A DNA stretch of 43,855 nucleotides from positions 1 to 43,855 of the forward strand of contig CAJJAS010000097.1 of the NCBI GenBank assembly GCA_905182245.1. Direction: 5' to 3'. The stretch comes from a gamma proteobacterium HTCC2207 (GTDB lineage Bacteria > Pseudomonadota > Gammaproteobacteria > Pseudomonadales > Porticoccaceae). A model generated the notes under the pieces. The model saw only the letters and a program-made list of their open reading frames with translations, was not told the DNA's origin and made no database searches. This document shows, one piece after another, positions 1 through 43,855 of the stretch (the stretch's first letter is position 1; every line of letters starts with the position of its first letter). The translations under genes and the position numbers were made by a program.

Positions 1-513
1 GGCCTTAAAGATTGTCTCAACCTGATGGTGCGCATTGGAGCCACGCAGATTATCAATGTGCAGCGATACCAAGGCATGGTTAACAAAGCCCTGGAAAAAC
101 TCACGGGCCAGATCAACATCAAACCCACCAACATGGCTGCGCACGAAGTCTGCTTTCATAATCAGGCCGGGACGACCAGAAAAATCCATAACTACACGAG
201 ACAGTGCTTCATCAAGTGGCACATAGGCATGGCCATAACGGGTCAGACCTTTTTTGTCGCCAATTGCCTCAGCAACGGCCATACCCAGCGTAATACCGAT
301 ATCTTCAACCGTGTGGTGATCATCAATGTGAGTGTCGCCTGTCGCCTGAATATCCAGATCAACTAAACCGTGGCGAGAAATTTGATCCATCATGTGCTCT
401 AAGAAAGGCACCGGCGTGGCAAAATTTGCCTTACCTGTTCCATCCAGGTTTACGGTCACTGTTATCTGTGATTCCAATGTGTTTCGGGTCACTGTCGCAA
501 TGCGATCAGCCAT
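1..513 (-). CDS. hisB: Imidazoleglycerol-phosphate dehydratase, partial (C-terminus beyond left edge)
   Basis: Reverse complement from ATG at 513 reads [77 protein letters not shown]..., with the HisB motifs LEHMMDQ and DDHHTVED. Absent from the ORF track because it is truncated. Confidence 0.95.
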
Positions 514-634
514 GAGGTTCTCCAGGATCAATAAAATCGGCGGCATTATACCGTAAATTACGGGTTGCTACAGCGCAAAAAATCGTTAGAATAACGGACT
601 TTTAAGGCAATACTGCTTGGACGCCATCTTTCTA

Positions 635-904
635 ATGAAACGACTCAATACATTATGCGCCATCGCGCTCTGTTTGATTATCGGCCTCGCGTCGGTAACT
701 GCGTCTGCTCATACTCATAATGATCATCAGGAAAGTAGCTGTTCAGTCAGTGTATTACAGCATTCCTCAGCAGCGGTTGCGGCTGAAGCCACCAAAACTT
801 ACATCACCAGAGTCACAACCCCGAAAACCATCCCTAGTGTACAGGCTGTTGGCAGCCGCATCAGAAGTTGCCAGCTCGCCAGAGCCCCACCCTTTAACCT
901 CTAA
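635..904 (+). CDS. Small secreted His-containing protein (89 aa), putative accessory of the adjacent TonB receptor; DUF2946-like tail (tentative)
   Basis: ATG at 635 (the track start at 617 is TTG). Signal-peptide-like MKRLNTLCAIALCLIIGLASVTASA, then HTHNDHQESSC; C-terminal RAPPF. Lies directly upstream of the TonB receptor on the same strand. Confidence 0.6.
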   Translation: MKRLNTLCAIALCLIIGLASVTASAHTHNDHQESSCSVSVLQHSSAAVAAEATKTYITRVTTPKTIPSVQAVGSRIRSCQLARAPPFNL

Positions 905-980
905 ATAATTTGCATCCCCCCGTTGGAACAAATTTGTGCCGGTCATTCGGCGCACATATTATTTTTTAGAGGAATACCCT

Positions 981-3206
981 ATGAAAAAGCTAAATACTGT
1001 TAAGTTGCCTTTGGCAGCTTGCCTTGTAAGTTTGTCCTGCAGTGCTTTCACTCAGGAAATGGAAGAAGTTATTGTTACATCATCATTAATTGATGCCTCA
1101 TCGGACGCAATCTCAAACCCACTGCATGTTATCAATGGTGAGTCTATTGCTAGCGATGCAAGCCAAAGCATTGGTGCCAGTATCGATGGTCTGGTGGGCG
1201 TATCCTCCAGTGATTATGGCGCCGCTGTTGGTCAGCCTATTATCAGAGGTATGTCGGGAAGCCGGGTAAAGATCCTCAATAACGGTGTAGTGGTTAGAGA
1301 TGTTTCAGGTTTGGGACCTGATCATGCTAATGATGTGGATTTAAATAATATCCAGCAAATCGAAATAGTCAGAGGGCCATCGTCCTTGCTCTATTCCAAT
1401 GGAACCATCGGCGGCATAGTTAATGTGGTTGACAACACCATAGCCAGAAAAGACTTCGAAGAGTCAACATTCAGGCTGGGGCTAGAGGTTCAGACAGTCA
1501 ATGATGGCGACTCACATGACTTCTCTTATCAAAACAATATCGGTGGTTTTAATGTCAGTGCTGCCTACAAAGACTCTAAGTTTGGTGACTATGACATTCC
1601 AAATGGTGCGGTCATTCATCATGAGGAAGAGCATGAAGGCGAAGAGGAAGGGGACCACGAAGGTGAAGAGCATGAGGAAGATATGGGTTACTTACCCAAT
1701 TCTGATGCTGGGTCTACTGCGCAAAGATTAGGCATTTCCAAAGCCGGAGATTGGGGATATTTTGGCGTATCTATTAGCGATACCGAAAATCTTTACGGTA
1801 TTCCTTTTCATGGCGACAGTCATGAAGAGCATGAAGATGAAGATGGAGATGACCATGCAGACGAAGATGAGCATGAGGGCGAAGACGAGCATGAAGGCGA
1901 ACGCATCTTCTCGAAAACTGAGTCTAATGTAATCAATGTAGATGGCTCTTACGCTGTGGGTAATAGCTGGTTAACAAAAATCGATTATCGATTTAGAGAT
2001 TCCGATTATTCTCACACTGAACAGCATGCCGAAGAAGAAGCACACGAAGGTGAAGAGGATGGTGACGATCTTCATGAAGAGGGGCCAACAACCTTCACCA
2101 ATAATGCCAAAGAATATGGTGCCATTTTTGATTTAGGTAATGATTCGCTATCACAAAAAGTTGCAGTAAATTATGTGGTTGAGGATATTTCTGTTATTGG
2201 CGATGAGGCCTTTATAAATCCAACAGAAAGTAAAGAATTGACCCTAGGCTACTATCTGAGCAAAGACCTCGACCTATTTCATGTCGACCTTGGTATTAGA
2301 TATGATCAAATTTCCAGAAATGGGTCTGTCAGCCATGAAGAAGAACATGATGAAGGTCACGCAGACGAGCATGATGATGACCATGAGGCAGAAATAGAGT
2401 TTTTTGATCGAGATATCGACACTACCAGCTATGCACTAACTCTAAGCAATGATATCAATGAGTTTTTAGAGGTGAGTTTAGGACTTTCCTCCGTCGAAAG
2501 AGCACCTTCGGCGGTAGAGCTGTTAATGAATGGTCCTCATCTGGCAACAGGTAGAGTAGAAGTAGGTAATTTCAACCTGAAGCCTGAAAGATCAAACAAT
2601 ATCGATCTGAGCTTTAATTTTAGCAATGATGGACTTTATGCTGGCCTGACGTTCTTCCAAAATAATGTGGATAATTATATCTATCTTATGGATGAGACTG
2701 AAGAGGATCATTCAGATCATGGAGATGACGACGATCATGATGGTTTAACCCTTGCCAATTATCTTCAGCAGAACGCTGAATTTAAAGGTTATGAACTTGA
2801 AATAGGCAAGACATTTGACTTAGCTCGTGGTGCACTGACGCTGGCATTCGGAAGAGATTCCGTTTCAGGAGAGTTTACAGACGGACATAATATCCCACGT
2901 ATGACCCCGGAAAGAGACTTGTACAAAGTCGTTTACGTGGAAGATGGGCTTACGTTTGTACTGTCTCTCAAGGATGTATCAGCTCAGAATGATACGGCAG
3001 AAAATGAAACTGGCACCGATGGATTTCAAATCTTGAACCTGAATCTATCAAAAACCATTGAGACCAGTCCAGGGCATGAGCTAGTTTTGTCAGTGTTCGG
3101 TAAAAATCTGCTGGATGAGGCGGCTAGAAATCACAGTTCATTTGTTAAGGATGAGATACCCATGGCAGGCAAAAATCTGGGTATGCGGGCGAGTTACTCG
3201 TTTTAA
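981..3206 (+). CDS. TonB-dependent outer-membrane receptor with multiple His/Asp/Glu-rich extracellular loops (ZnuD-like metal receptor)
   Basis: Signal peptide MKKLNTVKLPLAACLVSLSCSAFTQ, TonB-box-like MEEVIVTSS, plug motifs (GVSSSDYGAAVGQPIIRGMSGSRVKILNNGV, IEIVRGPSSLLYSNGTIGGIVNVVD), C-terminal aromatic SYSF. ATG at 981 preferred over 936. Confidence 0.9.
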   Translation: MKKLNTVKLPLAACLVSLSCSAFTQEMEEVIVTSSLIDASSDAISNPLHVINGESIASDASQSIGASIDGLVGVSSSDYGAAVGQPIIRGMSGSRVKILNNGVVVRDVSGLGPDHANDVDLNNIQQIEIVRGPSSLLYSNGTIGGIVNVVDNTIARKDFEESTFRLGLEVQTVNDGDSHDFSYQNNIGGFNVSAAYKDSKFGDYDIPNGAVIHHEEEHEGEEEGDHEGEEHEEDMGYLPNSDAGSTAQRLGISKAGDWGYFGVSISDTENLYGIPFHGDSHEEHEDEDGDDHADEDEHEGEDEHEGERIFSKTESNVINVDGSYAVGNSWLTKIDYRFRDSDYSHTEQHAEEEAHEGEEDGDDLHEEGPTTFTNNAKEYGAIFDLGNDSLSQKVAVNYVVEDISVIGDEAFINPTESKELTLGYYLSKDLDLFHVDLGIRYDQISRNGSVSHEEEHDEGHADEHDDDHEAEIEFFDRDIDTTSYALTLSNDINEFLEVSLGLSSVERAPSAVELLMNGPHLATGRVEVGNFNLKPERSNNIDLSFNFSNDGLYAGLTFFQNNVDNYIYLMDETEEDHSDHGDDDDHDGLTLANYLQQNAEFKGYELEIGKTFDLARGALTLAFGRDSVSGEFTDGHNIPRMTPERDLYKVVYVEDGLTFVLSLKDVSAQNDTAENETGTDGFQILNLNLSKTIETSPGHELVLSVFGKNLLDEAARNHSSFVKDEIPMAGKNLGMRASYSF

Positions 3207-3318
3207 AACACGAGTTACTTTAATGCAAATTCCTTTTTGTAATATATAGTCCCGGAAGGAGGACGCACTATAGCCATTGAGGTAAGATATTGGCTTTGAA
3301 ACAGACAAGCGGTGCACC

Positions 3319-5196
3319 TTGGGGAAGATATTTAAATTTTGGTTAATCAGTGTCGTATTTGCTGTCACTGTTATGGTTGCTGGGGTCATTTATTTTGTTA
3401 CGGTACTTGACCCCAACGACTACAAATCTGAAATTGAAACTATGGCCGCTAGGCAGGGTATTACACTGTCAATTAATGGCAACCTTGCATGGCAGTTTTT
3501 CCCCAAGCCCGGCATCAGCATTAGTAATATTGATTTTGTCACTCAGAGGCAGGATTTAGGCCCCGCGATAGAAAAACTGTCGGGACAGATCGGTCTAGCC
3601 GCTGTATCTGCCGAATGGAGCGCATTACTAAATACTCAGACTGCAGCAAGCCAACCCCTTAAATTGCTTAGTTCAATTAAGCTATCGGGCGCTCGAACAC
3701 TGGTTACACCTTACGCTGGTCTTCCATTTCAGCTTAATGATATTGACCTCAGTGTCGGTAAAATCTCTCTGCAGGCTCAGCCCTTTCCTGTATCTGTCTC
3801 GATGACTGCACTGGATGGCATTACCATTGACGCCAAGTTTGTCACCCGTATTGACAGCAATACAAGCACGGTAACCCTCAGTAGCCTAGACCTCAATATT
3901 GATCAGATAGCGATAAAGGGGGACATCAGCTCCGACCTTGTCAGCTTACGCACCCAAGGAAATCTGCAGGTCAGCCCATTTAATCTAAAACGCCAGCTAG
4001 AACAGTTTCAAACGCGTTTGCCGATGTTTACAGTGCCTAAAATGGCCAGCCAAACTGCGTTATCTGACCTTAGTGTCGATGGAAATTTCGACTTCAACCC
4101 TACCGCAATCTCTCAATCCAGTAATCTGATAAGACTGGATGGTCAGCTGTTTGAGGTCGATATCAATATTGATCAGAGTAGCGATAAGCTTACATTGAGC
4201 ATCCGTGGCGACACATTCAAACTGGCTGACTATATTGCCATTCCAGATAATCTAGCCAGCAAAGACAGCGCCGCTATTTTTGCACCACTGGCCCTACCCT
4301 TTGTGCTGTGGCATGGACAGAGCCAGATGGAAGTTGCCGTTGGCACCATCCAGCTGGATGACTTTGCCGTCACCAACTTCTACAGCAATATTTTTGGTAA
4401 TCAACGAGTATTGCGGGTCACCGCTCTGAATGGGGACATGTTTGGCGGTCAGGCTAATGTGATCGCCAAGTTCGACATGCGCTCAAAAACACCTAGCTTT
4501 AATATTCAGCCATCCCTGAGCAATATTAATCTTGGCAGCGCACTACCTGCCCTAACAGATACCTCCGATCTCACCGGGCGTTTAAACCTGCAGGGCAATA
4601 TTCAGGGCACGGGCAATAACAGAAAGACAATTCTTAGTTCACTCACCGGTGCTGGTGAGTTTGAAATTACCGCACCCAGCTACTCCGAAACCAATATAGA
4701 AGAGACCTTCTGCAATGCAGCCGCCCTGTTTGGTAGCAGCAATACGACTAACCCGTCCTGGCCCAAGGGCACTCAGCTAGACAACCTAGAGGGCAAGTTT
4801 CAGTTCACTAACGGAAAACTCTTAGTCAGCGACTATACAACCGGCACCGGCAATCTAACCCTCGATGGCAATGCCACCGTGCATATGCTCGACAAAAAAT
4901 ATGTCCTAAAAGCCAACGTACTTTTAAGTAGCGCGACTACCAGCGTCAATGGCTGCTCAGTCAATCGTCAGTTACAAAACCGAGCCATACCCTTTATCTG
5001 TAAAGGCCGGTTTAGCCAGAGTACCAACAGCAAGGCCAAACCAGCCTTTTGTAAACCTGATGAGCGAGTGCTCAAAGATCTGCTAAAAAATACCGCCTTG
5101 AAAAAGCTCGGCGATCAGCTGTTTAATAGCCCCGATGAGGAACCAAACCCCCTGCAAAATCTGTTTAAAGAATTACTCAAAAAGAATCTCAACTAG
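3319..5196 (+). CDS. AsmA family protein
   Basis: N-terminal TM segment, AsmA-type N-terminus (LDPNDYKSEIETMAARQGITLSINGNLAWQFFPKPGISISNI), C-terminal GTGNLTLDGNATV. TTG start. Confidence 0.85.
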   Translation: MGKIFKFWLISVVFAVTVMVAGVIYFVTVLDPNDYKSEIETMAARQGITLSINGNLAWQFFPKPGISISNIDFVTQRQDLGPAIEKLSGQIGLAAVSAEWSALLNTQTAASQPLKLLSSIKLSGARTLVTPYAGLPFQLNDIDLSVGKISLQAQPFPVSVSMTALDGITIDAKFVTRIDSNTSTVTLSSLDLNIDQIAIKGDISSDLVSLRTQGNLQVSPFNLKRQLEQFQTRLPMFTVPKMASQTALSDLSVDGNFDFNPTAISQSSNLIRLDGQLFEVDINIDQSSDKLTLSIRGDTFKLADYIAIPDNLASKDSAAIFAPLALPFVLWHGQSQMEVAVGTIQLDDFAVTNFYSNIFGNQRVLRVTALNGDMFGGQANVIAKFDMRSKTPSFNIQPSLSNINLGSALPALTDTSDLTGRLNLQGNIQGTGNNRKTILSSLTGAGEFEITAPSYSETNIEETFCNAAALFGSSNTTNPSWPKGTQLDNLEGKFQFTNGKLLVSDYTTGTGNLTLDGNATVHMLDKKYVLKANVLLSSATTSVNGCSVNRQLQNRAIPFICKGRFSQSTNSKAKPAFCKPDERVLKDLLKNTALKKLGDQLFNSPDEEPNPLQNLFKELLKKNLN

Positions 5197-5199
5197 AAC

Positions 5200-6264
5200 A
5201 TGACACCAGCCAAATTCCAGCAATCCGTACTCAAGTGGTTTGATCAATATGGTCGAACCAACCTACCCTGGCAGCAGGATATCAATGCCTACAGAGTCTG
5301 GGTCTCCGAAATTATGCTACAGCAGACCCAGGTCAGCACCGTTATCCCCTACTTCCAGCGCTTTATGGCGAGTTACCCAACGGTACAGTTACTCGCCGCA
5401 GCCCCGTTAGACGAGGTGCTGCATCATTGGACTGGCCTCGGATACTATGCTCGAGCCCGCAACCTTCATAAGACATCGCAGCAGGTTGCCAATGTGCTCG
5501 GTGGCGAGTTCCCCGATAACGTGGAACAGCTATGCGAGTTGCCCGGCATAGGCCGATCCACTGCCGGCGCCATTAGCTCTATCGCCTTTAAAAATCAGGC
5601 AACTATCTTAGATGGTAATGTTAAGCGCGTTCTAGCAAGGTTTGGGGCTATCGAAGGCTGGCCGGGTAAAAGTGACGTGGTACAAAAGCTCTGGATAGCT
5701 GCAGAGACCTATACGCCCTACAAACGTATTGCCGACTACACTCAGGCAATGATGGATTTAGGCGCCACCCTATGCACCCGATCATCGCCTGATTGCGATC
5801 ACTGCCCACTGGCCAAAAGTTGCAAAGCCTATGCCCAGGGAAATCCGCAAGACTATCCGGGTAAAAAACCCAAGAAAAAGCTTCCTCTGCGAACCACCTG
5901 CTTTCTGATGATCCGTAACGCAGAAGGTGAACTGTTACTGCAGCAGAACCCACCTATGGGCCTCTGGGGCGGCCTTTGGGTATTCCCTCAGTGCGAGACA
6001 GAGCAAGAATTAGAAGAAACCTGTATGAAGCTAGGCATAGAGCCTAATAGCCAACGGGTACTCGCAGTTAAACGTCATACCTTTAGTCACTTTCACCTCG
6101 ACTACCAGCCTGTTGAAATTGCCGTCACCGGTCAGGGCAATACCGCACTGCAAGTGGCCGACGCCCAGAATCAGGTCTGGTATAACCCACAGAAACCACT
6201 ATCATTAGGTATGCCAGCTCCTATTAAAGCGCTGCTGTTACAGGCTCAAAAACGAGCAATATAA
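5200..6264 (+). CDS. mutY: A/G-specific adenine glycosylase MutY
   Basis: [45 protein letters not shown], Cys cluster [18 protein letters not shown]-terminal NUDIX-like domain. Confidence 0.97.
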
Positions 6265-6288
6265 GTAAATATCACACAGAGGTACGTT

Positions 6289-6561
6289 ATGGCGCGCATG
6301 ATTTTATGTCGCAAGCTCAAAAAAGAACTCCCGGGGCTAGATATGCCCCCCTTCCCTGGCCCCAAAGGCGAGGAAATTTTCAATAATATCTCCAAAGAAG
6401 CCTGGGCAGAGTGGATGACCCACCAAACCACGCTAATCAATGAAATGCGCCTAAATATGATGGATTTGACCGCTCGCACCTATCTCTCGGAACAACGAGA
6501 AAAATTCTTTAACGGCGAAGACGTCGATCAGGCTGAAGGATACGTCCCGCCTACGGAATAA
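6289..6561 (+). CDS. yggX: Fe(2+)-trafficking protein YggX
   Basis: [59 protein letters not shown] is typical YggX. Confidence 0.96.
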
Positions 6562-6631
6562 TCCTTGACGAACCGCATATCAGACGCTTTAATACGCGCC
6601 TCTCGCGATATGCCTCAAAACAGATTGCGAA

Positions 6632-6707
6632 GCCCGGTTAGCTCAGTTGGTAGAGCAGAGGATTGAAAATCCTCGTGTCCTTGGTTCGATTCCGAGACCG
6701 GGCACCA
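6632..6707 (+). tRNA. tRNA-Phe (anticodon GAA), CCA encoded
   Basis: gcccggttagctcagttggtagagcagaggattGAAaatcctcgtgtccttggttcgattccgagaccgggcacca; 7-bp acceptor stem gcccggt/accgggc, D-arm, anticodon arm and TpsiC arm all fold. Confidence 0.97.
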
Positions 6708-6714
6708 TAATATA

Positions 6715-6982
6715 AAGACCCTCAGCGAAAGCTGGGGGTTTTTTGGTTCTATAGGTAGATATCGAACGTCCGATGGACTCGCGCTAAAGCGCTCGGGGCT
6801 TCACCCCGCCTTCGCACGCGAATGCGCCCAAAATGCTACGCATTTAGTCCGAGACCGATTAGTTCCTACTGGGTAAGGCGTCAAACTGCAAGAAGCCTCA
6901 GTGAAAGCTGGGGGGTTTTTGGTTCTATAAGGTAGATATCGAACGGTTAGATGGACTCGCGCTAAAGCGCTAGGGGTTGCAT
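6715..6982. repeat. Imperfect direct repeat pair (about 88 bp each, at about 6715-6801 and 6893-6980), each starting with a terminator hairpin
   Basis: Shared: AAG[A]CCTCAG(C/T)GAAAGCTGGGGG..TTTTTGGTTCTATA(A)GGTAGATATCGAACG....ATGGACTCGCGCTAAAGCGCT(C/A)GGGG. Confidence 0.85.
6717..6745 (+). terminator. Rho-independent terminator after tRNA-Phe
   Basis: CCCTCAGC GAAA GCTGGGGG followed by TTTTTT. Confidence 0.75.
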
Positions 6983-6993
6983 CCAGCTTTCAT

Positions 6994-7024
6994 GAAAAAA
7001 GCCCTGTATTAACAGGGCTTTTTC
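6994..7024. terminator. Bidirectional terminator between the tRNA-Phe tail and the minus-strand gene at 7072
   Basis: gaaaaaaGCCCTGTtattAACAGGGCtttttc: about 8-bp GC-rich stem flanked by A-run and T-run. Confidence 0.8.
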
Positions 7025-7071
7025 GACAGAGGTAACTTAGCTCACAGGCTCTCTTGATTTTAAATGCAAGC

Positions 7072-7476
7072 TTACTTGGCCAATATAGTGGTTGCTTTGA
7101 TATCTTCCATTTTCACACCACAGGCTTCCATTGATTTAGACTGCATTGCCTTCCATTTAGCGTCGCTTTCTTGCCAAGCTAAAGCAGACTCCATAGACGA
7201 AATCGACTCATGGAGATCAACTGCCCCGAGCATTGCATCGCCAATTATTCCCGGAGACGATGAGTAGGCAATCGGTGAAGCGCCTACTTCATACGCTATC
7301 AAGCCTTTAAGTGTTGCCAGACCTGCTTCCACGTTTTCGCATGGCAATTCATACACAACAACAACCTGACCTGCTGAAGCGACTGGCGCTAGCGTCTTTG
7401 CCTCCTCATGATGGCCTGCACTGATTACGCTCGAAAAAAGTAAACCACTAAGTAAAACTAAAGTTCGATTTATCAT
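7072..7476 (-). CDS. Secreted hypothetical protein (134 aa)
   Basis: Signal peptide MINRTLVLLSGLLFSSVISAGHHEE; two Cys in the mature part; no family recognised. Confidence 0.65.
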   Translation of the reverse strand: MINRTLVLLSGLLFSSVISAGHHEEAKTLAPVASAGQVVVVYELPCENVEAGLATLKGLIAYEVGASPIAYSSSPGIIGDAMLGAVDLHESISSMESALAWQESDAKWKAMQSKSMEACGVKMEDIKATTILAK

Positions 7477-7636
7477 TTTAATTACACCTCTTTTATTATT
7501 CTAAAAATTTTTTCGTGGGAGGCTTTATAGCCTAGAGTTATCTTTATCTAATATTTAAAAGTACTCGATACACGCGGGATGAGGAAAAGGCCTATTAATC
7601 GAACAGGCCTTTCCGGTAACAGCGATTTTGATTCAA

Positions 7637-8029
7637 TTACTTTTTAGCCTTTACCCATAGCGGGAGAAATGCAATCAGGAAACCCGACACCAAAAATGCT
7701 ATCCCAATAGGATCTGGCATTGTTGCGTATTCACCACCATAAGTTGCTGTAAAGCCCTTAGCAATTTCGCTGGCATTTTCACCAAGACCACCAAGCGCAT
7801 TTGCATGAACAGTCCACTGGTTCATTATATTTGTCGTCATATTCCAACCGAATAACAGCACTGACAGAGAAAAGATTGAAGACAATACTCTACCCAGCAG
7901 GGGTGCATCTTTTTCAACCAATACACTCGCGAATCGGGCTGCAACCCAGATCGCAATAACTATACCTATAAATAGAGTTGCGTTAGCTCCCCGTGACGCT
8001 TGAAATGATGCCCAAATTTCTGATTCCAT
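7637..8029 (-). CDS. Small integral membrane protein (130 aa), unknown function
   Basis: Three hydrophobic segments (ATLFIGIVIAIWVAARF; SSIFSLSVLLFGW; IGIAFLVSGFLIAFLPLWV). Confidence 0.65.
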   Translation of the reverse strand: MESEIWASFQASRGANATLFIGIVIAIWVAARFASVLVEKDAPLLGRVLSSIFSLSVLLFGWNMTTNIMNQWTVHANALGGLGENASEIAKGFTATYGGEYATMPDPIGIAFLVSGFLIAFLPLWVKAKK

Positions 8030-8091
8030 AGTGTTCCCCTTATTAGTTATTATTAGTTTTTACTGCTTTGCGCAGCGGACCCAGTGTATAA

Positions 8092-8113
8092 CTATTTATG
8101 CATCTATAAATAG
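8092..8113. promoter_or_regulatory. Perfect 8-bp inverted repeat CTATTTAT-gcatct-ATAAATAG, possible operator
   Basis: Seen directly; lies upstream of the minus-strand gene at 7637-8029. Confidence 0.35.
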
Positions 8114-8372
8114 ATTAAATAATAGAACTAATATGCTACCTCTATCAGGTGATTCCGAGTTTGGGTTAGCTATGTCTGTTGCCCCTGCAAATATCTTTTA
8201 ATGTATATCCCTTGTGTAGCAAGCAGGCACAGCTCGGCCCATGCCGCAGTTCATAGGCTTGTAATAGCAGCCCTTGTTTAAGCCTCAGTTTGACTATAGA
8301 GTTATTCAGATATGCTGCCTCACTAGATTATTGGCGGCGCAGCTTTATCACCCAGAGATCGAATCTATACCA

Positions 8373-9293
8373 ATGCGTTATTTTACTAAAATCACCCTTA
8401 CTCTAATAATGGCGCTGATTGGGTTTTCGGCAGGCTCCCAGAGTGCACTAGCTGAAAGCTCGAGTCCTATAAGACATAACGTTATTTCTGACGGTCACCC
8501 AATGGCGCTGTGGGAGAAGTCTCATGCTAAGACAAAGGGCGTAATTCTTTTCATCCACGGTAGAACCTGGAGTGGCCTCCCTGACTTTGACTTGCAGGTA
8601 GACGGCGAAGACCTTTCCTTAATGGATGGGATGCTTGACCAGGGTTACAGTACCTATGCAGTTGATCTGCGTGGCTACGGAGAAACACCGAGAGACCGCT
8701 CCCAATGGCTCTCACCGACCAAGGCCGCCAATGATGTCGTTAATGTGGTGCGTTGGATATCTGAACGCCACAATAATAGCCCGGTTCATATTTTTGGCTG
8801 GTCATATGGTTCAGTAATCTCTTTGTTAGCTAGTCAGAAAAATTCAGATAACATGGCTAGCTTGACGCTATTTGGTTTCTGGCTGGACCTAGACGCACAA
8901 AGTATTCCCAGCGCCAATGTTCTGGAGAGACGCATTAATACAGCCGCCGCTGCTGCCAGTGATTTTATTGTGCCTGGGAGTATTAGCCAAAAGGCTATTG
9001 ATACTTATGTCAGAGCTTCACTCACCGCCGACCCAGTGCGCGTTGACTGGCGCAGAGAGTCAGAGTTTTTATCCATAGATCCAAACAGTATTGCTCTACC
9101 GGTATTACTGATGCAGGGGGAGTTCGATCCTATTGCGCCTACAAACCTACAGGCCAAGCTATTTACTCGTCTTAAGGCCGCAGACAAAAGCTGGGTGGTT
9201 ATTTCTGGCGGTGATCACGCGGCTTTTATGGAGACACCACGTCCCCAGTTTATTGCTGCATTTAAGGCCTTTATTGATCGATTTAACCCGTAA
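8373..9293 (+). CDS. Secreted alpha/beta hydrolase
   Basis: Signal peptide from MRYFTKITLTLIMALIGFSAGSQSALA; VILFIHGRTWSG, nucleophile elbow IFGWSYGS, VLLMQGEFDPIAP, SGGDHAAFM. ATG at 8373 preferred over 8274. Confidence 0.8.
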   Translation: MRYFTKITLTLIMALIGFSAGSQSALAESSSPIRHNVISDGHPMALWEKSHAKTKGVILFIHGRTWSGLPDFDLQVDGEDLSLMDGMLDQGYSTYAVDLRGYGETPRDRSQWLSPTKAANDVVNVVRWISERHNNSPVHIFGWSYGSVISLLASQKNSDNMASLTLFGFWLDLDAQSIPSANVLERRINTAAAAASDFIVPGSISQKAIDTYVRASLTADPVRVDWRRESEFLSIDPNSIALPVLLMQGEFDPIAPTNLQAKLFTRLKAADKSWVVISGGDHAAFMETPRPQFIAAFKAFIDRFNP

Positions 9294-9313
9294 CATGCCA
9301 AGAGTGGAATAAC

Positions 9314-9667
9314 ATGAAAGGATTATTGCCAGCACTGCTTGTGGCCCCAATACTACTAATATTAATCGCCCTTGCATCAACAGCTTGGGCACAGAGAGGC
9401 GACACTGTGATTATTGATGTGAGAACGATAGAGGAATGGAACACTGGGCATCTGGCGACAGCTCAACACCTGCAGTTAGAGCTAGTAGGGGACGCCATAG
9501 ATACGCTAGTTTCCGACAAGGAACAGCAGGTTTATCTTTACTGCCGAAGCGGCAATAGATCTGGTCAGGCCAAACTGATAATGGAGCAGCTTGGGTACAG
9601 CAATGTTGTCAATGCTGGAGGCCTGGATGATGCCAGCCAATTACTCGACGTTGCGATTGTTAGATAG
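9314..9667 (+). CDS. Exported rhodanese-like domain protein
   Basis: VIIDVRTIEEWNTGHLATAQHL and active-site loop YLYCRSGNRSGQA. Confidence 0.85.
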   Translation: MKGLLPALLVAPILLILIALASTAWAQRGDTVIIDVRTIEEWNTGHLATAQHLQLELVGDAIDTLVSDKEQQVYLYCRSGNRSGQAKLIMEQLGYSNVVNAGGLDDASQLLDVAIVR

Positions 9668-9741
9668 AGCCCAAGTATGACTAACCAAAAAACTCAAAAC
9701 TACTTATCGCCGCGCTAACAATTCAGCTTTCATATATCGGC

Positions 9742-10074
9742 ATGTCCGTTATGTGGAATCTTATTGGGGTAGGCTTAATGAGCATCGGTCAGCCGCCATT
9801 GGGGAACTCTGCTTCAATAGCCGTTGTTGTGATTATGCTAGCCCTAGCATTAACCCTTGTATTGACCGTCAACCGAGTGCGCTGGCTTTATTCCACCGCA
9901 ACTGGGGTTTTAACTCTGGGCTGCCTAATGGCCCTGTATACGGCTTTCACAGGGGCTGCCGAACTCTGGCCATCAAATTATTTCAGGATATTTGGTGCAC
10001 TGATTAATGTGCTCGGCCTGGCGGGCTTTGGGCTTGCCTGTAAACTAATTATCTCTCAATCAAAACTCAGCTAA
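9742..10074 (+). CDS. Membrane protein (110 aa), unknown
   Basis: Four hydrophobic segments; no family recognised. Confidence 0.55.
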   Translation: MSVMWNLIGVGLMSIGQPPLGNSASIAVVVIMLALALTLVLTVNRVRWLYSTATGVLTLGCLMALYTAFTGAAELWPSNYFRIFGALINVLGLAGFGLACKLIISQSKLS

Positions 10075-10122
10075 TTTATCCAAAACCGCTTTCCCAGGTT
10101 GCAGGGCGAGTGAAAGCCTATT

Positions 10123-10155
10123 TTAAGCCTCAGTTAATTTGCTGAGGCTTTTTTG
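10123..10155 (+). terminator. Rho-independent terminator
   Basis: AAGCCTCAGttaattTGCTGAGGCTTTTTTG. Confidence 0.75.
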
Positions 10156-10310
10156 ATTTTGAGAACAAGCTCATGATAAAACTTAATCGCGGGTAATATT
10201 CTATGCAAGCAGTTTAGAAGGGAGGTAATTCAACTAACCATTTAACTGATAAATCAACCAAATCAACCCAAGGTGAGCAGTATGATCACCATCACGATAA
10301 GGAAATCAAC

Positions 10311-10466
10311 ATGACTAAAAAAGTCCATAAAGAATCCTCAGATGCCATGTCAGAACTTGCATCACGCGCTTTACGAGGGGAAAAACTCACTGATGCTGAG
10401 ATAAAATCTCTGGCTGGATCAGTGCTTTCTCAAGATGAAACTAAAGGTAAAAGAACCTTTAAATGA
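10311..10466 (+). CDS. Small protein (51 aa) with ASRALR...KSLAGSVLSQ motif
   Basis: ATG at 10311 to TGA at 10464-10466: MTKKVHKESSDAMSELASRALRGEKLTDAEIKSLAGSVLSQDETKGKRTFK. Below the track length cut-off. Confidence 0.6.
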   Translation: MTKKVHKESSDAMSELASRALRGEKLTDAEIKSLAGSVLSQDETKGKRTFK

Positions 10467-10480
10467 GTTAAGTTAATCTC

Positions 10481-10627
10481 ATGCCATCAAAAGCAGCGAG
10501 CGCCGTTTCAATGCCCAACTTAAAGCGAGTAAGTCGCAGAATGGTACCAGCTGAGTCGGAGGTAATCTGTGATGCTATTCACAGGAACTATGAGGTGAGG
10601 CGGCTAGTTCAACGTAATATTGAATAA
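10481..10627 (+). CDS. Possible small protein (48 aa) following the 51-aa ORF
   Basis: MPSKAASAVSMPNLKRVSRRMVPAESEVICDAIHRNYEVRRLVQRNIE; begins 14 nt after the preceding stop, same strand. Confidence 0.35.
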   Translation: MPSKAASAVSMPNLKRVSRRMVPAESEVICDAIHRNYEVRRLVQRNIE

Positions 10628-10708
10628 ATATAGCGCCTAAATTGAAGGGTTTTGTGTTACTTACGGAGGTTATTACTTGCTAGGAACAGAGCGTATCTAG
10701 CTTTCGGT

Positions 10709-11755
10709 TTAAACCTCTAGAGCTTCAGGCTCAGGTTCTGGCGCGCCGCCCAGCATAATACTAATCCAACGAGATTCTGGCTGATTTTCCAGGGCAATTT
10801 TAATCATAATAGTCAGGGGAATAGACAGGAGCATCCCCACAGGGCCTAGCACCCAGCCCCAGAGTACCAATGATACAAACACGACCAGTGGTGAGAGGTT
10901 CAATCCTCTACCCATCCAGCGCGGCTCAATCGCGTTACCCATAACCAGATTAACGACCACAAAGCCGCCCAGAGTAAGGCCTGCATGTAAAACGCCGAGC
11001 TGTACCAATGCCAACAGCACCGCGGGAACAGCCGCAATAAACGAGCCTACCGTGGGGATAAAGTTAAGTAAAAAGGCCAGTAAGCCCCATAAAATCGCGT
11101 AATCGACACCGAGAATCCACAGCCAGATAAAAATAATCAGGCCTGTGAGCAAGCTAATAGCCGCCTTAATCGCCAAATAGCTGTGCACACTGTCAGAGAA
11201 CTTGGCTAACCATGCCTGCGAGACATCGTTACCTCGAGCTAGGCGCAGCTTCTCACCAAACCCCATATTCTCTGCAAGAATAAAAATTACCGTCAGCAGA
11301 ATCATCACTGCATTGGTCATAACATTGCCAAACGAGGCCAGAGTACTGCCGACCAGCTTCATCACGGCACCAGGATCAAAGCTACTCTGCCATTGCTGAG
11401 CATCTATCTCGACACCACGCACCATTAACCACTGCTGCACGCCCGTGCTCATGGCCGACAGTTTGTCCGAGTAAATGGGAATATCCTGACGAAAGTCGGT
11501 GAGTGATGAGCCAATCACCGCGGCCAGAATCAGGCCTACCAATAAGATCAGCATGACTACCAGCACAATCGCCACACCACTGGGGATGCGGAAGCTTTTT
11601 AACCAAGCCAGTACTGGAGAAACAATCATGGCGATAAACACCGCCAATAAAAATGGCACCAGGAGTGGTCCCGCCATTTTTAACCCAGACACAACAATTA
11701 CAAAGGCGGCAAAAACCACCAAAAATCGGGCAATAGAAGATGTGTTCTCGGTCAT
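10709..11755 (-). CDS. AI-2E family transporter (PerM/YdiK-like)
   Basis: Multiple TM segments; FLLNFIPTVGSFIAAVPAVLLALVQLG and GMLLSIPLTIMIKIALE are typical. Confidence 0.9.
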   Translation of the reverse strand: MTENTSSIARFLVVFAAFVIVVSGLKMAGPLLVPFLLAVFIAMIVSPVLAWLKSFRIPSGVAIVLVVMLILLVGLILAAVIGSSLTDFRQDIPIYSDKLSAMSTGVQQWLMVRGVEIDAQQWQSSFDPGAVMKLVGSTLASFGNVMTNAVMILLTVIFILAENMGFGEKLRLARGNDVSQAWLAKFSDSVHSYLAIKAAISLLTGLIIFIWLWILGVDYAILWGLLAFLLNFIPTVGSFIAAVPAVLLALVQLGVLHAGLTLGGFVVVNLVMGNAIEPRWMGRGLNLSPLVVFVSLVLWGWVLGPVGMLLSIPLTIMIKIALENQPESRWISIMLGGAPEPEPEALEV

Positions 11756-11787
11756 TGGGTCTACCTCTAATTGTTACTGCGATAAAA

Positions 11788-11864
11788 GCACTTCATTAAA
11801 AGTGCCTATTCTATGGTGCTTATTCTAAAGTACTTGCTCTAGAGTACTTATTCTAAGGTACTTA
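11788..11864. repeat. Imperfect 14-bp tandem repeat, 4 clear units plus degenerate or partial flanks
   Basis: GTGCCTATTCTATG/GTGCTTATTCTAAA/GTACTTGCTCTAGA/GTACTTATTCTAAG/GTACTTA (11802-11864); degenerate unit GCACTTCATTAAAA at 11788-11801. Confidence 0.85.
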
Positions 11865-12186
11865 GCTGATTGAGTATTTGCCGTAACTCTCGACGACCGG
11901 CGGGGGAAAACCTCACCAGCCCATGCTCTGCAGTCATTTCACTGACCTCTAACATAGCACATTGAATCCGGATTTTATCCAGCTCTGAGCTCTGTCGAAT
12001 GGGCATACCCACAAAAACATCCCAATCCGTGGTGCTGGCGGTTTCTGCCAGCACAGATTCTAACAGGCGTTGAATATTAATCGCTTCAACACGATAAATC
12101 GGCAGTCCCACATAGCGAAAAACCAATAGCGCCAACATCACTACAACAAAGGTCAGAGCAACGGTAATTATAAAATTCACGAGCAT
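11848..12186 (-). CDS. Small membrane-anchored hypothetical protein (112 aa)
   Basis: N-terminal TM segment FIITVALTFVVVMLALLVFRYVGL followed by a soluble domain; packed against the TSUP gene. Confidence 0.6.
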   Translation of the reverse strand: MLVNFIITVALTFVVVMLALLVFRYVGLPIYRVEAINIQRLLESVLAETASTTDWDVFVGMPIRQSSELDKIRIQCAMLEVSEMTAEHGLVRFSPAGRRELRQILNQLSTLE

Positions 12187-12194
12187 GCCTCCGA

Positions 12195-12959
12195 TTAGGG
12201 AAAGAACAGTAACTTAAGCGCCATTAACAATGTAATCACCGTGATAATCGGCTGCACAAAACCCGCCCCACGCTTCATAACAAGATTAGAACCCAATCGT
12301 GCACCTATTACCTGAACCACTGACATTCCTATGGCCAGCTGCCAAATCACATAGCCGCTAAATACAAATATAAGTGCCGAGGTGCCATTGACCGCCAAGA
12401 TCATCAACTTGGTTTCTGCGGTTGCCTTAACCAGATTATGACCCAGCAACCAGACAAACAAAAACGGCATAATCGAACCCATGCCCGGGCCAAAAAACCC
12501 CCCATAAAACCCCATACCCAAAGCTGCGGTGCAGGCAAACCATCTCTGGCTAATTTTTTGTGGGTGATCTGCTTCACTAATCTTAGGAGAGAATAAAAAA
12601 TACAACGCAATGGCTAACAGCAGAAAAGGAATGAGCTTGGTCAAGGTTGCACCGTCGAGACTCTGTACCAGAAAAGTGCCCGCTACAGACCCCAGCACCG
12701 CCATAGCAACGGCACCGTAAAGCGGCTTAATATCAAGATGACCTTTACGGAAGAAATTCCAGGCCGACGAAAGAGTGCCCAGTGAGCTTTGCACCTTATT
12801 GGTGGCCAATGCATTTAATGGCGGCAATCCAACCCAGAGTAGAGCGGGTAATGTAAGAATACCGCCAGAGCCCGCAATCGACGAAATAAGGCCCGCAAAA
12901 AAAGCCACGCCAATAAGAATAATCTGATTATTTAAGGCTATTTCCATATAAGTAAGCAC
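12195..12959 (-). CDS. TSUP family transporter (TauE/SafE-like)
   Basis: FFAGLISSIAGSGGILTLPALLWVGLPPLNALATNKVQS and GFYGGFFGPGMGSIMPFLFVWLLG. Confidence 0.92.
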   Translation of the reverse strand: MLTYMEIALNNQIILIGVAFFAGLISSIAGSGGILTLPALLWVGLPPLNALATNKVQSSLGTLSSAWNFFRKGHLDIKPLYGAVAMAVLGSVAGTFLVQSLDGATLTKLIPFLLLAIALYFLFSPKISEADHPQKISQRWFACTAALGMGFYGGFFGPGMGSIMPFLFVWLLGHNLVKATAETKLMILAVNGTSALIFVFSGYVIWQLAIGMSVVQVIGARLGSNLVMKRGAGFVQPIITVITLLMALKLLFFP

Positions 12960-12971
12960 ATACTAACTTAA

Positions 12972-13580
12972 TTAAAATTGATCGGGATATCTGCCTTTGA
13001 ACTGACCGTAGTATTTAATAATGGCGGCCACATCAGCTTCATTATCACCGGTAGGCTCAAACATATCGCCCAATACAATACGCTTATTAGGGAAGTCTAA
13101 TGCACCCATTTGAATCTTGCAGTTGTTCTCTTTGGCGATACGTAAAAAGCCCGTTTTCCACTTCTTTGATTTTTTACGGGTACCCTCAGGGGCCACCACA
13201 ATAATCACGCCTTTATCTTTTTTAACCATCTCATTAACGTAGCCCATTACCGCTTCAGGCTTGTCGCGATTGACGGGGATACCGCCCAGCCAGCGCATAA
13301 ACCAAGCGAAACCAGGGAAGAAAATTGTGTGTTTTCCCAACCAGCGCACACGGGCATTGATACCTAATACGGCAGTTATGCCATACACAAAATCCCAGTT
13401 ACTGGTGTGGGGTGCGGCCACAATCAGTAACCGTTCGGCGTCTGCAATTGAGCCTTCAAGGCTCCAGCCAATAACGCTACGATAAAAGGTACGACCAAAC
13501 CAACGCGTAAGTGCACTGCGATTAGTCCGCAAATGTTCGGGACACTGGTCTTGGGATACGGGAACTATCGTTTTACTCAT
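12972..13580 (-). CDS. 1-acyl-sn-glycerol-3-phosphate acyltransferase family protein
   Basis: APHTSNWDFVYG (H-x4-D), GIPVNRDKPEAV, VAPEGTRKKSKKWKTGFLRIA. Confidence 0.88.
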   Translation of the reverse strand: MSKTIVPVSQDQCPEHLRTNRSALTRWFGRTFYRSVIGWSLEGSIADAERLLIVAAPHTSNWDFVYGITAVLGINARVRWLGKHTIFFPGFAWFMRWLGGIPVNRDKPEAVMGYVNEMVKKDKGVIIVVAPEGTRKKSKKWKTGFLRIAKENNCKIQMGALDFPNKRIVLGDMFEPTGDNEADVAAIIKYYGQFKGRYPDQF

Positions 13581-13635
13581 GCCTTGCCTCTTATAAGAGT
13601 TCTTGTTGTTATTGCTTAATCAATGTTTACAAACA

Positions 13636-15222
13636 CTAGTGCTCTCTTGTTGCTCGAAAGGCTATCTCGGGATGCCGCTCTGTCGCCAGCGACAAATTAA
13701 CCCGAGTGGGTGCCAGATAGGTCAAATGACCACCGCCATCCAATGCCAGATTATCTTCAGCCTTATTTCTGAATGCCTCGAGTATTTTTCGATCGTCGCA
13801 TTCGGTCCAGCGAGCAGCATGAACATTAACCGCCTCATAAATAGCATCTACGCCGTATTCTTCGCGAAGACGATAGGCCACAACATCAAACTGCAGCTGA
13901 CCCACCGCGCCCACAATCACGTCATTATTGCGGAAGGGGAAAAACACCTGAGTGCTACCCTCTTCTGATAGCTGACGAATGCCGTTTTGCAGCTGCTTGG
14001 CTTTTAAAGGATCTTTTAAGCGAATACGCTTGAATAATTCCGGTGCAAAGTGAGGAATACCACTGAACTTGAGTGCTTCACCATCAGTAAAGGTGTCGCC
14101 AATCTGAATAGAGCCATGATTGTGTAGGCCAATAATATCGCCAGCCACCGCCTCTTCTACAGAGATTCGTTCACCCGCTTTAAAGCTAAAGGCATCGGAG
14201 ACACGCATATCTTTGCCTGTGCGCACATGTTTCATCTTCATACCTTTGGTGTATTTACCCGAGCAAATACGTAAAAAGGCGATGCGATCCCGGTGTTTAG
14301 GATCCATGTTGGCCTGTATCTTAAACACAAAGCCACTAAAATTAGCTTCGCTAGCCACTACTTCCCGGTCTAGGGTCTGGCGCGGTTGAGGCTCGGGAGC
14401 CCAGCGCACAAAGTCATTAAGCATCTCGCGAATACCAAAGTTGCCCATGGCCGTGCCGAAAAATACCGGTGCTAGCTGCCCAGACAGAAATTCATCCATA
14501 TCAAACAGATTAGTCGCGCCCTTCACTAGCTCTAATTCTTCAAGTACATCATCCACATAGGCTCCCAGCGCTTCTCGGGCCTCTGGAGACTCTAGGCCTT
14601 TAATCTGGATATCATCCGATAAGGTATGCCCCTTACCCTGGACATAGACATGAATAGTGTCGGTATAGAAGTTGTAGACCCCACGGAACTCACGGCCCAT
14701 GCCAATAGGCCAGTTAATCGGTGCCGCTTTAATCTTGAGTACGCTTTCAATTTCATCAAGCAAGTCAATAGGATCGCGAATATCACGATCCATCTTGTTT
14801 ACAAAAGTCAGTATGGGCGTATCCCGCAAACGGCATACATCCATTAGCTTAATAGTTCGTGCTTCCACACCTTTGGCGCCATCAATTACCATTAATGATG
14901 AATCCACAGCGGTTAGCGTGCGATATGTGTCTTCAGAGAAATCTTCGTGACCTGGCGTGTCCAGTAGATTGACCATGCAATCGTTGTAGGGGAACTGCAT
15001 CACCGACGAGGTAACCGAAATACCCCGCTCTTTCTCCATGGCCATCCAGTCGGAGGTCGCATGGCGATCACTCTTGCGACCCTTTACGGTGCCCGCCACC
15101 TGAATCAGGTTGCCTAACAGCAACAGTTTTTCCGTGATCGTGGTTTTACCCGCATCTGGGTGAGAGATGATCGCAAACGTGCGTCTCTTGTTAATTTCTT
15201 TGACAAAATTACTGTCTGACAT
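13636..15222 (-). CDS. prfC: Peptide chain release factor 3
   Basis: [52 protein letters not shown]. Start at MSDSNF (15222) preferred over 15309. Confidence 0.97.
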
Positions 15223-15575
15223 ACTTACACTCTGTAATGTGTACACCGCCATGTGCACAAAAATTCTGGCTTGCGTTAAACTGGGACCTAAATTATCCCG
15301 ATAGCGCAAAAGCTGAGTATTCTACTCAAAATCATGGCTTATGCCCCGACAAATTCTAGCAATGCCCCGTAATCATGTCCGTCAGCAGCTCGTAGCGCCG
15401 TAATATACTGATTTCGGCGCCTATTCATGTTTTTTAAGGCATAGCCTCCAGCCCAATCGATTTCCTCTTCATTCATGAGCTTGGTCGAAGAAGTTTATCT
15501 GACCTAACAACTTTCAATATTTAGCATTCGCCCCGACACCCAATAGTACATTGTCCAGACAAAGAGCACCTGACT

Positions 15576-15630
15576 TGAGAGCCCTCGGCTGGAGCGCTCG
15601 CACGGTTATTATCAAATCGGGAGGCTCTCA
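15576..15630 (+). promoter_or_regulatory. Inverted repeat TGAGAGCC ... GGCTCTCA covering the GGGAGG upstream of a small ORF
   Basis: Arms 15576-15583 and 15623-15630 perfectly complementary (8 bp), extendable by 3 bp with a bulged A; overlaps the possible Shine-Dalgarno. Confidence 0.4.
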
Positions 15631-15636
15631 CCATCT

Positions 15637-15789
15637 ATGCAGCAACCGCCAGCTCCTAAAGCCATCCATGGCGGCCTTCTTAGCGTATACCAACGCATTC
15701 AACAGGCAATTAGATTTGGCGATTCGGTTCTCTTGCAGTATCGTCTCGCCATTAAGCGCCATCACCCAGTTTTAGGAGCAACTCCATGA
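15637..15789 (+). CDS. Possible small protein (50 aa) translationally coupled to hemH
   Basis: MQQPPAPKAIHGGLLSVYQRIQQAIRFGDSVLLQYRLAIKRHHPVLGATP; stop TGA overlaps the hemH ATG (ATGA at 15786-15789). Not in the track because of length. Confidence 0.45.
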   Translation: MQQPPAPKAIHGGLLSVYQRIQQAIRFGDSVLLQYRLAIKRHHPVLGATP

Positions 15790-16799
15790 AGTACCAAGGC
15801 CAAACAGAATACGACCACAAAGGTCCTTCACCGCGCCGAGGTGTGTTGCTGTGTAATCTGGGTACGCCAGATGCCCCCAAAACTGCTGAGTTGCGCCGTT
15901 ACCTCAAAGAGTTTCTAAGCGACCCCCGTGTTGTTGAGGTTCCTCGCCTGCTATGGTGGATGATTCTCAACCTCGTTATTTTACGCATTCGCCCGCGTCG
16001 TTCAGCCAAGCTATATGCCAGCGTGTGGTCTGAAGGGGGCTCACCCCTAATGGTGCACAGCAAGGCCCAGGTCGCCGGTGTTAAGAAAATTCTCGACAAA
16101 AAATTCAATGATGACGTGCCTGTGGTATTGGGCATGCGTTATGGCAACCCCTCCATGGAATCGGCGATTGCTGAGTTAACGGCTCAGAATGTACGTGATA
16201 TTACCGTCCTGCCCCTCTACCCCCAGTATTCCGGTGCAACTACAGGCTCTACTTTCGATGCGGTAGCCCAGACCTTTACTAAAACTCGCTGGGTACCTGA
16301 GTTACATTTCATTGGTGGCTATCAGCAGTCTGAGCTTTATATTGATGCTCTGTGCGGCACTATTCGCAAGCATATTGCTGAGCATGGTCAGCCTGATAAG
16401 TTGATGTTTTCATACCATGGCACCCCCCAGAGATATCTCAATAAGGGTGACCCCTATCACTGCTTCTGCCATCAAACGACTCGACTGGTGCGAGAGCGTA
16501 TGGGCTTAGATGAAGATCAGGTGATGACTACCTTCCAGTCTCGCTTTGGTCGTGAGCCCTGGCTGCAGCCTTACACGGACAAAACCCTTGAGGCTATGCC
16601 CGGCGATGGGGTCAAACATGTGGCAGTTATTTGCCCAGGCTTTTCGTCTGACTGTCTTGAAACTATCGAAGAGATCAATATGGAAGCTCGCGAGAGTTTT
16701 ATTGAGCATGGCGGGGAGACATTCCACTATATTCCCTGCTTGAATGATAATCCTGCCCATCTTGAAGCACTGGCCGAGATTGTTAGTAAGTATTTGTAA
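15786..16799 (+). CDS. hemH: Ferrochelatase
   Basis: GVLLCNLGTPDAPKTAELRRYLKEFLSDPRVVEVPR, LPLYPQYSGATTGS, FSYHGTPQRYLNKGDPYHCFCHQT. Confidence 0.97.
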   Translation: MKYQGQTEYDHKGPSPRRGVLLCNLGTPDAPKTAELRRYLKEFLSDPRVVEVPRLLWWMILNLVILRIRPRRSAKLYASVWSEGGSPLMVHSKAQVAGVKKILDKKFNDDVPVVLGMRYGNPSMESAIAELTAQNVRDITVLPLYPQYSGATTGSTFDAVAQTFTKTRWVPELHFIGGYQQSELYIDALCGTIRKHIAEHGQPDKLMFSYHGTPQRYLNKGDPYHCFCHQTTRLVRERMGLDEDQVMTTFQSRFGREPWLQPYTDKTLEAMPGDGVKHVAVICPGFSSDCLETIEEINMEARESFIEHGGETFHYIPCLNDNPAHLEALAEIVSKYL

Positions 16800-16860
16800 G
16801 GCACAAAACGTCAACGAAATACTAACTAAAAGAAATAGTAGGCCCAAAGGCTGCTGCGGG

Positions 16861-17691
16861 TTAACCCTCAGCAGCTAACCAACTCTGCAACACCTCTGCA
16901 CAGCTCCCGCCTATTTTAAGTGTCGCGATGTCATCTGCTCTTGTTTTGCCTGCATTAAGCAGCACAATAGGTTTGCCTTGCTGCTGTGCCCAGAGACAAA
17001 AACGGTACCCCGAATAGGTCATCAATGACGAGCCTGCCACCACCAAGCCATTCGCTTGCCGCAATTTCTGCTCGGCCAACAACAGCCTATCTTTAGGGAC
17101 TGAGTCTCCATAAAAGACCGCATCTGGTTTAAGTATGCCGCCGCAGTGCTCGCAGTCAGGCACCTGCATATCAGAATAATCAAGATGATCGATATCTGCA
17201 TCACCGTCTGGCGCTATGCCACCGGCCAGTAAAGCGTATTCAGGATTCTGCGTCTCCAGCCAGGTTTGTAGCGATGCCCTTGAGTATTTGTGTCCGCAAG
17301 CCATACAGGAAACACTGTCGACCCGACCGTGGAGGTCTATCACAGCCTTGCTACCAGCGCGCTGATGAAGGCCATCGACATTCTGTGTTACCAAACAGGA
17401 GACCAGCCCCAACTGCTGCAACTTAACCAGCGCCAGATGCGCGGAATTGGGCTGGGCATCGATCATAAAACGCCAACCCACCATATTGCGTGACCAAAAA
17501 CGCCGCCTTGAGCTCTGCTCTGCCATAAATTCCTGATGAGTCACTGGCGGTTTACGCTGCCAGATCCCGTCGCTATTGCGATAGGTAGGCACGCCAGATG
17601 CAGCACTAACGCCTGCACCGGTCAGTACAAACCAGTCTTTATGGGCACTTAGCAGCGAAATAATGGCCTGCACATTGGCATCCTTTTGCAA
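16861..17691 (-). CDS. NAD-dependent protein deacylase, Sir2 family
   Basis: FVLTGAGVSAASGVPTYR, TQNVDGLHQRAG, LHGRVDSVSCMACG, Cys4 zinc site, GSSLMTYSGYR. Confidence 0.93.
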   Translation of the reverse strand: MQKDANVQAIISLLSAHKDWFVLTGAGVSAASGVPTYRNSDGIWQRKPPVTHQEFMAEQSSRRRFWSRNMVGWRFMIDAQPNSAHLALVKLQQLGLVSCLVTQNVDGLHQRAGSKAVIDLHGRVDSVSCMACGHKYSRASLQTWLETQNPEYALLAGGIAPDGDADIDHLDYSDMQVPDCEHCGGILKPDAVFYGDSVPKDRLLLAEQKLRQANGLVVAGSSLMTYSGYRFCLWAQQQGKPIVLLNAGKTRADDIATLKIGGSCAEVLQSWLAAEG

Positions 17692-17838
17692 TATTTGGAG
17701 TTTTTATACGTTCACCTAAGGGAAATTGGCTGGATACCACTGAAAATAGGGAATTATGCCGTTGCAGCCCGTATAATGGCGGTTTTTTATAATCGTGATT
17801 GTAACCAATTACGCTTGGCGCAAAGTTAAGATTTATCT

Positions 17839-19095
17839 ATGGATATTAAAGCTTATATGCAGGACCTCGGCATTGCCGCCCGCAAGTCTTCTCGGGTGCT
17901 TGCGCGAGCAGGTACTGCCATTAAAAATAATGCACTGCTGGCCATTGCCACTAGGCTTGATGACGGGCGCCATAACCTGTTGGCAGCAAATACTGTAGAC
18001 ATGGAAAATGGTCGTAACAATGGCCTAGACGCTGCCTTGTTAGATAGGCTAGAACTTAACGATGAACGCATTAGCGGCATGATCGAAGGCCTAAAACAGG
18101 TGGCTGCATTACAGGACCCTATTGGCACAATCACCGATATGGGTTTCCGTCCTAGCGGCATCCAGCTCGGAAAAATGCGTGTACCTCTGGGTGTTATCGG
18201 CATTATTTATGAATCTCGCCCCAATGTAACCATCGATGCGGCGAGCCTCTGTCTTAAGTCTGGCAACGCTACTATTTTGCGCGGCGGCAGCGAAGCCATT
18301 TTATCCAATCAGGCCATTGCTGCCTGTATTGCCCAGGGTTTAGCCGATGTTGGGCTGCCTGAAACTGCGGTTCAGGTAATTAACACCACTGATCGCGATG
18401 CGGTAGGCGAGCTGATTACCATGACAGAGCATGTGGACGTGATTGTGCCTCGCGGCGGCAAGAGCTTGATTGCCCGAGTTAGTGCCGATGCCAGGGTGCC
18501 CGTAATCAAACATTTAGACGGCAACTGCCATGTGTATATTGATGATCGCGCCGATCTGAAAAAAGCGCTAGCGATTGCCGACAATGCCAAGACTCATCGC
18601 TATGGTGTCTGCAATGCTATGGAGTCTCTCCTGATTGCTGAGTCTGTTGCACCAAAAATACTGCCGGAGCTGGCAAAGATTTATGCGGAGAAGAATGTTG
18701 AACTGCGCGGCTGTGACAAATCTCGCGATATTATCGAATCGATTATTGAAGCCACTGAGCAGGATTGGGGCGAAGAATATCTGGCGCCTATTTTATCAAT
18801 CAAGATAGTGGCTGGTATTGATGAAGCAATTGAACACATTGCTAAATACAGTTCCCAGCACACCGAAGCGATTGTTACAGAAGACTTTAACCGCGGCCGT
18901 CGCTTTATCGCCGAAGTAGATTCGAGCTCGGTAATCATTAACGCCTCGACGCGCTTTGCGGACGGTTTTGAATATGGCCTAGGTGCCGAGATTGGTATTT
19001 CTACAGACAAGATTCACGCGCGAGGCCCGGTTGGCCTTGAGGGCTTAACTAGCCAGAAGTGGATCGTGTTTGGCGACGGACAGATACGCGAATAA
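17839..19095 (+). CDS. proA: Gamma-glutamyl phosphate reductase
   Basis: [94 protein letters not shown]. Confidence 0.97.
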
Positions 19096-19727
19096 TGTCT
19101 ATTGCTCTATTTGGTGGCAGTTTTAACCCCGTCCATTTTGGCCATTTACGGATAGCCACTGAGCTTGCGGAACAGTTGCAGGTTGAAAGTATTCGCATGA
19201 TGCCCTGTGCGTTTTCACCTCACCGTGATAAAACTGAGGTAACTGCCAAGCAACGCCTTAAAATGTTGCAGCTCGCCATTGGCGAGCAAACGCTCTTGCA
19301 GGCAGAAGATATTGAGCTGCAGCGTCCGGCACCCAGCTATAGCGTCGATACGGTGCGCCTGATTCGCGAGCAGATTGGCCCTGAGACACCGCTGTTTTTG
19401 TGCATAGGCATGGATTCGCTCAATGGTCTGAACAGCTGGCATGATTGGCAGAAAATTCAGGATTACTGTCATATAGTCGTATCGTCCCGGCCCGGTTATA
19501 AGATTCCAGAGTCTGGTGCCTTAGCCGACTGGATTAATACACATCGCTGCGATGATTTGGCGGTAATGAAAAAAACAGCTCAGGGAAAATTATATTTTTG
19601 TGAGCTAACCATGCTGGCTATTTCGTCAACCGGCATTCGTGAAAAAGTAAGTAACGGCGAAAACATTTGTTTTTTGACCCCTGATACAGTGGTCGACTAT
19701 ATCCACCAACAACATTTATATGAGTAA
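19095..19727 (+). CDS. nadD: Nicotinate-nucleotide adenylyltransferase
   Basis: [41 protein letters not shown]; start overlaps the proA stop (TAATG). Confidence 0.96.
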   Translation: MSIALFGGSFNPVHFGHLRIATELAEQLQVESIRMMPCAFSPHRDKTEVTAKQRLKMLQLAIGEQTLLQAEDIELQRPAPSYSVDTVRLIREQIGPETPLFLCIGMDSLNGLNSWHDWQKIQDYCHIVVSSRPGYKIPESGALADWINTHRCDDLAVMKKTAQGKLYFCELTMLAISSTGIREKVSNGENICFLTPDTVVDYIHQQHLYE

Positions 19728-19736
19728 ATAATTGCC

Positions 19737-20114
19737 ATGACGCAATCCCTGCACGACATTGTTATAAACGCCCTTGAAGAAGTGAAGGCCATCGACATCA
19801 CCAGCATCGACGTGAGAGAACTCACTGACGTGATGGACACCATGGTCGTTGCCACCGGCAGCTCCAATCGTCAGGTTAAATCTCTGGCGTCCAATGTGGC
19901 GGTTGAAGGCAAGAAAGCCGGCTACCATTTGATTGGCGTTGAAGGCGATGATACTTCTGAGTGGATACTGGTCGACTTTGGTGACGTAATCATTCATGTA
20001 ATGTTACCCGTAACCCGCGCATTTTATGATTTAGAGCGACTCTGGGCACTGCGCCCTGGCGATCGCCCGCAGAGTGCTGACGATGAGCTAAATGCCCAGT
20101 CAGATGGCGAATAA
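19737..20114 (+). CDS. rsfS: Ribosome silencing factor
   Basis: DVRELTDVMDTMVVATGSSNRQVKSLASNV and WILVDFGDVIIHVMLPVTRAFYDLERLW. Confidence 0.95.
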   Translation: MTQSLHDIVINALEEVKAIDITSIDVRELTDVMDTMVVATGSSNRQVKSLASNVAVEGKKAGYHLIGVEGDDTSEWILVDFGDVIIHVMLPVTRAFYDLERLWALRPGDRPQSADDELNAQSDGE

Positions 20115-20128
20115 GTAGAGCCTTAAAG

Positions 20129-20599
20129 ATGAAACTACGCATACTGGCGGTTGGCACGCGGATGCCCGATTGGGTTGAAGCGGGCTGCCACGAATACGGC
20201 AAACGTATGCCGCCGGAATTGCGTATTCAGGCGATTGAAATACCCCTGGGCAGCCGCGGTAAAAACCAGCCTGCTGCCAAAGCCATAGAGGCCGAGAGTC
20301 AGGCTCTACTCAAGGCCATGGGCGAGAGAGACTTTGTGGTTGCTCTAGATGTATTAGGCAAACCCATGAGCACCGAGAAATTGGCCGCTCAGTTATCGAA
20401 TTGGCAAATGGAAGGCCGCGATATTAGCTTACTCATTGGCGGCCCTGACGGGTTGTCGGCTAATTGCCTGGCGCGGGCAGATATGCGTTGGTCAATGTCA
20501 GACCTCACTCTACCGCACCCACTAGTGCGCATTGTGTTGATGGAACAGCTATACCGAGCATGGACGATAAATGCTAATCACCCTTATCATCGCAGTTAG
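20129..20599 (+). CDS. rlmH: 23S rRNA pseudouridine-1915 N3-methyltransferase
   Basis: MKLRILAVGTRMPDWVEAGCHEYGKRMP, FVVALDVLGKPMSTEKLA, LIGGPDGLS, LVRIVLMEQLYRAWTINANHPYHR. Confidence 0.97.
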   Translation: MKLRILAVGTRMPDWVEAGCHEYGKRMPPELRIQAIEIPLGSRGKNQPAAKAIEAESQALLKAMGERDFVVALDVLGKPMSTEKLAAQLSNWQMEGRDISLLIGGPDGLSANCLARADMRWSMSDLTLPHPLVRIVLMEQLYRAWTINANHPYHRS

Positions 20600-20617
20600 T
20601 TGATCGGATAACCCATA

Positions 20618-22486
20618 ATGATTCATGATGCTGCATTTTCAGATCCTGCCCGCGAACGCAAAATCTTTGTCAGTCGCCTGCTGATCGCTATATTTCTAGC
20701 ATTCGTTCTAGGGTTAGTTGTTATCGCCCGCTATGTGGATTTGCAGCTCACGCGGTATCAAGATTTTGCTACGCATGCTGATAACAATCGCATGCATGTG
20801 CGCCCGGCCCCGCCGTCCCGAGGCCTTATTTATGACCGCAATGGCGAGCTTCTAGCTGATAATCGCCCCACTTATATTCTGACCATCGTCCGTGAACGCT
20901 CAGATAATCTCAGTGAACTGCTGGGCACTATCGGTTCGCTCATTGAGATTTCAGACAACGATATCAAGCGCTTTGAAAAGCGCCTTACCCGTCGTAAGCC
21001 CTACGAACAGACACCACTAAAATATGATCTCACCGAGCAAGAGCGAGGGATTTTAGCGGTTAATGGCTACCTGTTAGACGGTGCAGAAGTATCAGCACGG
21101 CTGATGCGTTTTTATCCTGATGGCGAACTATTTGGTCACGCCATCGGTTATGTGGGCCGCATCAATGAGCGCGAAAGCCAAACCATTGATGGCATCAAAT
21201 ACAGTGGCACAGATTCTATTGGCAAGATTGGTCTAGAAAAATTCTATGAATCCCAGTTACTCGGCGAGGTAGGTACTGAGCATGTAGAAACCAATGCTCG
21301 TGGGCGAGTTATGCGAATTTTGGATAATAGGGACCCAGTACCAGGCAGTAATTTGACCCTGTACCTAGACAGTCGTTTACAGCGTGTCGCCCACAAGGCA
21401 TTTGAAGGTGAGCGCGGCGCCCTGGTGGCTATTGATGTTAGGACAGGCGGTGTTTTGGCTATGGTCAGCGCCCCTGGCTATGATCCCAACCTATTCGTTT
21501 CTGGCATCAGCCAAAAAAACTACGACTCCCTACTAAACTCCCCCGACCGTCCACTGTTTGATCGCACCATTCGCGGCCAATACCCTCCGGGGTCTACCAT
21601 TAAACCTCTGTTCGGATTGATTGGCCTGCATAGCAAAACCATCAGCATGGATTATGTTATTGATGATCCTGGCTATTTTATTATGGAAGGTATTGAACGT
21701 CCCTGGCGAGACCATAACTCTAAGCGCGGTGGTCATGGTAAAGGCGTTGATCTCGCCGAAGCGATTATCGAATCCTGTGACGTGTTCTTTTATAAGATGA
21801 GCATTAAAACCGGTATCGACTTGCTCTCTCGCTACAGCGAACAATTTGGTTTGGGACAGATTACCGGCATTGATATGCCCGGTGAGCGGTCCGGCATTAT
21901 GCCGTCAAGAGCCTGGAAGAAAGGTGCTCGTGGGCAGAGCTGGTTTAATGGTGACACTATTAACACCAGTATTGGTCAAGGCTTTATGCTGGCGACACCA
22001 TTACAGCTGGCCGTGATGACAGCGCGCATTGCCTCAAGGGGCGATACCGTTGTACCCAAGATTGTTAAGTCTATTAATGGCACCGCGGTTGCCAGAGACG
22101 AAATTTCTGCACCCATGAATATTAGTGAAGAGCACTGGGACTATATCCACAAGGCAATGAGCGACGTAGTCCATTCGACAAGAGGCACAGCCAAAGGCAT
22201 CAGCCGCGGGCTGAGCTACAAGATTGCCGGCAAAACAGGCACCGCCCAGGTCATTAGTATTAGCGCTGAAGAAGAGTACGACAGCTCAAAAATTGACAAG
22301 AGCCAGTGGGATCATGCGCTATTTGTAGCCTTTGCTCCCGCTGAGGATCCACAGATTGCCATCGGCTTGATTGTTGAAAATGGCGAACATGGCAGCTCCG
22401 CCGCTGCACCTATTGCTCGCATGGTGATGGACATGTACATGAAATCAAAAGCAGGATCACACCAAACTGCAGGGGTTGCTAACTAA
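20618..22486 (+). CDS. mrdA: Penicillin-binding protein 2
   Basis: PPSRGLIYDRNGELLADN, PPGSTIKP (SxxK), KTGTAQV, length 622 aa, followed by rodA. Confidence 0.96.
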   Translation: MIHDAAFSDPARERKIFVSRLLIAIFLAFVLGLVVIARYVDLQLTRYQDFATHADNNRMHVRPAPPSRGLIYDRNGELLADNRPTYILTIVRERSDNLSELLGTIGSLIEISDNDIKRFEKRLTRRKPYEQTPLKYDLTEQERGILAVNGYLLDGAEVSARLMRFYPDGELFGHAIGYVGRINERESQTIDGIKYSGTDSIGKIGLEKFYESQLLGEVGTEHVETNARGRVMRILDNRDPVPGSNLTLYLDSRLQRVAHKAFEGERGALVAIDVRTGGVLAMVSAPGYDPNLFVSGISQKNYDSLLNSPDRPLFDRTIRGQYPPGSTIKPLFGLIGLHSKTISMDYVIDDPGYFIMEGIERPWRDHNSKRGGHGKGVDLAEAIIESCDVFFYKMSIKTGIDLLSRYSEQFGLGQITGIDMPGERSGIMPSRAWKKGARGQSWFNGDTINTSIGQGFMLATPLQLAVMTARIASRGDTVVPKIVKSINGTAVARDEISAPMNISEEHWDYIHKAMSDVVHSTRGTAKGISRGLSYKIAGKTGTAQVISISAEEEYDSSKIDKSQWDHALFVAFAPAEDPQIAIGLIVENGEHGSSAAAPIARMVMDMYMKSKAGSHQTAGVAN

Positions 22487-23626
22487 ATGCATAGAGATGA
22501 TTTTGTAAGACGTATGCAGAGTCCCGGCGGTGACAAACAAAGCGGTCGTTCCCTACACATAGATCTACCACTGCTGGTTATGTTGATTCTACTCTGCGGC
22601 GCAGGCCTAGTCGTGCTGTACAGCGCCAGCGGGCAGAACATGTTTTATGTTAAACGTCAGGCGCTGCTTATGCTGATGGGCTTTGGTGTGATGTTTGGAG
22701 TAGCACAGTTTCCTGTGCGTTTTTGGGAACGCTGGTCTTTTCTATTGTATGGCGTAGGCCTGATGTCCCTCTTGGCTGTGCTGTTTTTTGGCGTCGGTGC
22801 AAAAGGCGCTCAACGCTGGTTAGATCTTGGATTTACCCGCTTTCAGCCCTCAGAGTTAATGAAAGTTGCAGTACCCATGATGGTCTCAGCCTATCTCGGC
22901 AAACGCTACATTCCCCCTGCATTCGGGCATGTCTTAATGGTATTGGCCATCACCGTTATTCCAGTGTTTCTTGTTGTTAGGCAACCAGATCTGGGGACAG
23001 CACTACTAATATTGGCCTCAGGGTTTTTTGTGATCTTTCTTGCTGGCCTGCGCAAGCGTTATCTATTTAGCGCCTTTTTGCTGGTCATGGCAGCAATACC
23101 CACATTCTGGCTATTTGTTATGCGCGACTATCAAAAACAGCGCGTACTGACTCTGCTGTCGCCAGAAGATGACAAGCTGGGAGCGGGCTGGAATATTATT
23201 CAGTCGACTACAGCTATCGGATCTGGTGGCTGGAGTGGCAAAGGTTGGACGCTGGGCACACAGTCACAGTTAAATTTTCTGCCTGAAAGCCACACTGATT
23301 TTATTATTGCCGTTCTAGCCGAAGAGTTTGGCTTAATGGGGGTATTGGCTCTATTTACTCTCTACGCGTTGCTTATTGGCCGCTGCATTATGATTGCTCT
23401 GAATTCACAGTCGCAATTTGGGCGGATGATTGCGGGCAGCTTGACCCTCACTTTTTTAACCTATGTATTTGTCAATATGAGTATGGTTTCGGGAATACTG
23501 CCTGTCGTGGGTGTACCTTTGCCATTTATTAGCTATGGAGGCACAGCAATTGTGACTCTGTTTCTTGGATTTGGTATTCTGATGGCTATTAGCACCGAGC
23601 CCAAAAGGATTAGGACAACGCTTTGA
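22487..23626 (+). CDS. rodA: Rod shape-determining protein RodA
   Basis: SEDS motifs: RWLDLGFTRFQPSELMKVAVPM, QPDLGTALLI, LPESHTDFIIAVLAEEFG, VVGVPLPFISYGGTAIV. Confidence 0.96.
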   Translation: MHRDDFVRRMQSPGGDKQSGRSLHIDLPLLVMLILLCGAGLVVLYSASGQNMFYVKRQALLMLMGFGVMFGVAQFPVRFWERWSFLLYGVGLMSLLAVLFFGVGAKGAQRWLDLGFTRFQPSELMKVAVPMMVSAYLGKRYIPPAFGHVLMVLAITVIPVFLVVRQPDLGTALLILASGFFVIFLAGLRKRYLFSAFLLVMAAIPTFWLFVMRDYQKQRVLTLLSPEDDKLGAGWNIIQSTTAIGSGGWSGKGWTLGTQSQLNFLPESHTDFIIAVLAEEFGLMGVLALFTLYALLIGRCIMIALNSQSQFGRMIAGSLTLTFLTYVFVNMSMVSGILPVVGVPLPFISYGGTAIVTLFLGFGILMAISTEPKRIRTTL

Positions 23627-24684
23627 AAAATTTTATTAGAACAACATTAACTGGCCGCGCCACACTTCTCTCTGCAACACTCGTCGCCACAACATTTTTG
23701 GCCTCTGTATTTTCAACAGCCTCATTGGCAGATTACTCCGAACATCCCGAAGCCGGTGCATTTGTGGATACCATGGTCGACGACCATCAATTTGATCGTC
23801 AGCAAGTGTTAACTTGGCTGGCCTATGCCCAGCACCAGAAATCCATTGTTAAAGCAATGAGTCGCCCAGCAGAAAAAGCCAAGCCATGGCATGAATACCG
23901 AAAAATATTTGTTACCGAGACCAGAGCCAATCGCGGCCTTGAGTTTTGGAAAGAAAATAGAGCAACCCTGGAAAAAGCCGAACTTGAGTTCGGTGTTGAT
24001 GCCGCCATTATCGTGAGTATTATTGGCGTTGAAACCAACTATGGTCGCAACACAGGCAGCTATAAAGTCATTGATGCCCTGACAACCCTAGCCTTTGATT
24101 ATTACACCTACACCGAAAAGCGCGAATCCCGTAAAAGGTTTTTTACCATCCAGCTGGAAAACTTGCTGTTGCTGGCCCGCGAGCAGAACCAGGATCCCCT
24201 CGAACTAAAAGGGTCTTATGCTGGCGCTATGGGTTGGGGACAATTTATGCCCAACAGCTATCGTGACTATGCCGTGGATTATGACGGTGACGGTTTTGCC
24301 GATATCTGGACCAATCCGACCGATGCTATTGGCAGTGTGGCCAACTATTTCACCAAACATGGGTGGAAAAAAGATCAGCCAGTAGCCACCAGAGCCTATA
24401 TTGAAACCACGCCCAGCAAAGAGGGACTCAATAAAATGAAGCGCCCTACTGCTACTCTCGGGGATCTCATTGCTCAGGGTTATAAGCCCGTCGAAGAATT
24501 TGCCCCAGACAGCAAAGCATTTCCCATGAGTTTTAAAGCTAAGTACGGTACCGAATACTGGATTGGCCTGCATAATTTTTATGTGATTGGACGCTACAAC
24601 CCTCGCACTAAATATGCCATGGCGGTTTACCAACTCAGTGAACTTATGAGGAATCGCATCTGTGAGTCAGACCAGAACTGTTGA
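23623..24684 (+). CDS. mltB: Lytic murein transglycosylase B
   Basis: VSIIGVETNYGRNTGSYKVIDALTTLAFDY, GSYAGAMGWGQFMPNSYRDYAVDYDGDG. Confidence 0.95.
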   Translation: MKNFIRTTLTGRATLLSATLVATTFLASVFSTASLADYSEHPEAGAFVDTMVDDHQFDRQQVLTWLAYAQHQKSIVKAMSRPAEKAKPWHEYRKIFVTETRANRGLEFWKENRATLEKAELEFGVDAAIIVSIIGVETNYGRNTGSYKVIDALTTLAFDYYTYTEKRESRKRFFTIQLENLLLLAREQNQDPLELKGSYAGAMGWGQFMPNSYRDYAVDYDGDGFADIWTNPTDAIGSVANYFTKHGWKKDQPVATRAYIETTPSKEGLNKMKRPTATLGDLIAQGYKPVEEFAPDSKAFPMSFKAKYGTEYWIGLHNFYVIGRYNPRTKYAMAVYQLSELMRNRICESDQNC

Positions 24685-25588
24685 GGGTTTAACTATCAAA
24701 GCTGCATCCATTAATCGCCCTTCTATCATTCGAGTAGGCTTTGTAATCGCGACATTGCTACTGAGCAGCTGTGGTTATATACCCACGATCGCAATTGAGC
24801 CCTCAGACGGTGCGGGCAAGCCTATCGACACCAGAAACGTAGCCAATGCGGTCCCTAAAGTGGAACCTATCACCAGAGCTGGCAATAAAAGTCCCTATGA
24901 GGTTTTTGGCAAAACCTATTTTGTATTGCCCAGCAACAAAGACTACAGCGAAGTGGGTATCGCCTCTTGGTATGGCACTAAATTTCATGGCCGCCAAACC
25001 TCCAATGGCGAAATTTATGACATGTACGCCATGACCGCCGCCCATAAATCACTTCCCATTCCAAGCTATGTGCGAGTGACTAATCTTGAAAATAAACGCT
25101 CAATTATCGTACGAGTAAATGACCGAGGGCCCTTTCATGGACCCCGCTTAATTGACCTGTCTTATGTTGGCGCCCTGAAACTCGGCTTTGCCGACAGAGG
25201 CACCGCCAAGGTATTAATTGAGGCCATCGACCCCTCAGGCAGCCAGGAGCGATTACCCGCAATACCTGTAGTTAAGTTACCCGTGATGACGGAAGCCGAA
25301 ACGACTATTTTAGAAGCCTATATTCCTGTGGCAGAAACCAACGCTGAGTCCGCTGTGATCATTAGCCGGGGCCCCTACCTGCAGGTGGGCGCATTTGATA
25401 ATGCGGCGTCGGCACAAATTTTACAAAAAGAAGTTCGTGGATTCACCGCACTGCCTATTCTTGTGCAGCAACGTGACAATCTATTCAAAGTGTGGATTGG
25501 CCCCATTGCCGATCAAATGGAATTGCGGCTGATTAAACGCACCCTTAAGCAGGCTGCCAATATCTCCGGATTCACAGTTACCCCCTAA
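24662..25588 (+). CDS. rlpA: Septal ring lytic transglycosylase RlpA
   Basis: Lipobox LLLSSC, GIASWYGTKFHGRQTSNGEIYDMYAMTAAHKSLPIPSYVRVTNL, C-terminal SPOR domain. GTG start overlapping mltB. Confidence 0.93.
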   Translation: MSQTRTVEGLTIKAASINRPSIIRVGFVIATLLLSSCGYIPTIAIEPSDGAGKPIDTRNVANAVPKVEPITRAGNKSPYEVFGKTYFVLPSNKDYSEVGIASWYGTKFHGRQTSNGEIYDMYAMTAAHKSLPIPSYVRVTNLENKRSIIVRVNDRGPFHGPRLIDLSYVGALKLGFADRGTAKVLIEAIDPSGSQERLPAIPVVKLPVMTEAETTILEAYIPVAETNAESAVIISRGPYLQVGAFDNAASAQILQKEVRGFTALPILVQQRDNLFKVWIGPIADQMELRLIKRTLKQAANISGFTVTP

Positions 25589-25685
25589 AATTAATCGTTA
25601 AGCCCCCTAGCCTCAGACGCGCATAACTGCGTTTGAGGTGATAAACTGCGACGCTTGTAAACAATTCTTTTTCGGTGGCTTCTGT

Positions 25686-26861
25686 ATGTTTAAAAAATGG
25701 ACTTTATACTCTTGGATTATTGCCTTTTGTCTGCTGGCAGTGTCTCCAATTCAGGCGCAAAAGTTGGTGCCAGCGCCCCCAGAATTAGCCGCTAAAGCCT
25801 GGATACTCATTGATGCGCAAACCGGCCATGTGCTGGTAGAAAGCAATGCCGATGTGCAACTTCCTCCGGCAAGTCTGGCTAAGATGATGACCACCTACAT
25901 TGTCTCCAATGAAATTGAAGCCGAGCGTCTTGAAGAAACCAGCAAGGTGTTAATTAGTGACAATGCCTGGGAACGTGGCGGCGCAAAAACAGATGGCTCC
26001 ACTATGTTTTTAAGCCCGCGCACCGAGGTCTCTGTACTGGATCTGATGCATGGCGTTATTATTCAATCAGGCAACGATGCTGCCATCGCGCTAGCAGAAC
26101 ATATCAGCGGTAGTGAAATGGCGTTTTCCGACACCATGAATCGTCAGGCGCAGCTACTCGGCATGACCAACACTGTCTATATGAACGCGACCGGCTTGCC
26201 TGCAGAAGGTATGGTTTCTACCGCCCGTGACCTGTCGATTATTGCCCAGTCTATTATTCGCGACCACCCGAAGTATTACAGCATTTACGCGAAAAAATAT
26301 TTTAAGCACAATAATATTAATCAGCCCAATCGCAACCGCCTGCTATGGCGCGATACCAGTGTTGACGGCTTGAAGACTGGCCATACCAATGCCGCAGGCT
26401 ACTGCCTAGTGGCTTCAGCCAAGCGCAGCGGTATGCGTCTAATTTCAGTGGTACTTGGTACCAATGATGACGCCTCCCGTGCTCGAGAATCACAGAAATT
26501 ACTGTCCTATGGCTTTCGTCATTTTGATACCAAAACTATTTATTCAGCGGGTGATCTAATCAAGTCCAATACTAAGGTTTGGTATGGCACTGAAGAATTC
26601 CTAAATTTGGCCATCGCCGATGATGTAACCCTCACTTTCCCCCGAGGATCTCAGAAAAACCTGGCCGCTAATATACTGGTAGATGAGCAGATAGAAGCAC
26701 CGGTTTACACGGGCCAAGAGCTGGGTAGACTGCAGGTGACACTCGAAGGCAAGATGCTGGTGGACTTACCGCTAGTGGCACAGAGCGATATTGCGGAAGC
26801 TGGCTTTATGTCTAGATTCGTTGATTGGATCGTTCTGTTTTTCACCAAAATAATTTCTTAA
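25686..26861 (+). CDS. dacA: D-alanyl-D-alanine carboxypeptidase (PBP5/6 type)
   Basis: LPPASLAKMMTTYI (SxxK), QSGNDAAIALAEHISG, DGLKTGHTNAAGYCLVASAKR. ATG at 25686 preferred. Confidence 0.95.
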   Translation: MFKKWTLYSWIIAFCLLAVSPIQAQKLVPAPPELAAKAWILIDAQTGHVLVESNADVQLPPASLAKMMTTYIVSNEIEAERLEETSKVLISDNAWERGGAKTDGSTMFLSPRTEVSVLDLMHGVIIQSGNDAAIALAEHISGSEMAFSDTMNRQAQLLGMTNTVYMNATGLPAEGMVSTARDLSIIAQSIIRDHPKYYSIYAKKYFKHNNINQPNRNRLLWRDTSVDGLKTGHTNAAGYCLVASAKRSGMRLISVVLGTNDDASRARESQKLLSYGFRHFDTKTIYSAGDLIKSNTKVWYGTEEFLNLAIADDVTLTFPRGSQKNLAANILVDEQIEAPVYTGQELGRLQVTLEGKMLVDLPLVAQSDIAEAGFMSRFVDWIVLFFTKIIS

Positions 26862-26878
26862 CAGCTGAGCACTACACT

Positions 26879-27148
26879 GTGAGCGAAGAAGAAGCACCGA
26901 AAATTGAATTTCCCTGTGACTACCCCATCAAGGTTTTGGGTGAGGCACATCCAGACCTTCACACCCATATTTATCAGGTGATCGAAACGCATGCACCGGG
27001 GTTTGACCGCACCAAGATAACGATTCGCGATAGCAGCAAGGGTCGCTGGCAGTCTATGACACTGGTGATTACTGCAACGGGGAAACCCCAGCTGGAAGAC
27101 ATTTTTGCCGAATTAAAAACCAACTCTCGAGTTAAGATGGTGCTTTAA
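26879..27148 (+). CDS. ybeD: UPF0250/DUF493 family protein YbeD
   Basis: [44 protein letters not shown] start at 26879 preferred over the track TTG. Confidence 0.9.
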
Positions 27149-27150
27149 CC

Positions 27151-27774
27151 ATGATTGTTCGTCAGCTAGGTCTTCAGGAATACAGTGTTACTTTTGATCG
27201 CATGAAAGCTTTCAATGAACAGCGTGATAAAAGTACCGCCGACGAAATTTGGCTCCTAGAACATAAGCCTGTGTTTACTCAGGGTCAGGCCGGCAAAGAA
27301 GAATATATCTTACTGCCAGGCGATATCCCTGTGATTAAAAGTGATCGCGGGGGGCATGTGACCTACCATGGTCCAGGGCAGATAACGGCCTACATACTGA
27401 TTGACCTCAAGCGCTTAAAGATTGGTGTTCGCGATTTGGTTACCCTAATTGAGCAGGCTCTAGTGGACACATTGGCCCATTGGCAAGTCAGTGCCGCACC
27501 CCGCCGCGAAGCTCCCGGCGTATATATCGACAACGGGGATAAAATTGCCTCCCTGGGACTGCGCATTCGTAAAGGTTGCAGTTACCATGGTCTAAACTTT
27601 AATGTCGCTATGGATATGTCACCCTGGCAACGCATTAACCCCTGCGGCCTGAGCGTCTCAATGACCCAGCTAGCAGATCTAGTAGAAAACCCACCCGGTA
27701 TTGACCAGGTGTCTGCCGTTCTGGCCGCTAAACTATGCGCCGGACTTGGCTATATTGACTATGAAACAATTTAG
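27151..27774 (+). CDS. lipB: Lipoyl(octanoyl) transferase
   Basis: [58 protein letters not shown]. Confidence 0.97.
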
Positions 27775-27783
27775 AGGAAATCT

Positions 27784-28764
27784 ATGACCATCGAAACAGT
27801 AACACCGCCGAAACGCACACGGCGCCTACAGCAGGGCGAAAAGCTACGCAGTGCCGATAAAGTAGAGCGGATTCCGGTCAAGGTTATTCCCACTGTTGAT
27901 GTACTGCGCAAGCCACCGTGGATGCGTGTGCGTTTATCGGCGTCCCCTAAAGTACAGGAAATTAAAGATATTTTGCGCAGCCATAAAATGGCTACTGTCT
28001 GCGAAGAAGCGGCCTGCCCTAATCTTCATGAATGTTTTAGCGGCGGTACAGCGACCTTTATGATTATGGGCGAAATATGTACCAGACGCTGCCCATTTTG
28101 TGACGTTGGCCATGGTAAGCCCAACCCTTTAGATATTAATGAGCCCACCAACTTGGCCAATGCCATCCATGAGATGGGTTTAAAGTACGTCGTAATTACC
28201 TCGGTAGATCGTGACGACCTCCGCGATGGCGGCGCCCAGCACTTTGCCGACTGTATTCGTGAAGCTAGAGTGTTATCACCCAATCTTAAGGTCGAAGTTC
28301 TGGTCCCTGATTTCCGTGGCCGTATGGAACCCGCACTGGATATTTTGACTACCACACCACCCGATGTGTTTAACCACAATATGGAAACTATCTCACGCCT
28401 CTATCGCGAAGCACGTCCTGGCGCTAACTATGAATGGTCGTTAAAACTGCTGAAAGAATACAAGGCGCGCAATCCAGGGGTTAAAACCAAATCTGGACTA
28501 ATGGTAGGCCTGGGTGAAACCAAAGATGAGTTACTGCGCACGCTAGATGACCTGCGCGCCCATGACGTGGACATGCTGACAGTCGGCCAGTATCTGCAGC
28601 CCTCTGCAGCGCACCTAGCTATCGATCGTTTTGTGCACCCAGATGAGTTTGCTGAGTACACTGAATATGCTGAGAGTATTGGCTTTAAACAGGCCGCCTG
28701 CGGGCCCTTAGTACGATCTAGCTATCATGCTGACAAGCAAGAGAAAGGGGAAGATATCACCTAG
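27784..28764 (+). CDS. lipA: Lipoyl synthase (radical SAM)
   Basis: [56 protein letters not shown]-type region, TVGQYLQPS. Confidence 0.98.
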
Positions 28765-28922
28765 ATGAGTCTGTTAAAAATGCGCGCATAGCCTCAGAAG
28801 CGAGAGCCTGAGGCTAATCTTGCTAAACAGGCCGACATAGAAATTTTCTGCAGAATGTTGCAAACGAGAGGCATTGCAAAGTAAGAGTCTTACAAAAAAG
28901 GCTAACAGCTTAGTATAAAAGC

Positions 28923-29240
28923 CTAGGGGGCTTTGGGTTTAGCTTTCTCGTCTGTCCAAACTTCGCGTACCGGCTCACCAAAATCATCATAGATAAGTTT
29001 TTTCTTGGGACGCTTGCTGACTTTGACTGGCTTGGGCGGGGTCTTTTTCTTCTTGCGGCTATCCAGAGCTGATACCACATCGTTGATGTAGGTTCTGGTT
29101 TGGCGGGGTTCTCCGCTGACAAAAACCGATCTAGCGCGTGGCTTGTCGGCTGGCTCGCCGGTCTCACCTTGGTTGTGCTGCTTTATTTCGCCGCCACGCT
29201 TAAGAAACTCTTCGGTTTTTTTCCGAAGTTCGTCGCGCAT
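28923..29240 (-). CDS. Small basic protein, SutA-like (RNAP-associated regulator) candidate
   Basis: From Met at 29240: MRDELRKKTEEFLKRGGEIKQHNQGETG...; the EEFLxRGGxI core resembles the conserved core I recall for Pseudomonas SutA and related small proteins. Highly charged, low-complexity tail. Confidence 0.5.
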   Translation of the reverse strand: MRDELRKKTEEFLKRGGEIKQHNQGETGEPADKPRARSVFVSGEPRQTRTYINDVVSALDSRKKKKTPPKPVKVSKRPKKKLIYDDFGEPVREVWTDEKAKPKAP

Positions 29241-29387
29241 TGAGCCTTTGCTAGAACGTACTGTCACGATAAGATTACTTGTCGTTGATTCAATTGAGTA
29301 TTCTATCAAAATAGCCGCCCAATTCACATAGACCCGTCCACTGTTAGCACTTAAAAGTGCATTTAATGCTGTATGGTTTGGTAAAGG

Positions 29388-30449
29388 CTAGTTAAATAGA
29401 TCTAACTGCACAGCACGACCCTCATCTCGGGTATCCACAAAACGAACGCCCATACCCAATAAACGAACGGAACGTCCTCCTCGCTCCCAAGCTTGCAGGC
29501 ATAACTCCTCAAAACTTTCTATTGGCAAACCCTTCACCACCTGCCGCTCTACCGTAGTACTCGTAAAATCACTGAACTTCATTTTAATTAATTGCTTGGT
29601 GACGAGATAATCGCTATCGACACGCCGCAGTCGACTGCGTAATTCCAGCAGAAGATCTGGTATTTTTTTCAGGCAGGCTGCCTGGTCGGCCAAATCATCA
29701 GAATAGGTGCGTTCAACACTTAGTGACTTGCGGCGGCTATTGGCGTTGACCTCACGAATGTCGCGGCCAAAACTTAGGTCATGGAGACGCTTACCAAATA
29801 CACCAAACTTATCCACCAACTGGAGCACTGGCCACTGCTGCAAATCACCGCAGGTTTCAATACCCAGACGCCGCAGTTTTTCATTGGTGACCTTACCCAC
29901 ACCAGAAATACGCTTGACCTTAAGGGTCTCAACAAAGGCATCAATTTCAGGTGGCGTAATTACATACTGGCCATCGGGCTTATTGAGGTCACTGGCCACT
30001 TTGGCAAGAAATTTATTGGGCGCAATTCCCGCCGAGGCAGTCACCCCGATTTCCCGCGCTATCACCTCACGAATCTCTTGGGCAATAAGGGTGGCACTGC
30101 CCTGACATTCCGTGCAATCAGTAACATCCAGATAGGCTTCATCAAGGGACAGTGGTTCGACTTTATCGGTGTATCTATAGAAAATTTGACGGATCTGTTG
30201 AGCGGCTTCGCGGTATTTGGCCATGGTGCCCGGCACAACGACCAGGTCGGGGCAGAGTTTTAGCGCCTGCCCTGTAGGCATAGCAGATCTCACCCCATAT
30301 TCTCTAGCTTTGTAATTACAGGTAGCTACCACACCGCGTCGATCTGACTTCCCCCCTATGGCTATAGGTAAATCTCGCAGAGACGGGTCATCGCGCATTT
30401 CAACTGCGGCATAAAAACAATCACAGTCACAGTGGATTATTTTTCTCAA
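29388..30449 (-). CDS. dinB: DNA polymerase IV
   Basis: IIHCDCDCFYAAVEMRDDPSLRDLPIAIGG, YSLDEAYLDVT-type motif PLSLDEAYLDVTD, GIAPNKFLAKVASDLNKPDGQ. Confidence 0.96.
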   Translation of the reverse strand: MRKIIHCDCDCFYAAVEMRDDPSLRDLPIAIGGKSDRRGVVATCNYKAREYGVRSAMPTGQALKLCPDLVVVPGTMAKYREAAQQIRQIFYRYTDKVEPLSLDEAYLDVTDCTECQGSATLIAQEIREVIAREIGVTASAGIAPNKFLAKVASDLNKPDGQYVITPPEIDAFVETLKVKRISGVGKVTNEKLRRLGIETCGDLQQWPVLQLVDKFGVFGKRLHDLSFGRDIREVNANSRRKSLSVERTYSDDLADQAACLKKIPDLLLELRSRLRRVDSDYLVTKQLIKMKFSDFTSTTVERQVVKGLPIESFEELCLQAWERGGRSVRLLGMGVRFVDTRDEGRAVQLDLFN

Positions 30450-30547
30450 TCAGACACCAATTCCTGCTAGATCTTACTATTAGGGAAACTTGAATGAGCC
30501 CTATAATACAGTATTAAAGGGTTAATAACTGTTTTTATAACCAGTAG

Positions 30548-30877
30548 TTAGTCAGCGAGGTTATTATTGATTAAGAAGCCCGCCAAACAGGCAAGTCCAA
30601 GCCAAAGAGCAACCCCTGGCGGCGCCACTAATAATAGAAGGCCTATCGCCAATACAATCAACGCTGAAACGAGAGGCAATCTTATTTTTTGGTTATTAGA
30701 CGGCTGTCTGTCATAGGGCATAATCAACTGCACTGTGGGTGCCAGAGTAACAATTAGCAGGCACAACCATTGCAGTTTTCCTGTACTACTATAACCCAAC
30801 GAATAGGCACTAAATAGCAGTACCAGGCCATTTAACAGCTGATGGGCAGCAGGATAAATAACCTTTAATACAGGCAT
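30548..30877 (-). CDS. Small membrane protein (109 aa), unknown
   Basis: Four hydrophobic segments; directly downstream of the RND pump gene. Confidence 0.55.
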   Translation of the reverse strand: MPVLKVIYPAAHQLLNGLVLLFSAYSLGYSSTGKLQWLCLLIVTLAPTVQLIMPYDRQPSNNQKIRLPLVSALIVLAIGLLLLVAPPGVALWLGLACLAGFLINNNLAD

Positions 30878-30888
30878 CTTTTTTGACC

Positions 30889-33800
30889 TTAATCCTCAAA
30901 CCGGTGTTCTGCGACGCGGAACCCAAAACGTTTAGAGATAATCTCTGGCAACAGCAGCATTGCTGGGGTCAGTAATAGGGTTAACACAGTCGAGACTACC
31001 AGACCATTTACAATGGCACTGGCCAGAGGCTGCCACCAGGACGCGACCATACCGCCGACAGTGTAACTACGATTAACCAGATCAATACTCAAACCATTGG
31101 CCAGGGGTAACAGGCCTACAATGGTGGTCACACTGGTCAACATCACCGGCCTAAAGCGAGACTTGGCCGCGCTGTATACTGCATCGGCGGCAGATAATGC
31201 AGGGTTATGGAGGCGTACATAGTTGTAGGTATCAATCAATACGATATTGTTATTAACCACGATACCCGCCAGCGCAACGATGCCCACACCCGTCAGAATG
31301 GTACTAAAGGTGGCCTGTGCTATTAAGAGTCCCAGCAGTACTCCGGCAGTCGACATCACCACAGAGAATAAAATAAGACCGGCCTGATAAAAGCTATTGA
31401 ACTGCATCACCAGCATAATTAGCATGACCGACATGGCCAGAGAAAATGCCGTAGACAAGAAAGCGGCTGCTTTAGCCTGCTCCTCATTCGCACCGCGGAA
31501 GCTAATATTCAACGAGGCATCAAAATCTTGCTGTTCCAGCCATTCAGCAATCTGGCGAGTTTGGTTGTCTGGGAGATAGCCACCTTCCGAGTTGGCTAAA
31601 ATAAACACAGTTTCAACCATATCAAAGCGCTGAATAGCATCGACCCGTGGCTTCGCCACCCGTTCACTAAAGCTACCAATGGGCACTGCACCATTGGGCG
31701 TATTGACCCTTAGACTATCAATCGAGGTCAGCTGTCGATCCTGCTCTGGATAACGCAGCCTGATTTCAATTTCGTCGTCGGCATTATCGGGACGGAACTC
31801 ACCGATCATTACACCACCAGTCACCATCTGAACCATATTGCCAACATCGGCAACATTGACACCCAGCATTGCCGCACGCTCACGATCTACTTCGATTTCC
31901 CACTGAATACCGGCCAGTGGCAATGTATCCTGCAAATCTCTAACACCTTCTACATTATCGCCAACCCACTGCCGAATCTCGGCAGTGGCTCTGTACATAG
32001 CTTGTCGATCCGATGAAGATATTTGAATTTGAATATCCTTGCCTGTGGGTGGCCCAGTCTCCATCTCCATAGCACTGACATAGACACCCGGCAGAACTTT
32101 TGTAAGCTGACGAATCTCTTCGAATATCTCTGCGCTACCGCGGGTACGGTCTTGTCTAGGGTAAAGCTCTACAAGGAATGAACTGATCTCATCACGACTC
32201 ACATCAGAACCATAAATGACCATGCTGCCGCCCTTAGAATAGCCATACAGCTGATTTACGCCATCAACACTGGCCACCACATCCTGTACCTTAAAGGTAA
32301 TATCCCGTTGCTCATCAATTGACAGATTTCCCTGAGCACGCACACCCACCATGCCGTACTGGCTTTCAATCGGGGTAAAAAACTCCTGTCCGGCATTAAA
32401 CTTACCGTACAGATTAAAGATGCCCACAAGTAGAACCATGGCAGTGATTGCCGTTATCACAGGAGACTTGATCACTGGCCGTAAAACCTTCAAATACGCA
32501 TTCTGGAGCGGTTCGAATAATGTGGCCGCAGATTCCTCTGACTGGTGATCTTCAGGCTGTTTCTTTTGTTTGCCGCGGCGACGGCCTAAAACAATGCCCA
32601 AAGTGGGTGCAAAAATAAGCGCATAGGTTAACGACCAGGCCAGTACCGCAAATACGGTAATGGGCAAATAGGACATAAAGTCCCCCGACACTCCGGGCCA
32701 AAACAGCAATGGTAAAAAGGCGGCCAATGTTGTGCCCGTTGAGGCAATAACAGGGATAGCCATGCGCCGTACCGCCACAATATAGGCCTCTCGAGTGGCA
32801 AGGCCGGCAGCTGCTTGAGTATTGGCAAACTCGACCACCACAATGGCGCCATCGATCAGCATACCTAGGGACAGTAACAGGCCGAACATAACCATAAAGT
32901 TGAAACTGTAGCCCATCACATTAATAATAATTAGCGCGCCCAACAGACAAAAGGGAATACCAAAGCCAACCAGCAAGCCCGATTTCACCCCCAGGGTTGC
33001 CACCACTAGGATCAGAACCAGGCACATCGCGGTAATAATATTACCCTGCAGCTCGTTCACCATCTGATTAGTCATTACCGACGCATCAAAGACATAGCCA
33101 ATGGTCATATCAGCACTAAAGTCAGCTCTGTATTGTTCGACAGTTGCTCGAGTGGCATCAACGGTGCTAATTAGGTTGGCATTGAGTCGCTTGCGAACTT
33201 CAATGGCAATAGCTTTCTTACCATTGATAAAACTATAGCCCGTGGCGTCTTTAAAGGTTCTTCTAACCGAAGCAACGTCACCGAGCGTAATAGATCCCTC
33301 AGCATTGGTGCGTACCGGCAGCGCACGAATATCAGCGGCGGTTTCGAGTAATGCGGGAATCTTAATACCGAAGCGACCCTGAGCCGCATCCATCTCACCG
33401 GCGGGAATCAATAAATTATTGACCTTTACGGCGCGAATTAACTCGTCTATCCGCAAACCATACTGCTCGAGCCGAGCCGGATCGACCACAACATCGACAA
33501 CCTCTTCTCGATGCCCAGATATATCTGCCTTGAGTACATCCGGCAACATTTCCAATTCACGCTGAAAGAATTTAGCAGCGGTAAAAAGCTCACGCTCAGA
33601 GACATTGTCGCCGGAGAACGTAATAACAATAGTGGGCTCTGGGCTCGGACTCAGCTCATTAACGATGGGTTCTTTGGTCTCTGAAGGAAACTCCGCTTTG
33701 GCACGATTAACCGCCTCCCGGACCTCGGCGACTATCTCTTTAATATTGTCAGCGACTTCAAATTCCGCTGTCACCACAACCATGCTCTCTTGGGCGGTAG

Positions 33801-34044
33801 ACTTTATCTCTTCTAATCCATCGAGGGTTTTTAGCTCTTTTTCTATTGGCCGCACCAGCAGTCTCGCGCCATCCTCTGGAGAGATACCGTCGTGACGAAC
33901 CATCACCATTACCACGGGCAGGGTGACATTAGGATTAAGCTCTACCGGCATAGACAGCCGAGAGCCCGCACCAGCGACAAGTATCAACAACATTATTGAT
34001 AAGGTCGCTCGGGAATGGTCAATAACGAGATTTAAAAATTTCAT
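30889..34044 (-). CDS. RND family efflux permease (AcrB/HAE-like), 1051 aa
   Basis: MKFLNLVIDHSRATLSIMLLILVAGAGSRLSMPVELNPNVTLPVV, GMLIDGAIVVVEFAN, FRPVMLTSVTTIVGLLPLA. Confidence 0.95.
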   Translation of the reverse strand: MKFLNLVIDHSRATLSIMLLILVAGAGSRLSMPVELNPNVTLPVVMVMVRHDGISPEDGARLLVRPIEKELKTLDGLEEIKSTAQESMVVVTAEFEVADNIKEIVAEVREAVNRAKAEFPSETKEPIVNELSPSPEPTIVITFSGDNVSERELFTAAKFFQRELEMLPDVLKADISGHREEVVDVVVDPARLEQYGLRIDELIRAVKVNNLLIPAGEMDAAQGRFGIKIPALLETAADIRALPVRTNAEGSITLGDVASVRRTFKDATGYSFINGKKAIAIEVRKRLNANLISTVDATRATVEQYRADFSADMTIGYVFDASVMTNQMVNELQGNIITAMCLVLILVVATLGVKSGLLVGFGIPFCLLGALIIINVMGYSFNFMVMFGLLLSLGMLIDGAIVVVEFANTQAAAGLATREAYIVAVRRMAIPVIASTGTTLAAFLPLLFWPGVSGDFMSYLPITVFAVLAWSLTYALIFAPTLGIVLGRRRGKQKKQPEDHQSEESAATLFEPLQNAYLKVLRPVIKSPVITAITAMVLLVGIFNLYGKFNAGQEFFTPIESQYGMVGVRAQGNLSIDEQRDITFKVQDVVASVDGVNQLYGYSKGGSMVIYGSDVSRDEISSFLVELYPRQDRTRGSAEIFEEIRQLTKVLPGVYVSAMEMETGPPTGKDIQIQISSSDRQAMYRATAEIRQWVGDNVEGVRDLQDTLPLAGIQWEIEVDRERAAMLGVNVADVGNMVQMVTGGVMIGEFRPDNADDEIEIRLRYPEQDRQLTSIDSLRVNTPNGAVPIGSFSERVAKPRVDAIQRFDMVETVFILANSEGGYLPDNQTRQIAEWLEQQDFDASLNISFRGANEEQAKAAAFLSTAFSLAMSVMLIMLVMQFNSFYQAGLILFSVVMSTAGVLLGLLIAQATFSTILTGVGIVALAGIVVNNNIVLIDTYNYVRLHNPALSAADAVYSAAKSRFRPVMLTSVTTIVGLLPLANGLSIDLVNRSYTVGGMVASWWQPLASAIVNGLVVSTVLTLLLTPAMLLLPEIISKRFGFRVAEHRFED

Positions 34045-34065
34045 AGGGACGCCAGACTCAGGTTT

Positions 34066-35130
34066 TTACTTTATGCTGCTAACTGGAAAAGAGGGCTCAA
34101 CACGCTCACCATCAATGATGTAATTTTGGCCTACGGTGACCAACACGACCTCTTCTGGCAGGCCTGTCACCCAGACTCCACCTTCCGCTTCTCCAATTGC
34201 AGTAACCACTACAGACGCGACGATCTGATCGGGGCCCAGTACTCTAACGATAGTATTCCCCAAGTCACCCAAAAGAATACTGCTGGCGGGAATCAACTGA
34301 GCCGACACAGGTGCAATCTGAATATCCAGCTGAGCCGAGGCACCTGCTCTTATAGACTGATCAACATTGCTCATTAATGCTTCTAACCTGAATCCCTTGG
34401 TCATGGCATTTGCCTGATGAGCCAGATAGGACACCTTAGCGCCAGAGTAGGTTTCACCGGCAACAACAACCACCGCTTGATCACCCAGTACCAGACGACT
34501 AATTTCTGACTCTGTCACCAGGGCCTCGATCTTTAAGGGGTTGAGCTCAACCACAGTGGCGCAGAGCTGACCGGGCATTATAAAGTCACCCATTTCAACA
34601 GGGCGAGATTCAACAATACCGGCGAATGGCGCCTTTATTTGGAGGTTCTCAACATCGAGTTGTGCACGTTTTAGCTGAGTTCTTGCGGTCGCCAACACAG
34701 CCTTTGCCTTGGAAATAGCTAGTTCAGACTGGTAGCCCACACTCTTTAGCTTTATGGCACCCCGATAAGCAATATTCGCATTATCCAAAGATGCCTGAGC
34801 CTGCGCCAAGCGAAGATGGCGATCTTCGGCATCAATTTGGCAGATACCCTGGCCTTTTTCGACAGAACTACCCTCTTGAACTAGGACAGCAGATATTTTA
34901 CCTGACACCTGAGCCAGCACATTCACCGCTCTGTTGGGTTCTGTTTTAGCGCGCAATGAGAGCGTGCGGCTAAAGAGCTGCTGATTAAAGCTGGCAACCT
35001 GAACTTTGGTGTAGCTCTTAGCTACTTCGGTGACTGGTTCCGCCGAATCTACTGTCTTAAAAATACCACTCGCAAACCAAATGATAATAGCTAAAGCAAA
35101 GAATAGGGCGAAACGAACATTGTTATTCAA
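34066..35130 (-). CDS. RND periplasmic adaptor (HlyD/MFP family)
   Basis: GKISAVLVQEGSSVEKGQGICQIDAEDRHLRLAQAQASL and IKAPFAGIVESRPVEMGDFIMPGQ. Confidence 0.92.
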   Translation of the reverse strand: MNNNVRFALFFALAIIIWFASGIFKTVDSAEPVTEVAKSYTKVQVASFNQQLFSRTLSLRAKTEPNRAVNVLAQVSGKISAVLVQEGSSVEKGQGICQIDAEDRHLRLAQAQASLDNANIAYRGAIKLKSVGYQSELAISKAKAVLATARTQLKRAQLDVENLQIKAPFAGIVESRPVEMGDFIMPGQLCATVVELNPLKIEALVTESEISRLVLGDQAVVVVAGETYSGAKVSYLAHQANAMTKGFRLEALMSNVDQSIRAGASAQLDIQIAPVSAQLIPASSILLGDLGNTIVRVLGPDQIVASVVVTAIGEAEGGVWVTGLPEEVVLVTVGQNYIIDGERVEPSFPVSSIK

Positions 35131-35560
35131 GGGGGCTTACCTTATATGGGTTAAACGATGGAGCCATTCCATGGTCCGATTTTTTATTGTCTGATTATAC
35201 GGCCAAAGCTAAGCCGGTAGTTTACTTGTTTTTCGGATTATCAAGTTAGTAAAGCAAACAGCTAATGAGACTCGCTAGTACTGAAAAAAGATACCAGGTA
35301 GCCATTTTTACGGCTCATGCATACTTATACCAGTGCCCTATTAGCTATCATTCTAGTCAAGAAATTGTGATCAATCCGGCAAAACATACCCCTAAAACGG
35401 GACCGAGTTTGCATTTTGTACAAGGCAGCTTGCACCCTACCTAAGCTTGACTTCAATATGCCTCGTGAATTTAGGGAAAGGATCAATGTCAGCCGTCAAT
35501 CTAGCGAGTAGTCGACAGGAAGGCTGAAGAATATTGAGTCATACGGAAAGGATAACTCCC

Positions 35561-36719
35561 ATGTTATACAACAGGATAGAAGGACTTTTGACCGGTTTCA
35601 CCCACAGACCAGCAGTTACGCTATTTTTCTCACTGAGCTTTGCGCTGTTTTGCTCAAATGCCTACAGTGAACTAAGCCTCAACGGCAGTGCTATCTACAA
35701 GGATCTTGGCAAACAACAGTTTGTCGCCGGATTATTTGTCGACACCATCCAAGACAGTGCCAGCACCATACAGCTCGAAGACAGCCCCAAACGTATGGAA
35801 GTGCGCATGCTGAATAACTACTCCAAGCGCCGCTGGCTCAATCTGTGGATGCAGAGTATCTCTATAAATAACGACCGGGAAAGCTTTAGCGGCTCTGCTC
35901 AGGAAGTTATCGATATTATGCAGGCACCGAAATCAGCCCCACATAAGGGGGATATTATTGAATATATCTACCACCCTGAACAGGGCACATCAATGCGTTT
36001 TAATGGCACTGAGCTAGTCTCAAACTACCCGAAAAATGTCTTCAATATATTACTGAGAACCTGGATCGGGCCCATACCACCCTCAACAACATTTAAAGAC
36101 CAGCTTTTGGGTCTTGAAACTACCGACGAGGCCGTCGAGGCCGAAGAATTGTTGAGTAGTGTTACACCTACCAGCAGTCGAGTGGCACTAGCAGCCTCAT
36201 GGATAGCAGAGCCAATTATAGAGGCTATTGCGCCTAAGGCTGTGCCTGAAGCCAAAATTGCAGCCAAAGCTGCCGAGGTTCCAATACCAAAAGTGGTTGC
36301 CGAAAACCTATCCGCTACGCCCACTGATGAAAACGTAGAACTGGCTAGCTCCTCTGAGCCTACGCCTGAAGAACTTGCCGCAAAAAGAGGCCGCCGAAGA
36401 AGAAATTGAATTCAATGTTGCTGAGGCACTGGCTCAACGTGATTACACCCCCCTGGTAGTGGCTCAGATTTATAAGTCTATTACCTATCCCAATCGAGCT
36501 GTACAGAAAAACCAGCAGGGTACTGTGCGTATAGGATTAGTGGTTGATCGCTCTGGAGAACTGCTCTCTGTTACTGCCACGCAAGAATCTGATTATCGAT
36601 TACTTAATCAGGCGGCATTAAAGGCTGTTAAAAAAGCGGCCCCGTTTCCCGACTTACCTGAAGGTATAAAAGCAGACAGTTTTGAACTTAACCTGCCGAT
36701 TACTTTCCGTTTGCAATAG
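35561..36719 (+). pseudogene. Chalcone-isomerase-like domain plus TonB C-terminal domain protein split by an apparent +1-nt frameshift (ORFs 35561..36409 and 36375..36719)
   Basis: N-terminal part has a signal peptide and chalcone-isomerase-like domain (LNGSAIYKDLGKQQFVAGLFVD...MEVRMLNN...SKRRWLNLWMQSI...GDIIEYIYHPEQGTSM). Downstream frame encodes a TonB C-terminal domain (YPNRAVQKNQQGTVRIGLVVDRSGELLSVTATQESDYRLLNQAALKAVKKAAPFPDLPEG). Deleting one A in GCAAAAAG fuses them as ...EELAAKEAAEEEIEFN... Confidence 0.75.
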
Positions 36720-36849
36720 CAGGTAGCCGAGCCACCTTAGGTAAAGGGTTAAAGGTGGCTAAAGTTACTGGCCTAGCTACTGGCCAAATTTTGGTCAACT
36801 AGCTATAATTCTCGGCTTCTCGCCAATGTAACCTAATGGAACTATTGAA

Positions 36850-37380
36850 ATGAGCTACAACGACATACCTGCTGGCAAAGATCTGCCCCATGACATCAAT
36901 GTAATTATTGAGATCCCTGCAAATCACGACCCCATCAAATATGAAGTAGATAAAGATAGCGATGCTATTTTTGTTGACCGATTTGTTGCTACTCCTATGT
37001 TCTACCCAGCTAACTACGGCTATGTTCCTCAGACACTGTCTGAAGACGGAGACCCGTTAGATGTATTGGTAGTTACACCTTACCCAGTAATGCCCGGCGC
37101 TGTTATTCGCAGCCGTGTAGTCGGTGTATTGAATATGAGTGACGAGTCTGGTGTGGACGCTAAGCTTTTAGCAGTACCCCATACTAAGCTGACTAAAATT
37201 TACGATGATATTCAAGAAGCATCTGACCTTCCTGAACTGCTACTTAAGCAGATTGTGCATTACTTCGAAAACTACAAAGCACTTGAGCCCGGCAAATGGG
37301 TGAAAGTTGATGGCTGGGATAATGCAGAAGCGGCACGCGCTGAAATTATCGCCTCCAGAGAACGTTATCTAGCAGAGTAA
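36850..37380 (+). CDS. ppa: Inorganic pyrophosphatase
   Basis: [61 protein letters not shown]. Confidence 0.98.
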
Positions 37381-37418
37381 TAGCTCAGAGATTTTTGATT
37401 TGAGCTGTTTAATGCAAT

Positions 37419-37447
37419 AAAAAACCCGGCACATGCCGGGTTTTTTA
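37419..37447. terminator. Bidirectional rho-independent terminator between ppa and rpoS
   Basis: aaaAACCCGGCAcaTGCCGGGTTtttt: perfect 9-bp stem, A-run and T-run on the two sides. Confidence 0.9.
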
Positions 37448-37472
37448 TTACTTATGAATACTCCAACGTTAA

Positions 37473-38429
37473 TTAACCGTCATCGAAGTCTTCAAACAAC
37501 ACGTCACTATTTAAGCCATGTTTACGCAATACATCACGTAACCGTCGCAAGGCATCTACCTGGATCTGTCTTACACGCTCACGGGTAAGGCCAATCTCTC
37601 GACCCACCTGTTCCAAGGTTTCCTCCTGATGGTGCATCAGACCAAAGCGTCTGACTAGAACTTCTCGCTGCTTTTCAGGCAGCTGTTCCAACCATTCACC
37701 GAGCATACTCATTAGATTGTTTTCTTCTATCTCATCTTCCGGACTAAACCCGTTGTTATCGGCAATCGTTTCAACCAGGGTTTTTTCTTTATCGGCCACC
37801 GGAATATCAATTGACGAGATTCGTTCGCTAAGACTGAGAATTTTTAGAACATCGGCGACAGGCTTTCCCACTTCCTCTGCGATTTCTTCAGGCGTCGGTG
37901 CATGATCAAGCTGCTGAGCTAACTTGCGTGAAGCACGCAGGTACACATTGAGCTCTTTAACCACATGCACAGGTAATCTGATAGTTCGAGTTTGATTCAT
38001 CAACCCGCGCTCAATGGTTTGACGTATCCACCACGTCGCGTAAGTTGAAAAACGATAACCTAACTCTGGATCGAATTTCTCAACTGCTCGCATTAATCCG
38101 AGGTTGCCCTCTTCAATTAAATCTAACAGTTCAAGACCTCGATTGACATAACGCCGTGAGATTTTAACCACCAATCTCAGGTTACTTTCAATCATTCTAT
38201 GCCGCGACTTTTCACATCCTTTTTGTAGTTTGCGGGCATAAAAAACCTCTTCGTCGGCCGTTAATAACGGCGCGAAGCCAATTTCTTTTAAATAGAGACT
38301 TGTGGCATCAATAACCTGATGACTTATCTCCGCAGTGTCTTCCTGACTTCCAGCTGCTTGCGCTCGCTGATCTAATACTAACGCTTCATCCGTCACGTTT
38401 TGCATCCCCTTTGCACGATCTTCCTTCAT
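37473..38429 (-). CDS. rpoS: RNA polymerase sigma factor RpoS
   Basis: [72 protein letters not shown]; nlpD-rpoS context. Confidence 0.97.
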
Positions 38430-38532
38430 TTAGCAGCCAATCCTGGCGCTAACCCTTATTACTTAATTACTACTCCTTTACTACCTATTACCTAACCTTC
38501 AACTAACCTTTCTATTTATAGCAAAATCCGAA

Positions 38533-39297
38533 TTACTTTATATATAAAGACGGATTCACTGGGTACCCATCCTTTCTTATTTCAAAATACAACGTACCTT
38601 TAGACCCTAATTTCGCGATTATCTCCGTCTGTTTTACATTTTGTCCTTCTTTTACCAATATTTTTTCGTTATGGCCGTAGGCACTTAACAGTATTTCGCT
38701 GTGCTTAATGATAACCAGCTTACCATATCCGCGCAAACCGTCACCTGCATAGACCACAATTCCGGGGGCTGCGGGACGCACCATGGATCCACTCACCCCT
38801 TTAATACTAACGCCTTTGCGTAACTTAGCCGGACTAAACGTCTCGACGGTTTTCCCCTGAATTGGCCACTTCCACTGCCAGTTTTTACTGAAAATTTCGG
38901 GTTTAGGCTTCTTTTTAAAGGGTATTGGCGCTTTTACTGAAGGTTTTATAGCCCCTGAACTGACCACTGTAGACGGGATTTTAGTCGCTTTGACAACAGT
39001 ACTCGAAGAGCTAGAGGGCCGATCATTCAGGCTAATACCCGTTGTTTTTAACGTTAAGCGCTGCCCAGGACTCAGGGAATAGGGTGCGCTCAAACCATTA
39101 GCGTGGGCCAATAGTCTAAAGTTCAGATCATAGCGCCAGGCAATAGAATAAAGGGACTCCCCCACTGCCACCTGATGAGTGGTAATGCGTATGCTAGGGG
39201 GCTGCGCCCTGGTGCTTACAGGCGCTGCATAGTTGGAGCAGGCAGACAGCAGCATCAGGCACAGAATGCAGGACAATATCTTTTGCGTATTTAACAC
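38533..39297 (-). CDS. nlpD: LysM/M23 murein hydrolase activator NlpD (lipoprotein)
   Basis: Likely GTG start at 39297 giving VLNTQKILSCILCLMLLSACSN (lipobox LSAC); LysM HQVAVGESLYSIAWRYDLNFRLLAHANGL; C-terminal M23-like domain. Confidence 0.9.
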   Translation of the reverse strand: MLNTQKILSCILCLMLLSACSNYAAPVSTRAQPPSIRITTHQVAVGESLYSIAWRYDLNFRLLAHANGLSAPYSLSPGQRLTLKTTGISLNDRPSSSSSTVVKATKIPSTVVSSGAIKPSVKAPIPFKKKPKPEIFSKNWQWKWPIQGKTVETFSPAKLRKGVSIKGVSGSMVRPAAPGIVVYAGDGLRGYGKLVIIKHSEILLSAYGHNEKILVKEGQNVKQTEIIAKLGSKGTLYFEIRKDGYPVNPSLYIK

Positions 39298-39298
39298 A

Positions 39299-40249
39299 TC
39301 AAGCAGCCTGTGCTGTTTTTGCTGAATATTTTTGGCCAATATATTCAAGCCCTAACACCAGCACCAAACCCAATATAAATGCCATGACGCAGAGAACGGT
39401 TTGCGGATCCTGACCACCGATCTGGGAAAATTGCTGGGGCAGTAGATTCTCAGATGCCAGCACAATAGTCTTGCCTGAATGGCTGAGTACGGACTCTGTG
39501 ACCTGCTTCCAGGGCCAAATGATATTTAAGCTGCCCACTAAAAATCCGCACATAGTAGCGATAACCGCAGACTGGTAATGATCTAACAACCAGGACAGTA
39601 AGCGGCTGAAGGCCATAAGACCAATGACACCGCCGAGGGCGAATACAATCAGAATATCCAGCTGGAAATTAACAATCGCACCTATAAAGACTGGGTACAA
39701 ACCCAGCAGTACTAAAATAAATGATCCTGAGATACCGGGTAATATCATTGCACAGAGGGCAATAGATCCAGCCAAGAACATGGTGAGGTGGTCCCCCTGT
39801 AAAGTGACGGCAGGGGCAATGGATATTCCGTAGGCAATAACCACCCCCAATACAAACAGCCCCTTGTCAGTCATGCGTGCCGGTGGGTGCTGACGCATCA
39901 GGTAAATCACGGAGCCCACAATCAAGCCGGTAAAGAATGACCACAGAGGAAGTGGATGAGCTACTAGTAAATACTGCATTACCTTGGCCAGAGAAAACAG
40001 ACTGGTGAGTATGCCCGCTAAAAGGGTCACCAAGAATTTGCCGTTAATATGCGTCCAGGCCGCAGCAATGCCCTTGGAACGAAGGACTTTTAGCGCCTTT
40101 AAATTAATAGATTTGATGGTATCGATTAGCTCGACATAGATACCGCTGACAAAGGCGATAGTGCCGCCGGAGACCCCAGGCACTACATCGGCAGCACCCA
40201 TAGCGGCGCCTTTTAAAAACAGTAACAAATAATGACCTGGGTTACGCAT
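39299..40249 (-). CDS. DUF368 membrane protein (family includes the polyprenyl-phosphate translocase PopT)
   Basis: GAAMGAADVVPGVSGGTIAFVSGIYVELIDTIKS and CAMILPGISGSFILVLLGLYPVFIGAI are DUF368 hallmarks. Start at MRNPGHYLL (40249) likely. Confidence 0.92.
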   Translation of the reverse strand: MRNPGHYLLLFLKGAAMGAADVVPGVSGGTIAFVSGIYVELIDTIKSINLKALKVLRSKGIAAAWTHINGKFLVTLLAGILTSLFSLAKVMQYLLVAHPLPLWSFFTGLIVGSVIYLMRQHPPARMTDKGLFVLGVVIAYGISIAPAVTLQGDHLTMFLAGSIALCAMILPGISGSFILVLLGLYPVFIGAIVNFQLDILIVFALGGVIGLMAFSRLLSWLLDHYQSAVIATMCGFLVGSLNIIWPWKQVTESVLSHSGKTIVLASENLLPQQFSQIGGQDPQTVLCVMAFILGLVLVLGLEYIGQKYSAKTAQAA

Positions 40250-40326
40250 ATCTGCTCCTATTCTAACTATTCGCAATTAGCTGTGACTATTCAACCTGAG
40301 CTGGTTTTAAGAGCTGGTGTTGAGTG

Positions 40327-41049
40327 CTAGCGGGACAGTCCGCCAAGCAGCGGTACGAACATCACTTTTTCAACGATCTCCTCGTCAAACTCAGAGGAAT
40401 CACCGACACGTTTTAACACCCGCAAATCCTGAGACTGACCATTGCCCACTGGAATCACCAGAATGCCGTCTGGCGCCATCTGACGTAACAGACCTTCTGG
40501 TATTGCCTGAGGTGCCGCAGTGGTAATAATGCCATCGTAAGGCGCGTGTTTATCCCAACCAAAGCTGCCGTCAGACAGCTCTGCAGTAATATTATTCAAA
40601 CCCAGTTTTCTGAAGCGATCTTTGGCCTTTCTAAGCAGGGGGTCAATACGTTCAACTGTACAGACCTCATCTACAAGCTGAGAGAGAATAGTGGTTTGGT
40701 AGCCAGAGCCTGTACCAATCTCAAGAACCTTCTTGAGTGGCCCCGCACTGAGCAGTATTTCGGTCATGCGCGCAACAATATAGGGTCGTGACAATGTTTG
40801 GGAATAGCCGATCGGCAGAGCCGTATCTTCATAGGCTTTATGAGACAGAGCTTCATCTAGAAATATATGCCTAGGAGTCATGCGAATAACATCAAGTACC
40901 GCTTGATTAGCAATACCCTGATCAATCAGTCTTTGAATTAATCGCTCACGGGTTCGCTGGGAGGTCATGCCAACGCCAGCTAGTTCGATCGAGTTCACCC
41001 AATTCCCCTGTAATGTGCGCCCATTATAAAGGCTGTTAAAAAGATCCAA
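40327..41049 (-). CDS. pcm: Protein-L-isoaspartate O-methyltransferase
   Basis: VLEIGTGSGYQTTILSQLVDEVCTVERI, MTPRHIFLDEALSHKAYEDTALPIGYSQTLSRPYIVARMTE. Start may be internal, at MTSQRTRERL. Confidence 0.95.
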   Translation of the reverse strand: MDLFNSLYNGRTLQGNWVNSIELAGVGMTSQRTRERLIQRLIDQGIANQAVLDVIRMTPRHIFLDEALSHKAYEDTALPIGYSQTLSRPYIVARMTEILLSAGPLKKVLEIGTGSGYQTTILSQLVDEVCTVERIDPLLRKAKDRFRKLGLNNITAELSDGSFGWDKHAPYDGIITTAAPQAIPEGLLRQMAPDGILVIPVGNGQSQDLRVLKRVGDSSEFDEEIVEKVMFVPLLGGLSR

Positions 41050-41127
41050 TAAAAGGACTAATAAAAGGTCTGTTTATAGAGGGCAAAAGGTGGCTGAAAG
41101 CCCCATTATTGCTTGGTCGGTAATATA

Positions 41128-42150
41128 TCACAGGGCTTCAAATTTCGGGCGATATAATTCTGCCACTTCGCGCAACAATGCCGTTGCAAAACAGCCGCTG
41201 GGCAAGGCAAAGCTGAGGGTCAGACATTCATTGTCAGACCAGGTTGCATCTAAGTTTTCAGGCTTTAACAGCAGATTACGGCGCTCCTGTTTAAGGCCTG
41301 CATGCTCTAATGCATAGCACCAGCCCTGCCAGCCAGCCAATACCTCAGTTTCGAGAAGCGCACTTTCGGCACTGGCATTGGAGCGCCCTCTTCCCCACAG
41401 TGGGCCAGTTTGATCACTCAGATCACCGCGCTCAATAGTTTTAGCAACTACTAAATTAAACAGCCAAGAGCGGGCAGCAGAGAGATAGATCCCAGTGCCA
41501 TGACGGTTGCCCTTAAGCTGGTCAGCGGCAATTAGCCTCTGTGCTTCATGGAGATTACCACCATCGTGGCCAAATCGTTGCTCGGCAAAATAGTTGGGGA
41601 CACCGCGCCGCTCTATCAATGATAGGCGCTCTGCCACTATGGCTGGGTCAGCCTTAAAGGCCCGCAGAACAAGTTTGAACTGATTGCCCTGATGCATGCC
41701 ACGGCGCAATTTTTTATTGTGTCGAGCACTGGTAATAATCTCAAAATCATCGTGCTTTAACTGTGCGATATCTAACTCACGACCGGGAATATGCAGGCTG
41801 TACCACTGGGTAGTCACGGCAAAACGGTCTTTCATTCCGCAGTAACCTACGTCATTGCGCTTAATACCCGCCAACGTAGCCAGTAATCCAGCTACCCAGG
41901 TGGTGTTCTGATCGCGCTTACGGATATGCACTAACAGGTGCTCGCCTTCACCGCTGGGCTGAAGGTCAATAATCTCATCGACTTGGAAATCTTCTAGCTG
42001 GCTTCTAAACATTGCGCGCCCTAAAGGCTCACCGAGTAGGCGCGGCATACGATGAAAGTCAAAGTGATTGCTGTCATCGACCGCCAAACCAGCAGAAGGC
42101 TCAGTTATAGACTCGGCCACAGAAGCCTTATTCAAAGAGAACTCCGTCAA
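41128..42150 (-). CDS. truD: tRNA pseudouridine(13) synthase
   Basis: [75 protein letters not shown]. Confidence 0.96.
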
Positions 42151-42623
42151 GAGACAGCACTTAATAGAACCACAGCATGGCAGGCGATACCTTCCTGTCG
42201 ACCGGCAAAGCCAAGCTTTTCAGTGGTGGTAGCCTTGATGTTAATCTGGCTGATATCAGCCCCCATATCTGCAGCCAAATTAAGGCGCATCTTTTCAAGG
42301 TGGGGTGCCATTTTCGGGCTTTCGGCGACTATCGTAATATCTCCGTTACCTAACGCGTAACCTGCTTTATTCATCATTGCCACCACCACTGCCAGCAGGT
42401 CGCGGCTATTACTGCCTTTATAGGCAGCATCAGTATCCGGGAAATGCTGGCCTATATCACCTAACGCCAGTGCACCGAGTAAAGCATCGATCAGTGCATG
42501 AATTAACACATCGCCATCAGAATGAGCCACAAATGCGCGGTTATAGGGGATGGTTACCCCACCCAATATCAGCGCATTACCCTCGCCAAAAGCATGTACA
42601 TCGTAACCATGTCCTATACGCAT
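42147..42623 (-). CDS. ispF: 2-C-methyl-D-erythritol 2,4-cyclodiphosphate synthase
   Basis: [65 protein letters not shown]. Confidence 0.98.
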
Positions 42624-43333
42624 TATTCTGCCTCCTGATTTTTCATAATTGCCTCGGCAATCACCAAATCTTCTCGACGGGTAATTTTTATATTGTCCTG
42701 CCGACCTTCGATAACTATGGCCTGTAAGCCTGCATATTCAATGGCTGAGGCTTCGTCTGTTGGGATTTTTTTATTGTCTAGCATGCTCTGTATAGCTTCC
42801 TGCAACAGACCGTAACGAAACATCTGAGGGGTCTGTGCGGCTCTATATTCAGCGCGATTGACGGTGCTGACAATATCACCCTTGGGCGTGACCAGCTTCA
42901 AGGTGTCATTAATCGGTGCCGCGAGAATACCGCCCACAGCATGATTGCCCACGTCACTAATTAACTTGCCGATACTGGCCGGTGTAATACAGGGACGCGC
43001 CATATCATGTACCAGTACCCAGTCATCTTTATGGGCTAGGTCATGTATCGCCACCAATCCATTGAGCACCGAATGGGCACGTTGATCACCACCAGCCACT
43101 AAGCGAACTCGAGGGTTTTCAATGACCGGGACTTTGGACCAGTAGCCAGAGCTAATATCGCAAGGACAAATAATCGCCTCAATCACCGGAATACTCAACA
43201 GCCGACTCAATGTGTGCTGAGCCACCAAACCGCCGTTTAAATGGTGAAACTGCTTGGGAATATCCGCAGAAAAACGTTTTCCAGTTCCTGCGGCAGGCAC
43301 GATAGCCCAGTATTTGGGTGATTTTTTATTCAA
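42623..43333 (-). CDS. ispD: 2-C-methyl-D-erythritol 4-phosphate cytidylyltransferase
   Basis: [60 protein letters not shown]. Confidence 0.97.
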
Positions 43334-43679
43334 GGTTGCGTACTGCCTCTGGCATCAGGCTCTTATTCTTGTTCTGAGCCTCAGGGGCCTGCTGTAAAAC
43401 ACGATCGTCTTTATCAATCACTAGATAAAAGATTTCACCGTCTTTAATCATGCCAAGGTCTTTGCGCGCTTTCTCTTCAATGGAGTCGAGATTGGTTTTT
43501 AAACTCTCAACCTCTTGAGCAATCTGCTTATTACGTAGCCTAAGTTTTTTATTTTCGATCCGCTGCTGTTTAACTTTCTTATCCAGCTCCGCTTTATGGG
43601 CGAGACTACCCTCGCCAACCCACAGTCGAAACTGCAGGCCAGCAAGGAAAACAATAAGTATTATCAGCAACCAGCGCAT
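43326..43679 (-). CDS. ftsB: Cell division protein FtsB
   Basis: N-terminal TM helix, coiled coil (KKLRLRNKQIAQEVESLKTNLDSIEEKARKDLGMIKDGEIFYLV) between ispD and eno. Confidence 0.93.
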   Translation of the reverse strand: MRWLLIILIVFLAGLQFRLWVGEGSLAHKAELDKKVKQQRIENKKLRLRNKQIAQEVESLKTNLDSIEEKARKDLGMIKDGEIFYLVIDKDDRVLQQAPEAQNKNKSLMPEAVRNLE

Positions 43680-43726
43680 CTGCTTATTCTATGCCGTTTA
43701 GCAAGGGAGATGCCATAACCATCAAA

Positions 43727-43855
<129 letters not shown>

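Follow-up and report, generated by a model that had tools for sequence, protein, structure and literature searches.

A candidate zinc-responsive leader peptide ahead of a ZnuD-type receptor with five His/Asp/Glu-rich loops

In the window analysed here, a 43,855-nt stretch of gammaproteobacterial DNA, a short ORF with a C-terminal RAPP motif precedes a ZnuD-type TonB-dependent receptor gene. We consider it probable that the two form a zinc-uptake unit, in which a metal-sensing leader gates a five-loop receptor. The material behind this reading is the loops and their topology in a structural model, the conserved zinc ligands, the conservation and linkage of the leader, and the RNA pairing between leader and receptor. 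More tentatively, at slightly below even confidence, we propose that a zinc-sensing arrest leader distinct from CruR controls many gammaproteobacterial ZnuD-type receptors through an anti-Shine-Dalgarno (anti-SD) stem opened by a stalled ribosome, and that it replaces Zur. If this is true, the literature searched contains no earlier case of a nascent chain that senses zinc.

The receptor and its zinc site

The receptor most likely starts at ATG 981, with the Shine-Dalgarno (SD) sequence AGAGGA 7 nt ahead, and ends at 3206; the mechanical ORF list starts it at GTG 936 instead (table 1). The preliminary description had likened it to ZnuD-type zinc receptors, an assignment borne out by the best PDB match, the best fold match and four conserved zinc ligands. 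Pfam recognizes a plug and a barrel, ZnuD of Neisseria meningitidis is the best PDB sequence match (phmmer 1.8e-47; profile 1e-120), and ZnuD entries are the top four Foldseek matches of the receptor model. The best NCBIfam model is ZnuD NF038289, with a score of 236.7 bits. Since this is below the curated cut-off of 950 bits of what is a narrow model of zinc-piracy ZnuD, we file the receptor as ZnuD-type and not as that equivalog. The copper receptor model TIGR01778 (OprC-type) did not match the receptor (45 bits of 472).

Table 1. Features of the leader-receptor locus (window coordinates).
Feature	Position	Strand	Description	Basis
Promoter-like TTGCTA-N16-TAGAAT	565-592	+	ahead of leader ORF; putative	sequence, similar blocks in upstream regions of aligned relatives
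Leader ORF	635-904	+	89 aa; hydrophobic N-terminal export signal, HTHNDH, single Cys36, C-terminal ARAPPFNL	sequence, dN/dS, relatives
RAPP codons AGA GCC CCA CCC	881-892	+	proposed stall site, CCA in P site	sequence; CruR toeprint in PMC12992588
Anti-Shine-Dalgarno CCTCTAAA	898-905	+	last sense codon and stop of leader	MFE fold, RNAalifold, pair counts, duplex test
Hairpin TGTGCCGG-TCAT-TCGGCGCA	935-954	+	within anti-SD/SD stem	MFE, RNAalifold, two pairs changed on both sides
Receptor Shine-Dalgarno region TTTAGAGGA	965-973	+	pairs with 898-905	MFE, RNAalifold, pair counts
Receptor ORF	981-3206	+	741 aa, ZnuD-type TonB-dependent receptor; Plug 46-146, barrel	Pfam, NCBIfam, PDB, fold
D114-H115	1320-1325	+	plug apex; equivalents of ZnuD Asp-99, His-100	alignment
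Run 1	1617-1682	+	predicted extracellular loop L2	sequence, model
Run 2	1809-1901	+	predicted extracellular loop L3, place of ZnuD His/acidic metal loop	sequence, model
Run 3	2013-2084	+	predicted extracellular loop L4, holds E347	sequence, model
E347	2019-2021	+	inside run 3; equivalent of ZnuD Glu-340	alignment
Run 4	2334-2393	+	predicted extracellular loop L6	sequence, model
H520	2538-2540	+	equivalent of ZnuD His-499	alignment
Run 5	2700-2744	+	predicted extracellular loop L8	sequence, model

The zinc ligands of ZnuD, Asp-99, His-100, Glu-340 and His-499 (PMC4557270), align to D114, H115, E347 and H520 of the receptor when a 14-residue numbering offset is allowed for. A 12-sequence alignment shows no variation at these four positions, and 128/130 family members have the set DHEH, the family being the ZnuD-type receptors with upstream sequence from a profile search of the order together with earlier loci. 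Plain MAFFT misplaced E347 in many relatives, and the position was counted as Y343 plus four residues; a Glu stands there in the same number of members (128/130), and the other two have no letter. The mature receptor contains no Cys, both Cys residues falling inside the signal peptide. It is almost certainly a zinc importer, with zinc binding and uptake predicted from the conserved ligand site.

ZnuD (4RDR, 4RDT, 4RVW; PMC4557270) and the window receptor share the plug and barrel fold, the four ligands, a YGxPxHxH-like start of the L3 metal loop and His/acidic clusters in L3. They differ in that ZnuD has its clusters in one loop, whereas the window receptor has five His/acidic loops, lies behind an arrest-type leader and has no Zur box. 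Identity in the fold alignment is about 24%.

The leader and the metal it may sense

The leader, which the preliminary description had missed, is the most informative part of the locus; it lies outside the receptor coordinates, separated from the receptor by a 76-nt spacer. Against all relatives except the nearest, its dN is about 0.2-0.3 and its dS about 0.7 to 2.6, rates from which we judge that it evolves as a coding sequence. We called a leader wherever an upstream ORF carries a RAPP-type motif at most 14 residues from its C-terminus. Such a leader precedes 89/130 ZnuD-type receptors, compared with 0/130 in the reverse-strand control, with the motif reading RAPP in 68, RGPP in 18, RDPP in two and QAPP in one. 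Every one of the 89 has a hydrophobic N-terminal stretch, a simple count that we used as the measure of an export signal, and a Cys 25-49 residues ahead of the motif. HxH occurs in 74 and CxxC in 58 of the 89, and the distance from CxxC to the Arg of the motif is 45-49 residues in 58/58 CxxC leaders; the corresponding distance from Cys to the Arg of RAPP in the window is 47. The window leader's metal motif (HxHxxH...C) reads AHTHNDHQESSC and has CSVS in place of CxxC, lacking the second Cys, as do most leaders of its clade. The leader is linked to the ZnuD-type receptor: 0/8 other TonB receptors of the window genome have one, and among 30 TonB receptors sampled in three relatives it was found only at the ZnuD-type one (four of the 30 have little upstream sequence). 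A distant receptor on a Bacteroidota-labelled contig (L051) also follows an ORF ending in RGPP, which could reflect a binning error or mean that such leaders are widespread.

Earlier work has described RAPP leaders upstream of TonB receptors, and one of them, CruR, is characterized for copper. CruR-BfrG of Bordetella pertussis (PMC9426467) shares with the window locus an exported leader, a TonB receptor downstream and a metal-ligand site 45-49 residues ahead of a C-terminal RAPP (Cys 90-93, RAPP 139-142). CruR, however, works on copper through CxxC and Rho termination and has a 162-nt spacer, whereas the window leader has one Cys with HxHxxH, the shorter spacer and an anti-SD stem. The RAPP/RGPP arrest peptides of PMC10951233 and PMC12992588 are likewise exported, have a near-C-terminal RAPP and lie ahead of TonB receptors among other genes. 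According to PMC12992588, RAPP and RGPP are the forms that arrest more readily, and toeprinting places the P and A sites of the ribosome stalled on CruR over the two Pro codons; the term zinc does not occur in that paper, and its available part does not single out ZnuD receptors. We predict ribosome arrest at the window RAPP. A Pfam search for DUF2946 gave no match in the window leader and none in its own genome, and weak ones in 3/17 relatives (best E 0.007). The window leader probably works like CruR, but we do not file it as DUF2946. We found no paper linking zinc to RAPP leaders in the largely open-access literature searched, and within it nothing on a pairing of RAPP leaders with ZnuD, on an anti-SD stem at the window position or on alternation with Zur.

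The copper precedent could extend to the window, with the leader sensing copper as CruR does and the receptor importing copper despite its ZnuD-like site. CruR responds to copper, a homologue precedes the copper-regulated oprC (PMC9426467), and the leaders that keep CxxC are the majority. Genomes holding two family members, such as G144, with a leader on only one, could mean that the two carry different metals. We nevertheless regard copper import as unlikely. The zinc-ligand set is identical with and without a leader, the receptor scores 237 bits with the NCBIfam ZnuD model against 45 with the copper receptor model, and Cys is absent from the mature protein, whose loops are made of His, Asp and Glu. 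Moreover, most leaders of the window clade no longer have the second Cys of CxxC, and in CruR a Cys-to-Ser change in this motif strongly impaired the copper response (PMC9426467). The mechanism is weakest on the question of which metal is sensed: the receptor site and the loss of CxxC in the clade would favour zinc, while precedent would favour copper.

Bacterial control of zinc uptake is usually explained by the Zur repressor. In the window genome, zur, znuC and znuB share one locus with a znuA-like start that runs divergently, and between znuA and zur stands a perfect 13-mer Zur-type palindrome (all in L074 1930-2261); a second Zur-like palindrome, with one mismatch, occurs elsewhere in the genome (L077, G000:C89:46356). 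No Zur box was found upstream of the window receptor, although the genome has zur and the box at znuA/zur. Counting Zur-like boxes at most 350 nt from the receptor, we found them at 2/89 receptors with a leader and 12/41 without (Fisher p 1.5e-5), compared with none and one, respectively, for a reversed control motif. When relatedness was removed by taking independent pairs, the exclusion kept the same direction and was not significant. Receptors with leaders and receptors with Zur boxes adjoin in the tree (L128, for instance, beside L121 and L146), and some genomes hold one member with and one without a leader (in G144 the Zur box is on the second). Taken with the zinc ligands common to the leader and leaderless classes, the box counts and tree neighbours suggest that leader and Zur are alternative controls of one kind of transporter. 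The locus suggests that many ZnuD-type receptors, including those of the abundant ocean SAR92 and SAR86 groups, are controlled at translation and not by Zur. At two loci (L152 and L155) a RAPP leader and a Zur-like box occur together, with the box downstream of the leader and ahead of the receptor.

The RNA stem and the proposed switch

In the MFE fold, a stem formed by 898-905 and 965-972 (CCTCTAAA with TTTAGAGG) encloses two hairpins (z -2.79). RNAalifold on 11 relatives recovered the identical stem together with the hairpins, with both partners of a pair changed in four cases. One of these is a C-G to U-A replacement in the SD stem, seen in L017 and L018, and both partners have changed at two pairs of the long hairpin. 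Pairing is retained among distant relatives despite divergent sequences, as with CTTCCTGTC and GACAGGAA in L060 or CTCCTGT and ACAGGAG in L048. Over the 89 loci, the mean duplex energy with the SD is strongest at the RAPP codons, reaching -11.0 kcal/mol against a baseline of about -6.7. This peak is not merely a product of C-rich Pro codons, because 629 other Pro-Pro windows average only -6.9. The anti-SD excess persists after thinning at 60% receptor identity (42 loci, p 6e-6), and at 45% identity it is suggestive only (15 loci, p 0.08). Simulating a stalled ribosome by masking its footprint raised SD accessibility in 52/75 loci and lowered it in 2/75, the gain being modest (0.32 to 0.40) in several sequences of the window clade, including the window itself. 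An Rfam search with the intergenic RNA gave no match.

These features could also belong to a locus without arrest control, in which the small ORF would simply encode an exported protein that binds metal, and the RNA stem would act as a terminator or a signal for processing. The ORF is indeed a conserved coding sequence with an export signal and metal ligands, and a T run follows the hairpin at 935-954. Such an account, however, leaves unexplained the C-terminal RAPP/RGPP of nearly all leaders, the fixed 45-49 spacing and the anti-SD pairing centred on the RAPP codons, and we consider it improbable.

Four elements of the proposed switch are inferred: that the ribosome stalls at the window RAPP, that metal releases the stall, which way the response runs, and that the metal is zinc. 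When metal is scarce, the ribosome on the exported leader would stall at RAPP and cover the anti-SD at 898-905, leaving the receptor start site free, and receptor would be made. At the stall, the His/Cys cluster would be about 47-57 residues from the P site, just outside the ribosome, and the signal peptide could already engage the translocon. The leader may thus sense metal outside the cytoplasm while being made. Zinc binding to the HxHxxH...C that has just emerged would relieve the arrest; the ribosome would leave, the stem would re-form and receptor synthesis would stop. CutF-CutO of Rhodobacter capsulatus (PMC9973294) shares an exported nascent sensor, a C-terminal Pro-rich motif and a stem-loop hiding the downstream SD, but its target is a multicopper oxidase, copper promotes expression and the Pro-rich motif is unlike that of CruR. 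There the direction is reported to be opposite, with metal promoting stalling (PMC9973294), which shows that the sign of the metal response can be reversed. RAPP leaders have so far been tied to copper and protein export, and a zinc version would widen nascent-chain sensing.

The five loops

All five His/Asp/Glu runs that the preliminary description had placed in one receptor match letter for letter in the 741-aa ORF, and 23/31 receptor histidines fall inside them. When 15-residue stretches with 11 or more H/D/E, two or more of them H, are counted, the receptor has five separate runs, while 5000 shuffles of the same protein gave a mean of 0.018 and a maximum of one. None of the eight other TonB receptors of the genome has such runs. 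An AlphaFold2 model built with 12 sequences (mean pLDDT 71.8, pTM 0.75) has 22 barrel strands; together with the TonB-dependent plug and the His/acidic cluster in L3 (run 2), this barrel places the receptor with the ZnuD type. Segments with pLDDT below 50 (206-237, 275-306, 352-366, 454-469 and 574-587) coincide with the five runs. Structure prediction thus agrees with an extracellular position, all five runs lying disordered on outward turns, with the outside assigned by strand parity in the 22-strand model. That the runs form a metal-concentrating surface is plausible and agrees with the ZnuD literature. The five disordered loops would catch metal outside the cell by weak binding, like an antenna, and hand it to the buried site formed by D114, H115, E347 and H520; TonB action would then free it from there into the periplasm.

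Comparison of orthologues revealed the expected loop-length variation, in the form of changes by whole repeat units around a conserved barrel. Among relatives at 63% identity or more, L3 varies from 23 to 62 residues, and His/Asp/Glu/Gly/Ala still dominate the loops of the clade. The near-repeat character that had been attributed to the runs holds at the protein level and is weak at the DNA level in the window copy: there is an 18-nt imperfect tandem array at 1847-1901 (3.1 copies, 83% matches) besides weaker arrays, and synonymous-codon shuffling of this copy gave no repeat excess (p 0.20-0.67). The window copy carries only eroded repeats. Expansion by slippage, also proposed earlier, is seen in relatives and is not demonstrable in the window copy. 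In L028, L3 contains GGAGATGAGCAT in seven exact copies and L6 repeats GACGATCAC; L2 of L015 has the repeat GAAGAAGATCAC. Single arrays in relatives exceed synonymous shuffling (p 0.0005 to 0.005), while the total over all relatives' loops is weak (12/158 below p 0.05 versus about eight by chance). Whole-unit length changes and strong single arrays, set against this weak total, make slippage a good account of the family that is unproven for the window copy.

The same variability might mean that the loops are tolerated low-complexity sequence, or variable phage decoys grown by slippage, and not metal antennae. Close relatives differ widely in loop length and some carry tandem arrays, as this would have it; yet the composition is kept in the clade despite the length changes, the genome's other receptors have no such runs, and in the ZnuD crystal structure the corresponding loop binds metal (PMC4557270). 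We give this explanation little credence. Five rich loops occur in 27/130 receptors, 26 of them in the window's clade (SAR92, SAR86 and allies) and one, L088, outside it. Such receptors form an extreme natural series in which the metal load of the loops could be related to zinc capture at ocean concentrations. His-rich loops bind Ni and Co too, but import of nickel or cobalt instead of zinc is very improbable given the conserved four-ligand zinc site and the Zur boxes at several family members.

Four relatives have the receptor frame broken in the loops. We do not claim phase variation, because in two of these relatives the breaks are assembly gaps and in the other two they may be sequencing errors. 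The gaps (L058 and L059) are runs of N exactly inside His/acidic loops and suggest even longer repeat arrays there; the others (L070 in G017 and L036 in G047) are small out-of-frame breaks inside repeat loops, which sequencing error would explain as well as slippage or phase variation. Downstream of the receptor, at 3319-6561, the window encodes what by eye resemble an AsmA-like protein, MutY and YggX, ordinary gammaproteobacterial neighbours.
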